Origin: Rhodococcus sp. W8901
GTDB lineage: Bacteria > Actinomycetota > Actinomycetes > Mycobacteriales > Mycobacteriaceae
NCBI RefSeq assembly: GCF_013348805.1
Contig: NZ_CP054690.1
Coordinates: 2,418,001 to 2,482,000, forward strand
Direction: 5' to 3'
DNA length: 64,000 bases
Numbering within the stretch: position 1 is the stretch's first letter; each line of letters opens with the position of its first letter. The translations under genes were made by a program, and so were the position numbers. The notes under the pieces were generated by a model. The model searched no databases, was not told the DNA's origin, and saw nothing but the letters and a program-made list of their open reading frames with translations. Shown piece after piece: positions 1-64,000 of the stretch.

Positions 1-509
1 GTCGTCGTGAGTGACGCGTGGTCGAAGTCGGCCGTGTCGACGGCCCCGGCGAGCAGCATCACGCCGCCCACCATTGCGACCGCACCGCCGAGGACGCTGA
101 CGACCACGAGCAACACCGCGGGCAGATCGACGGCGAGCGTGAGGACTGCCAGCGCCACACCGAGGATCACGCCCACCAGGACGACAACCCAGTTCCAGGT
201 CACGCCGACCGCCACCATCGCGGCCGTGCCGAGAGCGAATCCGACGGACGCCATCGCCAACGTCACCGCCACCGCGTAGTACAGGTAGGCCAGCACGGCG
301 AAGAGCAGCGCCACCAGGATGCCGACGATCCAACCCAGTGCGGTGGCGAAGTAGCCGTCACCGGTGATCGCGGAGACCAGGCCGGCGCCCAGGTTCAAAC
401 CCGCGAACGCACCCCAGAGCGCGATCACGAACCGCATGGCGGCCGTACCGCTGAAACAGAACACCGCACCGACGGCGATGGCCAGGATCCCGATCACGAT
501 GTCAGACAT
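1..509 (-). CDS. Multi-pass membrane protein, DUF4203-like (3' end cut by window edge)
   Basis: The minus strand is open from an ATG at 509 to the left edge, about 169 codons, with no stop. The translation begins MSDIVIGILAIAVGAVF and is almost entirely alternating hydrophobic segments and short glycine-rich turns, giving about five or six membrane spans in the visible part. Small-residue-rich helices and a near absence of charged residues recall the TMEM198/DUF4203 group. The substrate and function are unknown. The last visible residues (AVDTADFDHASLTT) turn polar, so the C-terminus is probably close to the edge. Opposite-strand reading frames here are arginine- and threonine-rich shadows and were ignored. 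Confidence 0.7.
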   Translation of the reverse strand, partial: MSDIVIGILAIAVGAVFCFSGTAAMRFVIALWGAFAGLNLGAGLVSAITGDGYFATALGWIVGILVALLFAVLAYLYYAVAVTLAMASVGFALGTAAMVAVGVTWNWVVVLVGVILGVALAVLTLAVDLPAVLLVVVSVLGGAVAMVGGVMLLAGAVDTADFDHASLTT

Positions 510-602
510 GCCGAAACCGTACCGCTGCAGTCTGCTTCGTCGGGCTGTTACTGCGCGCGACACTCGGTCGATGACGCAGTAACCGCCCGGAGTTCGCCCG
601 GA

Positions 603-3137
603 TCAGCCCTCCGCGACCTCGAACTCGTCGAAGACCACCTCACCGGCCGCGTCGGATTCGGCGAGGTTGACCTCGGCGAGCAGCGCCCAACCATGGTCGC
701 CCTGCGGGTCTTCGAGGACCTGCCGGACCCGCCACAGTGTCGGTTCGACGGTCACCTGGAACAGCTGGGGGCCGCGTGCCGACGGTCCGGTCCCGATCTC
801 CTCGTACTCGTCGAAGTACAGCTCGAGCAGGTCGGCCCAGTCGTCGGCGTCCAGACCGTCGCCGAGTTCGGCGAGCTGGTCCCAGCGCCGGCGTGACGCC
901 AGTTCGACGCGACGGAACATCGCGTTGCGCACCATGACCTTGAACGCGCGGGTGTTCGCGGTGATGGGGCGCGGGATGTCGGCGCCGAACGCGACCTGCT
1001 GGTCGTCGGACTCGGCGCCCGGATTGGTGAGCTGCTCCCACTCGTCGAGGAGGCTCGAATCGACCTGGCGGATCAGCTCACCCAGCCACTCGGTGAGGTC
1101 CTCGAGTTCCTCGGTGCGGGCCTCCGCCGGAACCGTCTGCCGCAGCGCGCGATACGCGTCGGCGAGGTACCGCAGGACCAGGCCCTCGGAACGGGCGAGG
1201 CCGTAGTGGCTCACCAGTTCGGCGAACGTCATCGACCGTTCCACCATGTCGCGGACGACGGACTTGGGGGAGAGGGCGAATTCGCTCATCCACGGATGAC
1301 CGGCGCGGTAGATCTCGAAGGCCGGGAACAGCAGATCCGCCAACGGCTTCGGCCAGGTGATCTCCTCGAGCAGCTCCATGCGCTCCTCGTACTCGATCCC
1401 GTCGGCCTTCATCTCCGCGACGGCCTCGCCGCGTGCCGCGTGCTGCTGTGCCATCAGGATCTGTCGCGGGTCGTCGAGCGTCGACTCGATGATCGATACG
1501 ACATCGAGTGCATAGGTGTGCGATTCGACGTCGAGCAGTTCGAGCGATGCGAGCGCGAACGGCGACAGTGGTTGATTGAGGGCGAAGTCGCGCTGCAGAT
1601 CCACCGTCAGCCGCGCCATCCGGCCGTACTCGTCGGGCTCGTCGAGTTGCTGGACGATCCCGGCCTGCAGCAGGCCGCGGTACAGCGAGATCGTCTTGAG
1701 GATGTGTTTGCGCTGCGCCGGCCGCGACTCGTGGTTGTCCTCGAGAAGATGCCGCATCGCCTGGAAACAGTTGCCGGGGCGCGCGATCACGTTCAGGAGC
1801 ATCGAATTGCTCACCGAGAAGCGAGAACTCAGCGGCTCCGGTGAGGCGACGATCAACTTGTCGAAGGTGCCCTCGCCCCACGACACGAAACCCTCGGGTG
1901 CCTTCTTGCGCTGTACCTTCCGACGCTTCTTCGGGTCGTCGCCGGCCTTTGCGAGGGCACGCACGTTCTCGATCTCGTGCTCGGGCGCCTGCACGACGAC
2001 GGTGCCCATCGTGTCGTAGCCGGCGCGACCGGCGCGACCGGCGATCTGGTGGAACTCGCGGGCCCGCAGCTGGCGGGTGCGGGTGCCGTCGTACTTGGTG
2101 AGGCCGGTCAGCAGCACCGTGCGGATGGGCACGTTGATGCCCACGCCGAGTGTGTCGGTGCCGCAGATGACCTTGAGCAGGCCGTCCTGCGCGAGCCGTT
2201 CGATGAGCCGGCGGTACTTCGGCAGCATGCCGGCGTGGTGCACGCCGATGCCGTGACGGACCAGCCGCGACAGCGTCTTGCCGAAGCCGGTGGTGAAGCG
2301 GAAAGCCCCGATGGCCTCGGCGATCGCGTCCTTCTCGGCGCGCGTGCAGAGGTTCACGCTGGTGAGGGCCTGCGCCCGCTCGAGCGCGGCGGCCTGCGTG
2401 AAGTGCACGACGTACACCGGCGCCTGATGGGTCGTGACGAGCTCCTCGATCTCCTCGCCGATCGGCGTCTGCGAGTACGAGAAGTGCAGCGGCACCGGGC
2501 GCTCCGAGCCCGACACCTCCGTGGTGGGCCGGCCGGTGCGGCGGGTGAGGTCCGCACACAGGTGGCTCACGTCGCCGAGCGTCGCCGACATAAGCAGGAA
2601 CTGCGCCTGCGGGAGCTCGATCAGCGGCACCTGCCACGCCCAGCCGCGGTCCGGCTCGGAGTAGAAGTGGAACTCGTCCATCACGACCTGGCCGATGTCC
2701 GAGCCCGGTCCCTCACGCAACGCGAGGTTCGCGACGATCTCGGCGGTCGCGCAGATGATCGGCGCCGACGAGTTCACCGACGCGTCGCCGGTCATCATGC
2801 CGACGTTGTCGGCCCCGAACACGTCGCACAACGCGAAGAACTTCTCGCTGACCAGCGCCTTGATCGGCGCGGTGTAGAACGTTCGCCGGCCCCCGCCGTT
2901 CCGCCATGCAGCGAGCGCGAAGAAGTGGGCACCGAGCGCCACCATCGACTTTCCGGAACCCGTGGGCGTGGCGAGGATGACGTTGGCCCCGGAGACCAAC
3001 TCCATGAGCGCCTCTTCCTGCGCGGGGTACAGCTGCAGGCCGCGATCGCTCGTCCACGACGTGAACGCGTCGAACAGTGCGTCGGCATCTACGCCGTGGG
3101 GGTCGACGGTTTCGGGGAGAAGATCGGGAAGCAGCAC
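603..3137 (-). CDS. DEAD/DEAH-box superfamily 2 helicase with DUF3516 C-terminal domain
   Basis: This 844-residue protein is a Ski2/HelY-like superfamily 2 helicase. Walker A is ATPTGSGKS near residue 57. The Walker B/DEXH box is VMDEFHFY near 150. Motif III is LLMSATLGD near 185, and motif VI, HQIAGRAGRAGYD, lies near 365. The remaining ~450 residues match what is known as DUF3516, a domain fused to actinobacterial helicases. It probably unwinds RNA or DNA, but the substrate is unknown. The start is a GTG with no Shine-Dalgarno sequence. A TAGCCT box ends six nucleotides upstream, so the mRNA is probably leaderless. It is separated from the upstream hydrolase by about 70 bp on the same strand. 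Confidence 0.9.
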   Translation of the reverse strand: MLLPDLLPETVDPHGVDADALFDAFTSWTSDRGLQLYPAQEEALMELVSGANVILATPTGSGKSMVALGAHFFALAAWRNGGGRRTFYTAPIKALVSEKFFALCDVFGADNVGMMTGDASVNSSAPIICATAEIVANLALREGPGSDIGQVVMDEFHFYSEPDRGWAWQVPLIELPQAQFLLMSATLGDVSHLCADLTRRTGRPTTEVSGSERPVPLHFSYSQTPIGEEIEELVTTHQAPVYVVHFTQAAALERAQALTSVNLCTRAEKDAIAEAIGAFRFTTGFGKTLSRLVRHGIGVHHAGMLPKYRRLIERLAQDGLLKVICGTDTLGVGINVPIRTVLLTGLTKYDGTRTRQLRAREFHQIAGRAGRAGYDTMGTVVVQAPEHEIENVRALAKAGDDPKKRRKVQRKKAPEGFVSWGEGTFDKLIVASPEPLSSRFSVSNSMLLNVIARPGNCFQAMRHLLEDNHESRPAQRKHILKTISLYRGLLQAGIVQQLDEPDEYGRMARLTVDLQRDFALNQPLSPFALASLELLDVESHTYALDVVSIIESTLDDPRQILMAQQHAARGEAVAEMKADGIEYEERMELLEEITWPKPLADLLFPAFEIYRAGHPWMSEFALSPKSVVRDMVERSMTFAELVSHYGLARSEGLVLRYLADAYRALRQTVPAEARTEELEDLTEWLGELIRQVDSSLLDEWEQLTNPGAESDDQQVAFGADIPRPITANTRAFKVMVRNAMFRRVELASRRRWDQLAELGDGLDADDWADLLELYFDEYEEIGTGPSARGPQLFQVTVEPTLWRVRQVLEDPQGDHGWALLAEVNLAESDAAGEVVFDEFEVAEG

Positions 3138-3143
3138 CGTTAC

Positions 3144-3149
3144 AGGCTA
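3144..3149 (-). promoter_or_regulatory. Candidate -10 box of a leaderless transcript (helicase)
   Basis: TAGCCT on the minus strand lies exactly six bases before the GTG start at 3137, and there is no ribosome binding site. This TANNNT-N6-start arrangement is typical of leaderless actinobacterial mRNAs. No obvious -35 box is seen. Confidence 0.5.
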
Positions 3150-3205
3150 GAGCCTTGCCGAGCAGTACCGGGCTTCCGGACCCGGGACGCCGCCGCGATC
3201 GAGTT

Positions 3206-4243
3206 TCAGGTGGCGCTGCGTTCGTCGGAGCCCATCGCGTCGAGCACCGCCATGCGGGTCGCGGGAGCGCCGGTGATGGTGCCCTCACCGACGCCGTCGG
3301 TCAGCAGGTTCCGCCAGCGGGTCTCGTCGAACTCCAGCGGTGCGGTCGACTCGAGGAAGTTCTCGACCACACCGAGGAAGCGGAGCGGGTCGTCGCGGAA
3401 CGGGAAGTGACCGGCGTCCTCGAAGATCTCGAGGTGTGAGCCGGGCATCGCGGAATGCGCCAGATGTGCGTGGCTGACGGGGATCACCGAGTCGCGCGCG
3501 CCCCAGATCAGTTGCACCGGGAGGTTCTCGGTCAGATAGCACCGGTCGAGCATCGTGACCACCTGACCGCGCCAGTCGACCACCGAGCGCAACGTCCGCA
3601 GGTACGCCTCGTACGCCGTCGGATCTGGCAGGGCGCCGAGCACCCGGACCAGGTCGGGGGTGTCGTGCAGCATCGTGCCGGGACGCAGCGGCGACCCGTG
3701 GAGGCGGGAGACGACCTCGCCGATCGCGCGGACCGACGTCATCGCACCCGGAATGCGCAGCAGCTTGAGGGCCTCGTTGACCACCGGCATCGAGATCAGG
3801 CGCAGCAGCGGATGCACGTCCTTGGTGACACCGCCGGCCGACACCAGCACCAGACGGTCGACCATGTGTGGGAACTGGTAGGAGAACTGCATCGCGACGC
3901 CGCCGCCGAGCGAATGACCGACGACGGTGACCTTGTCGATATCCAGCACCGAGAGCAGATCGCGCATGCCGTTCGCGTAGGCGGCCACCGAATAGTCGGC
4001 GCGGGGCTTGTCGGAGCGCCCGTGGCCGAGGAGGTCCGGTGCGATCACCGTGTAGTTCTGAGCCAGGTGCGGGATGATCTCGCTCCACGTCGACGAGTTG
4101 TCGCCGATGCCGTGCAACAGGAGGACGGCCGGACCCGCGCCGGCCATGCGGAACGCGCGCCTGTACCCGTGGATGGTGCGGAACACGAGCCGCGGCTCGG
4201 TGTCCGGCACCGGGCGGAGCATTCGCGTGCGGGAGTCGCTCAT
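3206..4243 (-). CDS. Alpha/beta hydrolase (Rv2715-like)
   Basis: This 345-residue alpha/beta-hydrolase carries an oxyanion-hole HGIGDNSSTW motif and the nucleophile elbow GHSLGGG. A late aspartate (IWGARDSVIP) and histidine (EDAGHFPF) complete the Ser-Asp-His triad. There is no signal peptide, so it is cytosolic. The substrate is unknown; it could be an esterase or a C-C hydrolase. The ATG at 4243 was chosen because AGGAGG lies five bases upstream; a longer frame to 4279 has no such site. In M. tuberculosis the homologue sits at the same place beside the PAC2-family gene, and that order is kept here on the same strand. Confidence 0.9.
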   Translation of the reverse strand: MSDSRTRMLRPVPDTEPRLVFRTIHGYRRAFRMAGAGPAVLLLHGIGDNSSTWSEIIPHLAQNYTVIAPDLLGHGRSDKPRADYSVAAYANGMRDLLSVLDIDKVTVVGHSLGGGVAMQFSYQFPHMVDRLVLVSAGGVTKDVHPLLRLISMPVVNEALKLLRIPGAMTSVRAIGEVVSRLHGSPLRPGTMLHDTPDLVRVLGALPDPTAYEAYLRTLRSVVDWRGQVVTMLDRCYLTENLPVQLIWGARDSVIPVSHAHLAHSAMPGSHLEIFEDAGHFPFRDDPLRFLGVVENFLESTAPLEFDETRWRNLLTDGVGEGTITGAPATRMAVLDAMGSDERSAT

Positions 4244-4421
4244 ATCGCCTCCTGAAGCTGCTGCCCGGCACGCGGGCACCGCTCAGATATCGATCGTCCG
4301 AGTATATCCGTGCACCGAGACGCTATGCGCCATATGAGTCGTCAGTGTGACTTCGGATAACGGAAGGGTTTCGTCGTCCACGATACCTGGACGAACGACC
4401 AAATGTTGGGTCGATCAAACC

Positions 4422-5372
4422 TCAGTTCTGATCGTCGTCCCCGGGTGCGTCGTCGTCGAGGCGGGCCTGCTCGGCGAGGAAGCGTTCGAACTCCGCGCCC
4501 AGTTCATCACCGCTCGGCAGGTCGTCGTCGCTCGCGAGGAGCGTCGACTGCTGTTCCTGGGCAGCGACGTACGAGTCGTACTGGTTCTCGAGCGCCCGGA
4601 CCACCGACTGGACCTCCTCGTTCGACGCGATGTGCTCGTCGATCTGCTCGCGGACCCGAGCCGACGCCTCGCCGAGCGCGACGAGTGGCAGTTCGAGGTC
4701 GGCGATCTCCATGACGTTCTCGAGTAGCGTCTCCGCGGCGGCCGGATAGTCGGTTTGCGCGAGGTAGTGCGGAACGTGCACCGAGAAGCCCACGGACTCG
4801 TGGCCGTGCTGGCTCATCCGCAGTTCCAGCAGCGACGATGCGCTGCCGGGGACCTGGAGTTCGCCGGACCAGCGGTGATGATCCTTGATCAAGTCCTTGT
4901 TGGTCGAGTGCGCGGTCACGCTGAGCGGCCGCGTGTGCGGGATGGCCATCGGAATGGCATTGATCCCGACGGTCCGGCGCACGCCCAATTGCTCTGCGAG
5001 CAGGCGGACCGCCGTGGTGAACCGTTCCCAGCGCAGATCCGGCTCCATGCCGGCCAACAGCAGGAACGGCGTGCCCGCGGTGTCGCGCAGGGCGTACAGG
5101 TTGAGTTGAGGAGTCTCGAAGTCCGAGAAATGGTCTGCCTTGAACGTCATGGTCGGACGCCGCGATCGATAGTCGATGAGCTCGTCCACCGCGAACGACG
5201 CGACGAGTTCGGTTTCGAGGCTCTCGCGCAGGTGCTTGGTCGCCAGCTTCACCGCGTGCCCGGCATCGGAGAATCCCTCGAGACCGTGAACCAGGACCGG
5301 TCCCAGGCCGTCGGCCGACGACAGATGCGGTGCCGGGAACTCCAGCTCGTACATCTTCGACTGCTCGTCCAT
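4422..5372 (-). CDS. PAC2 family protein (Rv2714-like)
   Basis: This 316-residue PAC2-family protein is named after proteasome assembly chaperone 2 and is close to mycobacterial Rv2714. Visible hallmarks are the N-terminal GPVLVHGLEGFSDAG and the central LLAGMEPDLRWERF and GINAIPMAIPHTRP segments. The C-terminus is acidic (DDDAPGDDDQN). A role in assembling or handling partner proteins is assumed from the family; the partner is not known. The ATG at 5372 follows GGAAGGGAG at good spacing. The next gene upstream is divergent, leaving a 298-bp shared control region (5373-5670) in which I saw no further gene or clear operator. Confidence 0.88.
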   Translation of the reverse strand: MDEQSKMYELEFPAPHLSSADGLGPVLVHGLEGFSDAGHAVKLATKHLRESLETELVASFAVDELIDYRSRRPTMTFKADHFSDFETPQLNLYALRDTAGTPFLLLAGMEPDLRWERFTTAVRLLAEQLGVRRTVGINAIPMAIPHTRPLSVTAHSTNKDLIKDHHRWSGELQVPGSASSLLELRMSQHGHESVGFSVHVPHYLAQTDYPAAAETLLENVMEIADLELPLVALGEASARVREQIDEHIASNEEVQSVVRALENQYDSYVAAQEQQSTLLASDDDLPSGDELGAEFERFLAEQARLDDDAPGDDDQN

Positions 5373-5670
5373 GACGGCTCCCTTCCTTCGAACTTCTGCT
5401 TCCAGTGTCCCTCACCGGCTCCCGCGTGCCGAAACCGGAGCGGGGGACCAGCGGCGGGGCGCTGCGGTGCCACTGTCGAACAAGATCATCGAATCTCGTC
5501 CCTCGAGGGCCAACACCGGGTCGGCCGCATTGATTCCCGGCCCCGGCGCGGCGACGCCTGTACCCGTCGCGATCGATGTTCACCTCGATCGCCGTTCGCG
5601 TGTGACAGGCTGTCCGCGCGGAACGAGAACGAGGCGGACACCCCGGCGCTGGGACGATGGAGGCTCGAGC

Positions 5671-6351
5671 ATGTCGCAATGGAAGCGGATCGCCGCGGCG
5701 GTGCTGCTGGGGTCGGCTGTCCTGCTCACGGGCTGTTCGGAGGCGGTGACGGGAACTCCGCTGTCGGACGAGTCCGTCGCCGCCGATGCGCGGCCGTTGG
5801 GAGACCTCCTTCTCGACCCGGCTGCCTTCCCGCCGCAGTACCCGGCGGTCGTGCTTCCCCCGCAGGCAGTTTCGCAGGCTGCGCCCGACCTGACTGGCAT
5901 CGCACCGGGCGCCAAGGTGGAACCGGCCGGCTGCAAGCCTCCCGTCCAGGACTACGGCCCCGACGGCACCGCAATGGTCGTGGGCACCGACAACGCCAAC
6001 CGCTCGACGATCACGATCGAATTGATCCGGGTCGCCACGCCGCTCGTGGAGCTCGGAGCGCAGCTGTCCGAGTGCCCGGAGGTGACCGCCACCCGCAACG
6101 GGGTGGATTCGGTCGTCCGGACCACCCTCACTCCGCCCCCGCCGATCGATGCCGACGACACCCTCGCGCTGCGTCGTTCGGTGAGCTCGGGCCAGGGCGA
6201 CCAGGCGGTGACACAGTCGATGCTCACCTTGATCGCGCAGGTCGACGACGTGCGGGTGCAGGCGACGTTCATGTCGTTCGGGGCAGATGCCGACACCGCC
6301 GCTCTCGACGAGCTGTTCACCGCGGCGGTACTGAAGGTCCACGCGGGCTGA
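5671..6351 (+). CDS. Secreted lipoprotein, DUF5642/PknH-C-like
   Basis: This 226-residue lipoprotein has a basic N-terminus (MSQWKR), a hydrophobic h-region and the lipobox LLTGC, with the lipidated cysteine near residue 22. The mature part has two further cysteines (PAGCKPP and LSECPEV) that could form a disulfide, as in PknH-C-like extracellular sensor domains. The function is unknown. The ATG at 5671 follows a GGAGG about eight bases upstream; longer in-frame extensions have no signal peptide at their start. It is divergent from the PAC2 gene and is followed by the DUF4192 gene on the same strand after ~150 bp. Confidence 0.8.
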   Translation: MSQWKRIAAAVLLGSAVLLTGCSEAVTGTPLSDESVAADARPLGDLLLDPAAFPPQYPAVVLPPQAVSQAAPDLTGIAPGAKVEPAGCKPPVQDYGPDGTAMVVGTDNANRSTITIELIRVATPLVELGAQLSECPEVTATRNGVDSVVRTTLTPPPPIDADDTLALRRSVSSGQGDQAVTQSMLTLIAQVDDVRVQATFMSFGADADTAALDELFTAAVLKVHAG

Positions 6352-6504
6352 GCCGCCGACGCTAACACGGCAAACCGACAGTCCTGTCTGTGCCCGGAGC
6401 CGTGAGCTCGGGGTTCTGCACAGGCGGCGGCGACATCCACAGGTCCACCGAATCCCCAGGTCGTGCCCCGGGCCGGGGGGCGCCCCGAGCGGCAGGGTCG
6501 GGGC

Positions 6505-7671
6505 ATGACGACACCGGCCTTCTCACACGACTCGCCCCGCCCACACAACCCGGCTCTGTCCGGACACAGTGATCTCGGGACCCCGAACGCGGTCCGGATA
6601 TCCGACCCCGGCGACCTCATCAGCGCCGTACCGGCCCTGCTGGGGTTTCACCCCCGCCGCTCACTGGTCGCGATCTGTCTCACCGGAACCAGCGTCGGCG
6701 CGGTGATGCGCCACGACCTCGTGCTCCACGATCCCGCTGGGGTGCACGGCGTGATGGAACTGGTCCTCGACCAGTTCGCGGCGGTGAGTATCCGGGAGGG
6801 TGCCGATCGGGTCCTCGTGGTCGTGGTGGACGATCGGATCCCACCCCGCGAGCGTTCGGGCGACCTGTGGCGGCACTCTGCGATCGTCGATCGTTTCCGG
6901 GAACTGTTGTGCGCCGGAGGAATCGAGTTGGCGGCCGCGCATCTCGTCCCGCGAATCGAAGCCGGCGTGCAGTGGCGGGACCTCGTGGGGCACAGCCGCG
7001 GCGTGCTGCCGGATCCCGCCGCATCCGAGGTGGCCGCGGCCCAGGTGTTCGGGGGTCGTGCGATCCGGGGGTCCCGTGAGGAGCTGGAAGCAGTGCTCGA
7101 TCCGGTTCCGGCTGGCGAGCAGGCGTGCATCGCGGAGATCATCGACGCGGCGCGGGAGGCGAGTGTGCGGGGGTTCGCTCTGGCGCACACGGCGTCCGAT
7201 CCCGCCGGCGTCGAACGTGCCCACCTCGAACGCGTCCTCGCGCGCATCGCAGCACTCGACTCGGGTGACGAGATCACGGCGCACGAGTGCGCGGATATGG
7301 CGCTCGCACTGGAGAATCCGCACATCCGGGACGCGCTGCTCGCGCTGACGATCGGGGAGCACGCCGACGCGGCCGAACAGATGTGGATTCATCTGGGCAG
7401 GTCGTTGCCCGATCCCGAGCGCGCCGAACCGCTCGCGTTGCTCGGCTACAGCTCGTACGTGCGCGGCGACGGTCCGATGGCGGGTGTCGCGCTGTGTGCC
7501 GCGCTCGCGGCCGATCCGTGTCATCGGCTCGCGAACCTGCTCGACGACGCCCTGCAGGCCGGGATCCGGCCGGATGCCCTGCGCGACCTCGCTGATCTCG
7601 GATACGAGGTGGCGCAGGACCTCGGCGTGCAGCTGCCGCCGCGGGGCGGGTTATCGCCGCGCGGCGTGTGA
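6505..7671 (+). CDS. DUF4192 domain protein (Rv2712c-like)
   Basis: This 388-residue actinobacterial DUF4192 protein has the family pattern [28 protein letters not shown] near its start and conserved RAxHLExVLARI and tetratricopeptide-like helices toward the C-terminus ([20 protein letters not shown]). The biochemical role is unknown. The ATG at 6505 (MTTPAFSHD) fits the family start better than the in-frame ATG at 6463. Its last 21 bases overlap the end of galE tail-to-tail. In M. tuberculosis sthA (soluble transhydrogenase) lies between the PAC2 gene and this one; no such gene is present here. Confidence 0.82.
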
Positions 7672-8646
7672 CCGGTCTCCGAGCGCCTGCAGGTACGTCC
7701 ATGCGTCGGCGACGATCTCGTCGAGATCGGTGTGCTCGGGCTTCCAGCCCAGCTCGTCGATCGCGCGGTCGCTCGATGCGATGAGGACCGCCGGATCACC
7801 GGCGCGGCGCGGCGCGTCCTCGGCGGTGATGGGGAGTCCCGTCACTCGTTCGCAGGCCGAAATGACCTCGCGGACAGTGAATCCTGCGCCGCTGCCGAGG
7901 TTGTAGATCCGGTGCCGTCCCGGCTCGGACGACTCGAGCGCCAGCAGGTGGGCCTCCGCGAGATCCAGTACGTGGATGTAGTCCCGCACCGCGGTGCCGT
8001 CCTTGGTCGGCCAGTCGGTTCCGAACACCGCGATCTTCTCGCGTTGACCGAGCGCGACCTGGAGCACGAGGGGGATGAGATGCGTTTCCACGACACGGTT
8101 CTCGCCCGCGCCCTTGTAGGCGCCCGCGACGTTGAAGTAGCGCAGGCTCGTCGCCGCGAGGGAATGCGCGTTCGCATACGACGTGATCGCATGGTCGATC
8201 GCGAGTTTCGTGGCGCCGTACGGGTTGGTCGGACGAGTCGGATCGTCCTCCGTGATCGGTGTCCGCTCGGGCTCGCCGTAGGTGGCGGCCGTGGACGAGA
8301 ACACCAGACGTGGCGTACCGGAGACCCGCATCGCTTCGAGCAGTGCGAGCGTCGTGACGACATTGCCCTGCCAGTACTGCTCGGGGCGCTCGACCGACTC
8401 GCCGACGAGCGACTGCGCCGCGAAATGCAGCACACCGTCGAATCGAGGTGCGCTGTCGCCGGATCCGAGAACGGATCCGGCGACAGCAGCCACGTCGCCT
8501 TCGATGAAATCGGCGCCGACGGGAACCGCGTCGGCATTACCCGTCGACAGATCGTCGACGACGACCACCTCGTGGCCGCGCTCGAGCAGTACCGTGGCGC
8601 ACACGCTGCCGACATAGCCGGCACCGCCGGTAACCAGAAGTCTCAC
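7651..8646 (-). CDS. galE: UDP-glucose 4-epimerase
   Basis: This 331-residue short-chain dehydrogenase/reductase-fold epimerase interconverts UDP-glucose and UDP-galactose in the Leloir pathway, feeding galactan of the arabinogalactan wall. It shows the NAD-binding TGGAGYVGS at residues 7-15, the catalytic Tyr/Lys pair in NPYGATK near 143-149, and the extended-SDR LRYFNVAGA motif. The GTG at 8646 follows AGAGGAG. It lies 45 bp downstream of ideR on the same strand, so the two are probably co-transcribed. The dtxR-galE pairing is known from corynebacteria, whereas in M. tuberculosis galE lies elsewhere. Confidence 0.93.
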
Positions 8647-8691
8647 CGTTCATCTCCTCTGGCACCGGCGTCGAACCGGCGAAGCGGTCTG

Positions 8692-9378
8692 TCAGACCTG
8701 CTTCACCTGGACGGCGTGGGCCATTTCCTCGGGAAGGTCGAATTCGTCGTGACCGGACACGGTGATCGTCACCGAGCCGGGTCGGGTCTCGACTGTAACC
8801 CGGGCATCGGGAACCACGCCCGCCTCACGGAGTTGGCCGATCAGTTCGGGATCGGACTGCACGTGCTCGGCGAGTCGCCGAACCACGACTGCGGTCGGCT
8901 TGCCCGGGGGCACGTCGGTGAGCCGGATCAGCGTCTCCGCGTTGCCTGCCGGGCGGTCCAGTCCCAGTTCGGCAAGCCCGGGAATCGGGTTACCGTACGG
9001 CGACGTCGTCGGGTTGTTCAGCACCTCGACGAGGCGCCGCTCGACGTCCTCGCTCATCACGTGCTCCCACCGGCAGGCCTCGGCATGCACCTGGTCCCAG
9101 TCGAGTCCGATGATGTCGACGAGCAACCGCTCGGCGAGACGGTGCTTGCGCATGACCGAGACCGCGAGGTTGCGGCCCTTCTCGGTCAACTCCAGATGAC
9201 GGTCGCCTGCCACCTGGAGCAATCCGTCACGCTCCATGCGGGCAACCGTCTGGCTCACGGTCGGTCCGCTCTGCTCGAGCCGTTCGGCGATCCGCGCGCG
9301 GAGCGGGACGACGCCCTCTTCTTCCAAGTCGTAGATCGTCCGGAGATACATCTCCGTGGTGTCGACCAGATCCTTCAC
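8692..9378 (-). CDS. ideR: Iron-dependent repressor IdeR (DtxR family)
   Basis: This 228-residue iron-dependent repressor blocks siderophore and iron-uptake genes and activates iron storage when Fe2+ is bound. The helix-turn-helix spans roughly residues 25-50. Metal ligands are all present: Met10 (TTEMYL), His79 and Glu83 (KHRLAE), His98, Cys102, Glu105 and His106 (QVHAEACRWEH). The C-terminal SH3-like domain is also present (SVTITVSGHDEF). The ATG start has no strong ribosome binding site. It is divergent from acuC and probably heads an operon with galE. A siderophore-binding gene at 63-64 kb is a plausible target, but no consensus IdeR box was found in the window. Confidence 0.96.
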   Translation of the reverse strand: MKDLVDTTEMYLRTIYDLEEEGVVPLRARIAERLEQSGPTVSQTVARMERDGLLQVAGDRHLELTEKGRNLAVSVMRKHRLAERLLVDIIGLDWDQVHAEACRWEHVMSEDVERRLVEVLNNPTTSPYGNPIPGLAELGLDRPAGNAETLIRLTDVPPGKPTAVVVRRLAEHVQSDPELIGQLREAGVVPDARVTVETRPGSVTITVSGHDEFDLPEEMAHAVQVKQV

Positions 9379-9520
9379 TCTTACACCCCTTCGTCCGGAG
9401 TGATTCTACCGGGCAAATCACGTTCCGGGTTCCGCTCGGGCGCCAGGCGCGTCCGGTCCGCCGTCGGGGCTCCGAACCGGTCCCGGACATGGCGCCTCGC
9501 GCCTGCCGTGCCGCGGCAAG

Positions 9521-9526
9521 TAACTT
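9521..9526 (+). promoter_or_regulatory. Candidate -10 box of a leaderless acuC transcript
   Basis: TAACTT is followed by exactly six bases and then the acuC ATG at 9533. No Shine-Dalgarno sequence is present, so translation probably begins at the 5' end of the mRNA. Confidence 0.5.
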
Positions 9527-9532
9527 GGGTCC

Positions 9533-10807
9533 ATGACCGCGTCGACAGGTCCCGTCGAGGGCATCTCAGCTTCCGCAAGCGACCGCGTCGTGGTGTGGAG
9601 CCCGGACTATCTCAGCTATCGCTGGAGTCCCCAGCATCCGATGAACCCGACCCGTCTCGAGCTGACGATGGATCTGGCGCACGGACTCGGGCTCGTCGAG
9701 GGCGCCGAGGTGGTGCGGCCCGACGCCGCCACGGACACCGACCTGCTCCGCATCCACACCCCCGCGTACATCGACGCGGTGAAGCTTGCCGGATCGGTTC
9801 AGGACGGCCCGCTGCCCGCGGAGGTCGAGACCCGGCACGGGCTGGGCACCGAGGACAACCCGGTCTTCCCCCGGATGCACGAGGCCAGCGCGATCCTGGC
9901 GGGCGGAACCCTGGCGGCGGCCGAGGCGATCGCATCCGGCCGCGCCCGGCGCGCGGTCAGCATCGGCGGCGGAATGCACCACGCGATGGCCGACTGGGCG
10001 TCGGGCTTCTGCGTCTACAACGACGCCGCGATCGCGATCTCGTGGTTGCTCGACAACGGATTCGACCGCATCGCGTACGTCGACATCGACGCGCACCACG
10101 GCGACGGCGTGCAGCATGCGTTCCTCGGTGACCCACGGGTGCTGACGGTCTCGATCCACCAGCACCCGGCGACCCTGTGGCCGAACACCGGCTGGTCCAG
10201 CGAGGTGGGGGCGGGCGCGGCCGAGGGCACCGCCATCAACCTCCCGGTGCTGCCCGGTACCGGCGATGCGCTGTGGCTGAGGGGATTCCACGCGGTGGTT
10301 CCCGCCGCGATCGCAGCCTTCCGCCCGCAGATCGTGATCAGTCAGTGTGGCGCAGACAACCATCGGGAGGACCCGCTGGCCGATCTCGCGCTGACCGTCG
10401 ACGGGCAGCGGGCGGCGTACCTGGCGATGCGCGACCTCGCGGACAGATACGCGGAAGGGCGGTGGCTCGCGGTCGGCGGTGGCGGCTACGGCCTGATCCG
10501 TGTCGTGCCGAGGTCGTGGACGCATCTCATCGCCGCGGCGCTGGATCGCGAGATCGATCCCGCCACCACGATTCCCGACTCGTGGCGTGAGAAGGCACAC
10601 TCCCTTGCACCGAGCGTCGATCTCCCGACGACGATGGGGGAGTCCGGCGACACCGCGTACATGCCGTGGGACGGACCCGGAGGTACGCCGGAAACGGGTG
10701 TCGCCTCGATGGACCGGGCCCTGACCCGAATCGACGCGGCAATCATCGCGACCCGCCGCGCCACGTTCCCACTGCTCGGACTCGATCCGGAGGATCCCCG
10801 TGACTGA
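9533..10807 (+). CDS. acuC: AcuC-type class I histone-deacetylase-like protein deacetylase
   Basis: This 424-residue zinc deacetylase of the arginase/HDAC fold is known to remove acetyl groups from lysines of acetyl-CoA synthetase and other metabolic enzymes. Class I signatures are clear: GGGMHHAMAD with the catalytic His pair, GFCVYNDAA, and the zinc-binding DIDAHHGDG. The later QCGADNHREDPLADL and the GGGGYG loop complete the site. The N-terminus keeps the typical HPMNPTRLELT. Its stop overlaps the start of the pat-like gene by 8 bp, so the deacetylase and the probable acetyltransferase are translationally coupled. This pair sits between ideR and sigB, which are closer neighbours in mycobacteria. 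Confidence 0.9.
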   Translation: MTASTGPVEGISASASDRVVVWSPDYLSYRWSPQHPMNPTRLELTMDLAHGLGLVEGAEVVRPDAATDTDLLRIHTPAYIDAVKLAGSVQDGPLPAEVETRHGLGTEDNPVFPRMHEASAILAGGTLAAAEAIASGRARRAVSIGGGMHHAMADWASGFCVYNDAAIAISWLLDNGFDRIAYVDIDAHHGDGVQHAFLGDPRVLTVSIHQHPATLWPNTGWSSEVGAGAAEGTAINLPVLPGTGDALWLRGFHAVVPAAIAAFRPQIVISQCGADNHREDPLADLALTVDGQRAAYLAMRDLADRYAEGRWLAVGGGGYGLIRVVPRSWTHLIAAALDREIDPATTIPDSWREKAHSLAPSVDLPTTMGESGDTAYMPWDGPGGTPETGVASMDRALTRIDAAIIATRRATFPLLGLDPEDPRD

Positions 10808-13496
10808 CGGCACCGCCAAAGACGCCAAGGAAGTCGATGTGGAACGGGCACGGAACTTCCCGCGCCACTGGCTGGCGGACGTGCTGGCCTCCGACGGCGG
10901 CGTCGTCCACCTGCGGCCGATCGTCCCCGACGACGCCGACAAGCTCGTCGAGTTCCACAGCAAGCTCTCCGAGCGCACCCGGTATCTGCGTTACTTCGGT
11001 CCGTACCCCACGATGTCCAAGCGCGACATCGTCAACTTCACCACCGTCGACCACCGCAACCGCGTCGCCTTCGTCGCGATCCTGGGTGACGAGATCATCG
11101 CGGTGGGCCGCTACGAGCGGTTGCTCGACGTGGGCGACGGCCGGTCCGCCGAAGTCGCGTTCGTCGTCGCGGACGCCCACCAGGGCCGCGGGCTCGGGCC
11201 GATCCTGCTCGAACACCTCGCCGGTGCGGCGGCGGAGAACGGTCTGAACATGTTCGTCGCGGAGGTGCTCGCGGAGAACCGGAACATGGTCTCGGTGTTC
11301 CGTGAGGCCGGATACCAGGTGAGCCGCAGCTTCGACGGCGGAGTGTTACGCCTCGAGTTCGCGATCGACCCAACCGAAGCGCTGCTGTCGGTGCGGAACT
11401 CCCGCGAGCGCGCTGCCGAGGCGCGCAGCGTCCGCAACGTCCTCAGCCCGCGGTCCGTCGCCGTCATCGGGGCGTCCACCGACAGCTCCAAGGTGGGCAA
11501 CGCGGTGCTGGTGAACCTGTTGCGTGGCAACTTCTCCGGTCCGGTGTATCCGGTCAACGCCGAGCACCGGTCGGTCCGTGGCGTCCGGGCGTACCCGACG
11601 GTGCGCGACATCCCCGACGACGTCGACCTGGCAGTGGTCGCCGTGCCGGCGGAGTCCATCGACGCGGTGCTCGACGACTGCCTCGCGAAGGGCGTCAAGG
11701 CGCTGGTGGTGGTGTCGGCGGGATTCAGCGAGACCGGTCCGGACGGACGGCACTCCGAACGCCGGCTCGTGCACGCCGCGCGGGCGCACGGTATGCGGCT
11801 CATCGGCCCCAACGCGCTCGGCGTCGCCAACAACGACGTCGCCGTCTCGCTCAACGCGACGCTGGCCCCGGTGCTGCCCAATCCGGGCAAGGTCGGTTTC
11901 TTCTGCCAGTCCGGCGCCCTGGGCATCGCGATCCTCGACCAGGCCGCCAAACGTCAACTGGGACTGTCGACTTTCGTCTCCGCCGGCAATCGCGCCGACG
12001 TGTCCGGCAACGACCTGCTCCAGTACTGGGACACCGATCCCGACACCGAAGTGGTCCTGCTGTACCTGGAGAGCTTCGGCAATCCCCGCAAGTTCTCCCG
12101 GATCGCCCGGCGGGTGGCACGGAACAAGCCGATCGTCGCGGTCAAGAGCGGACGCCACGCGGTGCCCCCGGCGCTGGCGGCGACCGGTGTCGAGATGGAC
12201 GATTCCATCGTGCGGTCGCTCTTCGAACAGGCCGGTGTCGTGCAGGTCGGGTCGATCTCCCAGCTGTTCGACTGCGCGATGCTCTTCGGATACCAGCCGC
12301 TGCCGGCCGGGCCGCGGGTCGCGGTGGTCGGCAACTCGACCGCCCTCGGGGTGCTCGCCTCCGATGCCGCGCGCCGCGAGGGGCTGCAGGTGGGGGAGCC
12401 GGTCGATCTCGGCGCGCAGGCGACTCCCGAGATGTTCGCCGGGGCCGTGTCGCGAGCACTCGCATCGTTCGACGTCGACGCCGTGATCGCGGTGTTCGCG
12501 CCGCCGGTCGCGGTGCCCGTCGAGCCGTACGCGCAGGCCCTGCGTGAGGCCGTGATCGGCGCCGACAAGCCGATTCTCACCACGTTCCTGGCGACCGAGG
12601 GCATCCCCGACGTCCTGGCGGTGCGCGGTCCGGACGGGCATCCGACGCGCGGCTCGGTGCCGTCGTTCCCCGGCCCGGAACGTGCCGCGTTGGCATTGGC
12701 GCGGGCCTGGCGGTACTCCGCGTGGCGTGGACGTCCGGTGTCGAAGGTGGTGCGCCCCAACGGGATCGACCCGGACCGCGCGAAGCGGCTGATCGACGGT
12801 TGGCTGGGGGAGTCGAACGGGCGGTGGCTGTCGGACTTCGAGGCGGCGCAACTGCTCGAGTGCTACGGGGTGCACGTGGTGGAGTTCCGCGCGGCGACCA
12901 CCGAGGACGAGGCGGTCGAGGCGGCGGACGAACTCGGCTACCCGGTCGCGGTAAAGGCGACCGGTGAACAGTGGCGGCACCGCCCCGACCTCGGAGGCGT
13001 GCGGCTGGACCTGGTGGGACCGGACTCCGTGCGGTTGGCGTACCGCGATCTTGCGGCCGCGTCCGGTGAGCCCCTGTTGCACGTGCAGAAGATGGCGACC
13101 AAGGGCATCGGCTGTGTCGTCGGGGTCCAGGACGACCCGTCGTTCGGCTCGCTCATCTCGTTCGGGCTGGCCGGCGTGATCTCCGATCTACTGGGGGACC
13201 GCGCCTACCGAGTACTGCCACTGACCGAGGACGAGGCCACCGAGCTGATCGACGCGCCCAAGGCCGCACCCCTGCTGTCGGGCTACCGCAGCGCGGTCCC
13301 GGTCAACAAGAAGGCCCTCGTCGATCTCGTGCAGCGGGTGTCCGCCCTCGCCGACGACCTGCCGGAGGTTCGTTCGCTCGCGTGCGAACCGGTGCTCGCG
13401 TCGGCGCAGGGTGCCGAGGTGACCGATGCCCGGGTGCGGATCGGACCGGAGCCGAGCATGGCGGATCTGGGTCCGCGGCGACTGCGGGAGTGGTGA
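10800..13496 (+). CDS. Bifunctional GNAT acetyltransferase / NDP-forming acyl-CoA ligase-like protein (Pat-type)
   Basis: The protein has 898 residues. A GNAT domain fills roughly residues 35-190, with the acetyl-CoA loop HQGRGLG near 127. It is followed by a CoA-binding domain (SVAVIGAS), a ligase domain (FFCQSGALG) and a C-terminal ATP-grasp domain starting near 680. This is the domain set of protein lysine acetyltransferases such as Salmonella Pat, but with GNAT at the N-terminus, as in Streptomyces PatA. It probably acetylates, and thereby switches off, AMP-forming acyl-CoA synthetases; the adjacent AcuC would reverse this. The GTG start at 10800 has GGAGG six bases upstream. The transcript ends at a strong hairpin at 13540-13587. 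Confidence 0.88.
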   Translation: MTDGTAKDAKEVDVERARNFPRHWLADVLASDGGVVHLRPIVPDDADKLVEFHSKLSERTRYLRYFGPYPTMSKRDIVNFTTVDHRNRVAFVAILGDEIIAVGRYERLLDVGDGRSAEVAFVVADAHQGRGLGPILLEHLAGAAAENGLNMFVAEVLAENRNMVSVFREAGYQVSRSFDGGVLRLEFAIDPTEALLSVRNSRERAAEARSVRNVLSPRSVAVIGASTDSSKVGNAVLVNLLRGNFSGPVYPVNAEHRSVRGVRAYPTVRDIPDDVDLAVVAVPAESIDAVLDDCLAKGVKALVVVSAGFSETGPDGRHSERRLVHAARAHGMRLIGPNALGVANNDVAVSLNATLAPVLPNPGKVGFFCQSGALGIAILDQAAKRQLGLSTFVSAGNRADVSGNDLLQYWDTDPDTEVVLLYLESFGNPRKFSRIARRVARNKPIVAVKSGRHAVPPALAATGVEMDDSIVRSLFEQAGVVQVGSISQLFDCAMLFGYQPLPAGPRVAVVGNSTALGVLASDAARREGLQVGEPVDLGAQATPEMFAGAVSRALASFDVDAVIAVFAPPVAVPVEPYAQALREAVIGADKPILTTFLATEGIPDVLAVRGPDGHPTRGSVPSFPGPERAALALARAWRYSAWRGRPVSKVVRPNGIDPDRAKRLIDGWLGESNGRWLSDFEAAQLLECYGVHVVEFRAATTEDEAVEAADELGYPVAVKATGEQWRHRPDLGGVRLDLVGPDSVRLAYRDLAAASGEPLLHVQKMATKGIGCVVGVQDDPSFGSLISFGLAGVISDLLGDRAYRVLPLTEDEATELIDAPKAAPLLSGYRSAVPVNKKALVDLVQRVSALADDLPEVRSLACEPVLASAQGAEVTDARVRIGPEPSMADLGPRRLREW

Positions 13497-13539
13497 ACCG
13501 GACCGGGAACCGCAGGAACCCGGCCGGGAAATGCGAAAA

Positions 13540-13587
13540 CCCGGCCGGTCGTGGCCCCCGAGGGGGGAGGGGGCACGACCGGCCGGG
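13540..13587. terminator. Bidirectional hairpin terminator between the pat-like gene and sigB
   Basis: CCCGGCCGGTCGTG and its complement CACGACCGGCCGGG pair as a 14-bp GC stem, extended by GCCCC/GGGGC with a one-base bulge. The hairpin lies between convergent genes. There is no U tract, as is usual in actinobacteria. Confidence 0.75.
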
Positions 13588-13608
13588 AGGCGCGGGAGAG
13601 CGTTCGGG

Positions 13609-14577
13609 TCAGCTGGCGTACGAGCGCAGTCGATCGGCACGCTCACCCTGGCGGAGCTTGCCCATCACCTCGCGCTCGATCTGGCGCACCCGCTCGCGCG
13701 AGAGGCCGAACAGTTTGCCGATCTGGTCGAGCGTGCGGGGCTGGCCGTCGTCGAGGCCGTAACGCAGCCGGATCACCTGCTGCTCGCGTTCGTCGAGCGT
13801 CGCGAGGACGCTGCGGACGTCGCTGTGCAGCAGCCCGGCGATGACGGCGTTCTCCGCGGACGTCGCCTCGGAGTCCTCGATGAAGTCGCCCAGCGGCGCT
13901 TCCTCGTCGTTGCCGACCGGCATGTCCAGGCTCACCGGGTCGCGGCTGTGATCGAGCAGGTCCGCGATCTTGTGCTCGGGGATGCCCGACTCCTGCGACA
14001 GCTCCTCGTCGGTGGCCTCGCGGCCCAGCTGCTGGTGCAGTTCGCGCTTGATGCGGGCGAGCTTGTTGACCTGCTCGACGAGGTGGACGGGCAGGCGGAT
14101 GGTGCGGCTCTGATCTGCCATGCCGCGAGTGATGGCCTGACGGATCCACCACGTCGCGTACGTCGAGAACTTGAAGCCCTTCGCGTAGTCGAACTTCTCC
14201 ATCGCACGGATCAGACCGAGGTTGCCCTCCTGGATGAGGTCCAGTAACGGCATGCCGCGTCCGGTGTACCGCTTCGCCAGCGACACCACGAGACGCAGGT
14301 TCGCCTCGAGCAGGTGGCGCCGGGCGGCCTCGCCGTCACGGACGATCGTGGCGAGGTCCCGCTTCTTGACGGCCGTGAGGCGCTTCTTGGTCTCCAGCAC
14401 GTGCTTGGCATAGAGCCCAGCTTCGATCCGCCGCGCCAGGTCGACTTCGTCTGCAGCGGTCAGCAGTGCTGTCCGGCCGATCCCGTTCAGGTAGACGCGA
14501 ACGAGATCCGCGGCCGGGCTCTGGCTGTCCAGATCGGAATCGGCGGTGCGGGGTCGAGTGGTGCTGGGGCTTGTCAT
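13609..14577 (-). CDS. sigB: RNA polymerase sigma factor SigB (group 2)
   Basis: This 322-residue stress sigma factor is related to SigA. Region 1.2 starts at [12 protein letters not shown] near residue 25. Region 2 contains [22 protein letters not shown] and the -10-reading [12 protein letters not shown]. Region 4 ends with the helix-turn-helix [11 protein letters not shown]. It lacks the long basic/acidic N-terminal tail of SigA in this window. In mycobacteria SigB supports stress and stationary-phase transcription and is itself switched on by SigE and SigH; a matching promoter lies just upstream. The ATG has GAGGAGG eight bases upstream. It is convergent with the acuC-pat operon. Confidence 0.95.
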
Positions 14578-14611
14578 GACGTGCCTCCTCGTCGGGGTGT
14601 CTCATATGCCT

Positions 14612-14639
14612 CAACGCTCCGACGGCCTGGGAAAGTTCC
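14612..14639 (-). promoter_or_regulatory. ECF-type (SigE/SigH-like) promoter of sigB
   Basis: On the minus strand GGGAAC (with the GGAAC core at 14639-14635) is separated by 18 bases from CGTTG (14616-14612), matching the known mycobacterial SigE/SigH consensus. It ends about 35 bp upstream of the sigB ATG. Control by an ECF factor is inferred from this match and from the known regulation of mycobacterial sigB. Confidence 0.65.
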
Positions 14640-14730
14640 CGAACGGATTCACCTCTGCGGCCCGTGACCTGCGCGTTCCGGGTGCCTCCCCTGAGAAGTT
14701 CCTGAGAAGGTACCCGCCCGGGAACGCGCG

Positions 14731-16209
14731 TCAGGCGGGCTCGATCAGCCCGTGACGCACAAGCGAATGGACCAGCGGTACTGCCGTGGCCGTCAGCGAC
14801 TCCTCGTCCTCACCGTGCGCGAAGGCGAGCAGCGTGATGAGCTCTTCCAACGCCAGTCCGTCGTCACGCATTCCCGCGAGCAGTGCCGCTGTGAGATCGT
14901 CCACCTCGTGCTGCCACTGCGGTCCGTTGCCGCGATGCACGCGCGCCACCACCTGATCCCAGCCGTCCTCGCCCGGTAGGTACACCCGCTCGAGGGCGGT
15001 GTCGGGCCGGACCGCGAACCGCGCCGACAGGACATCGTGCTCCCGCAGCCACGCGAGACGCTCGAAGTAGGCGATTGCCTCGTCGCCGAGTGGGTCGGTG
15101 AAGCCGTGGCGCAGGTCCTCGCACAGGATGTCCGACGGCTCGTCCGTGCGCCGGAGATAGACGAAGCCGAACCCCACGCCCTCGACGTCGGCCTGCTCCA
15201 GGTGGTCGAGCCATCTCTGGGCACGGGCCTGCACGGCCGGGTCACGAGGGTCACCGCCGCCGTCGCGCAGCCACGTGCCGACGTAGAGCGCGGGATCGGC
15301 GACGTCGCGCTGGACGATCCAGGCATCGATCCCGTGTGCCGGCAGCCACGAGGCGATCCGGTGTCGCCAGTCCTCGCCATCCACGTGCAGCCACGACGCC
15401 AGCAGCGCCGCCGTCCCACCGGTGTTCAGGTACTCCGCCGACCGGGAGATCATCAGCTCGCTCGCCTCGTCCAGGTCCAGGCCCGAGTCGCGGTAGCTGT
15501 TGACGACGCGGGCCTCGCTCACGACGAACGGCGGATTCGCGACCACCTGGTCGAACGTCCGGCCCTCGACCGGCTCGAACCACGAGCCCTCGAGGAGCTC
15601 GAAGTCGAGGCCGTTGAGCGCGGCGGTCGCCGCGGTCAGATCCAGTGCCCGCGGGTTGATGTCGGTGGCGGTGACCGTGCCCGAATAGTCCGCGGCGCGC
15701 AGGGCCTGGATGCCGCAGCCGGTGCCCACGTCGAGCACGGTGCCCACCGGACGGGTGGGGGTCCCCTGCAGCAGAGACAGCGACGCGTGACCGACACCGA
15801 TGACGTGGTCGTCGGCGGTCGGTCGGGCGCGCATCGAGCCGTCGAGATCCGACAGCACCCACCGGTTCCCCGTGCCGAGGTCGAGGGGGCGGAGGTCGAG
15901 TTCGGCGCGCACCGTCTCGCCGGTGCGCGAGAGCAGGCCGGCCGCGACCGCGTCGTCCAGCGCGAGTGGTGCGAGCGCGGACGCGACGTCGGCCGCATCG
16001 CAGTCGTCGCACAGGAGGAACAGTCGAACGAGCTGTCCCAGGTCGCCGCCGTTCGCGGTGGCGCGGCGGACCGGCACCGGTTCGTGCCGGTCGAGCGCGG
16101 CGTGGGCGTCGGCACCGAGAAGATCGAGAATCGAGTCGGTGTCGTACGCGCAGCGCGTCAGCGCTTCTCGGAGCGGGCCGCAGATGGAGAGCAGGAGGTC
16201 ACGGGTCAC
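14731..16209 (-). CDS. Class I SAM-dependent methyltransferase (HemK/PrmC-like, DUF7059-type N-terminus)
   Basis: This 492-residue protein has an unusual ~130-residue N-terminal helical region. A Rossmann methyltransferase core follows: SAM motif I is VLDVGTGCGIQAL, the acidic motif is TATDINPRALD, and the catalytic NPPF motif is VANPPFVVS. The NPPF motif is typical of enzymes methylating planar amides or amines in proteins (PrmC on release factors) or nucleic acids. The C-terminal ~200 residues are a further actinobacteria-specific region. The target is unknown. A GTG start lies at 16209 with little ribosome-binding signal. The same-strand DUF3099 gene lies 56 bp upstream. Confidence 0.85.
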   Translation of the reverse strand: MTRDLLLSICGPLREALTRCAYDTDSILDLLGADAHAALDRHEPVPVRRATANGGDLGQLVRLFLLCDDCDAADVASALAPLALDDAVAAGLLSRTGETVRAELDLRPLDLGTGNRWVLSDLDGSMRARPTADDHVIGVGHASLSLLQGTPTRPVGTVLDVGTGCGIQALRAADYSGTVTATDINPRALDLTAATAALNGLDFELLEGSWFEPVEGRTFDQVVANPPFVVSEARVVNSYRDSGLDLDEASELMISRSAEYLNTGGTAALLASWLHVDGEDWRHRIASWLPAHGIDAWIVQRDVADPALYVGTWLRDGGGDPRDPAVQARAQRWLDHLEQADVEGVGFGFVYLRRTDEPSDILCEDLRHGFTDPLGDEAIAYFERLAWLREHDVLSARFAVRPDTALERVYLPGEDGWDQVVARVHRGNGPQWQHEVDDLTAALLAGMRDDGLALEELITLLAFAHGEDEESLTATAVPLVHSLVRHGLIEPA

Positions 16210-16265
16210 GCGAGCATTGTTGCAGCCGTCATCGCACGCTTACCGGACCGGACGAGCGCGGCCGC

Positions 16266-16622
16266 TCAACCCTCGATCGTGCGGTGTTGCCTGGACTCGA
16301 GCGCATGCGCTGCGTCGCGGTGGTCGTACCTGCTCGGCTCGTCCTTCGACCGCGGCGGCCTGTCGTTCGCGATCAGGACCGCGATCCAGGGCAGCGGGAT
16401 GGAGAGGGCGATGATGCCCACCGAGATCCAGGCGTTCCCGAACATTCCGTACGCGATCGCCGCGAGTATCAGCGCCGGGAACCGGAACGACATGATCGTC
16501 AGGTACTTCCGGACACGCGCCCGGTGCTGATCTTCGATGGACTGCGCAGCCTCGGTGATCAGAGCCGGGTTGCGGGGTGTGCCGCTCTCGGCCGACTCGT
16601 CGAACCCCGATGTTCTTGCCAT
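16266..16622 (-). CDS. DUF3099 membrane protein (Rv2709-like)
   Basis: This protein of about 118 residues has two adjacent membrane segments (FPALILAAIAYGMFG and ISVGIIALSIPLPWIAVLIA) and basic flanks. The N-terminal PALITEAAQSIEDQ is the DUF3099 hallmark. The function is unknown; it is conserved beside sigB/sigA in mycobacteria. The ATG at 16622 gives the family length; an in-frame GTG three codons upstream is an alternative. It is divergent from the DUF3039 gene, with 60 bp between the two starts. Confidence 0.82.
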   Translation of the reverse strand: MARTSGFDESAESGTPRNPALITEAAQSIEDQHRARVRKYLTIMSFRFPALILAAIAYGMFGNAWISVGIIALSIPLPWIAVLIANDRPPRSKDEPSRYDHRDAAHALESRQHRTIEG

Positions 16623-16682
16623 GGGTTCCACTGTTCCACTCTCGCGAAGCAATTGCACATGCGGTTGCGGCATTATTGGGAT

Positions 16683-16919
16683 GTGAGCACTTTGACGAAG
16701 GAACGTCCCGACACCACCACCGACGAGACGACCGACGACGACACCCCGAAATTCTTCCATTACGTGAAGAAGAACAAGATCGCCGAAAGCGCGGTGATGG
16801 GAACCCACGTCGTCGCGTTGTGTGGCGAGGTGTTTCCGGTCACCAAGTCCGCGAAGCCGGGTTCGCCGGTGTGCCCCGAGTGCAAGAAGATCTACGAGGG
16901 ATTGCGCAAGGGCGACTGA
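16683..16919 (+). CDS. DUF3039 small protein with zinc-ribbon-like cysteines (Rv2708c-like)
   Basis: This 78-residue protein has the DUF3039 core FFHYVKKNKIAESAVMGTHVVALCGEVFPVTK followed by SPVCPECKKIYEGL. The three cysteines (CGE and CPEC) could bind zinc together with a His. The function is unknown. The GTG at 16683 is preceded by CATTAT and six bases, a possible leaderless arrangement. The last 28 bases overlap the end of the YihY gene tail-to-tail. Confidence 0.85.
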   Translation: MSTLTKERPDTTTDETTDDDTPKFFHYVKKNKIAESAVMGTHVVALCGEVFPVTKSAKPGSPVCPECKKIYEGLRKGD

Positions 16920-18031
16920 GCGTCCGTGTCGTCGGTGGGCGCGTCGGACTCCGGTGCGTCCACCGATCCGCAGCCCTGGGACTGGGGCTCGGACTCGCAT
17001 TCGGATCCGGACTGTGATCGATCCGACGTGAACCGGATCGGTCCGGTCGCGAGCCGTCGCGTCAGATTCGTCACAGGGCCGGCGTCCTCCGACGCATCGA
17101 TCGCGGCCTGCGCGGCGATCCAGTCACGCACCTGCTCCATGCGGGTGGCCCGCGCCGGCCAGAACTCCTGGATCGTGGCGTTGAACTCGGCACCGAGCAC
17201 GACGGCGAAGCCGAGGAAGAACGTGAAGAGCAGGAAGGCGATGGGCGTCGCGAGCGCGCCGTAGGTGTATCCGGTGCCGGCCACCGCGCTCAGATACCAG
17301 CGCAGAATCGTGCTGGCGGCCATGAAGAACACGCCGGCGAGTAGTGCACCGCCGAGCAGTCGATGCCACGGAAGCGATCTCGGCAGTGCCACCTTGTAGA
17401 GGGTGGTCAGGCCGACGATCAGGAGCAGACCGACCGCGGGGTAGTAGAACGCGTCCACCATCTCCGTCCCGACCGTGTGCCAGGACTCGGGGAGCGCGCG
17501 GCCGATCATCGTCGGCCCCAGTGCGACCAGTGGCAGCGTGAAGACGGCGAGGACGAGGAAGCCGACGTAGAGCAGCAACGCGAACACCCGCTGCCACACC
17601 GGGTGCCGGGCGTCCTGTTGGCCGTGTGCCTCGACGATCGAGTCGACGAACGTCGAGATTGCCGACGAACCCGCCCACAGCGACAGCAGGAAGCCCACCG
17701 AGATGATCTCCGGGCGGCCTCGCCCGAGGACATCTCCGACGGTTGGCTGGATGATCTGGTCGACGACGTTCTCGCTGAACACGGTGTGGCTGAACGTGAT
17801 GATCTTCGACTGGATGATCTCCACCGTGTTCGGGCCGAACCACCCGCCGACATAGCCGAGACTGCCCAGCAGTCCCAGCAGCAGCGGGGGTAGCGACAGG
17901 GTCTGCCAGAACGCCGCGGTGGCCGACTTGCCGAAGATCGAATCGTGCCAGGCCTTGGACGCCGTTCGCCCGACCACCTGGGCACACCGACGGAGTGGTC
18001 GGCGTTTCGTGGCGGGCGGCGTCTCACTCAT
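16892..18031 (-). CDS. YihY/BrkB-family inner membrane protein (Rv2707-like)
   Basis: This 379-residue integral membrane protein has about six transmembrane segments. Family hallmarks include SVGFLLSLWAGSSAISTFVDSIVEA in the middle and the late YGALATPIAFLLFTFFLGFAVVLGAEFNA segment. The ~80-residue cytoplasmic tail is acidic and serine-rich. The function is unclear; the family was once mis-called ribonuclease BN. The ATG at 18031 has GGAAG nine bases upstream. It is conserved in this position in mycobacteria. Confidence 0.88.
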   Translation of the reverse strand: MSETPPATKRRPLRRCAQVVGRTASKAWHDSIFGKSATAAFWQTLSLPPLLLGLLGSLGYVGGWFGPNTVEIIQSKIITFSHTVFSENVVDQIIQPTVGDVLGRGRPEIISVGFLLSLWAGSSAISTFVDSIVEAHGQQDARHPVWQRVFALLLYVGFLVLAVFTLPLVALGPTMIGRALPESWHTVGTEMVDAFYYPAVGLLLIVGLTTLYKVALPRSLPWHRLLGGALLAGVFFMAASTILRWYLSAVAGTGYTYGALATPIAFLLFTFFLGFAVVLGAEFNATIQEFWPARATRMEQVRDWIAAQAAIDASEDAGPVTNLTRRLATGPIRFTSDRSQSGSECESEPQSQGCGSVDAPESDAPTDDTDAQSPLRNPS

Positions 18032-18306
18032 GATGCTTCCAGGATTCCTGACAATGCGCCGGGATGCCCGGTGGGGCGCCGCCGTGTCGCCGTCGATTCT
18101 GCCACCCCGCCGCCGGGCGAGGTCTGTGCAGGATCACGTCCCCGGCCGCGCGGCTGATGCTGAATCGGTCGGTCCCGACCGCTAGGCTCCTCGGGGGTCG
18201 TCGCCCGAGGGCGTGGCCCCGAGACTGTGGTCGGGCAGCGGCCGAGAACCCCGTCAGCGAAGCAAGGAGTGGGAACAACTGTGCGAAGCCAGCGGCGAGG
18301 TGCGAT

Positions 18307-20046
18307 GTGAGCGCTGAACCCGGAAGTGTCGAAACTGCACCAGCTCCCACCGGCTCCCTCCGAGCGTGGCAGCGGCGTGCCCTGACCAAATACCTGGCTA
18401 CCAAACCCCGCGACTTCCTGGCCGTCGCGACGCCGGGCGCCGGCAAGACGACGTTCGCGCTGCGCGTGGCCTCGGAGTTGCTGCGTGACCGCACCGTCGA
18501 CCAGATCACTGTCGTCGCGCCCACCGAGCACCTCAAGCACCAGTGGGCGGAGTCCGCGGCCCGCAACGGCATCGCTCTGGACTCGCACTTCTCGAACTCG
18601 ACGGGGCAGACGTCGTCGGATTACCACGGTGTGGTCGTAACGTACGCGCAGGTCGCGTCGCACCCGTTCAAGCACCGCGTCCGGACCGAGGCGCGTCGGA
18701 CACTGGTGATCCTGGACGAGATCCACCACGGCGGTGACGCGAAGAGCTGGGGTGACGCCATCCGGGAGGCGTACGGCGACGCGACACGCCGCCTGGCACT
18801 CACCGGTACCCCGTTCCGCAGCGACGACAGCGCGATCCCGTTCGTGAACTACGAGCCCGACAACGAGGGCCTGATGCGCTCGAAGGCGGATCACTCGTAC
18901 GGCTACTCCGACGCCCTGGCCGACGGCGTCGTCCGTCCGGTGGTGTTCCTCGCCTACTCGGGGGAGGCTCGCTGGCGCAACAGCGCCGGCGAGGAATTCG
19001 CGGCCCGGCTCGGTGAGCCGCTCAGCGCCGAGCAGACGGCCCGCGCGTGGCGCACGGCGCTCGACCCCGCCGGAGACTGGATCCCGGCGGTCCTGGCGGC
19101 CGCCAACACCCGTCTCGGGCAGTTGCGCGCCGGCGGCATGCCCGACGCGGGTGGCCTGATCATCGCGACGGACCAGACGGTGGCCCGCGCGTACGCGAAG
19201 ACCCTCGAGGCGATCACGGGTGAGGCGCCGGCGCTGGTGCTGTCGGACGACCCGACGGCGTCGAACCGGATCGCGGAGTTCGGCAAGAGCACGCAGGCGT
19301 GGATGGTTGCGGTACGCATGGTGTCCGAGGGCGTCGACGTGCCGCGGTTGGCGGTCGGCGTCTACGCCACGAGCGCGTCCACGCCGCTGTTCTTCGCGCA
19401 GGCCATCGGTCGGTTCGTGCGATCGCGGACCAAGGGCGAGACGGCGAGCGTGTTCCTGCCGTCCGTGCCGGTGCTACTGGACCTTGCGAGTCAGCTCGAG
19501 GCGCAGCGGGACCACATCCTCGGCAAGCCGCACCGTGAGAAGGACGGTCTCGACGACGACCTGCTCGCCGACGCGAACAAGCAGAAGGACGAGCCGGGCG
19601 AGGAGGAGAAGGCGTTCGTCTCGCTGGGCGCCGACGCCGAGCTGGACCAGGTGATCTACGACGGCTCCTCCTTCGGGACCGCGACGTTCTCCGGGTCCGA
19701 CGAGGAGGCCGACTACCTCGGGCTGCCCGGACTGCTCGACGCCGAGCAGATGCGGGCGCTGCTGCGGCAGCGCCAGCAGAACCAGCTGGACAAGCCGGCC
19801 GCCGCTGCTGCGGCGGCTGCACCGCCGATCCCCGCGCCCCAGGTGGCCGAGCGGGTGGCGTCCGCGGGCCAGTTGGCGAACCTGCGCCGCGAACTCAATT
19901 CCCTGGTGGCGATGCACCACCACCGGACCGGTAAGCCGCACGGTGTCATTCACGGCGAACTGCGTCGCGTGTGTGGTGGTCCGCCGACGGCGATCGCGAC
20001 CGTCGACCAGCTCACCGATCGCATCGCGACGCTCCGGCAGTGGTAG
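18307..20046 (+). CDS. DEAD/DEAH-box superfamily 2 helicase
   Basis: This 579-residue helicase opens with the Q-motif-like LRAWQRRALTKYL, then Walker A ATPGAGKTTF near residue 44, the DEXH box VILDEIHHGGD, motif III LALTGTPFRSDD and the C-terminal QAIGRFVRSRTKGE (motif VI). This resembles the restriction-type/RadD-like helicases. After the core comes a 170-residue tail with an acidic stretch and a poly-Ala-Pro linker. The GTG start at 18307 is preceded by GAGGTG; the frame remains open further upstream but without family features. The nucleic-acid substrate is unknown. The gene is followed by a 16-bp-stem terminator. Confidence 0.85.
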   Translation: MSAEPGSVETAPAPTGSLRAWQRRALTKYLATKPRDFLAVATPGAGKTTFALRVASELLRDRTVDQITVVAPTEHLKHQWAESAARNGIALDSHFSNSTGQTSSDYHGVVVTYAQVASHPFKHRVRTEARRTLVILDEIHHGGDAKSWGDAIREAYGDATRRLALTGTPFRSDDSAIPFVNYEPDNEGLMRSKADHSYGYSDALADGVVRPVVFLAYSGEARWRNSAGEEFAARLGEPLSAEQTARAWRTALDPAGDWIPAVLAAANTRLGQLRAGGMPDAGGLIIATDQTVARAYAKTLEAITGEAPALVLSDDPTASNRIAEFGKSTQAWMVAVRMVSEGVDVPRLAVGVYATSASTPLFFAQAIGRFVRSRTKGETASVFLPSVPVLLDLASQLEAQRDHILGKPHREKDGLDDDLLADANKQKDEPGEEEKAFVSLGADAELDQVIYDGSSFGTATFSGSDEEADYLGLPGLLDAEQMRALLRQRQQNQLDKPAAAAAAAAPPIPAPQVAERVASAGQLANLRRELNSLVAMHHHRTGKPHGVIHGELRRVCGGPPTAIATVDQLTDRIATLRQW

Positions 20047-20085
20047 TGGTAGTGGTAGTTCGCTGGTAGTTCGTTCCGGAACGCC

Positions 20086-20120
20086 GAAGCGGGTGACCAC
20101 CGATGGTGGTCACCCGCTTC
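20086..20120. terminator. Perfect 16-bp hairpin terminator
   Basis: GAAGCGGGTGACCACC and its exact complement are separated by GAT. It sits between the convergent helicase and DUF7455 genes and can serve both. Short GTGGTA/TAGTTCG repeats lie just upstream (20041-20074). Confidence 0.8.
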
Positions 20121-20163
20121 GGGAACTGGGGACGGACGAGCGTCCGCCCGGAGGGCTGACGCG

Positions 20164-20367
20164 CTAGACGGTCGCCGCGGATGATTCCGAGTCGCTCACG
20201 ATGGTGGCGTTCATCTCACGAAGACGATCTGCATGCTCGTTGGCGTGGTGCTGGCAGAAGAGAAGCTCTCCTCCACTCGCGAGCACAGCGCGCACGCGGG
20301 CTCCTGCGCTGCACCGGTCGCACCGGTCAGCAGCGGTCAACGGGGGGCTGGTCAGTGTTCCGGGCAT
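20164..20367 (-). CDS. Small zinc-ribbon-like DUF7455 protein
   Basis: This 67-residue protein has a DRCDRCSAG pair of cysteines and a later FCQHHANEH, which would form a treble-clef or zinc-ribbon-like site (CxxC plus CxHH). An ATG at 20367 with GGAGGAG four to five bases upstream decides the start; the longer open frame to 20514 has no such signal. The function is unknown. Family members are common in actinobacteria, often beside sigma factor genes. Confidence 0.82.
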   Translation of the reverse strand: MPGTLTSPPLTAADRCDRCSAGARVRAVLASGGELLFCQHHANEHADRLREMNATIVSDSESSAATV

Positions 20368-20615
20368 GACTCCTCCGAACTGGCTGTGGGGTGGTACCCA
20401 CTGCCTGGGGTCTTCCGCCGCGTCGGGGGTGACGCGGTAGGTCCACTCTGTCAGACGTTCGACTTGATCGGGTTGTTCCCGATACTTCCTCGGTGTGTCC
20501 TCACTAACACCCACCGTCCTGAACTCGCACTATGCGTTTCGGGACGATTCGGGTGTTCGCTGACAGCTGAGCGCTGCTCTATCGTTCGGGGCCTCGGCGG
20601 CGGAAAGGACGACAC

Positions 20616-20993
20616 ATGTCGACACCGGATCAGTCGGAGCAGTTCGCGGGCGGGTCCCTGCTCCACATGTGCAGCAGGGACGAATGGGCGACAGCGCAGC
20701 GCCTCGGCGAGCGCGTACCGCCCGGCTTCGACGCGGACGGCTTCGTGCACCTGTCGACGCCCGCGCAGGTGCACCTCCCCGCGAACCGGCTCTTCGCGGG
20801 CCGCCGGGATCTGGTGCTGCTGAGCCTCGATCCCGACCGGCTCGGGGCGCAGGTGCGTTGGGAGCCCGGCGTGCCGTCCGACCCCGCCTCGATGCGCTTC
20901 CCGCACCTGTACGGGCCGCTGCCGGTCGCCGCGGTCGTCGAGGTGACCGACTACCTCCCGGACGACGCCGGAGTGTTTCCGCCGATCGGTTAG
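20616..20993 (+). CDS. DUF952 domain protein
   Basis: This 125-residue protein matches the DUF952 pattern: HMCSRDEWATAQ at the start, DGFVHLSTPAQV in the centre and RFPHLYGPLPVAAVVEV near the end. The family is related in fold to Tpt1/ADP-ribosyl-transfer-like proteins. No activity is assigned. The ATG is preceded by GGAAAGGA. It is followed after 34 bp by the KhtT-like gene on the same strand. Confidence 0.88.
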   Translation: MSTPDQSEQFAGGSLLHMCSRDEWATAQRLGERVPPGFDADGFVHLSTPAQVHLPANRLFAGRRDLVLLSLDPDRLGAQVRWEPGVPSDPASMRFPHLYGPLPVAAVVEVTDYLPDDAGVFPPIG

Positions 20994-21015
20994 CCGTCGG
21001 TAGGTGTGTTGGCGC

Positions 21016-21021
21016 TACCGT
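21016..21021 (+). promoter_or_regulatory. Candidate -10 box of a leaderless transcript (KhtT-like gene)
   Basis: TACCGT is followed by exactly six bases (TGAGCC) and the ATG at 21028, with no ribosome binding site. The antiporter pair may therefore have its own promoter, separate from the DUF952 gene. Confidence 0.5.
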
Positions 21022-21027
21022 TGAGCC

Positions 21028-21510
21028 ATGAACGTGGAAGTGACCCCGCTGCCCGGTATCGGAGTTCGTAAGGATTTCGCGCTCGCGATGGGCCGACGCA
21101 TCGGTGTGGTCACCCACCGCGACGGTCGTACCGAGCTGATCGTCTCCAAACTCGACGACCCGGATGCGTGCATGGCTTCGATTCCGCTCGAATCCGATGA
21201 AGCGTCGGTGCTGGCCAATCTGCTCGGGGCGCCGCAGCTCGTCGCACAGCTGCGGGAGGAGCACCGGGATCTGCCCGGAATCAGCACCCGCCAGATGCCG
21301 ATCACCGAGAACTCGCCGTGGGATGGCCGCACGCTCGGCGAGACCGCGATGCGGACCCGCACCGGGGTGTCCGTCGTCGCCGTGATGCGCGCCGGTCAGG
21401 TCGCGCCGTCGCCCAATCCCGACTTCACCTTCACGGAGGGCGACCTGCTGGTCGCGGTCGGAACGCAGGAGGGCCTCGATCACGCGGCCAAGATCCTCGC
21501 GCACGGCTGA
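21028..21510 (+). CDS. Antiporter regulatory subunit with RCK_C (TrkA-C) domain, KhtT-like
   Basis: This 160-residue soluble protein has an N-terminal KhtT-type dimerisation region (PLPGIGVRKDF, residues 7-17). A C-terminal RCK_C domain runs from about residue 95 (TLGETAMRTRTGVSVVAVMR) to the end (FTEGDLLVAVGT). By family it gates the membrane antiporter encoded 24 bp downstream and responds to a nucleotide and pH. The start has no Shine-Dalgarno sequence; see the -10 box at 21016. Confidence 0.88.
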   Translation: MNVEVTPLPGIGVRKDFALAMGRRIGVVTHRDGRTELIVSKLDDPDACMASIPLESDEASVLANLLGAPQLVAQLREEHRDLPGISTRQMPITENSPWDGRTLGETAMRTRTGVSVVAVMRAGQVAPSPNPDFTFTEGDLLVAVGTQEGLDHAAKILAHG

Positions 21511-21534
21511 TCCCGGCTCGGCTACGCGCGCACG

Positions 21535-22740
21535 ATGACCGGAACCTCCCTGGCACTCGTCGAACTCGGCGCTGTGTTCTTCGCGCTCGGTGTCCTCGGT
21601 CGACTCGCCGGCCGCATCGGCCTGTCACCCATCCCGCTCTATCTGATCGGCGGCCTGTGTTTCGGCCAGGGCGGATTCATCCAGCTCGGCGACATCGGCG
21701 AGTTCAGCCACCTCGCGAGCGAGATCGGCGTCGTGCTGCTGCTGTTGCTGCTCGGCCTCGAGTACACCGCAGCCGAGTTGGTGACCGGGCTGCGCCGGTC
21801 CTGGATGGCCGGCGTCGTCGACCTGGTCCTCAACGCGGTTCCCGGCGCGGTGATGGCACTGATGCTGGGCTGGGGGCTGGTCGGGGCGCTCGTGCTCGGC
21901 GGTGTGACCTACATCTCGTCGTCCGGCATCATTGCCAAGGTGCTCGGGGACCTGGGTCGTCTCGGCAACCGCGAGACGCCGATCGTGCTGTCGATCCTGG
22001 TGTTCGAGGACCTCGCGATGGCCGTCTACCTGCCGATCCTGACGGCGGTCCTGGCCGGCGTCAGCTTCCTCGGCGGGCTGCAGGCGGTCGGCGTCTCGTT
22101 CGCGGTCATCACCGCCGTGCTGCTGATCGCGCTGCGGTACGGGAACGTCGTCTCGGCCGTCGTCGACAGCCCGGACCGCGAGGTGTTCCTGCTCAAGCTG
22201 CTGGGTGCGGCACTGCTCGTCGCGGGGTTCGCGTCGTCGCTGCAGGTCTCCGCGGCGGTGGGCGCTTTCCTGCTCGGTATCGCGATCTCCGGCTCCACGG
22301 CGCGCAACGCGACCCGCCTGCTCGAACCGTTGCGGGACCTGTTCGCCGCGATGTTCTTCGTCGTGTTCGGCCTCAACACGGATCCGACGACGATCCCGCC
22401 CGTGCTGCTGCCCGCCATCGCTCTCGCCGTCGTGACGACCGCGACGAAGGTCCTCACCGGATGGTGGGCCGCCGGGCGGCAGGGAATCGGCGTGATGGGC
22501 CGGGCCCGCGCCGGAGCGGCGCTGATCGCGCGCGGAGAGTTCTCGATCGTCATCGCGGGTCTGGCCGTGTCCGCCGGTGCGGTGGAGGGCGAACTCGCGG
22601 CACTGGCAACCGCCTACGTGCTGCTGATGGCCGTGCTCGGTCCGGTCGGCGCGCGGGTCGCGGAACCGTTGGTCCGGCTGTGGCAGCGACCTCGACCGAA
22701 CGAAGAAGGGGCCCCGAAGGACCCCTTCCTCACGAACTGA
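21535..22740 (+). CDS. CPA2-family monovalent cation/proton antiporter, KhtU/KefB-like
   Basis: This 401-residue integral membrane protein has about 12 transmembrane helices. The CPA2 pattern is visible at YLIGGLCFGQGG, LLLLLLGLEYTAAEL and SILVFEDLAMAVYLPI, the last carrying an acidic residue for ion coupling. FARGEF-like RGEFSIVIAGLA occurs near the end. It has no RCK domain of its own, which agrees with the separate KhtT-like subunit just upstream. It probably exports K+ or Na+ in exchange for protons. Confidence 0.88.
   Translation: MTGTSLALVELGAVFFALGVLGRLAGRIGLSPIPLYLIGGLCFGQGGFIQLGDIGEFSHLASEIGVVLLLLLLGLEYTAAELVTGLRRSWMAGVVDLVLNAVPGAVMALMLGWGLVGALVLGGVTYISSSGIIAKVLGDLGRLGNRETPIVLSILVFEDLAMAVYLPILTAVLAGVSFLGGLQAVGVSFAVITAVLLIALRYGNVVSAVVDSPDREVFLLKLLGAALLVAGFASSLQVSAAVGAFLLGIAISGSTARNATRLLEPLRDLFAAMFFVVFGLNTDPTTIPPVLLPAIALAVVTTATKVLTGWWAAGRQGIGVMGRARAGAALIARGEFSIVIAGLAVSAGAVEGELAALATAYVLLMAVLGPVGARVAEPLVRLWQRPRPNEEGAPKDPFLTN
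22705..22728 (+). terminator. Possible terminator hairpin inside the end of the antiporter gene
   Basis: GAAGGGG and CCCCTTC form a 7-bp stem around a 10-base loop, followed by TCC. It lies in the last coding codons, just before the convergent sigA end. The stem is weak. Confidence 0.35.
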
Positions 22741-22743
22741 CCA

Positions 22744-22771
22744 GTGCTAGGCCGGTGCTAGGCAGTGCTAG
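22744..22771. repeat. Three copies of GTGCTAG across the sigA stop codon
   Basis: GTGCTAG occurs at 22744, 22755 and 22765 in a 28-bp stretch. The last copy supplies the TAG stop of sigA on the minus strand. It may be replication slippage; no function is evident. Confidence 0.5.
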
Positions 22772-24150
22772 TCCAGGTAGTCGCGCAGCACCTGGGAACG
22801 CGACGGGTGGCGCAGCTTGGACATCGTCTTCGATTCGATCTGGCGGATCCGCTCCCGGGTCACGCCGTAGACCTGGCCGATTTCGTCTAAAGTCCGCGGC
22901 TGGCCGTCGGTGAGACCGAAGCGCAGACGCACCACGCCGGCCTCGCGCTCGGACAGCGTCTCGAGCACCGACTGCAGCTGATCCTGCAGCAGCGTGAAGC
23001 TGACCGCGTCGACGGCCACGACGGCCTCGGAGTCCTCGATGAAGTCGCCGAGCTGGCTGTCGCCCTCGTCGCCGATCGTCTGATCGAGGGAGATGGGCTC
23101 ACGCGCGTACTGCTGGATCTCCAGCACCTTCTCCGGCGTGATGTCCATTTCCTTCGCGAGCTCCTCCGGGGTGGGCTCGCGGCCCAGGTCCTGGAGCAGC
23201 TCACGCTGGATGCGGCCGAGCTTGTTGATGACCTCGACCATGTGCACCGGGATACGGATGGTGCGGGCCTGGTCGGCCATCGCACGGGTGATGGCCTGAC
23301 GGATCCACCACGTCGCGTACGTCGAGAACTTGTAACCCTTGGTGTAGTCGAACTTCTCGACCGCGCGGATCAGGCCCAGGTTGCCTTCCTGGATGAGGTC
23401 CAGGAACGCCATGCCGCGGCCCGTGTACCGCTTGGCCAGCGACACCACGAGGCGCAGGTTGGCCTCGAGCAGGTGGTTCTTGGCGCGGTTGCCGTCGCGG
23501 GTGATCCAGTTCATGTTGCGGCGATCGGCGGGGGAGGGCTTCTCGCCCTTCTCTGCCATCTCGGCCATCTTGAAGGTCGCGAACAGGCCGGCCTCGATGC
23601 GCTTGGCGAGCTCGACCTCCTCCTCCGCGTTGAGGAGCGCGACCTTGCCGATCTGCTTGAGGTACGCGCGCACCGAGTCGGCAGACGCGGTGAGCTCGGC
23701 GTCCTTGCGGGCCTGGCGGAGTGCCTCGGACTCCTCCTCGTCCCACACGAAGTCGCCGGACGCCTTGTCCTTCTCGGTGGGCTCGGCGGTCTCCTCGTCG
23801 TCTTCCTCGACGACGACGTCCTCGACCTCTTCCTCGACGAGTTCGCCGTCGGCGACGTCGAGATCGGCGATGTCGACGTCCTCGTCCTCGCCGATGTCGT
23901 CGCCGCCCTTGGCGGCCTTGGTGGTCGCCTTCTTGGTGGTCTTCTTCGCAGCCGTCTTCTTGGCGGCGGCCTTCTTCGCGGGCGCCTTCTTGGCGGCGGC
24001 CTTCTTGGCAGGCGCCTTCTTGGCGGCGGCCTTCTTCGCGGGAGCCTTCTTGGCGGCGGGCGCGCTACCGGTAGTGGCCTCGGCAGTGGATGCAGGGGTC
24101 GCTGATTCGGGTGTGGAATCGGCGGTCTGACGCGTATCGGTGGCTGCCAC
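22768..24150 (-). CDS. sigA: Primary RNA polymerase sigma factor SigA
   Basis: This 460-residue housekeeping sigma-70 factor has an N-terminal ~80 residues of Lys-Ala-Pro repeats ([10 protein letters not shown] units), an acidic stretch ([12 protein letters not shown]...), then region 1.2 ([11 protein letters not shown]). Region 2 includes [12 protein letters not shown] and [14 protein letters not shown], followed by region 3. Region 4 carries the helix-turn-helix [13 protein letters not shown]. The GTG at 24150 is preceded by GAAAGGG; an in-frame ATG at 24234 has no such site. The ppgK gene lies 123 bp upstream on the same strand, as in mycobacteria. Confidence 0.96.
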
Positions 24151-24273
24151 GTACGCCCTTTCGTGACGGTGTCGTGCGGCGTCACGCCAGAGTGGAATTC
24201 CGGCGGAGAGGTCTGTCGGGTTTCGCCGACTCACAGTCGGCCGCCATCCATTGTAACGACAGCTTTGAAATTG

Positions 24274-25038
24274 TTACGGAGCGATGCCCTTTTCCAGGCT
24301 GTTCTGCGTGGCCATGGCCGCGCCGACGATCCCCGCGGTGTTGAGGAGTGTGGCGGGAACGACGGGCGTGCGGTTCTCCAGACGGGGGATCCACTTCTCG
24401 TGTTTGCGGCTGATCCCGCCGCCCGCGATGAACAGGTCGGGCCACAACAGGTCCTCGAATCGGCACAGCACGCGGGTCACCTCGGCGGCCCACTCCTTGT
24501 ACGACAGGGACTTGGTGTCCTTGACCGACGACGCGGCACGATGCTCGGCCTCCATGCCGTCGACCTCCATGTGGCCGAACTCCGTATTCGGGAGCAGGAC
24601 GCCGTTGTGCAGGACTGCCGAACCGATGCCGGTGCCGAAGGTCAGCAGGACGACGACGCCGTCGACGTCCTTGCCGGCCCCGTACCGGTCCTCGGCCAGT
24701 CCGGCCGCATCGGCGTCGTTGAGCACCGTGACAGCGCGGCCGCCCAGCGCGGTCGAGAACAGCGTCCGCGCGTCCGTCCCGATCCACGACTCGTCGATGT
24801 TCGCGGCGGTCCGGGCGATGCCGTTCGTGACGACGCTGGGCAACGTGACACCGACCGGACCGTCCCAGCCTGCCCGTGCGGCGATCTCGGCGACGGTGGC
24901 CGCGACGGCATCCGGAGTCGACGGGTATGGGGTGGCGATCTTGATCCGTTCCTCGACGAGTTCACCGGTCTCGAGATCGACGAGTGCGCCCTTGATGCCA
25001 CTGCCGCCGACGTCCACACCGAAGCCGCGAATTCCCAC
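24274..25038 (-). CDS. ppgK: Polyphosphate glucokinase
   Basis: This 254-residue ROK-type kinase phosphorylates glucose using inorganic polyphosphate or ATP. The phosphate-1 loop is [16 protein letters not shown], the catalytic aspartate lies in VLNDADAAG, and phosphate-2 is [11 protein letters not shown]. The Lys/Arg-rich C-terminal half ([13 protein letters not shown]) is typical of PpgK. The GTG at 25038 ([11 protein letters not shown]) follows GGAAGGGG; the frame stays open upstream but only antisense to suhB. It is divergent from suhB. Confidence 0.93.
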
Positions 25039-25152
25039 AATGGTCCCCTTCCGCCGAGATGACAGCCTGCGTCGAAACACTAGTTGGTTCCGCCGCGCTC
25101 GGTCCCGGGGATACGGGTGGTGGGTGTCTGTGGTCTGTGATGCGATACATCC

Positions 25153-26049
25153 ATGCGCGCCACCGACAGTCCCACGGCTGAATCCAACTCCATCGATCCG
25201 GGCGTCCTCCGCCGCACGGCGATCGCGGTCGCCGAGGCCGCGGCAGCGCACGTGCGATCCCGCCGGCCGGAGGTGTTCGGCGTCATGGGCGCTGTGGTGC
25301 ATGCGGGCGACGGCGACTCGGTGCAGTCCAAGAGCACGCCGACGGACCCGGTGACGATCGTCGACACGGAGACCGAGCAACTCATCCGGGCGCGCCTGGC
25401 GGACCTGCGCCCGCACGATGCCATCCTGGGCGAGGAGGGCGGTGGCGAGGAACACGGCGTGGCCGGCACCCGCTGGGTCCTCGATCCGATCGACGGCACC
25501 GTGAACTTCCTCTACGGCATCCCGGCGTACTCGGTGTCGGTCGCCGCGCAGGTCGACGGGGTGTCCGTCGCTGGTGCCGTCGTCGACGTCGCCGGGCGCG
25601 TGACCTACTCGGCCGCGCTCGGCGGGGGCGCCTCGTTCACCGACGCGGACGGCAACACCGGAACGCTCGCGTGCAACCCGGTGACCGAGGCGTCCTTGGC
25701 GCTGTTGGCGACCGGGTTCGGCTACGGCGCGCAGCGGCGCGCGGTGCAGGGCAGGCTGATCGGCGAACTGCTTCCCCGGGTCCGCGACATCCGACGGATC
25801 GGATCGGCCGCCCTCGACCTGTGCATGGTCGCGTCGGGTCGGGTGGATGCCCATTTCGAGCACGGGCTCAATCCGTGGGACTGGGCCGCGGGCGCACTCA
25901 TCGCCAGCGAGGCCGGAGCCCGGGTGCACGTCCCGGCGCCCGACACGCGCAGTGCGGCGGGCGAAGTCGTGATCGCGATGGCGCCCGGCGTGGCCGACGA
26001 TCTGGAGGCGGTCTTCCGGTCCGTGGGGTTGTTCGACCCGATCCCGTGA
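25153..26049 (+). CDS. suhB: Inositol-1-monophosphatase SuhB
   Basis: This 298-residue Mg2+-dependent, Li+-sensitive phosphatase feeds free inositol to phosphatidylinositol, mannosides and mycothiol. Metal ligands are visible as LGEEGGGEE (Glu), [12 protein letters not shown] (Asp-x-x-Asp-Gly-Thr) and the late [20 protein letters not shown] motif. The position between ppgK and cei is conserved with M. tuberculosis. It converges with cei, leaving 13 bp between the stops. Confidence 0.93.
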
Positions 26050-26062
26050 TCGGTCGGACGGG

Positions 26063-26746
26063 TCAGCAGCGCGCGGTGCGGGCCGCTGCGAGCAGATCCG
26101 GGTCGAGCGGAGCCGGCTCGGTGCCCGCCGGCGGATCCTTCAGTGCGTTGAGGACCTCCGCCGCGTCAGCATTGGGATCGATCTGCTTCGCGAAGTAGGT
26201 TCCCAGCGCGAGATCGACGGTGTCGTCGGTGCGCGCGTCCTGGATCAACTCGGCGCACGGCGCGACGAGCCACAGCGCACTCGCGGCGGACAGTCCGTTC
26301 GGTCCGAACCGAATCTGCCCGTGGCACTGCAGGTTCTGGTCGACGTATACCGGGTCGTTCCCGACCTGGACGTCGGGTGCGCCCGCGAAACCGTAGTCAC
26401 GCAGCTGGGTCGCGACGTCCGACGCCTGGCCGCGTTCGCCGTTGGCGTTGAACACGCGGACCTTGGTCGCGGACAGCGCCGCGGGTTCGACATCGAGGAG
26501 GGTGCTGCGCCCCACCTTCTCGCCGAGTGGTTGCGGCGGGGGGGCGTCGGCGGCCTTCGGTTTGACCGGCGGATTGCAGTCCACCGTGGTGGCGTACACC
26601 TCGGGCTTGGTGAAGATCTGGACCCAGACGACGACTCCGAGCAGCGCCAGCACCGAGATCAACGCGATCACGGGGACCGCGCGCCGGCGACGGAACGGAC
26701 GGCCCTGACCGTCGGTCGAACTGCCATCGGTGATCAGTGAAACCAC
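26063..26746 (-). CDS. cei: Envelope integrity protein Cei (LytR_C domain)
   Basis: This 227-residue protein has a short basic cytoplasmic N-terminus ([10 protein letters not shown]), one transmembrane helix ([20 protein letters not shown]) and an extracytoplasmic LytR_C-like domain ([23 protein letters not shown]...). The homologue Rv2700 is needed for cell-envelope integrity in M. tuberculosis. I placed the start at GTG 26746 (VVSLITDG), the conserved N-terminus; an in-frame ATG at 26890 would add 48 unlikely residues. Two cysteine pairs in the mature domain may form disulfides. Confidence 0.88.
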
Positions 26747-27236
26747 GGTGTATGTCGGCCTCTCCGTAGGCGAGCGCGGGCAGTGATCCCGCGAAAGGAA
26801 AAGAGTTGGTGTGGTTCCGGCCACCTTCTCGGGTGCCGCCGCCGTCCCGCTGCCCACTGTAGATCCCCGGCCGATCACCGTCCGGCACATGCCCCGTGCA
26901 GGAATGTCTCAGCTCGAGCAGTGGTTGGTGACGATTGACGGACAGTTTCCGGCAGTGTCCGGTTCGGTTGCCACTTTTCCTGATGCGTCGGCTATTGTCT
27001 GGCGGCCCCAGTCGTGAGAACACACGATTTCGAGAGGGTCCGGCGAGAACGGAAGGTGAGGTGTAGGTCATGTTTTCCGGAGGGCTTTTCGGGCACTTCC
27101 GGGCATCCTGCGGCGTTGTTAGTGCCACAGGAATGGATCTGCATCTCTGACGGTTCTCCAGGATCGCCCCACCCCCTGCCAGGGGACGGCGGCCCGGGCA
27201 CCGGGGATACACGCAAGAGGACGAGGGGAAGAGGAA
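26747..27236. other. 490-bp divergent intergenic region between cei and the DUF4193 gene
   Basis: No convincing coding frame, tRNA or long inverted repeat was found. A TTGACG at about 26935 and an AT-richer patch around 26985-27000 (GCTATTGTCT) are candidate promoter pieces, but their spacing does not fit one promoter. The length is unusual for this compact window, so a long 5' leader or small RNA is possible. Confidence 0.4.
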
Positions 27237-27539
27237 ATGGCAACCGACTACGACGCACCCAGGCGATCGGAAACCGACGAGGTTTCGGAGGATTCGCTCG
27301 AAGAACTGAAGGCACGACGCAACGAGGCGCAGTCGGCAGTCGTCGACGTGGACGAGTCCGACACCGCGGAGTCGTTCGAACTCCCCGGCGCCGACCTGTC
27401 CGGCGAAGAACTGTCCGTGCGGGTGGTGCCCAAGCAGGCGGACGAGTTCACCTGCTCGAGCTGCTTCCTGGTTCACCACCGCAGCCGTCTCGCAAGCGAG
27501 GAGAACGGCGTCATGATCTGCATGGACTGCGCCGCCTGA
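27237..27539 (+). CDS. DUF4193 acidic zinc-ribbon protein (Rv2699c-like)
   Basis: This 100-residue, strongly acidic protein has a C-terminal zinc-ribbon: FTCSSCFLVHHRSRLA followed by MICMDCAA (two CxxC pairs). The N-terminal MATDYDAPR is the conserved actinobacterial start. AGAGGAA directly precedes the ATG. The highly conserved family has no firm function; a role with RNA polymerase or ribosome is speculation. It converges with the DUF3093 gene. Confidence 0.93.
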   Translation: MATDYDAPRRSETDEVSEDSLEELKARRNEAQSAVVDVDESDTAESFELPGADLSGEELSVRVVPKQADEFTCSSCFLVHHRSRLASEENGVMICMDCAA

Positions 27540-27561
27540 CGCGAGTCCTGAAGCAGACGGA

Positions 27562-28074
27562 CTAGTCCTTCGGGGCTGTCCCGCGGCCGATGGCGGCCAG
27601 CAGTTCGGCTGGCCGCCTCGTGCTCACCAACCAGTAGGGCGTGGGGTCCTCGGGATCGTCGAGGACGATCAGCGCAGTCTGCTTGATCCAGGAACGATTC
27701 TGGACGTAGGCGGCCGGATCGAGCTGGCGCCCCATGGCCGCGCTCTTCGCCGACGGCGGAATGGTCGCGGTGCGGGAGATGGCGGAGAGCGGTAGATGCG
27801 CCCGACCCACCCGCACTTCACCGTCGGGGCCGTCGAACACCTCGATCCGGAGCCGCGACACCCACAGCAGGGCCCATACCGGGAACGGGAACAGCAGGAC
27901 GTAGGGCAGCCAGGCGCGGACGCCCGGCGAACCCATATGGATCTCCGCGGCGAGCAGGCCTGCGATGAACAATCCAGCGGGCCACCACCACAACGGCACC
28001 CACAGACGCTCCGAATAGATCGGTGCTCGGGCATTGTCGGGCGTGGTCGCTGCGGGCTGAGACGATTCGGACAC
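27562..28074 (-). CDS. DUF3093 membrane protein (Rv2698-like)
   Basis: This protein of about 170 residues has two membrane segments near the start ([20 protein letters not shown] and [19 protein letters not shown]) followed by a soluble PH-like part with [16 protein letters not shown] at the end. The DUF3093 family is actinobacterial. The GTG at 28074 has no ribosome binding site; TACTCT ends seven bases upstream, and this box overlaps the -10 box of the divergent dut gene. The function is unknown. Confidence 0.88.
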
Positions 28075-28081
28075 GTATTCC

Positions 28082-28091
28082 AGAGTAGTCT
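28082..28091. promoter_or_regulatory. Overlapping divergent -10 boxes of DUF3093 and dut
   Basis: TACTCT on the minus strand (28087-28082) and TAGTCT on the plus strand (28086-28091) share two base pairs. They lie 7 nt before the DUF3093 GTG and 8 nt before the dut GTG at 28100. Both mRNAs would be leaderless and the two promoters could not be occupied at once. Confidence 0.5.
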
Positions 28092-28099
28092 CGGTGCAC

Positions 28100-28636
28100 G
28101 TGAGCGATCTTCCTGCCATTGCGCTGAAGCGCCTGGACCCCGGTATCCCCATTCCCCAGCGCGCGCACGCCGGCGATGCCGGTGTCGATCTGTGCACCAC
28201 CACCGATGTCACGATCGAACCCGGACGCCGCGTCCTGGTCGGCACCGGCATCGCGGTCGCGTTGCCGATCGGCACGGTCGGTCTCATCCATCCGCGGTCC
28301 GGTCTGGCCGCGAAGGCCGGGCTCTCGGTCGTGAACACCCCGGGCACGATCGATGCCGGCTACCGCGGAGAGATCAAGGTCTGCCTGATCAATCACGACC
28401 TCGAGACGCCGATCGAACTGCGCCGCGGTGACCGTGTCGCGCAGCTGGTGGTGCAGAGGGTCGAACTGGTCGACTTCGTCGAGGTCGACTTCTTGGACGA
28501 AACTGTCCGCGGCGCAGGCGGTTACGGGTCCAGTGGCGGTCATGCGAGCCTCGTCGAGCACAATGCCGATCAGGATATCGACGGTACGGAAGGCCGCCCG
28601 CACGAGCTGACGCGGCTGCCGAGGGAAGGGGCCTGA
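28100..28636 (+). CDS. dut: dUTP diphosphatase
   Basis: This 178-residue trimeric dUTPase hydrolyses dUTP to dUMP and keeps uracil out of DNA. All five motifs are visible: [43 protein letters not shown] and the C-terminal [11 protein letters not shown]. About 27 extra residues follow the last motif, beyond the usual family end. GTG 28100 fits the family N-terminus and a TAGTCT -10 box; GTG 28094 is the alternative. It is followed immediately by the DUF3710 gene, as in mycobacteria. Confidence 0.95.
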
Positions 28637-28638
28637 TC

Positions 28639-29478
28639 ATGTTCGGACGTCGCAAGAAGAACGAAGCCGACCGGTCGGAGGCTACAGAGCCTGCGGATCT
28701 CGTCGACATCGAGGCTCAGGACGAGGATGCCGAGTTGGACGCGCCCGTCGGCACGCTCGACGGCGGCCCCTACGACGCGACCGATTTCGCGGAAGACGAG
28801 GAGCCGGCCGCGACGCGGCTCGATCTCGGCTCGGTCCTGCTGCCGATGCCCGAAGGCGCCCAGCTCCAGGTCGAGATGTCGCCCGAAGGTGCGCCGCAGG
28901 CGGTGCACCTGGTCACCGAGCACGGTCGCATCACCGTCTCCGCGTACGCGGCACCCAAGTCGCCGGGACAGTGGCGTGAGGTCGCGTCCGAGCTGGCCGA
29001 ATCGCTGCGTACCGACAACGCGGAGGTCAGCATCGAGAGCGGCCCGTGGGGCCGCGAGGTGGCCGCGACCACCCCGAATGCCGACCTGCGTTTCATCGGT
29101 GTCGACGGGCACCGCTGGATGCTGCGGTGCGTGGTGGCCGGTCCCACCGGTGCGGTGGCAGCCGGCGGCCCGCTCGTCGCGATCGCCCGCGCCGTCCTGC
29201 TCGATACGGTCGTCAACCGTGGCGACGAGCCACACCCGGTGCGGACCCCGCTACCGGTGGTTCTGCCGCAGGTGCTCGTCGAACAGCTGATGGCGGCGCA
29301 CCAGCAGCAGCTGGCGGCCCAACAGCAGGCACAGCTCGCGGCCATGGACCAGGCACACCAGCAGTCCCCGCAGCAGCCCCAGCCGGCGGCGCAGCAGCCT
29401 GCGCCGCCGTCCCCGAACGGGTCCGAGCCGCCACGTCGTGGCGAGTCCGGCTCGGCGATGCAGCAGCTCGGTCTCTAG
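28639..29478 (+). CDS. DUF3710 protein (Rv2696c-like)
   Basis: The protein has 279 residues. The first ~55 are acidic, the DUF3710 core follows (RLDLGSVLLPMPEGAQLQVEM and RFIGVDGHRWMLRCVVAGP), and the C-terminal 70 residues are Gln/Pro/Ala-rich low complexity (MAAHQQQLAAQQQAQ). It starts two bases after the dut stop, so translation is probably coupled. The function is unknown. The Gln-rich tail is probably disordered. Confidence 0.9.
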   Translation: MFGRRKKNEADRSEATEPADLVDIEAQDEDAELDAPVGTLDGGPYDATDFAEDEEPAATRLDLGSVLLPMPEGAQLQVEMSPEGAPQAVHLVTEHGRITVSAYAAPKSPGQWREVASELAESLRTDNAEVSIESGPWGREVAATTPNADLRFIGVDGHRWMLRCVVAGPTGAVAAGGPLVAIARAVLLDTVVNRGDEPHPVRTPLPVVLPQVLVEQLMAAHQQQLAAQQQAQLAAMDQAHQQSPQQPQPAAQQPAPPSPNGSEPPRRGESGSAMQQLGL

Positions 29479-29488
29479 CGCTCCGCGC

Positions 29489-30193
29489 TCAGCCGATCCG
29501 GGTGAGCGCGGCGACGCACGCCTGGCCGAGGACCCCCGGATCCTCGCCGATGTCCTGCAACGCGAGCTCGGTGAGGTCGGCGTTCGGGAGCGTCGCCGCC
29601 CACTCCTTCGCCACCGTCAACGGGTGGACGGCGTCATCGACTGCTGCGGCGATGCCCACAGGAAGCCTGATGCCGGCGAGCGTCGCCGGGTCCGGCGCGT
29701 GATACGCGGCGGCCTCCTCCAACGCGGACGGCAGATCGGGCCACTGGCGGCGCCAGGACCGGGCCAGTTCGTCGGCCAGCCAGGGCGGGCTCGACGCCGT
29801 CATTTCTGCGGTCACCGCCGCCAGTCCATGCGCGCGTAGTTGAGACGCGGTGAACGTGGCACTCGCGGCGGCCGGCGCGTCGTGGGGTGATCCGGTCCAT
29901 GCCGGCAGCGCGGCCATCACCCCGCCGACGCTCTCGGGGTTCTCCGACGCCCACGCCAGGGCCACGGCGGCCCCGATCGAGACACCACCGACCAGGATCC
30001 GACCGTGTTCTCGCGCGGCTCGGTCCATCGCGTCGCGGTAGCTGTCGACAACCGCCCGTGGATCCGGTTCGACCGCCGTCGTCGTGACTCCGACCTGCAT
30101 CAATGCGGGCCGGAAGGCACGGGCCGCGAAATCCGCATCCGACCCGGTCCCCGGGAGTACGACGGCCACTTCGGGCCATGTTCGTTGCTGCAT
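29489..30193 (-). CDS. Alpha/beta hydrolase-like protein (Rv2695-like)
   Basis: This ~234-residue protein has the hydrolase-like VVLPGTGSDADFAARAF loop and a nucleophile elbow GGVSIGAAVAL near residue 75. A late Asp (AAVDDAVHPL) could act in a triad. The substrate is unknown. The start is uncertain: ATG 30193 was preferred because the conserved core begins soon after, and a GTG at 30208 is the alternative. It is divergent from the OB-fold gene. The conserved order with Rv2696c/Rv2694c supports the assignment. Confidence 0.8.
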   Translation of the reverse strand: MQQRTWPEVAVVLPGTGSDADFAARAFRPALMQVGVTTTAVEPDPRAVVDSYRDAMDRAAREHGRILVGGVSIGAAVALAWASENPESVGGVMAALPAWTGSPHDAPAAASATFTASQLRAHGLAAVTAEMTASSPPWLADELARSWRRQWPDLPSALEEAAAYHAPDPATLAGIRLPVGIAAAVDDAVHPLTVAKEWAATLPNADLTELALQDIGEDPGVLGQACVAALTRIG

Positions 30194-30329
30194 GAATCGA
30201 TCTTGCACTGCCCGGTTCGCGAGCGTTCAGGACGGCGGTGGGTTTCGGATCACTTTGGGGTTACAGTGGCCCTCGTACAGCCCTATCGCGCGGCGCGAAG
30301 ATGCGCCGCCATTTGTCCAGGAGCACGCT

Positions 30330-30707
30330 ATGGCCCCCGCCGCGGCAGGTTACTTTCGCCGGCTCACCCGCAGACTCACCGAGGACCTCGAGCAGTTGGA
30401 TGCCGAGGAGATGGTGGAGACCGCGCAGGCATCGGGCGCCAAGCGCGCCTGTGACTGTGCGCGCGGCGAGGAGGTCACGATCTTCGGCCGCCTCCGCAGC
30501 GTCGAAGCGTGTCCGAAGTCCGCGAACGCCAGCGTCCAGGCCGAGTTCTTCGACGGCACCGACCCGGTCACGCTCGTCTGGATCGGCCGTCGACGGATTC
30601 CCGGCATCGAGCCGGGCAAGACGCTGATGGTGCGTGGCCGTATCGGCGACCGCGACGGTCAGAAGGTGATTTTCAATCCCTACTACGAACTCCGCGGCGA
30701 TTCCTGA
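30330..30707 (+). CDS. OB-fold nucleic-acid-binding protein (Rv2694-like)
   Basis: This 125-residue protein has a helical N-terminus (YFRRLTRRLTEDLEQLDAEE) followed by an OB-fold resembling the anticodon/DNA-binding OB module (EVTIFGRLRSV, VTLVWIGRRRIPGIEPGKTLMVRGRI). It probably binds single-stranded nucleic acid; the partner is not known. The ATG at 30330 follows AGGAG at seven bases. It lies upstream of the DUF3159 gene on the same strand. Confidence 0.87.
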   Translation: MAPAAAGYFRRLTRRLTEDLEQLDAEEMVETAQASGAKRACDCARGEEVTIFGRLRSVEACPKSANASVQAEFFDGTDPVTLVWIGRRRIPGIEPGKTLMVRGRIGDRDGQKVIFNPYYELRGDS

Positions 30708-30812
30708 TCCACCGCCGTTGCACTGCACCGCGGCTCGCCGTCGGCACCCGTCGACGGTCCGGTGCCGGACGGGCTTCGACGGCTCGCCGTCGGGATATGG
30801 CAGTCTCGTCGC

Positions 30813-31493
30813 GTGACCGAAACGAAGCAGCAGACGATCCTCGAACAGCTCGGTGGACTCAGCGGGCTGATCTACTCGACGCTGCCGGTCGTCGTGTTCG
30901 TGCCGGCGAACAGTCTGTGGGGCCTCGCCCCGGCCGTGTGGACCGCGCTCGGCGTGGCCGCGGCGATCCTGGTGTGGCGAATCGCCCGCCGCAGTCCCGT
31001 CCAGCCCGCGATCTCGGGTTTCCTCGGCGTCGGTGTCTGCGCGTTCATCGCCTACCGCACCGGTGACGCGAAGGGGTACTTCCTCTTCGGGATCTACACC
31101 AGCCTCGTGTATGCCGCTGCGTTCGTCGTGTCGATCCTGGTGCGGTGGCCGCTGGTCGGTGTGGTCTGGGGTTACCTCAACGGGCACCGCAACGCGTGGC
31201 GTGCCCACAAGGGCGCGGTGCGTGCGTACGACATCGCCACCGTCGCATGGGCGGCCGTCTTCGGCGCCCGGTATCTGGTCCAGTCCCAGCTCTACGACGC
31301 TGATCAGACGGGGTGGCTCGCGGTCGCACGGATCGGGATGGGCTGGCCCCTCACCGGCCTGGTGCTGCTCGTGACGATCTGGGCCGTCCGTCGCGCGGAC
31401 CGACTCGTAGAGCCCGCGCCCGATCCGGCCGAACTCGAAGCCGCCGCCGACGGCCCTGCCGCCGACGCGTCAGATATCGATCGCGGCGCGTAG
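30813..31493 (+). CDS. DUF3159 membrane protein (Rv2693c-like)
   Basis: This 226-residue protein has about five or six membrane segments, with conserved ILEQLGGLSGLIYSTLPVVVFV at the start and RAYDIATVAWAAVFGARYLVQ in the centre. The function is unknown. The GTG at 30813 starts VTETKQQTILEQ. The last 24 bases overlap the end of the ceoC gene tail-to-tail. The same order is seen in mycobacteria. Confidence 0.87.
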   Translation: MTETKQQTILEQLGGLSGLIYSTLPVVVFVPANSLWGLAPAVWTALGVAAAILVWRIARRSPVQPAISGFLGVGVCAFIAYRTGDAKGYFLFGIYTSLVYAAAFVVSILVRWPLVGVVWGYLNGHRNAWRAHKGAVRAYDIATVAWAAVFGARYLVQSQLYDADQTGWLAVARIGMGWPLTGLVLLVTIWAVRRADRLVEPAPDPAELEAAADGPAADASDIDRGA

Positions 31494-32126
31494 CTCGTCC
31501 TCGACCTCGACCGCCGCGACGAACAGCAACTCGTCGCCGCCCTCGACTGGGTCGTCGGGCTGGGGGACGATCACGCGTCCGCCGCGCAGGATCGTCACCA
31601 GGGCGACGTCGCGCGGGAGCTGAATCTTGCGCACCGGCTTGCCGGCGAGCGGGGTGTTGTCGGGCAGGGTGATCTCGACGAGGTTTGCCTGACCCTGGCG
31701 GAACGTCATCAGTCGAACCAGGTCACCCACCGTGACAGCCTCCTCGACGAGCGAGGCCAGCATGCGTGGTGTGGAGACTGCGACGTCGACACCCCACGAC
31801 TCGTCGAACAGCCACTCGTTGCGGGGATCGTTGACGCGGGCGACGACTCGCCCCACCCCGAACTCCGTCTTCGCGAGCAGGCTCAGCACGATGTTGGCCT
31901 TGTCGTCGCCGGTGGCGGCGATCACGACATCGTAGGTCTCGAGCTGCGCGGCTTCGAGCAGGCTCAGTTCGCACGCATCAGCGTGGATCCACTCGGCCTG
32001 CGGAATCACCTCGGGCTCGACGTGCTCGAGCTTGCGTTCGAGCAGCATGACGTGGTGGTTGCTGCGGACGAGTTCGCGGGCGATGGAGCGGCCTACGGCG
32101 CCGGCTCCTGCGATGGCCACTCTCAT
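31470..32126 (-). CDS. ceoC: TrkA-family potassium uptake regulator CeoC
   Basis: This 218-residue RCK protein has an RCK_N Rossmann domain beginning MRVAIAGAGAVGRSIAREL and an acidic residue after strand 2 (LLERKLEH) for NAD(H) or nucleotide binding. A C-terminal RCK_C domain (ITLPDNTPLAGKPVRKIQL) follows. It should regulate K+ transport together with CeoB, encoded 58 bp upstream on the same strand. The ATG at 32126 agrees with the family; longer open sequence upstream lies in the intergenic gap. Confidence 0.9.
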   Translation of the reverse strand: MRVAIAGAGAVGRSIARELVRSNHHVMLLERKLEHVEPEVIPQAEWIHADACELSLLEAAQLETYDVVIAATGDDKANIVLSLLAKTEFGVGRVVARVNDPRNEWLFDESWGVDVAVSTPRMLASLVEEAVTVGDLVRLMTFRQGQANLVEITLPDNTPLAGKPVRKIQLPRDVALVTILRGGRVIVPQPDDPVEGGDELLFVAAVEVEDELRAAIDI

Positions 32127-32184
32127 CGGAGGTTTCCAATCGGGTAGTCGATCGAGAAGGGGGTCATTGACCGGTCTCGGGCTG

Positions 32185-32850
32185 TCAGTCGTCGGACGGC
32201 GGGGGATTACCGGCCAGAGCGACGGCCTCGGCGACGGTGCCCGACACCGCGGCAACGTACACCTGGTCCTGGGACTGGATGACGGTCTTGCGGTCGGGGA
32301 GGATGCCCGATCCGAAACGGATGATGAACGAGACCCGGGAGCTGGTCGCTGCTTCGAGTTCGGAGATGTTGCGGCCGACCCAGTCCTCGTGGAAGGGCAG
32401 TTCGGTCACGACCACCGTGCCGGACGGATCCCGCCACTTCGAGATCTGATCGTCCTGCGCGAGAGCGAGCATGAAGCGGTCGGTGGTCCACGGCACGGTT
32501 GCGATGGTCGGGATGCCCAGACGCTCGTACACCGCGGCGCGCTTGGCGTCGTAGATCCGGGCGACGACCCGCTCGACGCCGAACGTCTCGCGGGCCACCC
32601 GCGCGGAGATGATGTTCGAATTGTCGCCGGAGGACACCGCCGCGAATGCCTCGGCACGCTCGATGCCGGCACGGACCAGCACGTCGCGGTCGAATCCCAT
32701 CCCGACGACGGTGTGCCCGGTGAAGTCCGATCCGAGTCGGAGGAACGAACTCGCGTCGCGGTCGATCACAGCCACCTCATGGCCGATCCGGCTCAGTGCG
32801 GTAGCGAGGGAGGAGCCGACTCGGCCACATCCCATGACTACTACGTACAC
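32185..32850 (-). CDS. ceoB: TrkA-family potassium uptake regulator CeoB
   Basis: This 221-residue RCK protein has the Rossmann motif VYVVVMGCGRVGSSLA, AVIDRDASSFLRLG for the nucleotide ribose, and an RCK_C domain near the C-terminus. The GTG at 32850 follows GGAG and gives the family N-terminus. It forms an operon with ceoC and is divergent from an APC-type permease. No TrkH/TrkG-type channel subunit lies in the window. Confidence 0.9.
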   Translation of the reverse strand: MYVVVMGCGRVGSSLATALSRIGHEVAVIDRDASSFLRLGSDFTGHTVVGMGFDRDVLVRAGIERAEAFAAVSSGDNSNIISARVARETFGVERVVARIYDAKRAAVYERLGIPTIATVPWTTDRFMLALAQDDQISKWRDPSGTVVVTELPFHEDWVGRNISELEAATSSRVSFIIRFGSGILPDRKTVIQSQDQVYVAAVSGTVAEAVALAGNPPPSDD

Positions 32851-32997
32851 CCGTCCACTCCGTTCATCGGATTCGCGCCCGTGCGGGGTGCCGCGGGCGT
32901 CGAATCGAACCGTACAGCGCGCGGGGGGAAGAGCAAGTTTCCACTGCCGGAAACGCCGACTTGGGCTCCTGGCTGCTGTGCATTCCCTCGGACGGCT

Positions 32998-33003
32998 TAC
33001 GCT
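32998..33003 (+). promoter_or_regulatory. Candidate -10 box of a leaderless transcript (APC permease)
   Basis: TACGCT is followed by exactly six bases and the GTG start at 33010. There is no Shine-Dalgarno sequence. Confidence 0.5.
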
Positions 33004-33009
33004 TTGGCA

Positions 33010-35004
33010 GTGTCGAAGGTTTCCACCGCTGCGAAGCGGCTGATTCTGGGCCGGCCGTTCCGGAGCGACAAGCTCGGGCACACGCTTCTGCCCAAGCGAA
33101 TCGCGCTACCTGTTTTCGCCTCGGACGCGATGTCGTCGGTCGCCTATGCGCCGGAAGAGATCTTCCTGGTGCTGTCCGTCGCGGGCATCTCCGCCTACGC
33201 GTATGCGCCGTGGATCGGGCTGGCCGTCGCCGTCGTCATGGCCGTGGTCGTGGCCAGCTACCGGCAGAACGTGCACGCCTATCCGTCCGGTGGCGGTGAC
33301 TACGAGGTCGCGACCACCAATCTGGGGCCCAATGCCGGTCTGACGGTGGGCAGCGCGCTGATGGTGGACTACGTGCTCACCGTGGCGGTGTCGATCTCGT
33401 CCGCGGCGTCGAACATCGGTTCGGCGGTGCCGTTCGTGGCGGAGCACAAGGTGCTGTTCGCGATCGCCGCGATCGTGCTGCTGACGGCGATGAACCTGCG
33501 GGGTCTGCGGGAGTCCGGCACCGCGTTCGCGATTCCGACGTACGCGTTCATCGTCGGCATGCTGATCATGCTCGGGTGGGGTTTCGCCCGGGTCTACATC
33601 TTCGGCGACGACGTGCACGCGGAATCCTCCGGGTTCACTCTCGATGCCGAGGATTCGCACCTGTACGGCATCGCCTTCGCGTTCCTCATCGCCCGGGCCT
33701 TCTCGTCCGGCTGTGCGGCCCTGACCGGCGTCGAGGCGATCAGCAACGGTGTGCCGGCATTCCGGAAGCCGAAGTCCCGCAACGCGGCCACCACGCTGCT
33801 GCTGCTCGGTACTTTCGCGATCGTCCTGCTGATGGGCATCATCATCCTGGCCCAGAAGATCGGGATCGTGTACGCGCACAATCCGGAGACCCAGTTGATC
33901 GGCGCTCCGGAGGGCTACCACCAGAAGACGCTCATCGCGCAGCTCGCGGAGGCGGTCTTCTCCGGGTTCCCGGCCGGCTTCTTCTTCATGGCGATCGTCA
34001 CCGCGCTCATCCTCGTGCTCGCCGCGAACACCGCGTTCAACGGTTTCCCGGTGCTGGGGTCGGTGCTGGCGCAGGACCGTTACCTGCCGCGCCAGCTGCA
34101 CACGCGCGGCGACCGGCTCGCGTTCAGCAACGGCATCCTGTTCCTGTCGGGCGCCGCGATCGCGTTCGTCGTGGTGTTCGGCGCCGAGGTCACCAAGCTG
34201 ATCCAGCTGTACATCGTGGGTGTGTTCGTCTCGTTCGTGCTGAGCCAGACCGGAATGATCCGGCACTGGACGAGGCATCTGAAGGCCGAGACCGATCCGG
34301 CCCAGCGCCGGCGGATGAAGCGCTCGCGCGTGGTCAACTCGATCGGTCTCGCGATGACGGGTGCGGTGCTGGTGATCGTGCTGCTCACGAAGTTCGCGGC
34401 CGGTGCCTGGATCGCGATCGTCGCGATGATCGTGATCTTCGTGGTGATGAAGTCGATCAGGCGCCACTACGACAGCGTCGCGGCGGAACTCGAGGAGCAG
34501 GAGTGGGACGGCGTACTGCCGAGCCGCACCCACTCGATCGTGCTGGTGTCCAAGATGCACATGCCGACGATGCGCGCGCTCGCGTACGCCCGCGCGACCC
34601 GGCCGGACACGCTCGAGGCCGTCACGGTGAACGTCGACGAGCCCGACACGCGAACGCTCGTCCGTGAATGGGAGAAGAGCGACATCACGGTGCCGCTCAA
34701 GGTGATCGAGTCGCCGTATCGTGAGATCACCAAACCGGTGCTCGATTACGTGCGCCGGGTCCGCAGGGATTCGCCGCGCGACGTCGTCACGGTGTTCATC
34801 CCGGAGTACGTGGTGGGGCACTGGTGGGAGCAGATCCTGCACAACCAGAGCGCCCTGCGGCTCAAGAGCCGACTGCTGTTCCAGCCGGGTGTGATGGTCA
34901 CGAGCGTGCCGTGGCAGTTGAGCTCGTCGGAGAAGGTCAAACGCGAACGCGTCGACAACGCACCCGGTGCAAGTCGCCGCGGGTTCGAATCAGAAGGCAA
35001 GTGA
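33010..35004 (+). CDS. APC-family permease (Rv2690c-like)
   Basis: This 664-residue protein has about 12 transmembrane helices in residues 40-480 and a ~180-residue cytoplasmic tail. The APC-like first helix is PVFASDAMSSVAYAPEEIFLVL, and the SSAASNIGSAVPF and FLIARAFSSGCAALTGVEAISNGV segments are family-typical. The tail has a universal-stress/CCC-like look (HSIVLVSKMHMPTMRALAYARA). The substrate is annotated as amino acid by homology but could be K+. It is conserved next to ceoBC in mycobacteria. The GTG start fits the conserved SKVSTAAKRLILGRPFRS. Confidence 0.9.
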   Translation: MSKVSTAAKRLILGRPFRSDKLGHTLLPKRIALPVFASDAMSSVAYAPEEIFLVLSVAGISAYAYAPWIGLAVAVVMAVVVASYRQNVHAYPSGGGDYEVATTNLGPNAGLTVGSALMVDYVLTVAVSISSAASNIGSAVPFVAEHKVLFAIAAIVLLTAMNLRGLRESGTAFAIPTYAFIVGMLIMLGWGFARVYIFGDDVHAESSGFTLDAEDSHLYGIAFAFLIARAFSSGCAALTGVEAISNGVPAFRKPKSRNAATTLLLLGTFAIVLLMGIIILAQKIGIVYAHNPETQLIGAPEGYHQKTLIAQLAEAVFSGFPAGFFFMAIVTALILVLAANTAFNGFPVLGSVLAQDRYLPRQLHTRGDRLAFSNGILFLSGAAIAFVVVFGAEVTKLIQLYIVGVFVSFVLSQTGMIRHWTRHLKAETDPAQRRRMKRSRVVNSIGLAMTGAVLVIVLLTKFAAGAWIAIVAMIVIFVVMKSIRRHYDSVAAELEEQEWDGVLPSRTHSIVLVSKMHMPTMRALAYARATRPDTLEAVTVNVDEPDTRTLVREWEKSDITVPLKVIESPYREITKPVLDYVRRVRRDSPRDVVTVFIPEYVVGHWWEQILHNQSALRLKSRLLFQPGVMVTSVPWQLSSSEKVKRERVDNAPGASRRGFESEGK

Positions 35005-35017
35005 CGGGCGGTACGTG

Positions 35018-36283
35018 GTGAGTGAGAACTGGACGGGTCTTCGGCTGGAGGTGGAGTTGGGGAATCCCGGCCACGGTGGCTTCTGCGTGGCCCGCCACGA
35101 CGGGCGGGTGCTGTTCGTGCGCCACGGATTGCCCGGTGAGCGGGTCATCGCGCACGTCACCGAGGATCGTGGCGGTTCGTTCTGCCGCGCCGACGCCGTC
35201 GAGATCATCGAGGCCTCACCCGACCGGGTCGCGCCGCTGTGCCCGATCTCGGGTCCGGGTGGAGCGGGGTGCTGCGACTTCTCGCACGCCACGCTCGATG
35301 CGCAGCGGGCGATGAAGGGGGCGGTCGTCGCCGAGCAGTTGCGCCGGATCGCCGGTCTCGACCTGGAGGTCGTCGTCGAGGAACTGCCGGGCACCGGGCA
35401 CGGCGCGGGCTGGCGCTCACGCGTGCGCCTCGCGGTCGACACCGTCGGGCGCCCGGGCTTCCACCGGTTCCGCAGCAACGACATCGAGACCTTCCTGGCG
35501 TGTCCACAGATCGATGCGTCGGCGTATTCGGGACTGTCCGAGCGGTCGTGGCAGCCCGGAGCGGAGGTTCAGGTGGTGCTCGACGCGGACGGTGAACGCC
35601 ACGTGGTCGAGATCGCGCCGGCCAAGATCTCGCGGACCGGTCGTCGCAGCCCCGGACGGCGCGGCGCGACGGCGCGCCGGGCGGCGTCGGCGGGCAGTCG
35701 CGCCGAGCGGGTCGTCATCGGGTCCGGTCGACCGGTCGAGCGGGTCGGCGACCGGGAGTGGACGCTGTCCGCCACCGGGTTCTGGCAGGCGCATCGGGGT
35801 GCGGCACAGACCTATTCGGCTGTCGTGGGGGAGTGGGCGCAGGCGTCGCCCGGCGCCGCCGTGTGGGACCTCTACGGCGGTGTGGGCGTGTTCGCCGCGA
35901 CACTCGCCGAGCAGGTCGGTGTGACCGGCCGGGTCGAGTCGGTCGAGTTCTCCCGGACCGCGGTGGCCGACGGAGCGGCGGCGCTGGCGGATCTGCCGCA
36001 GGTGCAGCTGCACGCGGCGCGCGTCGAACGCGCTCTGCAGGATCTCCCGGCGCCCGAGGTCGTGGTGCTCGATCCGCCCCGCGCCGGCGCCGGGCGGGAC
36101 GTCGTCGCGGCCCTCGCGGCGGCGGGGCCGGACCGGATCGTCCACGTCGGCTGCGATCCGGCGTCGTTCGCGCGTGATGTCGCCCTCTACCGCGAGCACG
36201 GCTTCACCCTGGCGCAGGTCCGCGCGTTCGACGCCTTCCCCCTCACGCACCACATGGAGAGCCTCGCGCTCCTCACGCGCTGA
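35018..36283 (+). CDS. TrmA/RumA-type SAM-dependent RNA uridine-5 methyltransferase (Rv2689c-like)
   Basis: The protein has 421 residues. An N-terminal TRAM domain (LRLEVELGNPGHGGFCVARHDGRV, residues 5-60) binds RNA. A cysteine cluster (LCPISGPGGAGCCDF) could hold an Fe-S centre. A Rossmann core has VWDLYGGVGVFAATLA, the catalytic cysteine lies in HVGCDPASFARD, and the ending THHMESLALL is typical. An Arg/Ala-rich linker (SPGRRGATARRAASAG) is inserted in the middle. It probably makes 5-methyluridine in rRNA or tRNA. It lies 13 bp after the permease gene; GTG 35015 is an alternative start. Confidence 0.88.
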   Translation: MSENWTGLRLEVELGNPGHGGFCVARHDGRVLFVRHGLPGERVIAHVTEDRGGSFCRADAVEIIEASPDRVAPLCPISGPGGAGCCDFSHATLDAQRAMKGAVVAEQLRRIAGLDLEVVVEELPGTGHGAGWRSRVRLAVDTVGRPGFHRFRSNDIETFLACPQIDASAYSGLSERSWQPGAEVQVVLDADGERHVVEIAPAKISRTGRRSPGRRGATARRAASAGSRAERVVIGSGRPVERVGDREWTLSATGFWQAHRGAAQTYSAVVGEWAQASPGAAVWDLYGGVGVFAATLAEQVGVTGRVESVEFSRTAVADGAAALADLPQVQLHAARVERALQDLPAPEVVVLDPPRAGAGRDVVAALAAAGPDRIVHVGCDPASFARDVALYREHGFTLAQVRAFDAFPLTHHMESLALLTR

Positions 36284-36381
36284 GGCGTTCAACACACCCC
36301 TCCGGCTCGAGCTTCGGAAACGCCCAGGTCAGGGCGGTCGAAATGCGGTATGTCGCTTTTGCGAAGTAATTGCTTGACGCA

Positions 36382-36403
36382 CGCAACTATGCCTATAGTT
36401 GCG
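36382..36403. promoter_or_regulatory. Palindromic operator overlapping the promoter of the marR-efflux operon
   Basis: CGCAACTAT-GCCT-ATAGTTGCG is a perfect 9-bp inverted repeat with a 4-bp spacer, 47 bp upstream of the MarR-type gene. It includes a TATAGT box and follows a TTGACG at 36374. This is the expected layout of an autorepressing MarR operator. Confidence 0.65.
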
Positions 36404-36449
36404 TTCTGCAAGTAATTCACCAATCCATTCAGGGGATTCGGGGTATCCG

Positions 36450-36932
36450 ATGGCCGTTCAGGCTGATACGGCGCAGGCCCTGGTCGACGCGATCTTCCTC
36501 TTCGGACGATCGCTCAAGACCGCCATCACCAGCGCTGTCGACGATCCGCTCGCACCCGCGCTCGCCGCGGTGCTGTTCGTGCTGTCGGCGCGGGGGCCGT
36601 GCCGACAGAACGAACTCGCGTCGGTGCTGTGCGTGAGCCAGTCGGCCCTCAGTCGACAGATGACGGAATTGGTCGACGCCGGCCTCGTCGACAGGCAACC
36701 GGACTCGGACGACAAACGGGCATTCCTGGTCCAAGTCTCGGAAAAGGGTGACGAGGTCCTGCGGACCACGAAGGAACTCAGATCCGCGCGATTGCACGGA
36801 CTGCTCGGTGGGTGGAGCCAGGAAGAAGCGGTGGCGGCGTTGTCGACCATCGAACGTCTCACCGACACGCTCGCCGCCCGAAACGAATCCGCACCGCTAG
36901 CTGCAAATCACAGTGGGAGAGCACTTCAATGA
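36450..36932 (+). CDS. MarR-family transcriptional regulator
   Basis: This 160-residue winged-helix repressor has the recognition helix CRQNELASVLCVSQSALSRQMTEL and the wing DRQPDSDDKRAFLVQVSEKG. It should bind the palindrome at 36382-36403 and be released by a drug-like ligand. The ATG at 36450 follows GGGG-rich sequence; an upstream in-frame ATG at 36399 lies inside the operator region. Its stop overlaps the ATG of the efflux pump (ATGA), so the two are one operon. Confidence 0.9.
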   Translation: MAVQADTAQALVDAIFLFGRSLKTAITSAVDDPLAPALAAVLFVLSARGPCRQNELASVLCVSQSALSRQMTELVDAGLVDRQPDSDDKRAFLVQVSEKGDEVLRTTKELRSARLHGLLGGWSQEEAVAALSTIERLTDTLAARNESAPLAANHSGRALQ

Positions 36933-38566
36933 CGACACCAGTGGGGGAGAGTCGGGCAGGCTCCGGCAACGAGGCGATGACCCACCGCCAGATTCTCGAG
37001 GTCCTCGCGGGCCTCATCGCAGCGCTGTTCACCGCGCTGCTGAGCACGACGATCGTCTCGACCGCGCTGCCGACGATCATCGGTGACCTCAAGGGCACAC
37101 AGACCCAGTTTGCGTGGGTCATCACGACCGCGCTGCTCGCGAACGCGGCGTCGACCCCGATCTGGGGCAAGCTCGCCGACCTGTTCAACAAGAAGATCCT
37201 CGTCCAGTCCTCGATCGTGATCTTCGTGATCGGCTCGGTCATCGCGGGCTTCGCGCACAACGTGCCCGTCCTGCTGGCGGCCCGCGTCGTGCAGGGCATC
37301 GGTATGGGCGGCCTGACGGCGCTGGTGGTCGCGATCATCGGCAGCATCATCCCGCCGCGTGACCGCGGGCGTTACTCGGGCTACATGGGTGCCGCGATGG
37401 CGGTGTCGATGTCCGGCGGTCCGATCCTCGGTGGCGTCATCGTCGACAGCCCGCTCGGCTGGCGCTGGTGCTTCTTCGTGTGCGTCCCGATCGCGGTCAT
37501 CGCACTGTTCCTGCTGCAGCGCACACTGCACATCGAGACCGAGCGCAAGGAAGACGTCTCCATCGACTGGTGGGGCGCGATGCTGCTCACCGCGGGCGTC
37601 AGCGTTCTGCTGATCTGGGTGTCGTTCGCCGGCAAGGCCGACTACTACGACTGGTTCTCCAAGGAGTCCGCGATCTACGTCGGCGTGGGCATCCTGCTGC
37701 TCGTCGCGACCGTGATCGTCGAATCCAAGGTGAAGTCGCCGATCATCCCGCTGAAGATCATCACCGAGAAGACGACGGGTCTGGCGATCATCGCGTCCAT
37801 CGCAGTCGGCGTCGGCATGTTCGGTGCCACCACCTTCCTCGGTCAGTACTTCCAGACCGCTCGCGGCCACAGCCCGACGATCGCCGGTGTCCTGACGATT
37901 CCGATGGTGATGGGCATGCTCGTCTCGTCGGTGGTCTCGGGTCAGCTCATCTCCCGGTTCGGAAAGTGGAAGCCGTTCATCGTCGGTGGTGCCGGGTTGC
38001 TCGTGGTCGGCTTCGGTCTGCTCTCGACGATCGATCACGCGACGAGCCTGTGGCTGATCGGTGTCTACATCGCCATCGTCGGTGTCGGTGTCGGCAGCCT
38101 GATGCAGAACCTGGTGCTCGCGGTGCAGAACACCGTCAGTGTCCACAACATCGGCGCAGCTAGTAGCTCGGTCGCGTTCTTCCGGACGTTCGGTGGCGCG
38201 ATCGGCGTGTCGGTGCTGGGTTCGATCCTCGCGACCCGTGTCTCGACCCTGTCCGCCGAGGGATTCGCGGAGCTGGGTATCGACACCAGCTCGGCGGGCG
38301 GCGGCGGCAACCTCGACATCAACGCCCTGCCCGCACCGATCGCAGCCATCATCCGCGCCGCGTACGGCGATGCGACGGGACGGTTGTTCCTGGTGGCGGC
38401 CGTGGTCGCACTCATCACCCTGGCCTGCGTCATCGTGATCCCGAACACCCCGCTGCGCAAGACCATCGACATCCAGGAGCCGGCCGATGCCGACAAGTCG
38501 GACGAGTCGGGCGTCTCGGATACCGCGGACGTTGCTCGCGACGCGGCTCAGAACGTCAAGGCGTAA
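36929..38566 (+). CDS. MFS drug exporter, DHA2 (14-TM, EmrB/QacA) family
   Basis: This 545-residue major facilitator protein has about 14 transmembrane helices. Motif A is WGKLADLFNKK near residue 80. Motif C-like MSGGPILGGVIV marks antiporters, and LDxT-like STTIVSTALPTI lies in helix 1. It probably extrudes hydrophobic or cationic compounds in exchange for protons under control of the MarR protein it overlaps. A hydrophilic tail (ADADKSDESGVSD) ends the protein. A strong terminator follows. Confidence 0.9.
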   Translation: MTTPVGESRAGSGNEAMTHRQILEVLAGLIAALFTALLSTTIVSTALPTIIGDLKGTQTQFAWVITTALLANAASTPIWGKLADLFNKKILVQSSIVIFVIGSVIAGFAHNVPVLLAARVVQGIGMGGLTALVVAIIGSIIPPRDRGRYSGYMGAAMAVSMSGGPILGGVIVDSPLGWRWCFFVCVPIAVIALFLLQRTLHIETERKEDVSIDWWGAMLLTAGVSVLLIWVSFAGKADYYDWFSKESAIYVGVGILLLVATVIVESKVKSPIIPLKIITEKTTGLAIIASIAVGVGMFGATTFLGQYFQTARGHSPTIAGVLTIPMVMGMLVSSVVSGQLISRFGKWKPFIVGGAGLLVVGFGLLSTIDHATSLWLIGVYIAIVGVGVGSLMQNLVLAVQNTVSVHNIGAASSSVAFFRTFGGAIGVSVLGSILATRVSTLSAEGFAELGIDTSSAGGGGNLDINALPAPIAAIIRAAYGDATGRLFLVAAVVALITLACVIVIPNTPLRKTIDIQEPADADKSDESGVSDTADVARDAAQNVKA

Positions 38567-38580
38567 CTGCCCGAGCACAA

Positions 38581-38621
38581 CGCCGGAGGCCCGCAACCGA
38601 CACGGTTGCGGGCCTCCGGCG
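38581..38621. terminator. Perfect 18-bp hairpin terminator
   Basis: CGCCGGAGGCCCGCAACC pairs with its exact complement around the loop GACAC. It sits between the convergent MFS and ABC-permease genes and can stop both transcripts. Confidence 0.85.
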
Positions 38622-38637
38622 TATCGGGGGTGCTGCT

Positions 38638-39468
38638 CTACGTCTTGCGGTTGTACAGACGCATCGTCAGCGGGCCGAACACGACGATGAGGCCGGCACA
38701 CCAGATCAGCACGACGGAGAGCTGACCGAATTCGAACGAGCCCTCGCACAGCGCGCGCAGCGTCGTCACGAGGTGGCTGATCGGATTCACGTCGACGAAC
38801 GCCTGCAGCCAGCCGGGCATCGTCGACGGGTCGACGAAGATGTTGCTGGCGAACGTCAGCGGGAACAGGATGAACATCGATACGCCCATGACGGCCTGCT
38901 CGGTCCGCATCAGCATCGCGAACATCGTCCACACCCACGACAGGCTGAACGAGAACAGCAACAGCAGCAGCACCGACGCGACGACGCCCACGACCCCGCC
39001 GGCGGGGCGGAAGCCGAGGATCAGACCCAGGATCAGCACGATCACCGAGGCGATCGTGTAGCGCACGATGTCGCCGAACAGGGCGCCGACGAGCGGCGAG
39101 GGACGCCAGATCGGCAGCGAACGGAAGCGGTCGAACACGCCCTTCTCGATGTCCTTGTTCAGGGTCAGCCCCGTGTACATCGTGATCATCACGACCGTCT
39201 GCACGAGGATGCCGGGGATCAGGAACTGCACGTAGGCGTCGGTCGAGCCCGCGAGCGCGCCGCCGAACAGGAACGTGAACATCAGCGTGAACATGACCGG
39301 GAACATGGTCACATCGAAGAGTTGCTCCGGGACGTGCTTGATCTTGAGCAGCGCCCGCCACCCGAAGGACAGCGACGTCGACAGTGCGTTGGGCCGCGCC
39401 GGGCGGGGACCCGGCATCTGCAGGACGTTGCCGACCGCCTGCGCCGAGGTGGTGATGGTGTCGGTCAT
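38638..39468 (-). CDS. ABC-2 type transporter permease (daunorubicin-type exporter)
   Basis: This 276-residue permease has six membrane spans and the ABC-2 signature around [24 protein letters not shown] and [29 protein letters not shown]. It forms an exporter with the ATPase encoded immediately upstream; the ATG overlaps that gene's stop (ATGA). The substrate could be a drug or a lipid/glycan precursor. Comparable ABC genes lie near Rv2689c in mycobacteria. Confidence 0.9.
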
Positions 39469-40472
39469 GACGCGCTCTCCTCGATGATGGCAGTGTCGGC
39501 AGTGTCGGCAGTGTCGGCGGCGTCCTCGGCGCCGTGGCCGGTCAGGGCCAGGAACACCTCGTCGAGGCTGGGTTGGCCGAGGGCGAAGGTGGTGACTGCG
39601 AGGTTCGCGTCGTCGAGCGCCGCGAGGGCGCGGGCCACCCGCTGCGGATCGTCGAGCCGCGCGGTCAGGGCCGCCGGATCCGATTCGAGGCTCACCGGGA
39701 CCCCCAGGACCGGTTCGAGGATCGCGGCGGCCTCGGGCCGGCGGGCCGGTTGCGCGACCCGTACGTGCAGGGCCCCGGATCCCACCGACGCCTTGAGTTC
39801 GCCGGTGGTGCCCTCCGCGATCACCCTGCCGTGGTCGATGACGGCGATGCGGTCGGCCAGTTGGTCGGCCTCGTCGAGGTACTGCGTGGTGAGCAGGACG
39901 GTGGTGCCACCCGCGACCAATGCGCGGACGATCTCCCACACCTGGTTCCGGCTGCGGGGATCGAGGCCGGTGGTCGGTTCGTCCAGGAAGATCAGTTCGG
40001 GTGTCACGATGATGCTGGCGGCGATGTCGATGCGCCGACGCATGCCGCCGGAATAGGTCTTGACCTGACGGTTTCCGGCCTCCTCGAGGCCGAAGGCGTC
40101 GAGCAACTGGTCGCACCGGGACCGTGCGGCGGCCCGCGAGTACCCGTACAGGCGGCCGAGCAGGATGAGATTCTCGACGCCGGTCAGGTCCTCGTCGAGC
40201 GACGCGAACTGACCGGTGAGTGACACCTTGCTCCGGACGGTTTCCGCTTCCGTGGCGACGTCGTGCCCCAGGACACGCGCCGCGCCCCCGTCGAGGGGTA
40301 GGAGCGTGGCCAGCATCCGGATCGTGGTGGTCTTGCCGGCGCCGTTCGGCCCGAGTACGCCGTACACGCCGCCGGCCGGCACCGCGAGATCGACGCCGGC
40401 GACGGCGACATTGGAGCCGAAGCGTTTGATCAAGCCGGTCGTTTCGATTGCCAGGTCGGTGTCAGGTTTCAT
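39465..40472 (-). CDS. ABC transporter ATP-binding protein (DrrA-like)
   Basis: This 335-residue ATPase has Walker [12 protein letters not shown], the Q-loop [15 protein letters not shown], signature [12 protein letters not shown] and Walker [13 protein letters not shown]. The C-terminal DrrA-type domain ends in a short DTA repeat (three copies of a 9-bp unit, 39485-39515) and is serine/acid rich. The ATG at 40472 follows GGGGA. It forms an operon with the permease and is divergent from a glycosyltransferase across 127 bp. Confidence 0.92.
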
Positions 40473-40599
40473 CTGGTCCCCGTGGTCGGTGTGGATGTGG
40501 ACACAACTCGATCGTTGTCCCAGACTGTCGGATGCAGGGGCGCGATGCAATCGTTTTTCGTCCCCTGCAGACCCTTCGCGGGTGCGGTATACGGGAGAG

Positions 40600-41463
40600 A
40601 TGACTACCGCAGCAACCCTGTCCGTCGTCGTGCCCGCCTACAACGAAGAGAACTACATCGGTGCCTGTCTGGAGGCACTGCTGGTGCAGCAAGCCGATCT
40701 TCACGAGATCGTTGTCGTCGACAACAATTCGACGGATCGCACCGTGGAGATCGTCGAGAGTTTCGCGGCGGAACATCCTGTCGTTCGGGTGATCCGGGAG
40801 GCGACCCCGGGGACGGTGTACGCGCGCAACGCCGGATTCGAGGCGGCGACCGGGGACGTCGTCGGGCGGATCGACGCCGATACCCGGGTCGAACCGCATT
40901 GGGCGCGTACGGTTCTCGAATTCTTCGATCGAGAGGACGCGGCCGCGGTGGGAGCGGTCAGTGGAATCGACGACTCCTACGACTCGCCCTATCGGGCGCT
41001 GAAGCGCTGGTATGTCGATCGGCTGGTACGGCGCGGTCGGTTCGGCGGTGAGCAGCGCATCGCAAACCTGTACGGCGCCAACATGGCGCTGCGGAAATCC
41101 ACGTGGGAGAAGGTCCGCGACGCCTCGAGTTCCGAACTCGACGTGCACGAGGACGTCGATCTGGCGCTGTGCATCGTGCAGGCGGGCGTCGAGATCGCGC
41201 AGCTGTCGGACATGCGGGTCGCGATCTCGCCGCGGCGGGCCCTGACGCCGCCGCACGAGTTCGTGCGATACGTGACCGCGGGTGCGAACACCTATAGCCG
41301 GCACGACCTGATGAGCGCGCGGATCCGGATTCTGTTGGGGGTCCAGTGGATCGCCCATGCGGGGGCGTACCTCGCTTATCGCCCCTACGACCCGGATCGG
41401 GGACGATTCACGTTGCGGCGGTTGATGTTCGGTGGTGGCGCTCGCACCATGCCGGTCGCCTGA
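40600..41463 (+). CDS. Family 2 glycosyltransferase
   Basis: This 287-residue GT-A enzyme begins [22 protein letters not shown], has the nucleotide-binding [15 protein letters not shown] and the metal-binding [10 protein letters not shown] (DxD). The catalytic acidic [14 protein letters not shown] follows. The donor and acceptor are unknown. GGGAGAG precedes the ATG. The stop codon lies 13 bp before an IS481-family insertion, so the gene is intact but any downstream readthrough has been cut. Confidence 0.88.
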
Positions 41464-41475
41464 CCGCCGCCACCG

Positions 41476-41481
41476 CCTAGT
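41476..41481. repeat. Left copy of the IS target-site duplication (CCTAGT)
   Basis: CCTAGT immediately precedes the IS end TGTACC. The same six bases follow the other end at 42564-42569. It matches NCTAGN, the known target of Bordetella IS481. Confidence 0.85.
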
Positions 41482-41528
41482 TGTACCCGGTCAGGACGTT
41501 GGTAGCGGGCGTGTCGGCTTGATGTGAA

Positions 41529-41585
41529 GAGAACCTCCGAGTGGGGTGTGGCTTGTCTAAGGCCCACATCCGCTCGGAGGTTCTC
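41529..41585 (+). promoter_or_regulatory. Hairpin hiding the transposase ribosome binding site
   Basis: GAGAACCTCCGAG (41529-41541) pairs perfectly with CTCGGAGGTTCTC (41573-41585) over 13 bp, with a 31-base loop. The right arm contains the GGAGG of the transposase start at 41586. Transcripts entering from outside would fold it shut, limiting transposase made by read-through, as is known for IS10 and IS50. Confidence 0.6.
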
Positions 41586-42551
41586 GTGTCCCACCGTAAT
41601 GCCCGAACCACATATCTCGGCAGATTGCTCATCGTCGAGCGCTACCGAGATGGCTGGCCGAAAGCGCATATCGCCAGCGCAATGGGGATATCCCGGAAGT
41701 GCGTGTCGACGTGGGTGGCCCGCTACGAGACCGAGGGCGAAGCCGGGTTACACGATCGGTCCTCCCGCCCGCACACCATGCCGACCCGAACCGCAGCCGA
41801 AGTCGAGACCCGGATCGTCGAGCTCCGTGTGCGTGAGCGACGCGGGCCGGACTGGCTCGCAGCAGAACTCGGGGTGCCGGCCCGCACAGTCTCCCGAGTC
41901 CTACGGCGCCACCAGGTGCCACACCTGGCGGACTTGGACCCGATGACCGGTCAGGTGATCCGCTCGTCGAAAACCACCGCCGTGCGCTACGAACGTGAGC
42001 GGCCCGGCGAACTGGTGCACATGGACGTCAAAAAGCTCGGCAGAATCCCCGACGGTGGCGGATGGCGCGCACACGGACGAGCCGCCGGATCGACAGCCCG
42101 CGACCGCAGCACCCGGACCGGATTCGACTACGTCCACTCGCTCGTCGATGACCACTCCCGACTCGCCTACTCGGAGATCCTCCCAGACGAAAAGGGCTCC
42201 ACCTGTTCGGGTTTCCTGACCCGTGCGATCGACTACTTCGCGGACCGCGGCATCACGAGAATCGAGCGGTTGATGACCGACAACGCCTGGGCCTACCGAT
42301 GGTCCCTACGCGCAGTCTGCGCCGAACACGGGATCAAGCAGAAGTTCATCAGACCGCACTGCCCGTGGCAGAACGGCAAGGTCGAACGCCTCAACCGGAC
42401 CCTGCAAACCGAGTGGGCCTACCGTCAGGTCTTCACCAGCAACAGCGAACGCGCCGACGCACTTGCACCCTGGCTCGAGTACTACAACACTCGACGACGC
42501 CACAGCGCACTCGGAGGACTCCCACCGATCAGCCGACTGCAACCAACCTGA
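41586..42551 (+). CDS. IS481-family transposase
   Basis: This 321-residue DDE transposase has an N-terminal helix-turn-helix (GWPKAHIASAMGISRKCVSTWV). The catalytic core has the first Asp in LVHMDVKKLG, the second in RLMTDNAWAY and Glu in NGKVERLNRTLQ. The ending WLEYYNTRRRHSALGG is typical. The start is GTG 41586 with GGAGG five bases upstream; upstream in-frame starts at 41541 and beyond lie in the hairpin. The frame is intact. Confidence 0.93.
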   Translation: MSHRNARTTYLGRLLIVERYRDGWPKAHIASAMGISRKCVSTWVARYETEGEAGLHDRSSRPHTMPTRTAAEVETRIVELRVRERRGPDWLAAELGVPARTVSRVLRRHQVPHLADLDPMTGQVIRSSKTTAVRYERERPGELVHMDVKKLGRIPDGGGWRAHGRAAGSTARDRSTRTGFDYVHSLVDDHSRLAYSEILPDEKGSTCSGFLTRAIDYFADRGITRIERLMTDNAWAYRWSLRAVCAEHGIKQKFIRPHCPWQNGKVERLNRTLQTEWAYRQVFTSNSERADALAPWLEYYNTRRRHSALGGLPPISRLQPT

Positions 42552-42563
42552 TGGCCAGGTACA

Positions 42564-42569
42564 CCTAGT
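42564..42569. repeat. Right copy of the IS target-site duplication (CCTAGT)
   Basis: CCTAGT directly follows the IS end GGTACA. Its CTA (42565-42567) is the TAG stop codon of the glutaminase gene on the minus strand. Confidence 0.85.
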
Positions 42570-44391
42570 CGGTGCGTCCGTGCTGTTCGAAGGTGCGCAG
42601 CAGCATCCCCAGTTGCCCGTACGCGGCTGTGGCGAGGCGTTCGAGGAGCGCCGACTTGATCTGTGGGGCATCGGCGGTCAGCCGTGCGAAGCCGTCGGGC
42701 GGCAGTACCGCGAGGGTCACCGCGGTGTCGGCGCGGACGTCGTTGAGAAATGTCGAGTTCAGCAACGTCGGCATCTCCCCGAACGTCATCCCCGCCGCCA
42801 GTGTCGTGATTCGGTGGATCGCGCCGTCCGCCGAGGTGACGGTGGTGCTCGCGCGGCCGGACAGGATCAGGAAGATCCCGGCGGCGGGGTCGGCGCGTCG
42901 GGCGATCAACTCACCACGCGCGAAGGTCCGCGACTCGAGTTCGTCGGTGAATCTCTCGAACTGGTCGGCGGTGAGGTCGGCCAGGAGCGGATGCTGCTCC
43001 AGGTCGATCGACTCGGGCTGACGGCCCCCGCGGCAGTGCCGCGCCAGCAGTATTTCCTCGCACCACTGGGTGGCCCAGTCCAGGTCCGCGAACACCCGTC
43101 CGCCGGGATCGTCGGGTGCAAGGGTGGACAGGGTGTGTCCGAAGAGCCCCTCCGGGTCGACCAGGGCGCTGTGGCACCCGCCGTCGGCGAGGTCGGCCCG
43201 CAGCGACTCGATCATCCGACGAGCGATCCCGCTGACTTCGTCGACCCGGCGCACATCGACCACGACGGCCTCGAGGTCGGCGCGTTCGGCGTCGATCTCC
43301 CGGACCGCCGTCTCGGCGCCGGTGAACAGTAGATCGCCGTGCAGTTCGTAGATCCGCGCGCGGCTTCCGAAGGCGTCGAGAGTGGCCAGCTCGGCGTCGG
43401 TGCGGCGTGTGCGCGACGGCGCCGAGCCGACGTCGTAGCGTGCCCGGATCGACGAGCGGGCGGCCCGGGTGACGTGCAGGAAGTGCAGTTCGAGGTCGCG
43501 GGACAGTTCCCGGCACGCCTGCACGCCGCGGACGCTGTTGCCGTGCCGGTCGAGTCGGGGGGAAAAGACGGCGATGCCCAACTGTCCGGGCAGCACCGCG
43601 AGGACGCCACCGCCGACGCCGCTCTTGGCCGGCATCCCCACCTCGGTGACCCACTCGCCGGCGGCGTCGTACATCCCGCACGTGGTCATCACGCTGAGGA
43701 CCCGCTCGACGAGGGCGGGGTTGAGCACCCGGTCCCGGGTGAGCGGGTTGACGCCGTTGTTCGCCAGGGTCGCCGCCATCAGCGCGAGGTCGCGGCAGGT
43801 GACGTCGATCGAACACTGCCGGAAATACAGGTCGACGGCCTCGTCGGGGTCGCCGGTGATGACGCCGAACGAGCGCAGCATGTAGCCGATCGCGCGATTG
43901 CGGTGCCCGGTGCGGGCCTCGGACGTGTACACCGCCTCGTCCAGCGTCAGCTGCCGTCCCGCGCAGCGCGAGTAGAGCTGCCGGATCCTTTCGAACCGCT
44001 CGGCCGGATCGGCGCCGGCGACCAGCGACGCCGACGTGATGGCGCCCGCGTTGATCATCGGATTGCGCGGCCGCTCGGTGTCGGGGTCGAGGCTGATCTC
44101 GTTGAACGCCTCGCCGGACGGCTCCACATCGATCTTCTCGGCGACGGCGTCGACGCCTCGGTCGGCGAGCGCGAGCGCATACGTGAACGGCTTGGAGATG
44201 GACTGGATGGTGAATGCGGTGCCGCAGTCGCCGACCTCGTACACGTGCCCGTCGGACGTCGCGACGGCGATCCCGAAGCGGTCGGGTGTCACCGCCGCCA
44301 GCTCGGGAATGTAGTCGGCGACGTTCCCGTCGTGATTGGCCCGGACCACGTCGTACACCCGGGTGATGAACTCGTCGACCACATTGCCCAT
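42565..44391 (-). CDS. glsA: Glutaminase fused to STAS and cyclic-nucleotide-binding domains
   Basis: The protein has 608 residues. Residues 1-310 are a serine-dependent glutaminase (Gln to Glu plus NH3) with the Ser-x-x-Lys dyad in SISKPFTYAL, NPMINAGAI and KSGVGGGVLAVLPGQLG. A STAS domain (IYELHGDLLFTGAETAV, about 355-440) and a cyclic-nucleotide-binding domain (FARGELIARRADPAAGIFLILSGRA ... FGEMPTLL, about 480-590) follow. The fusion suggests control by cNMP or a partner protein. The start is uncertain: ATG 44391 has no Shine-Dalgarno but a TACTGT box six bases upstream. Its stop codon lies in the IS target site. Confidence 0.9.
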   Translation of the reverse strand: MGNVVDEFITRVYDVVRANHDGNVADYIPELAAVTPDRFGIAVATSDGHVYEVGDCGTAFTIQSISKPFTYALALADRGVDAVAEKIDVEPSGEAFNEISLDPDTERPRNPMINAGAITSASLVAGADPAERFERIRQLYSRCAGRQLTLDEAVYTSEARTGHRNRAIGYMLRSFGVITGDPDEAVDLYFRQCSIDVTCRDLALMAATLANNGVNPLTRDRVLNPALVERVLSVMTTCGMYDAAGEWVTEVGMPAKSGVGGGVLAVLPGQLGIAVFSPRLDRHGNSVRGVQACRELSRDLELHFLHVTRAARSSIRARYDVGSAPSRTRRTDAELATLDAFGSRARIYELHGDLLFTGAETAVREIDAERADLEAVVVDVRRVDEVSGIARRMIESLRADLADGGCHSALVDPEGLFGHTLSTLAPDDPGGRVFADLDWATQWCEEILLARHCRGGRQPESIDLEQHPLLADLTADQFERFTDELESRTFARGELIARRADPAAGIFLILSGRASTTVTSADGAIHRITTLAAGMTFGEMPTLLNSTFLNDVRADTAVTLAVLPPDGFARLTADAPQIKSALLERLATAAYGQLGMLLRTFEQHGRTD

Positions 44392-44397
44392 GGAGCA

Positions 44398-44403
44398 ACA
44401 GTA
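44398..44403 (-). promoter_or_regulatory. Candidate -10 box of a leaderless glutaminase transcript
   Basis: TACTGT on the minus strand is followed by six bases (TGCTCC) and the ATG at 44391, with no ribosome binding site. Confidence 0.5.
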
Positions 44404-44500
44404 GGATGAGCGAACAGTCCGGGATGTGTATTCGAGCACGAGCGGCGCGGTCGGATCCGATGCCGAGCGGCCTCGTGTTCGGCGGCTCCGTAGACTTGTC

Positions 44501-44520
44501 GGGCTGTCGTGTGACAGCCC
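44501..44520 (+). promoter_or_regulatory. Short hairpin in the dxs leader
   Basis: GGGCTGTC-GTGT-GACAGCCC is a perfect 8-bp stem with a 4-base loop, just after a TAGACT box (44491-44496). It would lie at the 5' end of the dxs mRNA, about ten bases ahead of the GGAGG site, and may affect stability or translation. Confidence 0.45.
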
Positions 44521-44547
44521 GTGAACCTGCTGGAGGGAGCGATCTCG

Positions 44548-46518
44548 TTGGGTGTCCTTGCCCGTATCCAGACGCCTGACGACCTGCGTCAGCTCGATCC
44601 TGAGGAGATGAAGGAACTCGCCGCGGAGATCCGCGAGTTCCTGGTGCAGAAGGTGTCCGCCACCGGCGGTCATCTCGGCCCCAACCTCGGCGTCGTCGAA
44701 TTGACGCTCGCGCTGCACCGGGTGTTCGATTCGCCCTCCGACCCGATCATCTTCGACACCGGCCACCAGGCCTACGTCCACAAGATCCTGACCGGCCGCA
44801 AGGACGAGTTCGACTCACTGCGCAAGCAGGGTGGTCTGTCCGGTTACCCGTCGCGCGCCGAGAGCGAGCACGACTGGGTCGAGTCGTCACACGCGTCGGC
44901 CGCGCTGTCGTACGCGGACGGGCTCGCGAAGGCGTTCGAGCTGTCCGGGCAGAACCGGCACGTCGTCGCGGTGGTCGGCGATGGCGCGCTCACCGGCGGC
45001 ATGTGCTGGGAGGCGCTCAACAACATCGCGGCCGGCCGGGACCGCTCCGTCGTGATCGTGGTCAACGACAACGGCCGCTCCTACGCCCCGACCATCGGCG
45101 GGCTCGCGGACCACCTCGCGGCGCTGCGCCTGCAGCCGGGCTACGAGCGGATCCTCGACAACGGCCGCCGCATGGTGAAGAAGATGCCGTGGGTCGGCCG
45201 GGCCGCGTACCAGCTGCTGCACGGGATGAAGGCCGGACTCAAGGACGCCGTGAGCCCGCAGGTGATGTTCACCGACCTCGGGATCAAGTACCTGGGCCCG
45301 GTGGACGGGCACGACGAGGTGGCGATGGAGTCGGCGCTGCGGCGGGCCAAGGCCTTCGGTGGTCCGGTGATCGTGCACGCCGTCACCCGTAAGGGCATGG
45401 GTTACGCCCCCGCCGAGAACCATGTCGCCGACCAGATGCACGCCACGGGCGTGATCGACCCGCTCACCGGTCGCTCCCGCGGAACCTCGGCCCCGGACTG
45501 GACCTCCGTGTTCTCGGCGGAGCTCATCGCGCAAGCTGAGCAGCGCGACGACGTCGTCGCGATCACCGCCGCGATGCCGGGCCCCACCGGGCTGGCCGCG
45601 TTCGGCGAGCGCTTCCCGGAACGGATGTTCGACGTCGGCATCGCCGAGCAGCATGCGGTCACCTCGGCCGCCGGTCTCGCGCTGGGCGGCATGCATCCGG
45701 TGGTCGCCATCTACTCGACGTTCCTCAACCGTGCGTTCGACCAGTTGCTGATGGATGTCGCGCTGCTGAAGCAGCCCGTCACGATCGTGCTGGACCGTTC
45801 GGGCATCACCGGCGTGGACGGCGCGAGCCACAACGGCATGTGGGACCTGTCGCTGCTGGGCATCATCCCCGGCATCCGGGTCGCCGCGCCCCGCGACGCC
45901 GCGACCCTGCGCGAGGAACTGCAGGAGGCGCTCGCGGTGGACGACGGCCCGACGGTGATCCGGTTCCCGAAGGGTGCCGTCGGCGACGACGTTCCCGCGG
46001 TGCGCCGCCTCGACGGTGTCGTCGACGTCCTGCAGATGCCCGAGGACGACCGCGGCGACGTGCTGTTCGTTTCGGTCGGTTCGTTCGCTGGGCTGGCACT
46101 CGAGGCCTCCGAACGTCTCGGCCGGCACGGGATCTCAGCGGCGGTCGTCGACCCGCGGTGGGTGCTCCCGGTGCCGGAGTCGCTGGTCAAGCTCGCCGAG
46201 AACTTCCGGATGGTCGTCACCATCGAGGACAACGGCCTGCACGGCGGGATCGGTGCCACCGTGTCGGCGGCGCTGCGCGGGGCCGGCGTCGACGTTCCGT
46301 GCCGGGACCTGGGCGTGCCGCAGCAGTTCCTCGACCACGCGTCCCGCGACCAGATCCACAGTGAGCTCGGTCTGACCGCGCAGGACGTCACCCGCCAGGT
46401 CACCGGTTGGGTCGTGGGCCTCGACCGGGCGAAGACCGACGGAGAGGTCGCAGTGGGGCTCGACAAGCAGGCACTCGACAAGCCGGGTCTCGACAAGTCG
46501 AATCCGGCTGTCGGATAG
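44548..46518 (+). CDS. dxs: 1-deoxy-D-xylulose-5-phosphate synthase
   Basis: This 656-residue thiamine-diphosphate enzyme condenses pyruvate and glyceraldehyde-3-phosphate, the first step of the MEP isoprenoid pathway. The cofactor motif is [19 protein letters not shown]. Catalytic-site segments [30 protein letters not shown] and [18 protein letters not shown] are intact. The start was set at TTG 44548 ([10 protein letters not shown]), the family N-terminus, with GGAGGGAG upstream; GTG 44521 in frame is the alternative. The last ~25 residues contain an LDK repeat. It is divergent from the glutaminase. Confidence 0.95.
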
Positions 46519-46524
46519 AGGCTT

Positions 46525-48120
46525 CTACCGGAACGCCGCCTCGAGTGCCTTGATGCCGACCTTCGGGTCGAGCAGCCCGTGGTAGATCGGGGGGATCGGC
46601 TGGTCGACGTCGAACAGCGTGTAGACGGCGTGCATCGCGCCGTGGACCGAGTATTCGACGGTGAACACGACGTCCTCGGGCAGGGAAGTGAACTGCCCGA
46701 GGAACGCGAAGTTCTCGGAGCCGGCGGGGATCACCTTCGGGCGGTCCTCCGGCACCCGCCGGCTGAACAACGCCGACGCGTACGGCATCATCACCGTCGT
46801 CATGTCGGTGGTGGCGAGCACCTCGTCGAGGATGTCTTCGAAGCCGTACTGGTGGATCAGTTCGGTGAGAATCTCCTTGCCGGTCGCCTGGGACATCTTC
46901 TTCTTGACGTAGTCGCCCTCGTTGTCGATGTCGAACCCGTAGCCCCACAGCGTGTAGATGTCCTCGGGCTGCTCCGGGAAGTGGGGCTGGTACGGGATGG
47001 CGGTGGACAGGTGCCACCCCGACTCGAACCACGTGGTCAGCGCGCCTGTCCCGGGCTCGTTGCCGGTGTACTCGGTGATGCGGCGCAGCAGGGTGTCGCC
47101 GCGCATGGTGAGGGTGAACGACTCCCACTTGTTCTCGTCGATGTTGCCGTAGAAGGTGTTGGGCCGACCGAAGTCCGGCGCCTTCTTCGCGATCTCCTCC
47201 CACAGCGACCAGTCGTGGTCGACGCGGTCGCGAATCAGTGGTGGGACGTCGTTGTTGCCGCCGTAGGTGGAGTCGGCGGTGATCGAGCCGAGCGTGACGA
47301 ACGCGTAGTCGTTCTCGCCGAGGTCGATCGTCGATCTGCCGTCGGCGTTCTCGACATGCAGACGGGTCACCCGCCGCGGCTGACCGGCCTGGGCGAAGTC
47401 GACGTCGACGACGCGGTTGGCGAACCGGACGTCGACATTGCGCGACCACATCCACCGCTGCAGCGGTACCACCATCGAGTCGTACTGGTTGTAGACGGTG
47501 CGCCGGACACCGGACAGCGTGTGGATCCGGGGAAATTCCTGGACGAAACGCAGGAAGTAGCGGCGCAGTTCGGCCGCCGAGTGCCACTTCTGGAACGCGA
47601 ACGTTGTGCGCCACATCTGCCAGAAGTTCGTGGTGAAGAAGTGGTCGCCGAACATCTCGTCGATCCGGCGGGCGCCGAGCGCCCGTTCCGGCAGCCCCAG
47701 CAGGCGCATCATCTCGAGCCGGTCGCGGTTGTCGAGGCCGAGTTGCGACGCGTCGACGATTGTGTGCCGCGCGTCGATCAGGCGCGCCTTGTCGTTCGTC
47801 TTGACCTTCGCGTTGAAGTCGAGGATCTCCTGGCGGACGCTGATGTCGGGATTCTCCAGCGACGGAATCGACTCGAGCAGATTCCACGTGCACTGGTAGG
47901 CCTCCTCCTCGAGTATCCGTCCGCCGCGGGTGACCCAGCCGTCGGTGACCGCGGGGGAGCGTGCGCCGTCGAGGGCACCGCCCTCCACGTCGAGTTCCTC
48001 GAGGATGTGCACATGGTCGCCGGGCACGCCGGCGTCCCGGATCGCGAAGGCGGCGACCGCCATTCCGGCGATGCCGCCGCCGACGATCCAGAGGTGGGCC
48101 TGTCTCGGGTCGACTGCCAT
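46525..48120 (-). CDS. Oleate hydratase (MCRA family)
   Basis: This 531-residue FAD-dependent fatty-acid hydratase adds water to the cis-9 double bond of oleate, giving 10-hydroxystearate. The dinucleotide motif is LWIVGGGIAGMAVAAF at the start, followed by VHILEELDVEGGALDG. The family-typical FFTTNFWQMWRTTFAFQKWHSA and VRFANRVVDVDF are present. The ATG at 48120 has GGGAGG five bases upstream. It ends six bases after the dxs stop on the opposite strand. It probably helps detoxify unsaturated fatty acids. Confidence 0.93.
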   Translation of the reverse strand: MAVDPRQAHLWIVGGGIAGMAVAAFAIRDAGVPGDHVHILEELDVEGGALDGARSPAVTDGWVTRGGRILEEEAYQCTWNLLESIPSLENPDISVRQEILDFNAKVKTNDKARLIDARHTIVDASQLGLDNRDRLEMMRLLGLPERALGARRIDEMFGDHFFTTNFWQMWRTTFAFQKWHSAAELRRYFLRFVQEFPRIHTLSGVRRTVYNQYDSMVVPLQRWMWSRNVDVRFANRVVDVDFAQAGQPRRVTRLHVENADGRSTIDLGENDYAFVTLGSITADSTYGGNNDVPPLIRDRVDHDWSLWEEIAKKAPDFGRPNTFYGNIDENKWESFTLTMRGDTLLRRITEYTGNEPGTGALTTWFESGWHLSTAIPYQPHFPEQPEDIYTLWGYGFDIDNEGDYVKKKMSQATGKEILTELIHQYGFEDILDEVLATTDMTTVMMPYASALFSRRVPEDRPKVIPAGSENFAFLGQFTSLPEDVVFTVEYSVHGAMHAVYTLFDVDQPIPPIYHGLLDPKVGIKALEAAFR

Positions 48121-48409
48121 GGGGGACCTCCCGCTTCGGAGCGGCACCCCCGACACCACGCATCCCGGCGACGTCGGGTGCCGCGGGGAGCGACATCGCG
48201 AGGACCCACGCCAAGTGTTCGCCACCGGTCGGGCGCCGTCAACAGGCCGGACTCGATCGGTTTCGGGTCGGTCTGTGAATGGCTTTGCCGTTCAATGCGT
48301 TTGGGATAGTCCCCTGTGTCGGGTGACAATGGTGGCGCCCGGGGAGCCCCGGTGTGAACCACGGGGGAATTGTCGACTGCGTCGGAAGGACTCGATTCGG
48401 GTGCCGGAA

Positions 48410-49204
48410 ATGACTGAGCTGTCCGCAGATTGCGGGCAGTGCTTCGGGCTGTGCTGCGTCGCGCTGCCGTTCGCGAGGTCGGCGGACTTCGCTGTCGACA
48501 AGGACGGCGGGACGCCGTGCCGCAACCTCGTCGACGACTTCCGGTGTGGCATCCATACCGAATTGCGGACGTCGGGGTTCACCGGCTGCACCGTGTACGA
48601 CTGCTTCGGCGCCGGACAGAAGGTGTCGCAGGTGACGTTCGGCGGTCGCAGCTGGCGGGACGCCCCGGACACCGCGCGATCGATGTTCGACGTGTTCCCG
48701 GTGCAACGGCAACTGCACGAGCTGCTGTGGTACCTGGAGGAGGCGCTCCGGATCCGGGCCGCGGCGTCACTTCGGTCGGAGCTGACGGCGCTGCGGGACG
48801 AGACCGTGACGCTGACCGACAGCACGCCGGACGTGCTCGCGGGCCTGGACGTGGCCGAGCACCGTGACAGGGTCAACGGCGTGCTCCTGCAGGTCAGTGA
48901 GCGGTTCCGGGCGGGTGCTCCTGGACGTCCCCGCAATCACCGCGGCGCGGATCTGATGGGTGCGAAGCTGGCTCGCAAGGATCTGCGCGGGGCGAATCTG
49001 CGCGGCGCCTGGCTGATCGGTGCGGATCTGCGGAACGCGGATCTGCGGATGGCCGACCTGATCGGCGCGGACCTGCGGGGCGCGGACGTGCGGGGCGCCG
49101 ATCTCTCGGACGCTCTGTTCCTGACCCGGTTCCAGATCGGTGCCGCGCGGGGTGACGCGCACACGAAGCTCCCGTCGGCGCTGTCACGACCCGCTCACTG
49201 GTAG
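48410..49204 (+). CDS. Cys-rich N-terminal (YkgJ-like) and pentapeptide-repeat protein
   Basis: The protein has 264 residues. The first ~70 form a cysteine-rich module (CGQCFGLCC, PCRNL, RCGIH, GCTVYDC) resembling the CxCxxCC/YkgJ metal-binding families. From about residue 180 come tandem pentapeptides of A(D/N)LxG type (GANLRGAWLIGADLRNADLR), which fold as a right-handed quadrilateral beta-helix. Such helices mimic DNA in gyrase-protecting proteins. The role here is unknown. ATG 48410 was chosen; a GTG at 48401 has better AAGGA spacing. It converges with the sugar-porter gene. Confidence 0.82.
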   Translation: MTELSADCGQCFGLCCVALPFARSADFAVDKDGGTPCRNLVDDFRCGIHTELRTSGFTGCTVYDCFGAGQKVSQVTFGGRSWRDAPDTARSMFDVFPVQRQLHELLWYLEEALRIRAAASLRSELTALRDETVTLTDSTPDVLAGLDVAEHRDRVNGVLLQVSERFRAGAPGRPRNHRGADLMGAKLARKDLRGANLRGAWLIGADLRNADLRMADLIGADLRGADVRGADLSDALFLTRFQIGAARGDAHTKLPSALSRPAHW

Positions 49205-49207
49205 CGC

Positions 49208-50644
49208 TCAGCCGGCCTGCTCGAGGGTGCGGCCGCGGGTCTCGGTCACGAACTTGGCGACGACGAAGAGCGAGAGCAGCGACATCACCGCGTAGCCGCC
49301 GTACGTGAGCGACAGGTTCCAGTCCGCGAGGGACGGGAATGTCGCGGACACGAGGAAGTTCGCGACCCAGTTGGACGCCGTGGCGACGCCGACGGCCGCC
49401 GCCCGGACCCGGTTGGGGAACAGTTCGCTGATGAGCACCCACACCACCGGACCCCACGAGAGCGCGAAGAAGAACACGAACGCGTTGGCGGCGATCAGCG
49501 CGACGGTGCCGCCCGCGCCCGTCAGGGTCGCCACCGACTCGCCGATGTCGTTCGTCGTGACCGTTGCCGAATGGAAACAGACCGCGGCGGTCGCGAGGGA
49601 GGCGGCCATTCCGACCGAGCCGACGAGGAGCAGGGGCTTGCGCCCGATGCGGTCGATCACGGCGATCGCGACGAACGTGCCGACGATGTTGACCAGCGCG
49701 CTCACGACGCTGATGAGAAGCGAACGGTCCTCGCCGAATCCGACGGCCTGCCACAGTGTGCTCGAGTAGTAGAAGATCACGTTGATGCCGACGAACTGTT
49801 GCAGCGCGGCCAGCGCGATGCCGACCCACACGAGCGCCGCGACACCGGTGGTCTTCGAGAACAGGGTCCGTACGCCCACCCGGGTGCGTTCGGCGCCGAG
49901 GGACGTGCGGATCTCCTCGATCCGGCGCGTGACGGCCTCGTCGTCGCCACCCTCGAGCTCGCCGATGATCGTGCGGGCGGCGTCCTCTCGGCCGCACCGT
50001 ACGAGGTGCCGCGGTGATTCGGGGATCGTGAAGGTCATCACGAGGTAGAGCAGCGCCGGCACGGACTCGATCGCGAGCATCCACTGCCATGCCTCGACGC
50101 CGAGGAGTTCACCGCGCCCGCCACCGGCGGCCGACGACAGCGCGTAGTTCACGAGTTGGGAGATGGCGATGCCGAGCACGATCGCCAACTGGTACATCGA
50201 GCCGAGTCGGCCGCGGATCGCGGCGGGCGCGATTTCCGCGATGTAGGCCGGTGCGATCACCGACGCGAAACCGACTGCGACGCCGCCCAGTACACGCCAC
50301 AGAGTGAGGTCGACGATGCCGAACGGGAACGCCGAGCCGAGCGCGCCGATGACGAACAGCACCGCCGCGATCTGCATCACCCGGATGCGGCCGAGCCTGT
50401 CGGCGATACTGCCCGCGACCCAGGCGCCCAGCGCGGCGCCGAGCAGCGTCAGCGACACCGACAGACCGGTGGCCCCGGCGCCGATGTCGTAGCGGTCGCG
50501 TATGGAGCCGACCGCACCGTTGATCACGGCGGTGTCGTAGCCGAACAGGAAACCGCCGAGTGCGGCGGCGGCGGAGAACAATACGGCCAGCCCGACGGCG
50601 GCGTGAGCGGCTGAGGGCTGCCCGGTGGTACCGAGATTCGACAT
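49208..50644 (-). CDS. MFS sugar-porter family transporter
   Basis: This 478-residue protein has 12 transmembrane helices. Sugar-porter signatures are GGFLFGYDTAVINGA in helix 1, IADRLGRI, the mid-loop PESPRHLVRCGRED and the late DRIGRKPLLLVGS. It probably imports a hexose, pentose or inositol with protons. The ATG at 50644 has GGGAGG seven bases upstream. It is divergent from the SseB-like gene that opens the toxin island. Confidence 0.92.
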   Translation of the reverse strand: MSNLGTTGQPSAAHAAVGLAVLFSAAAALGGFLFGYDTAVINGAVGSIRDRYDIGAGATGLSVSLTLLGAALGAWVAGSIADRLGRIRVMQIAAVLFVIGALGSAFPFGIVDLTLWRVLGGVAVGFASVIAPAYIAEIAPAAIRGRLGSMYQLAIVLGIAISQLVNYALSSAAGGGRGELLGVEAWQWMLAIESVPALLYLVMTFTIPESPRHLVRCGREDAARTIIGELEGGDDEAVTRRIEEIRTSLGAERTRVGVRTLFSKTTGVAALVWVGIALAALQQFVGINVIFYYSSTLWQAVGFGEDRSLLISVVSALVNIVGTFVAIAVIDRIGRKPLLLVGSVGMAASLATAAVCFHSATVTTNDIGESVATLTGAGGTVALIAANAFVFFFALSWGPVVWVLISELFPNRVRAAAVGVATASNWVANFLVSATFPSLADWNLSLTYGGYAVMSLLSLFVVAKFVTETRGRTLEQAG

Positions 50645-50769
50645 GGGCGGCCTCCCATCCGAGGATTCCTTCAGCCGGGACGCTACGCCGAATTCGTCGG
50701 GTTCGGTCGCGATGGCGCCGGGTAGTAGCATTGCGCCGATTCCGGGGGATGGAACGTAGGGGGAGTTCG

Positions 50770-51138
50770 GTGAGTGGGGGCTGCACAGATCTCATTGCGG
50801 AGATCGACGCTTTCTATCAGGGCTTCGGGCAGCCGAACGCGCTGTTCGACGCGTTTCGCCGGGCACCGCTCTTGGTGCCCCTGACGGCCGAGAACCGAGT
50901 GTGGAGCTCCGAGATCCGTGATCTCGGATGGGTTCCCGCTTTCACCAGTGAACGCGAGTTCGCGCGGCACGCTCTCACACGTGGTGAACGCATCGAGGCG
51001 CGTTACCACACACTGTTCGGTTGGCGGATCGTCGAGCAGGTCCTGCCCAGCTTCGACCGGCAGACCGGGGTGGTCGTCGACGTCGCTGGTGCTCGCCCGA
51101 TGGCCTTTCCGCCCGATCTGGGTGCGGCGCGATCATGA
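50770..51138 (+). CDS. SseB-like protein at the head of a type VII toxin operon
   Basis: This 122-residue protein resembles the SseB N-terminal domain: FRRAPLLVPLTAENRVWSSEIRDLGWVPAFTSEREFARH. Members are common near type VII substrates in actinobacteria and are thought to act as chaperones or accessory factors; that role is inferred. The GTG at 50770 has GGGGGAG five bases upstream. Its TGA overlaps the ATG of the next gene (ATGA), so the two are coupled. Confidence 0.8.
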   Translation: MSGGCTDLIAEIDAFYQGFGQPNALFDAFRRAPLLVPLTAENRVWSSEIRDLGWVPAFTSEREFARHALTRGERIEARYHTLFGWRIVEQVLPSFDRQTGVVVDVAGARPMAFPPDLGAARS

Positions 51139-51752
51139 GTGCAGGGCTCGAGGTCGATCCCGTCGTTCTGCGGCAGGCGGCGCAGGGGATCACCGGGATC
51201 ATCGACTCGCTGTCCGAGCTCGGGATCGGTGAGACGGCCGCGGCGGGTAGGGGTTTCGCGATGCTGGCGCTGTCGCCGATGGAGGCGGGATCCGAGGCGG
51301 TTCAGAAGAGTCTCGAGGAGTACGCGGAGCGGTGGTCGTGGGGCGTGCGCAACCTCGTCCGGTCGGCGAACGAGATTGCCGAGCTGCTCGATCTCCAGGC
51401 CGGGCGCTATCACATGATGGACCAGCAGCTCTCCGACACCGTCAAGACCGCATGGACCCATGTCGCGGGAAATCCGCACCTCGGTGAGGAGGAGATCAGC
51501 GAGCGGTCCTGGGGCGAGACGTTGGCGGACAACCCGGTCAACAACGTGCTCCATCCCGACTACAGCGGGGAGTCGTTCGACGCCGCGATGGACACGATCC
51601 GGACCAACAACGAAGTGATCTCGGCGGTCGGCCCGCAGGCGTTTGCCAACGTGTCGCCGGTGGTCGCGGACGTTCTCGGTGTGGACGTTGCAAGCGGTTA
51701 CCACACCGGCGCTGCCGAGCAGGCGGCGTCGGTCATGCATGACCAGACCTGA
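51135..51752 (+). CDS. EspC-like (ESX secretion-associated, WXG-type) protein
   Basis: This 205-residue protein has an N-terminal ~100 residues in the helix-turn-helix hairpin style of EspC/DUF2580 type VII proteins (LEVDPVVLRQAAQGI, then ERWSWGVRNLVRSANEIAELL with a WxWG turn and a later YHMMDQQL). A longer, less structured C-terminus follows. It is probably co-secreted with, or a chaperone for, the RHS toxin encoded 38 bp downstream. The start overlaps the SseB-like stop. Confidence 0.75.
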   Translation: MSAGLEVDPVVLRQAAQGITGIIDSLSELGIGETAAAGRGFAMLALSPMEAGSEAVQKSLEEYAERWSWGVRNLVRSANEIAELLDLQAGRYHMMDQQLSDTVKTAWTHVAGNPHLGEEEISERSWGETLADNPVNNVLHPDYSGESFDAAMDTIRTNNEVISAVGPQAFANVSPVVADVLGVDVASGYHTGAAEQAASVMHDQT

Positions 51753-51790
51753 CCGACGGCCAGGGCTGGGGCAGGGCGGGGGGAGAACTG

Positions 51791-52375
51791 ATGGGCTATG
51801 GGTGGGACGACGTCATCGGAGGCCTGGACAAGGTCGGCGACTTCGTCGAGGACGCGGCCGAAGGAGTTGTCGAAAAGGCCGGCCAGGTGGCCGATGCCGG
51901 TCTCGACGGCCTGGCGGGTGTCGCCCGCGGCCTGGGCGCGGACGGGGTTGCCGACGTCCTCACGGACCTCGGCGACCGGGTTGCCAGCAGCACCGGTGGT
52001 GCAGTCGACGAGCTCGAACTCGGCCAGACCACCGATCCGCGGGAACTGATCCGTGGCGATGCCGGTGCGGTCAACGAGGCCGTCACCACGCTGACCGAGC
52101 TGGGCACGAACATCGGGTCCACCGGGACCTCCCTGCGCACGGTCGACGCCGCCGGCTGGACCGGCGACGCGGCCGATGCGTTCCAGGCCGTCTACGACAG
52201 GCAGCCGGCGCTGTGGCAGGACGCTGCCGATGCGATGACGTCCGCCGCGCAGTCGCTGACCTGGTGGGCGAACACGATCGAGTCGGCGCAGGCGCGCGCA
52301 GCCGACGCGATCGCGCGATGGGAGCAGGCCGCGACAACGCCGCGTCACAGATCGCCGGTCAGTTGGCGGCCCTGA
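51791..52375 (+). CDS. N-terminal (type VII secretion) part of a frameshifted RHS toxin
   Basis: The ATG at 51791 opens MGYGWDDVIGGLDKVGDF and runs through a helical WXG100-like module. DAAGWTGDAADAFQAVY carries the W-x-G turn, and the matching helix is SLTWWANTIESAQARAADAIARWEQ. After WEQ near 52327 the frame diverges into a short arginine-rich tail and stops at 52375. The expected continuation (RDNAASQIAGQLAAL) is in the next frame. So this is the targeting half of one gene whose body is at 52318-56652. If real, the product is truncated and untethered from the toxin. Confidence 0.8.
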   Translation: MGYGWDDVIGGLDKVGDFVEDAAEGVVEKAGQVADAGLDGLAGVARGLGADGVADVLTDLGDRVASSTGGAVDELELGQTTDPRELIRGDAGAVNEAVTTLTELGTNIGSTGTSLRTVDAAGWTGDAADAFQAVYDRQPALWQDAADAMTSAAQSLTWWANTIESAQARAADAIARWEQAATTPRHRSPVSWRP

Positions 52376-55300
52376 CCGAATCGGCGCCCGAGGAACCGCC
52401 GTTCACGCAGCGGATGGCCGCGAACTTCGGGGACCTGACCGACGTGATCGAGCACGGCAGCGTCAACTTCACGTCCGGTCTCGTCACCGGCGTCACCGGA
52501 ATCGTGCAGTTCGTCCGACAGGTCAACCCCGTCGATCCGTACAACCTCAGCCACCCGGCGGAGTACGTCGAAGGACTCAGCGACCTGACGACCGGCCTCG
52601 TGGTGGTGGCGGCGGATCCCGGGGCCGTGGTGGACGCGTTCCTCGCCGACGCACGTGCCAACCCGTTCGAGTTCGCGGGAGCGCTCACCGGAGACGCGCT
52701 GCTGACGGCGGCGACGGGTGGCGCCGGCGCCGGAGTGGCCGGTGCGCGGACATCCATGCACGCGGTCGAGTTGGCGAGTGACCTGGGGAGCGGCCTGCGG
52801 ACCGCCGACCATGTGGCCGACGCGACCCGCCACGTCCCGACGCCCGACGTCCCACGCATGGAGGCCCCAGGGCTCGACTCTCCGAGAATCGATGCGCCGG
52901 AAATCGATTCACCATCGTCGCTGCACGACACGGACCCAGGCACCCCGGACCAGTCCACCCCCGCGCACGACCAGGGCTCGACCGGCGCCGGCCACGACCC
53001 CGACTTCACCCGTCCACCCGAGGGCGAAAACCCGAACCCACAGCATCTCGCCGAATCCGACTCCGGCGCGGCGCGGACCGCGGAGGACAACGGCCCGGTG
53101 AGCGACCAGACGAGCAACCAGGTCACCGAGTGCCAGGACCCCGTCGATGCCGCCACCGGCGAGTTCCTGCTGCCCGAAACCGATCTGACGCTGCCCGGCG
53201 TGCTGCCGCTCGTGTTCGGGCGGCGACACCGCTCGAGCTACGGATTCGGCCGGTGGTTCGGCCCGAGTTGGTCGTCGACGATCGACATGCGGGTCGTGGT
53301 CGAGGAATCCGGTGTCACATTGCTCGCCGAGGACGGCGTGATGGTGGTCTATCCGCACCCGGCGGTGGGCGAACCCGTCCGTCCGAGGCAGTCGCTGCAG
53401 CGCTGGACGCTCTCGCGGACCGAGACCGGCGGCTACGCGGTGCACGACCCGGACCGGTCGCTGACCTGGCACTTCGCCCCCAAACCCGAACTCGGCGGGG
53501 TCGATTCGGCGCTGGGCAACATCGCCATCAGCGCGATCACGGACCGATTCCGCAACCGCATCCGCTTCCACTACGGCCCGGACGGTGCGCCGATCGAGGT
53601 ATCTCACACGGGCGGCTACCGCGTGCTCGTCGACGCCCGGGGCGGACGGATCGGATCGCTGTCGGTGATCGACCCGGAGTCCGGTGCCGCGGTGGCGGTC
53701 CGCCGCTTCGGCTACGACGGCGGGGACCTCACCTCGGTCACCAACGGTTTCGGCGGAGTGACCCGCTACACGTACGACGCCGACGGTCGGATGCTCTCGT
53801 GGCAGGACGCCAACGGCAACCGGATGGTCAACACCTACGACGCCGCAGGACGGGTAGTGGTCCAGAACGGCACCGACGGCATCATGTCCGCCCGCTTCGA
53901 CTACGTGCCGACGGCCGACGGGCCGGGGTCGGTCACGGTTGTCACCGACTCGCTCGGGGCGCAGACCGCGCACGGGTTCGACAGCGACCTGCGTCAACGG
54001 GACCTGATGTCGCCGAACGGCTCTCGCGCGCACACGGACTACAACGAGCGCCGCGAGCCGCTGCGCGTCACCGGTCCGGACGGGGCCGTGACCCGGTACC
54101 GCTACACCGCCGACGGCGACGTCGCGCAGATCACCCGGCCGGACGGTCACTCGATCACCGTCGACTACGCCGGACCGCGCAGGCCGGTTGCCGTCCACCA
54201 GGTCGACGGCACGGTCGTCCGCCAGGACTGGGACGCCGCGGACAACCTGGTGGCGGTGACCGACGCCGGGGGAGCGCGGACCGAGTACACCTACCACCTG
54301 ACCGGGGCGGTGTCCTCGGTCACCGAGCCGACGGGCGCCCGCACCCTCGTGGACTGCGACGACGCCGGGCTGCCCGTCGCCGTCACCGACCCGATGGGGG
54401 CGACGACGCGCATCACGCGCGACGCGTTCGGGCGCACCGCCTCGGTGACCGACCCGACGGGTGCGGTGACGCGACTGCGGTGGTCGCCCGACGGCAGGCT
54501 CCTGGAGCGGACGCATCCGGACGCCGCAGTCGAGTCGTGGGAGTACGACGGCGAGGGAAACCTCGTGCGGCACACCGACCCCGTCGGCGCGACGACGTCG
54601 TACACGTACGGATCCTTCGATCTTATGGCCTCGCGGACCGACCCGGACGGCTCGGTCACCGCCTACACGTGGGACACCGAGCGGCGCCTGACGTCGGTTA
54701 CGAACCCGCTCGGCCAGACCTGGTGGTACGAGTACGACGCGGACGGGCGTCTGGTCGCCGAGTCCGATTTCAACGGTGCGCGAACCGCATACACGCACGA
54801 TGTCGCGGGACGAGTCGCAACGGTGACGTCCGCGACCGGCGTGACGCGCCACCACTCGCACGACATCCTGGGCCGCCTGCTCGACGTCACCGCCGACACC
54901 GGCGAGTTCCGGCGCTACACGCACGATCTGGCTGGACGGACGCTGTCGGCAGTCAGTGGCATCGGCGGGGATCCGATCCATACGGTCGAGTTCGACTACA
55001 CGGCTGCGGGGCAGTTGGCACGGCAGAGCGTCGACGGAGCGGGCGAACTGTGCTTCGACCACGATCCGTTCGGGCGGCGCGTCGAGCGGCGTTCACACAC
55101 CGGAGGTGTCACCGGGTGGCGCTGGAATGCGGCGGGCCTCGTCGCTTCGGTGGCGGTCGACGGGCACTCGATCGGTCTCACCTACGACGCGCGCGGCGCG
55201 GTCACCGGGTGGAGAGCGGGAGAGTTGGGGATCACCCGCGGCCACGATTCGCGCGGGCGGCTCACCATGCAGGAAGCGGTGGCGCATCCGGCGTCGTCGC

Positions 55301-56652
55301 TGAGCTTGAGTTTCGATTCCGGTCAGGCCTCCGCTTCGCGGGTGCTGCGGTCCGACGTGTTCGACTACCGTCCGGACGGCTATCTGGCCGGGCAGACGAC
55401 GACCACCGATCGGGTGTTGCGCCGGCAGTTCGAGCTGGATGCGGCGGGCCGAATCACATCCGTGGTCGACGACGGCACGGCGGTGGAGCGGTACGCGTAC
55501 GACGCGCTGAGCAACATCGTGACGCAGACTGCCACGGCGGAGCGGGATGACGCGGGCCGACGGGAGTACCACGGGACGCTGCTGGTGCGCGACGGCCGCA
55601 CGCGGTACAGCTACGACGATGCGGGCAGGCTGATCCGCAAGGTCACGACGCGACTGTCGCGGAAACCGGATGTTTGGCAGTACCGGTACGACGCGTTCGA
55701 CCAGATGGTCGAGGTGACGACGCCGGACGGGGTGCGGTGGAGGTACAGCTACGACGCCCTGGGCCGGCGCACCGCCAAGTCCCGTATGGCCGCGGACGGT
55801 TCGGTGGCGGAGCGGACGGTGTTCACCTGGGATGCAACGACGTTGGTGGAGCAGTCCACGTCCGATCGCGTCACCCGGTGGACCTATCAGCCGGGAACTC
55901 ACACGCCGCTGACGCAGGCCTCGGTGCCGGCGGTGGATCTGGCGGATCAGGCCTCGGTGGATGCCGAGTTCTACGCGATCGTGACCGACCTCGTCGGCAC
56001 GCCGACCGAACTGGTCGATCCGGCGACGGCCGACGTCGCGGGGCGGTCGGCGATGTCGTTGTGGGGGAGCACGTCCTGGGCCGGCGCCGCCGACACCCCG
56101 ATCCGGTTCCCCGGCCAGTACTTCGACGACGAGACGGGCCTGCACTACAACCTGCACCGCTACTACGACCCCGTCACTGCGCGTTACGCGACGACGGATC
56201 CGCTCGGACTCGCGCCGTCGCCGAATCCGAACAGCTACCCGCACAACCCGACGGTGTGGTCGGATCCGCTGGGGTTGGTACCGTGCCCGGACAACCGTGA
56301 GTTCGAGAGTAGGGAATCTGCCCGTGATGCTGCCTTTGATCGGGCGGGAATTGCCCAGGGTGCGACGCCGGACGCCGCTTGGGAAGTTGGTGGAGATGTA
56401 ACACGCCGCGGGTTCCCTGGGTACCTATACTCTGAGAACCAGGGTTCGTGGGGGAATTACGCACAGTTTGAAACTGCGAATGGTTCGAGGGTGGTAGTGG
56501 AGCACACATCCGATCCGATTCAACCTCCACATTTCCATGCGGGTCAACCAAAGCTGGATTCAGGGCGAAACTTCGTGAACTTCGGATGGGACTCCGGCTC
56601 CGAGTTGGAGCGGTACGCGCCAGTCGATAGGAAGCATCACTTCTACTATTAG
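52318..56652 (+). CDS. RHS-repeat polymorphic toxin body with C-terminal HNH-type (Tox-HNH-EHHH-like) nuclease
   Basis: This is a 1444-residue open frame from an ATG that exists only because of the frameshift. In order: an alanine-rich linker, a Pro/Asp/Ser-rich spacer, a DUF6531-type entry (DPVDAATGEFLLPETDLTLPG), then YD/RHS repeats forming a cocoon-like shell. The RHS core follows (LHYNLHRYYDPVTARYATTDPLGL). The last ~120 residues are the variable toxin: SARDAAFDRAGI, then VVVEHTSDP, PPHFHAG and the ending KHHFYY. The spaced E-H, HFH and HH residues recall HNH/endonuclease VII toxins. The toxin would cut DNA in rival cells. Confidence 0.82.
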   Translation: MGAGRDNAASQIAGQLAALTESAPEEPPFTQRMAANFGDLTDVIEHGSVNFTSGLVTGVTGIVQFVRQVNPVDPYNLSHPAEYVEGLSDLTTGLVVVAADPGAVVDAFLADARANPFEFAGALTGDALLTAATGGAGAGVAGARTSMHAVELASDLGSGLRTADHVADATRHVPTPDVPRMEAPGLDSPRIDAPEIDSPSSLHDTDPGTPDQSTPAHDQGSTGAGHDPDFTRPPEGENPNPQHLAESDSGAARTAEDNGPVSDQTSNQVTECQDPVDAATGEFLLPETDLTLPGVLPLVFGRRHRSSYGFGRWFGPSWSSTIDMRVVVEESGVTLLAEDGVMVVYPHPAVGEPVRPRQSLQRWTLSRTETGGYAVHDPDRSLTWHFAPKPELGGVDSALGNIAISAITDRFRNRIRFHYGPDGAPIEVSHTGGYRVLVDARGGRIGSLSVIDPESGAAVAVRRFGYDGGDLTSVTNGFGGVTRYTYDADGRMLSWQDANGNRMVNTYDAAGRVVVQNGTDGIMSARFDYVPTADGPGSVTVVTDSLGAQTAHGFDSDLRQRDLMSPNGSRAHTDYNERREPLRVTGPDGAVTRYRYTADGDVAQITRPDGHSITVDYAGPRRPVAVHQVDGTVVRQDWDAADNLVAVTDAGGARTEYTYHLTGAVSSVTEPTGARTLVDCDDAGLPVAVTDPMGATTRITRDAFGRTASVTDPTGAVTRLRWSPDGRLLERTHPDAAVESWEYDGEGNLVRHTDPVGATTSYTYGSFDLMASRTDPDGSVTAYTWDTERRLTSVTNPLGQTWWYEYDADGRLVAESDFNGARTAYTHDVAGRVATVTSATGVTRHHSHDILGRLLDVTADTGEFRRYTHDLAGRTLSAVSGIGGDPIHTVEFDYTAAGQLARQSVDGAGELCFDHDPFGRRVERRSHTGGVTGWRWNAAGLVASVAVDGHSIGLTYDARGAVTGWRAGELGITRGHDSRGRLTMQEAVAHPASSLSLSFDSGQASASRVLRSDVFDYRPDGYLAGQTTTTDRVLRRQFELDAAGRITSVVDDGTAVERYAYDALSNIVTQTATAERDDAGRREYHGTLLVRDGRTRYSYDDAGRLIRKVTTRLSRKPDVWQYRYDAFDQMVEVTTPDGVRWRYSYDALGRRTAKSRMAADGSVAERTVFTWDATTLVEQSTSDRVTRWTYQPGTHTPLTQASVPAVDLADQASVDAEFYAIVTDLVGTPTELVDPATADVAGRSAMSLWGSTSWAGAADTPIRFPGQYFDDETGLHYNLHRYYDPVTARYATTDPLGLAPSPNPNSYPHNPTVWSDPLGLVPCPDNREFESRESARDAAFDRAGIAQGATPDAAWEVGGDVTRRGFPGYLYSENQGSWGNYAQFETANGSRVVVEHTSDPIQPPHFHAGQPKLDSGRNFVNFGWDSGSELERYAPVDRKHHFYY
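52319..52345 (+). other. Frameshift junction in the RHS toxin gene
   Basis: The frame changes between GAGCAG (52322-52327) and CGCGACAAC. Restoring one base (for example GGCCC for GGCC at 52327-52330) would give WEQARDNAASQ and join both halves. No X-XXY-YYZ slippery heptamer is present, so a one-base deletion or sequencing error is more likely than programmed shifting. Confidence 0.75.
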
Positions 56653-56663
56653 GTGGGTCTGTT

Positions 56664-57101
56664 TTGAATCTGGAGCAACGCCAGAAGATTCGAAATTCTG
56701 GGCTGGAGATCGTCGCGGAAGGGGGAACGCCGGGTAGCCTGGATCCAGTGAAGGCGTGGAAGATGTCGATCAATCTGGACTCGAAGCCAGTCGCCATCAT
56801 TTCTGACGATAAGTCGGACGCTGCAGCCTTGGTTGATAGGGCCTGGCAGGGGGCAGCTAAAGATCATGGTCTCTTCAGTGGCGACGGTACTTTTCTGCTG
56901 AGCATTCCCGGTGATCCTTTTCATTCCACTAGATGGTATCGAGTCCGCATTAGAGGAGCCGTGAAGATGGCGGAGTTCTTTGTTGACGGAAACGGTTATC
57001 CGGAATTTGTCACAGCGTCCGTCGATGGGTATCCAGTCGTCGGTGTTTCTTCAGAAGAAGATGGAACATGGATTCTTGCATTCGATGGGCCAGATCGTTG
57101 A
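56664..57101 (+). CDS. Probable cognate immunity protein of the RHS toxin
   Basis: This 145-residue soluble protein matches no family that I recognise. It starts 11 bp after the toxin stop at TTG 56664, with AGGTGG eight bases upstream. Local G+C is clearly lower than in the RHS body, as is usual for exchanged toxin-immunity tips. Acidic patches (ISDDKSDAAALVD, SSEEDGTW) suit binding to a basic nuclease. The immunity role is inferred only from position and size. Confidence 0.72.
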   Translation: MNLEQRQKIRNSGLEIVAEGGTPGSLDPVKAWKMSINLDSKPVAIISDDKSDAAALVDRAWQGAAKDHGLFSGDGTFLLSIPGDPFHSTRWYRVRIRGAVKMAEFFVDGNGYPEFVTASVDGYPVVGVSSEEDGTWILAFDGPDR

Positions 57102-57445
57102 ACTCCGCAACTTGGCATCTCTATCCATCTGACTCTTCTGGGATTAGATAACATCCTGGCGGGGGAAGGTGAGCGTTGCCCCGGGTATTCTGATACTGAC
57201 CCCTGCGGTCTGTTCCTCGTGATGGCTGGACGGTGCTTCCAACGAGCCCGAACAACGAATTCGCGATTACCTGGCACCGATTCCTGCGGCACCGCCCGAT
57301 CAGTCGGCCGCGCGCAGGCACGGATCCGATCCGGTGCCTGTGCGCTGGCAGAGTGGCGGGTCCGCCGCACCCGGTGCTCACGGACGCATCTTGTCGACGA
57401 CCCTCGCGGACCCACGCGCCACATCTCAACACACCGAACGGCGAT
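57102..57445. other. Gene-poor stretch downstream of the immunity gene
   Basis: No supported gene. The stretch holds the hairpin at 57312-57345 and short open frames without ribosome binding sites or family resemblance. Confidence 0.5.
57312..57345 (+). terminator. Imperfect hairpin, probable terminator of the toxin operon
   Basis: GCGCAGGCACGGATC pairs with GATCCGGTGCCTGTGCGC apart from small bulges. The loop region GGATCCGATCC closely resembles that of the terminator at 58170-58209, suggesting duplicated cassette ends. Confidence 0.55.
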
Positions 57446-57602
57446 CATTATGGCTATTAGCGAGAGAATCTCACTGAATCGGGAATCGGCCGAATCCTTC
57501 CCTATTCTCGCGGATCTCGCTCGTCGCGGTCCACGGATCGGTATTGTTGGTGTCGAGATTCGTCGCGAGGGAGCTCTGTCGATATCTCTGCCAACGCATT
57601 GA
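57446..57602 (+). pseudogene. Regulator-gene fragment, copy A
   Basis: This segment encodes RESAESFPILADLARRG and VGVEIRREGALSI before a stop. It aligns with 59545-59710 (RESAQPVPVLEDLAHRR, VGIEVRGEGAQSI), which runs on into an AraC-type helix-turn-helix. Copy A lacks the HTH. It looks like a decayed duplicate. Confidence 0.5.
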
Positions 57603-57694
57603 GCCACGTTGCTCCCTCTGTCTTGGCCGGTCGACTGGTCCTCGTCGGAGTGTCCCCGCCACTTGCTCCGCTCAATCGACTCGGCGCTCTCACG

Positions 57695-58156
57695 ATGAAA
57701 CGTGAATCTCTATGGAAGCGTTGGGAGAACGATCGAGCAGTGCTGCCGCCCGGAGATCGGCACGACTTCCAGTTCGATCGGAACGACGACCTGCTGCAGT
57801 TCGGTGGCTGGTTGACGACCGATACGGCCAACTTCGTTGCTGCCGTTGAAGTCAGTCGTGACCGCTCAGCCGTGTGTCTTCTCCTACCCCCAGAGTGCGC
57901 GATCGATGAACTCGAGCGCGTGATCGAAGGATTTCGCCGGGTGTCTGTCGACAGGAACTCGTTGGTCAGGCATTTCGTTCCGCTTGTTCTCGAGGGCGCG
58001 ATGCTTGTTCGGGGGTTCGGGGGTTCGGGGGTTCGGGGGTTCGGGGGGTTCGACGACCGGGTCGTCGGCACGGATGTCTTTGCGGAGGAGGAGGTTCTCG
58101 ACGCTATTCAATCGGGTGTCGAACACTGGATGTCCGACGGAGGGACGGCACCCTAG
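57695..58156 (+). CDS. Orphan immunity-like hypothetical protein with a frame-sensitive tandem repeat
   Basis: This open frame of 153 residues (MKRESLWKRWENDRAVLPPG...) is not assigned to any family. Its C-terminal part contains IDELERVIEGFRRVSVDRNSLV and DVFAEEEVLDAIQSGVEHW. Five near-identical GGGGGTTC units interrupt it at residues ~106-119. The frame continues upstream to 57599 without a better start, and no ribosome binding site is evident, so the start is uncertain. The size, position in the toxin island and following terminator suggest an orphan immunity gene; this is inference. Confidence 0.45.
   Translation: MKRESLWKRWENDRAVLPPGDRHDFQFDRNDDLLQFGGWLTTDTANFVAAVEVSRDRSAVCLLLPPECAIDELERVIEGFRRVSVDRNSLVRHFVPLVLEGAMLVRGFGGSGVRGFGGFDDRVVGTDVFAEEEVLDAIQSGVEHWMSDGGTAP
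58009..58052 (+). repeat. 8-bp tandem repeat GGGGGTTC (about five copies)
   Basis: GGGGGTTC is repeated head to tail, with the last copy carrying one extra G. The unit is not a multiple of three, so gain or loss of a copy shifts the surrounding frame. It encodes GFGGSGVRGFGGF here. Confidence 0.8.
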
Positions 58157-58169
58157 GTTGATCCGACGC

Positions 58170-58209
58170 CCGAGCGCCGGCACCGATCGGATCCGGTGCC
58201 GGCGCTCGG
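58170..58209 (+). terminator. Perfect 15-bp hairpin terminator in the toxin island
   Basis: CCGAGCGCCGGCACC pairs exactly with GGTGCCGGCGCTCGG around GATCGGATCC. It follows the 57695-58156 frame by 13 bp. Confidence 0.75.
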
Positions 58210-58250
58210 TTGACGATGTGCCGCTGGTCAGTTGAAGTCGCGGGGCGTTT

Positions 58251-58397
58251 CGCAACCTTGTTCGCCGCGTCCGTCAGCTGCGGGGTGAGCTGGTCGATAA
58301 CCCACGGGGTTGCGAGGACGCTGGTCTGGCTCAGGCTGGCGATGATCTTGATAGGGCCACTGCGGTGCCGGGCTTGACCGCGCCGAGGGAGGTGCAC
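58251..58397 (-). pseudogene. Relic of the C-terminus of a siderophore-binding-protein gene
   Basis: On the minus strand LSQTSVLATPWVIDQL and PQLTDAANKVA match the end of the intact gene at 63112 (LSRTGVLATPWVIDRI, PQLSEAAKRVA): 19 of 28 residues are identical. DNA similarity continues toward 58397 but in a different frame. The rest of the gene is missing. This is a truncated duplicate about 5 kb from its parent or sister copy. Confidence 0.75.
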
Positions 58398-58555
58398 AAT
58401 GGGCGATTCGATGACTTCAAGTTCGCGCATGACCCATTTTTTCGATACGGAAGATGCTAGATTCTAATGCTCGAAAAGTGTGTCAACGTCGATACCGTCA
58501 AGATAGTGGACAACAGCATGGCGAACTGCAACGACCAATACAGGAGCATTATCCA

Positions 58556-59065
58556 ATGGACAGGCTAGATCCTGCTGCAAGTATGACATCAAACGCGCGA
58601 CCGTGGGTTTTTGCGGGTGAGTCAGACGAACTCGACCCGTATGTCCAAGCTATTTCGGCGCTACCGGATTGTTTGGTCGTGCGTTTCGATGGCAAAGATA
58701 TGCAAACCCTTGATGACCTCTTCGAATTCTATGGGCGGGCCTTCGGTTTTCCGGCCTAGTTCGGGAAGAACTGGCCAGCATTTGATGAGTGTATGTCAGA
58801 TCTGAATGACACGCCATCGCCGGTGTATCTCGTGGTCGTCGAAGAGGCGGAGAGGTTGCTGGATGATGATTCTGATGAATTGTCAACATTCCTGAAGGTC
58901 TGTTCGGCGATTGGCCGATATTGGTCCAGCAGAATTGGACTGGGCTCGCTTTGGGGTGGCGGAGAAGTTGCATTCAATACGCTGATTCTATTCAGCCGAC
59001 CGTCAGGTCCAGTGCTCGACACCATTAGATCAGATCATGAAATTCTGACACTACGTGATGGTTGA
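58556..59065 (+). pseudogene. Barstar-family immunity gene interrupted by an in-frame TAG
   Basis: The frame starts MDRLDPAASM (AGGAG upstream) and reads VVRFDGKDMQTLDDLFEFYGRAFGFPA, then TAG at 58757-58759. It goes on in the same frame as FGKNWPAFDECMSDLND and VYLVVVEEAERLLDDD. Barstar relatives have a tyrosine at the stop position (FPxYFGxNWDAxxECL), so one base change from TAC/TAT explains it. Barstar binds and inhibits barnase-type ribonucleases. The complete remaining frame (to TGA 59065) suggests a recent lesion, suppression or a sequencing error. Confidence 0.8.
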
Positions 59066-59544
59066 AGGCTCTCTGGTTGATCCTTCGCGAAAGTTGCGAA
59101 GGAAGTCTAATTTCTTTGGTTTATTGCCCGGTCGGAGATTGAGGACGCTTCGGAAGTGAGTTACAAATGGTTGGGTCGAAACTGGCGCTAAGTACAGGAT
59201 ACAGGATGTGGTGGTCGGCGCGTTGTTGTGTTTGAGGCTCTCTGTGGACTGCATTGCTTCCGTTGTCACCATGATCGGGTAAGGGTCGGCCAGTCTCACC
59301 TCACTGAACATCTCGGATTGTCTCGCTCGAGATCTGAATGCTTGGAACGGTAGGCATCAGTCGAATGCCTAGTTGTCGATGGAGGCTAGGCGCGAACCCG
59401 ATGTCGTCACTTCGATCCAGCGGTTGGCGGGGAAGGATCCTTTCCCCAAGGATCGCTGAAGAGTGGTCGGATGTATCAAAAGTTGAATACTGTAGCGAAG
59501 GATTCCTTCGGTTGATTCCGTGATTGATGACAGGCGCCCCGTCA
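59066..59544. other. AT-richer stretch without a supported gene
   Basis: Short open frames on both strands lack ribosome binding sites and family features. G+C is clearly below the window average. It is probably decayed cassette DNA. Confidence 0.5.
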
Positions 59545-59850
59545 TAGCAATAGCGGGAGATTCTTACTTAATCGGGAATCGGCCCAACCCGTTCCTGTTC
59601 TCGAAGATCTCGCTCACCGTCGTGCATGAGTCGGTGTTGTCGGTATTGAGGTTCGTGGAGAGGGGGCGCAGTCGATACCTGGTGCGGTTGCTGTCGCCGC
59701 TGACACGCTGAGCGTCGCCGGCGGACTATTGCGTAACCACCGACTCGCCGTTTCGGAGGTCGCCCGGCGGGTCGGTTACACCAATACTGGAGCGTTTTCG
59801 GACGCATACCTACGCGCCTGGGGTAGGCGTCCAGCGCCATACGTACCTCG
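59545..59850 (+). pseudogene. AraC-type regulator remnant, copy B
   Basis: In one frame RESAQPVPVLEDLAHRRA is followed by TGA, then VGVVGIEVRGEGAQSI and, further on, LLRNHRLAVSEVARRVGYTNTGAFSDAYLRAWGRRP. The last part is a clear second helix-turn-helix of an AraC-family activator. The N-terminal and first-HTH regions are missing. It shares a ~150-bp segment with copy A at 57446. Confidence 0.6.
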
Positions 59851-60207
59851 GCCAAAGGCGGAACCCGCGCAGGCGACAGATGATCCGGGGCGTCGCGGAC
59901 CTTCCCCGCCGCCCCGCCGGGCCGAGCGTGTCCTGGATATCACCGCGTGGAAGCGTTCTCATTTCTGGAATAGGAAACGCCGACGGGTTCCTTTCGAGCT
60001 CGATCAGCGATGTGCGTGACGGTGGTGAAATGGGGTCGCACTGTGGGTGCGATTTTCTGAAATGGGGTAGTCGTCCCATTTGCCGTTATCCAGGTGTTTT
60101 GATGGGTCGTATCGACGATTTCCGACGATTCGAACCGGTTGGTAAGTAGTGTCTGCATAGATCGAGCATGTCGGGGTGGCCATTTCCGAGTGAGCCCTGG
60201 GGGCGAC
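59851..60207. other. Gap between regulator remnant and exported module
   Basis: No supported gene. The sequence is AT-richer until about 60160. The last ~40 bp presumably hold the promoter and ribosome binding site of the exported-protein operon. Confidence 0.45.
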
Positions 60208-61491
60208 ATGAGTGCTGGATTGAAGGGGCGCTGGACCCTGCGCGCGTCCGTCGCGGGCGTGGTCGGGGTCCTGGTCGCGACGACCGTGGCGGTCGGGGGC
60301 GTGGCGTCGACACCGGCGGCGGCGTCCGAAACGGACGTCGACCACTATCTGAATCTGCCGATGAGCAATCGGGACGCGGCGCACGGCCCCGGCGGGGTCA
60401 ATCCGGCGCTGCCCACCGACCGCGCCACGCTCAGTCGACTTCTGGGCGAGGCCCGCGCGAGCGGCGCCGCACCGCACGAGTATCAGGCATTGCTCTTCCA
60501 ATACTGGCTGGTGGAGGCCACGGACACCGCGGGGATCGACCTGGCCGCGTGGGATCCGCGTGCCGGGGTGGCGGTGAACCGGGACAACCTGATCAGGTCG
60601 TACCGCCTCTACGAGGACTTGCAGCTGGAGCGCCGCGAACTGCAGTGGGCGGGCATGGGCGGCATGGTCGGCGCCGACTTCGGCGGCGGGCTGATCGACT
60701 TCGAACTCATGACGAACGCCTACGACCTCCCGCCGATTCAGCAGTCCGCCCGGGCCGTGGTCGAGGCCGCCACCGGCGTCGCCGGCCCGGACATCGTCGA
60801 CTCGCTCCCGGACGGACTGCGGGCGCTGGCCGAGGCTGGAAGCGAAATCACCAGCGAGGACCTGCATTTCATCCTCGGAATGATCATGGTGATGCAGAAG
60901 AACATCTTCTCCGACCTGATGCCCATGCATCGCGCCTACGTCACCGGTGGGCTCCCCGCCCTCGAAGAGATGCAACGTGCGGGGCTGTTCGGTGACGACA
61001 TCATGACCGCGTGGCGTGATGTCGCGTCGCAGGATCCGGACCGGATCGCGCGCGGCAACGGTGCGCTGTTGCAGCGGGAACAAGGTGTGATCATCCGGGA
61101 ACAGTGGGACACCGTTCGCAACTACAAGGACACCGTCGGCCAGGCGATCACGTACCTGTCCACCGTGGCGGGGTCGCCGTCGGTTGCCGGGGTACTGCCG
61201 CCACGCTCGTTCCGTCCCATCGAAGTCAGCTCGCGCCTGCCCGATGGGCGCACCGCTACCCTGACCAGTCCGCTCCCGGCGTGGAACTGGTCCGTCTACG
61301 ACGAGCGATGGGACTACATCACCACCCAGCTCCTCCCGAACTACAAGGACATGGTCGAGAACAACTGGCCGCAGCTCGAATCCGAGCTACGTGTGCCCTA
61401 CGAGACGCAACTCGAAACGCATCGACCGCTGCTCAACATTCCCCAGATCATGCAGGCCGCCCTGCAGAACATGGAAGTGACGGTGTCCTGA
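60208..61491 (+). CDS. Exported protein of unknown function, first gene of a secreted module
   Basis: The protein has 427 residues. A signal peptide has a basic start (MSAGLKGRWTLRAS), a long hydrophobic core and a probable cleavage after TPAAAS. The mature part is mostly helical and without cysteines, with features such as YWLVEATDTAGIDLAAWDP, MHRAYVTGGLPALEEMQRAG and the aromatic YDERWDYITTQLLPNYKD near the end. I do not recognise a family. The ATG at 60208 follows GGGGG. Its TGA overlaps the ATG of the lipase-like gene by one base, so the two are co-translated and may act as a pair outside the cell. Confidence 0.8.
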   Translation: MSAGLKGRWTLRASVAGVVGVLVATTVAVGGVASTPAAASETDVDHYLNLPMSNRDAAHGPGGVNPALPTDRATLSRLLGEARASGAAPHEYQALLFQYWLVEATDTAGIDLAAWDPRAGVAVNRDNLIRSYRLYEDLQLERRELQWAGMGGMVGADFGGGLIDFELMTNAYDLPPIQQSARAVVEAATGVAGPDIVDSLPDGLRALAEAGSEITSEDLHFILGMIMVMQKNIFSDLMPMHRAYVTGGLPALEEMQRAGLFGDDIMTAWRDVASQDPDRIARGNGALLQREQGVIIREQWDTVRNYKDTVGQAITYLSTVAGSPSVAGVLPPRSFRPIEVSSRLPDGRTATLTSPLPAWNWSVYDERWDYITTQLLPNYKDMVENNWPQLESELRVPYETQLETHRPLLNIPQIMQAALQNMEVTVS

Positions 61492-62942
61492 TGACAGTCA
61501 ATGCGACTCGGGGCCACAGGCTCTCCGCAGCCACACGAGTCCTGTCCTACGCGGCGGTGGCCACCGCCGCGATCATGGTCGCCCCGGTCGGCGCGTCCGC
61601 CCAATCGGCTGACGGGTCGTCATCGGCCGGCGGGTCGCTGTCGGCTGACGGGTCGTCGTCGGCTGACGGGTCGTCGTCGGGCGGCGGCCAGTCCGACGTG
61701 CGGACGCCGCGCCTCGACGAGGTGTTCAACGGATTCGTCGTCGGCGCGCTCGACGCCGGGACGGCCGCATCGCGAGTCGAGTCGTTCAAGGCGCTGACGT
61801 CGCGCGACTCCTTCTACGACGAACCACCACTGACCGGGGCGGAGCGCCCGGGCACCGTGCTCAAGATCAAGCCGGTCGACATGATGTTCCTCGGCTACAA
61901 GCCGGGCAGGATCGACGCCTACAAGATGATGTACGTGACGACCGGACTCGACGGAACCACACCCGAGGTCAGCACCGGCATCGTGATGATCCCCGTCGAC
62001 GGCACGCCCGCAGCGGAGAAGAAGGTGATCAGCTACCAGGAGGCCAACGACAGCGTCGGCGCCTACTGTCATCCGAGCACCCAGTGGACCGGCGGGAATC
62101 CGCTCGACGGCGCCGCCTGGTCCGCGCTCGGACCGCTGGCGTTGATGTTCGGCAAGGGCTACGCGGTGGTCATCTCCGACGTCGGCAACGACGGCGACCC
62201 CGACCCGCACGGCGTCTTCGCCGGAAAGTACGCCGGCCACGCCCAACTCGACGCCATTCGTGCCGCCGTGTCGGCCCCGAGCACGGGGCTCAGCGCACAC
62301 GCCCCGATCTCTCTGTTCGGTATTGCGGGAGGCGGAGTCGGCGCAGGCTTCGCCGCCGAGGCGCAGGCGCAGTACGCCCCGGAGTTGGACATCCGGTCCA
62401 CCGTCCTCGAGGGCATGGTGGTCAACACGCGGAACTTCATGCGCACCGCCGACGGTTCGATCGGCTCCGGGTTCGCCTTCGCCACGTTGCTCGGTCTGGA
62501 GCCGAAGTACCCGGAGATGCGGATCGACGAGAAGCTGAACCCCGTCGGCAACGCGCTGGCCCACGTGTATCGAACGCAGTGCCAGACGCCCGCGTACTTC
62601 ACGGCGCCGTTCGTTCCATTGGAGACGCTCTTCGTCGGTGGGCAGAACCCGGCCGACATTCCCGCGTTCCAGCACGTCTACGACGACAACCTGCTCGGGA
62701 CCGAGGCTCCGAAGTCGAAGGTTCTCATCACGTCGTGCGCCAAGGACGACTCACCGATGTCCCTTGTGCCGGCAAAGGACTCACGGGAACTCGCCGACAA
62801 GTATCGGGCCGGGGGAACCGACGTGACGTACGCGCCGAGTGACTGCAGCATGGTGCGGATGCTCACCGACCTCTACGGGTGGGGCACTGACCTGTTCGGG
62901 ATGCAGACCATCGACTGGATCGAACAGAACTTCGCCGAATGA
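61491..62942 (+). CDS. Secreted lipase-family (LIP) protein lacking the catalytic serine
   Basis: This 483-residue protein has a signal peptide (VATAAIMVAPVGASAQS) and a Ser/Gly/Asp-rich linker built from SADGSSS repeats. The alpha/beta-hydrolase fold of secretory triacylglycerol lipases (PF03583) follows: GTVLKIKPV, VISYQEANDSVGAYCHPS, KGYAVVISDVGNDG. The nucleophile elbow reads GIAGGG: residue 279 is Ala (GCG at 62325-62327) where the family has Ser in GYSxGG. The usual C-terminal His is also absent (APSDCSMV). It is therefore probably a non-catalytic lipid-binding protein. Confidence 0.82.
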   Translation: MTVNATRGHRLSAATRVLSYAAVATAAIMVAPVGASAQSADGSSSAGGSLSADGSSSADGSSSGGGQSDVRTPRLDEVFNGFVVGALDAGTAASRVESFKALTSRDSFYDEPPLTGAERPGTVLKIKPVDMMFLGYKPGRIDAYKMMYVTTGLDGTTPEVSTGIVMIPVDGTPAAEKKVISYQEANDSVGAYCHPSTQWTGGNPLDGAAWSALGPLALMFGKGYAVVISDVGNDGDPDPHGVFAGKYAGHAQLDAIRAAVSAPSTGLSAHAPISLFGIAGGGVGAGFAAEAQAQYAPELDIRSTVLEGMVVNTRNFMRTADGSIGSGFAFATLLGLEPKYPEMRIDEKLNPVGNALAHVYRTQCQTPAYFTAPFVPLETLFVGGQNPADIPAFQHVYDDNLLGTEAPKSKVLITSCAKDDSPMSLVPAKDSRELADKYRAGGTDVTYAPSDCSMVRMLTDLYGWGTDLFGMQTIDWIEQNFAE

Positions 62943-62979
62943 GCAGCGCACGCCGCGAGAACGGGAGGAGGTGACCGAC

Positions 62980-63072
62980 GTGATCGATGCCATGTTCACC
63001 GGGAGCAGCTACATGTTCTCCCTGGGGCCTGTCGCATTTCTCGAAGCCTTCGGACGCATCTTCGGTTCCTGA
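62980..63072 (+). CDS. Very small protein (30 residues) at the end of the secreted module
   Basis: A GTG at 62980 begins MIDAMFTGSSYMFSLGPVAF and ends LEAFGRIFGS. A very strong GGGAGGAGG lies nine bases upstream, the best ribosome binding site in the region. GTG 62971 is in frame but abuts the site. The peptide is hydrophobic and amphipathic, and could insert in or coat a membrane. It follows the lipase-like gene by 37 bp on the same strand. It is too short for homology judgement by eye. Confidence 0.55.
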   Translation: MIDAMFTGSSYMFSLGPVAFLEAFGRIFGS

Positions 63073-63111
63073 CCGCGGTCGCGGACGAGCCCGGCTCCGA
63101 ACGCGAAGTCG

Positions 63112-64000
63112 TCACGCAACCCGCTTCGCGGCCTCCGACAGCTGCGGGGCGATCCGGTCGATCACCCACGGTGTCGCGAGGACGCCCGTCCGGCTGAGGC
63201 CCGCAACCACCTGGGTGTCGGGCAGGGGCACCGCGCTGCCGCGCTGGACGGCGCCGAGCGAGTTGTACGTGGGGTTCTTCGTGGCCTCTCCCTCGTCCGG
63301 CACGAACACGACCACGACGTCCGCGTCGACCTCGGTGATGCGTTCGGCGGAGATGGTGGCGAAGAAGCTGTCCGGATCGCTCTCGGCCGCGAGCTTCTCG
63401 ACGCCCGGGGAGTTCACGAACCCGAGCTGGGTGAGGACCTGCACGCGCGGGTCGGTCGGCTTGTAGACGTTGACCTGACCGTTGGTGGTGTCGAGGTTGA
63501 TCACCGACAGGGTCTTGCCGGCGAACTCGGGGTGCGCGGTGGCGGTGTCGGCGAGCATCGTGTTCATGCCGTCGATGAGCTTCGTCGCCTCGTCGGACTT
63601 GCCCATCGCCTGACCGATCAGCGTGGTCTGGTCCTGCCACGTGGTCTGCCACGCCTTGCCGGGATAGGCGACCGTCGGTGCGAGGGAGGACAGCTGGCCG
63701 TAGGTGGCCTGGTCGAAGCCCTCGTACGGTGCCATGATCGCGTCGGGTGCCAGCGCGGCGATCGCCTCGACGGGCGTGGAGGACGTGGCGTCGAGCAGGG
63801 TGGTCTCGCGGGGGTCGTACTTGTCCGACAGCCACGGCATGACACCGTTCTCGTCGGCGCCGTAGGAGTTCTTCGGCATGCCCACCGGGGTGCCGCCGAG
63901 CGCGTAGACGACGTCCTCGGCGTTCCAGCCGAGCGTGACGATCCGCTCGGGGGTCGACTCGATCGTGGTCTCTCCGAACGTGTTCGCGATCGTGACGGGG
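63112..64000 (-). CDS. Iron-siderophore ABC transporter substrate-binding protein (5' end cut by window edge)
   Basis: The minus strand is open from the stop at 63112 to the right edge, about 296 codons. It has the FecB/FepB-like start of the mature domain (ESTPERIVTLGWNAEDVVYALGG), LAPDAIMAPYEGFDQATYGQLSSLAPTVAYPG in the first lobe, and ends LATPWVIDRIAPQLSEAAKRV. It captures ferric siderophore outside the membrane for an ABC importer. The signal peptide and lipobox lie beyond the window. IdeR control is expected from family knowledge. A decayed copy of its C-terminus lies at 58251-58397. Confidence 0.92.
   Translation of the reverse strand, partial: PVTIANTFGETTIESTPERIVTLGWNAEDVVYALGGTPVGMPKNSYGADENGVMPWLSDKYDPRETTLLDATSSTPVEAIAALAPDAIMAPYEGFDQATYGQLSSLAPTVAYPGKAWQTTWQDQTTLIGQAMGKSDEATKLIDGMNTMLADTATAHPEFAGKTLSVINLDTTNGQVNVYKPTDPRVQVLTQLGFVNSPGVEKLAAESDPDSFFATISAERITEVDADVVVVFVPDEGEATKNPTYNSLGAVQRGSAVPLPDTQVVAGLSRTGVLATPWVIDRIAPQLSEAAKRVA

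Follow-up and report, generated by a model that had tools for sequence, protein, structure and literature searches.

Four co-directional genes of Rhodococcus sp. W8901 raise the question of whether an RHS nuclease toxin can be brought to a type VII secretion system by a helper pair of its own. To our knowledge, the choice of toxin cargo by non-mycobacterial actinobacterial type VII machines has been little studied. The genes lie in the window, i.e. the whole stretch of 64,000 nucleotides that was analysed, and a sequence-only reading had described them as a type VII-delivered antibacterial module. Domains, gene order and tip support a polymorphic toxin module of the type VII kind. Our main reading, to which we assign a probability of roughly 0.68, is that the operon represents a polymorphic-toxin locus of the type VII (ESX, T7SSa) kind that brings along a three-part export unit of its own, working by an SseB-EspC-T7SS_signal mechanism. 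Its features are as follows.

50770-51138, plus strand: SseB-like gene (122 aa, GTG start); 30.2 bits against the SseB N-terminal domain profile PF07179 (cut-off 21)
51135-51752, plus strand: EspC-like gene (205 aa, ATG start); helical, probable PE-like partner
51408..51422, plus strand: Y92-x-x-x-D96 motif of the EspC-like protein
51791-52375, plus strand: ORF of the T7SS_signal (WXG/PPE-like) export domain (194 aa), with a frame break before the toxin body
52157..52165, plus strand: WxG motif of the export domain (residues 123-125)
52318..52350, plus strand: frame break, where 136 alignment columns of five relatives are missing in the window
52318..56652, plus strand: toxin body in another frame (linker, DUF6531, RHS repeats, core, tip)
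about 53137-53352, plus strand: DUF6531 (PF20148)
about 56059-56277, plus strand: RHS-associated core (TIGR03696)
56422..56649, plus strand: Tox-HNH-EHHH tip (PF15657), with the EH...HFH...HH residues
56664-57101, plus strand: candidate immunity ORF (145 aa, TTG start) of no named family
56283..57371, plus strand: exchanged tip-plus-immunity cassette, without DNA match to the P. defluvii locus
57372..57460, plus strand: remnant of a displaced older tip (about the 30 last codons of a P. defluvii-type tip, frame disturbed)
50707..58255, no strand: stretch of about 7.5 kb that is absent at the same site in two genomes of the genus

The SseB-like, EspC-like, toxin and candidate immunity genes thus form an operon. 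Their common direction was borne out by the ORF coordinates, and the ATGA overlap noticed earlier joins the SseB-like and EspC-like genes, while short gaps of 38 nt and 11 nt precede the WXG ORF (start 51791) and the last ORF, respectively. Purifying selection on the operon parts (dN/dS 0.06-0.33 against three relatives) and a gene order seen again in several genera indicate that these parts are there beyond chance. In G009 and G007 the similarity runs up to 50706 or 50701 and is found again from 58261 or 58256.

Co-occurrence of the trio was then surveyed from each of its three members. Anchored on EspC (79 database loci, the best of 444 relatives), an SseB ORF lies upstream in 74 loci, in one of them (L072) 533 nt away, and a T7SS_signal ORF lies downstream in 72. 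The seven misses of the latter comprise three loci with the domain in an ORF that runs off the contig, three that break off in EspC or at most 100 nt from it, and L059, which has a degenerate stretch only. Anchored on SseB, both EspC and T7SS_signal follow downstream in 18 of 21 loci, window included. The T7SS_signal search covered 30 loci and 9 further stretches out of a longer hit set; the PF21725 match starts at position 1-3 (at least 174 bits) in 11 loci, the window among them, all of which have both SseB and EspC, and the other 19 loci have an EspC-profile ORF in 10 cases and SseB in 1. With the trio also present in 10 of 100 other genomes searched, the co-occurrence that the sequence-only reading had staked its case on does exist. 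Among the 72 T7SS_signal ORFs, RHS sits in the same ORF in 50 and is lacking in 18, including the truncated L091. Since the SseB-EspC pair stands beside RHS-less toxins as well (17/72 plus the one truncated ORF), the pair belongs to the export domain and not to the shell or tip: as judged by these gene neighbourhoods, it tracks T7SS_signal. Nine RHS-less toxin ends were scanned and gave Gln_amidase (4), ADPrib_exo_Tox (3), one Scabin-like domain and one unnamed end. Toxin domains with an added N-terminal segment and EspC-like proteins with a long C-terminal tail tend to be found beside SseB. Two further loci, L036 and L037, have EspC-like matches without SseB or RHS, L037 with a weak T7SS_signal match.

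The EspC-like protein of the window scored 17.9 bits against EspC (PF10824), below the cut-off of 23.5, and 35 of 58 members of its family match this profile at E <= 0.01 (best 2.8e-8). In the alignment of the window with 57 of the 58 non-redundant EspC proteins (the partial L091 was left out), [YF]xxx[DE] is present in 52/58 rows and Y...[DE] in 48/58, with an acidic residue at +4 in 57/58. All EspC-type partners in 14 SseB-less rows (13 distinct loci) carry Y...[DE]; L133, where SseB is present, does not. The toxin domain has its WxG in 73/73 aligned rows and [YF]xxx[DE] in just 19/73 at the best column, and thus the composite signal is divided, WxG on one partner and YxxxD/E on the other. 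PE/PPE pairs split their signal in the same way. A PPE match to the export domains of relatives reached 24.8 bits (cut-off 26), and EspB_PPE matches were weak. We consider a PE/PPE-like export complex, with the SseB-family protein as its probable chaperone, the best reading of these motifs and profiles.

A fold unrelated to WXG hairpins had been named as a counter-argument for the EspC-like protein. The model is all-helical (all-alpha) and of low confidence; its residues 4-87 align weakly with the hairpins of CFP10-ESAT6 and PE25, unrelated helical chains match as well, and a fold unrelated to WXG hairpins did not emerge from this low-confidence model. The EspC profile gave no match to solved structures at E <= 1. 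A phage origin was looked for, and the protein had no match in 50,697 phage records; 17 plasmid records matched, all from Streptomyces, none covering 80% of the protein.

The genome carries the ESX genes EccB, EccCa/EccCb and one for an Rv3446c-like protein; EccD and MycP were not identified among the ORFs scanned. In the mechanism that we propose, the toxin's N-terminal T7SS_signal domain (PPE-like, WxG turn) would pair with the EspC-like protein (PE-like, YxxxD/E after the second helix), and both motifs together would form the export signal for EccC, the ATPase of the single ESX system that was found in this genome. The cytosolic SseB-family protein would hold or steer this pair, perhaps contacting it via the added N-terminal segment of the toxin domain and the EspC-like protein's long C-terminal tail. 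Once exported, the nuclease tip (HNH/EHHH) would enter a neighbouring cell by means of the RHS shell and kill it, while the 145-aa downstream protein would shield the producer.

Several known systems resemble this arrangement. PE/PPE-EspG and the EspC-type Esp substrates of mycobacterial T7SSa share the WxG versus YxxxD/E split, a relationship to PF10824 and the weak PPE/EspB_PPE likeness, but here SseB upstream replaces EspG and the protein to be exported is a polymorphic toxin that comes with an immunity gene. The closest tested analogue is EsaD of Staphylococcus aureus (T7SSb), whose transport domain is bound by EsxB/EsxC/EsxD and EsaE (PMC10653861); there, too, small helical partners and a globular chaperone are encoded just upstream and track the transport domain, not the tip, whereas EsaD belongs to the T7SSb of Bacillota, has three hairpins instead of one, and EsaE has an EspG fold. 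LXG toxins with Lap1/Lap2 (T7SSb; PMC9600955) are alike in the FxxxD of Lap1 and the LxG turn of the toxin domain, but have two helical partners, no globular protein and LXG instead of T7SS_signal. Prophage WXG toxins of Mycobacterium abscessus (PMC8092301) share T7SSa, a WXG N terminus, a WXG100 partner and an immunity gene; they are prophage-borne, and SseB and EspC are absent from the main text as available. The Rhs toxin LrhA of Listeria (T7SSb; PMC10327511) has an RHS shell and small helical upstream genes, and the 2012 survey (PMC3482391) tabulated actinobacterial toxins that combine a Tox-EHHH tip with RHS and WXG export; SseB appears in neither the available part of the former nor the first 300,000 characters of the latter. 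PMC12356396, as far as available, has T7SSb as its subject. RHS toxins had been described as best known from type VI and wall-anchored systems, and type VII delivery behind an SseB-EspC pair as much less described. A review had already linked RHS toxins with both T7SSa and T7SSb (PMC11217815), and EHHH-WXG-RHS toxins are likewise known; the proposed link of SseB with ESX-type export is new as far as the sources found go.

The strain's own toxin gene is interrupted. The WXG-type export domain does stand before the RHS shell as had been noticed, but not in a single gene: aligned with five relatives (G001, G002, G003, G060 and G058), the window lacks 136 nt near 52328, which places export domain and RHS-tip in different frames. 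The PF21725 match of the WXG ORF (170.7 bits, E 6.4e-50) ends at position 165 of 241, and an in-frame T7SS_signal/WXG domain followed by toxin is found in relatives and not in the window. Because the deletion parts the export domain from the body, this copy as sequenced is probably not exported. A somewhat better than even chance can be given to the view that the system is a wreck here, in which the deletion has killed export and the tip has been kept by chance along with immunity genes that protect against neighbours. Besides the missing columns, this view draws on broken barstar-like pieces and the tip remnant nearby, on loci where T7SS_signal and RHS lie on different ORFs (L045, L055, L087, L108), and on L091, reduced to a 204-aa export-domain ORF. 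Against it, the stretch 52402-56280 is without a stop and has a dN/dS of 0.18-0.20, so that the break is either young or an assembly error. A programmed frameshift at the break was ruled out, as 136 columns of the five relatives are missing and no other locus among the 72 breaks there, the degraded L091 ending 24 profile positions later.

The SseB-like protein gave a confident alpha/beta model (pLDDT 90.3, pTM 0.85) and is the only PF07179 match found in the genome; 40 of 57 SseB-like family members match this profile at E <= 0.01. The window was aligned with 56 of the 59 SseB proteins, leaving out L092-L094 with their long N termini. Fourteen sequences of solved structures matched the SseB profile at E <= 1, the best at 0.003. 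Most are short segments of designed Pizza proteins, joined by a TRIM3 chain and antibody chains. Both upstream genes had been taken to resemble ESX accessory proteins, which for the EspC-like protein has a counterpart in the PF10824 matches among its family members; for SseB as an ESX accessory no source was found, which makes the SseB-ESX link new and not known. Among the literature matches listed, SseB is mentioned in a Salmonella paper only.

From its genomic company we conclude that the SseB-like protein is probably an export chaperone. The alternative that the EspC-like protein is the export partner, with the SseB-like protein a regulator, a secretion-domain anti-toxin or an enzyme-like helper sharing the operon, seems unlikely, at odds of perhaps one in four. 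In its favour, no role of SseB in T7SS was found among the literature matches listed and no EspG entry among the PDB matches listed for the model; SseB is also missing from L060, L067, L068, L091 and L116, two of which (L067, L068) have a YbaB/EbfC-like ORF in its slot. Against it speak that SseB tracks the export domain and neither tip nor RHS, the ATGA (-4) overlap with espC in 29 of 73 loci (script-chosen starts), and a position that parallels EsaE in EsaD loci, as described in the available part of PMC10653861. The broader form of the chaperone reading stands at even odds: SseB-family proteins would be dedicated type VII chaperones of a new structural class, equivalent in role to EspG/EsaE, and with the long-tailed EspC-like protein would make up a general loader for toxins that carry T7SS_signal, among them RHS, ADP-ribosyltransferase and deamidase toxins, in Nocardia, Rhodococcus, Prescottella and Streptomyces relatives. 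This would give SseB domains a type VII role. A fixed three-gene unit with one export domain and many warheads would be a small, testable targeting complex, and the trio could serve as a genomic marker for actinobacterial toxins and their immunity genes.

The toxin body consists of DUF6531 and 14 RHS-repeat stretches (PF20148, PF05593), and its tip had been read as a DNase from an E-H / HFH / HH pattern. In the family search, the tip matches Tox-HNH-EHHH at 33.9 bits (cut-off 25) over positions 2-69 of 69, and its EH, HFH and HH residues correspond to the [ED]H, H, H motif tabulated in the available part of PMC3482391, which suggests a nuclease. Tips vary greatly, 53 of them falling into 26 clusters; Pfam named four of ten tips taken from these clusters at E <= 0.001 (Stv, Tox-ART-HYD1, Colicin_D, Ntox24) and left six unnamed. 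DNA similarity to the P. defluvii locus stops at 56282 and restarts at 57372, with 83% identity and 2 gaps over 57372-57480, a stretch that spans the L038 toxin stop. GC content drops from 70% in the core to 56% in the tip and 52.5% in the immunity ORF. On this pattern of DNA matches, the tip is exchanged as a cassette together with the adjacent immunity gene. For the candidate immunity protein, neither Pfam nor NCBIfam gave a match at E <= 1, and of 101 genomes two carry it, one being the genome of the window. The protein is 38% identical to the product of a P. agglutinans gene overlapping the stop of a 69%-identical tip. In L044 and L045 a homologue (25-28%) is the second gene behind a different tip, placed as an orphan immunity gene would be; the tip of L053 is 43% identical, but the ORF that follows gave no match to the immunity protein.

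A target other than bacteria, with the RHS toxin acting on protozoa or host cells, appears improbable, at about a tenth of our belief. The trio does occur in genera with animal-associated species, and an HNH tip is uninformative on the target; yet the tip has a candidate immunity gene behind it, pieces of orphan-type immunity lie downstream, and the swapping of tip along with immunity gene is the pattern of interbacterial toxins.

That export domain and RHS-tip are two proteins by design, made by restart at the ATG at 52318 (in frame within the overlap) or by frameshifting and joined after translation, is very improbable, as the missing stretch is a deletion and no slip site, the export-domain profile extends beyond position 215 of 227 in 70 of 72 loci (the exceptions being L096, whose ORF is long, and L091, a degraded locus with an ORF ending at 199 versus 175 here), and in 9 of 10 relatives the toxin is a single ORF, 1597-2024 aa in length. 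In L034, the RHS match goes on in another frame close to its end.

From position 50770 on, five open reading frames (ORFs) run in one direction, and the first two share an ATGA overlap. In direction and overlap this agrees with the sequence-only reading, which had counted four genes and proposed an SseB-like/EspC-like/WXG-RHS-HNH toxin/immunity operon delivered by a type VII secretion system (T7SS).

50770-51138, + strand, SseB-like ORF
51135-51752, + strand, EspC-like ORF, ATGA overlap with the SseB-like ORF
51791-52375, + strand, export-domain ORF
ending at 56652, + strand, RHS ORF
56664-57101, + strand, 145-aa ORF

Pfam and NCBIfam named the families SseB, T7SS_signal, DUF6531, RHS repeats, RHS-associated core and Tox-HNH-EHHH. 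In Pfam, the EspC-like protein scored under the PF10824 cut-off, and the 145-aa ORF had no named family in either database. The genome (5.71 Mb, one contig) has Prescottella defluvii and P. agglutinans as its closest named relatives among the genomes compared, and all ten of its PF05593 matches lie within the window's RHS gene.

The SseB-like gene, the EspC-like gene and a toxin with a T7SS_signal (PF21725) export domain, here called the trio, are a real and conserved three-gene unit, probably for export, in which the SseB-like protein may be a chaperone; the toxin is broken in this strain. A search anchored on EspC gave matches in 13 of 101 genomes, the window's own counted, and the proposed co-occurrence was borne out in 10 of the 12 others (the trio was absent at loci L036 and L037). 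In a collection of database loci with organism names, 444 stretches encode EspC relatives; among the best 80 of these, representing 79 loci, SseB was found upstream of EspC in 74 and T7SS_signal downstream in 72. The seven loci missing the latter comprise three where the domain sits in an ORF running off the contig (L041, L062 and L069), three that end in EspC or ≤100 nt from it (L076, L082 and L100) and one that is degenerate (L059). The 79 loci come from Nocardia, Rhodococcus, Prescottella, Millisia, Gandjariella, Saccharothrix, Streptomyces, Kitasatospora and Actinacidiphila. Anchoring the search on SseB gave matches in 14 of the 296 genomes searched from the class; EspC and T7SS_signal lay behind SseB in 18 of 21 loci, or in 17 of 20 with the window excluded (exceptions L171, L176 and L182).

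PF21725-anchored matches were found in 32 of 101 genomes. Within the 30 loci examined, all 11 whose match started at position 1-3 had SseB and EspC (10 of 10 without the window); the other 19 had an EspC-profile ORF in 10 and SseB in one (L133). Nine further stretches, one repeating L129, had EspC in five and SseB in none. Long EspC proteins (171-237 aa) were present in 78 loci, and EspC ORFs at SseB-less loci were mostly 97-128 aa (four were longer, first start taken). SseB thus tends to accompany long EspC proteins and export domains with an additional stretch at the N terminus, though not strictly; exceptions are L140, L129 and L155, which have EspC without SseB and a PF21725 start at positions 6-15. 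Three Nocardia loci encode a YbaB/EbfC-like protein (PF02575) upstream of espC, either in the place of SseB or adjoining it (L067 8587-8967, L068 8617-8964 and L072 8600-8938); it is reminiscent of YbaB-like Esp proteins.

In the EspC-like family, 52 of 58 rows carry [YF]xxx[DE] at residues 92-96 (48 with Y, and 57 with an acidic residue at +4). The EspC partners at SseB-less loci had Y...[DE] in 14 of 14 rows (13 loci), and the partner at L133 did not. In the export domain, all 73 of 73 rows have WxG, at residue 123; no conserved YxxxD/E was found in this domain, the best column reaching 19 of 73 rows. WxG on the toxin and YxxxD/E on EspC match the two-partner signal known for T7SSa substrates. 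An FxxxD version is described for Lap1/LXG in PMC9600955, where FxxxD is on the partner.

The genome has one EccB match, beside which EccCa/EccCb and Rv3446c-like proteins are encoded. Rv3446c is an ESX-4 neighbour. Because of this neighbour, and because Nocardia and Gordonia are stated in PMC11217815 to have no T7SS but ESX-4, we take the genome's ESX system to be ESX-4-like. EspG is not absent from the genome, since there are two PF14011 matches (genome positions 246957-247670 and 4628500-4629189), both outside the one EccB locus. The same genome encodes, at 166 kb, a further T7SS_signal/WXG protein with a weak match (28.6 bits; L154 3077-4198) and no adjoining EspC or SseB profile matches.

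With the SseB/EspC pair upstream, RHS was in the same ORF as T7SS_signal in 50 of 72 loci, in another ORF in four and absent in 18, including L091, a truncated 204-aa ORF. The C-terminal ends of nine of these 18 were scanned and gave Gln_amidase (four), ADP-ribosyltransferase (three), Scabin-like (one) and an unnamed end (one), and the tips of 53 RHS toxins fell into 26 clusters. Since the same pair precedes toxins with such varied bodies and tips, it would appear to serve export rather than the warhead.

The unit belongs to a known kind of system, the T7SS polymorphic toxins, and is apparently undescribed so far. RHS toxins have been linked with both T7SSa and T7SSb (PMC11217815), and the 2012 survey (PMC3482391) reports Tox-EHHH with WXG export and RHS in actinobacteria, with no mention of SseB in the text searched. 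T7SS toxins of actinobacteria that come with an immunity gene and either a targeting factor or a WXG100 partner are described in PMC12691689 and PMC8092301. No paper on the SseB/EspC pair was recognised among the matches listed in a literature search with most subscription papers outside its scope; NCBI annotation on a Streptomyces plasmid names neighbouring genes 'SseB family protein' and 'putative T7SS-secreted protein'.

A WXG-type export domain ahead of the RHS shell in one gene, as first proposed, is not what the window encodes. The two parts are in different reading frames, and the export domain lacks, at its end, 136 alignment columns that are present in five relatives (G001, G002, G003, G060 and G058, of which G001 and G003 are of the same genus). 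Of ten trio-bearing relatives, nine have a single toxin ORF of 1597-2024 aa, and the tenth, L031, runs off its contig. Against three relatives, dN/dS was 0.06-0.12 for the export part and 0.18-0.20 for the toxin body, both indicating purifying selection, 0.13-0.33 for SseB and 0.15-0.20 for EspC. With selection still acting on both halves, the lesion is either young or an assembly error. T7SS_signal and RHS are also in separate ORFs at L045, L055, L087 and L108, where the break points differ from that of the window and sequencing error is possible.

The EspC-like gene was found in four of 14 genomes of the genus. In two of the genomes compared, G009 and G007, only 1.3-1.5 kb separates the sugar-transporter gene of the flank from the downstream segment. 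Similarity to the window breaks off at about 50706 and picks up again at about 58256, so that the site is occupied in the window and empty in these two genomes.

Similarity to P. defluvii ends at 56282 and restarts at 57372, within the last codons of the older tip, and GC falls from 70% in the core to 56% in the tip and 52.5% in the immunity ORF; a cassette made up of the window's tip and candidate immunity gene seems to have arrived recently. The candidate immunity protein, of 145 aa, shares 38% identity with the ORF that overlaps the stop of the P. agglutinans toxin; the tips of the two toxins are 69% identical. More distant homologues of this protein (25-28%) occur at L044 and L045, each as the second gene after a tip of another type. 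Two further pieces follow.

58433-58756, downstream, barstar-like piece
58760-59062, downstream, barstar-like piece

Both match a single ORF that follows the toxin gene in Rhodococcus sp. HNM0569 (L039), with a barstar match of 20.6 bits, under the 23.4-bit cut-off, and together resemble an orphan immunity gene that has been broken. On either side of this region lies a 130-nt direct repeat (77%; 57458-57587 and 59551-59680), which matches sequence just past the P. defluvii toxin stop and is likely a trace of cassette insertions. A 185-aa ORF of no known family (57599-58156), 75-79% conserved in G001-G003, contains an 8-nt GTTCGGGG tandem repeat at 58007-58052.
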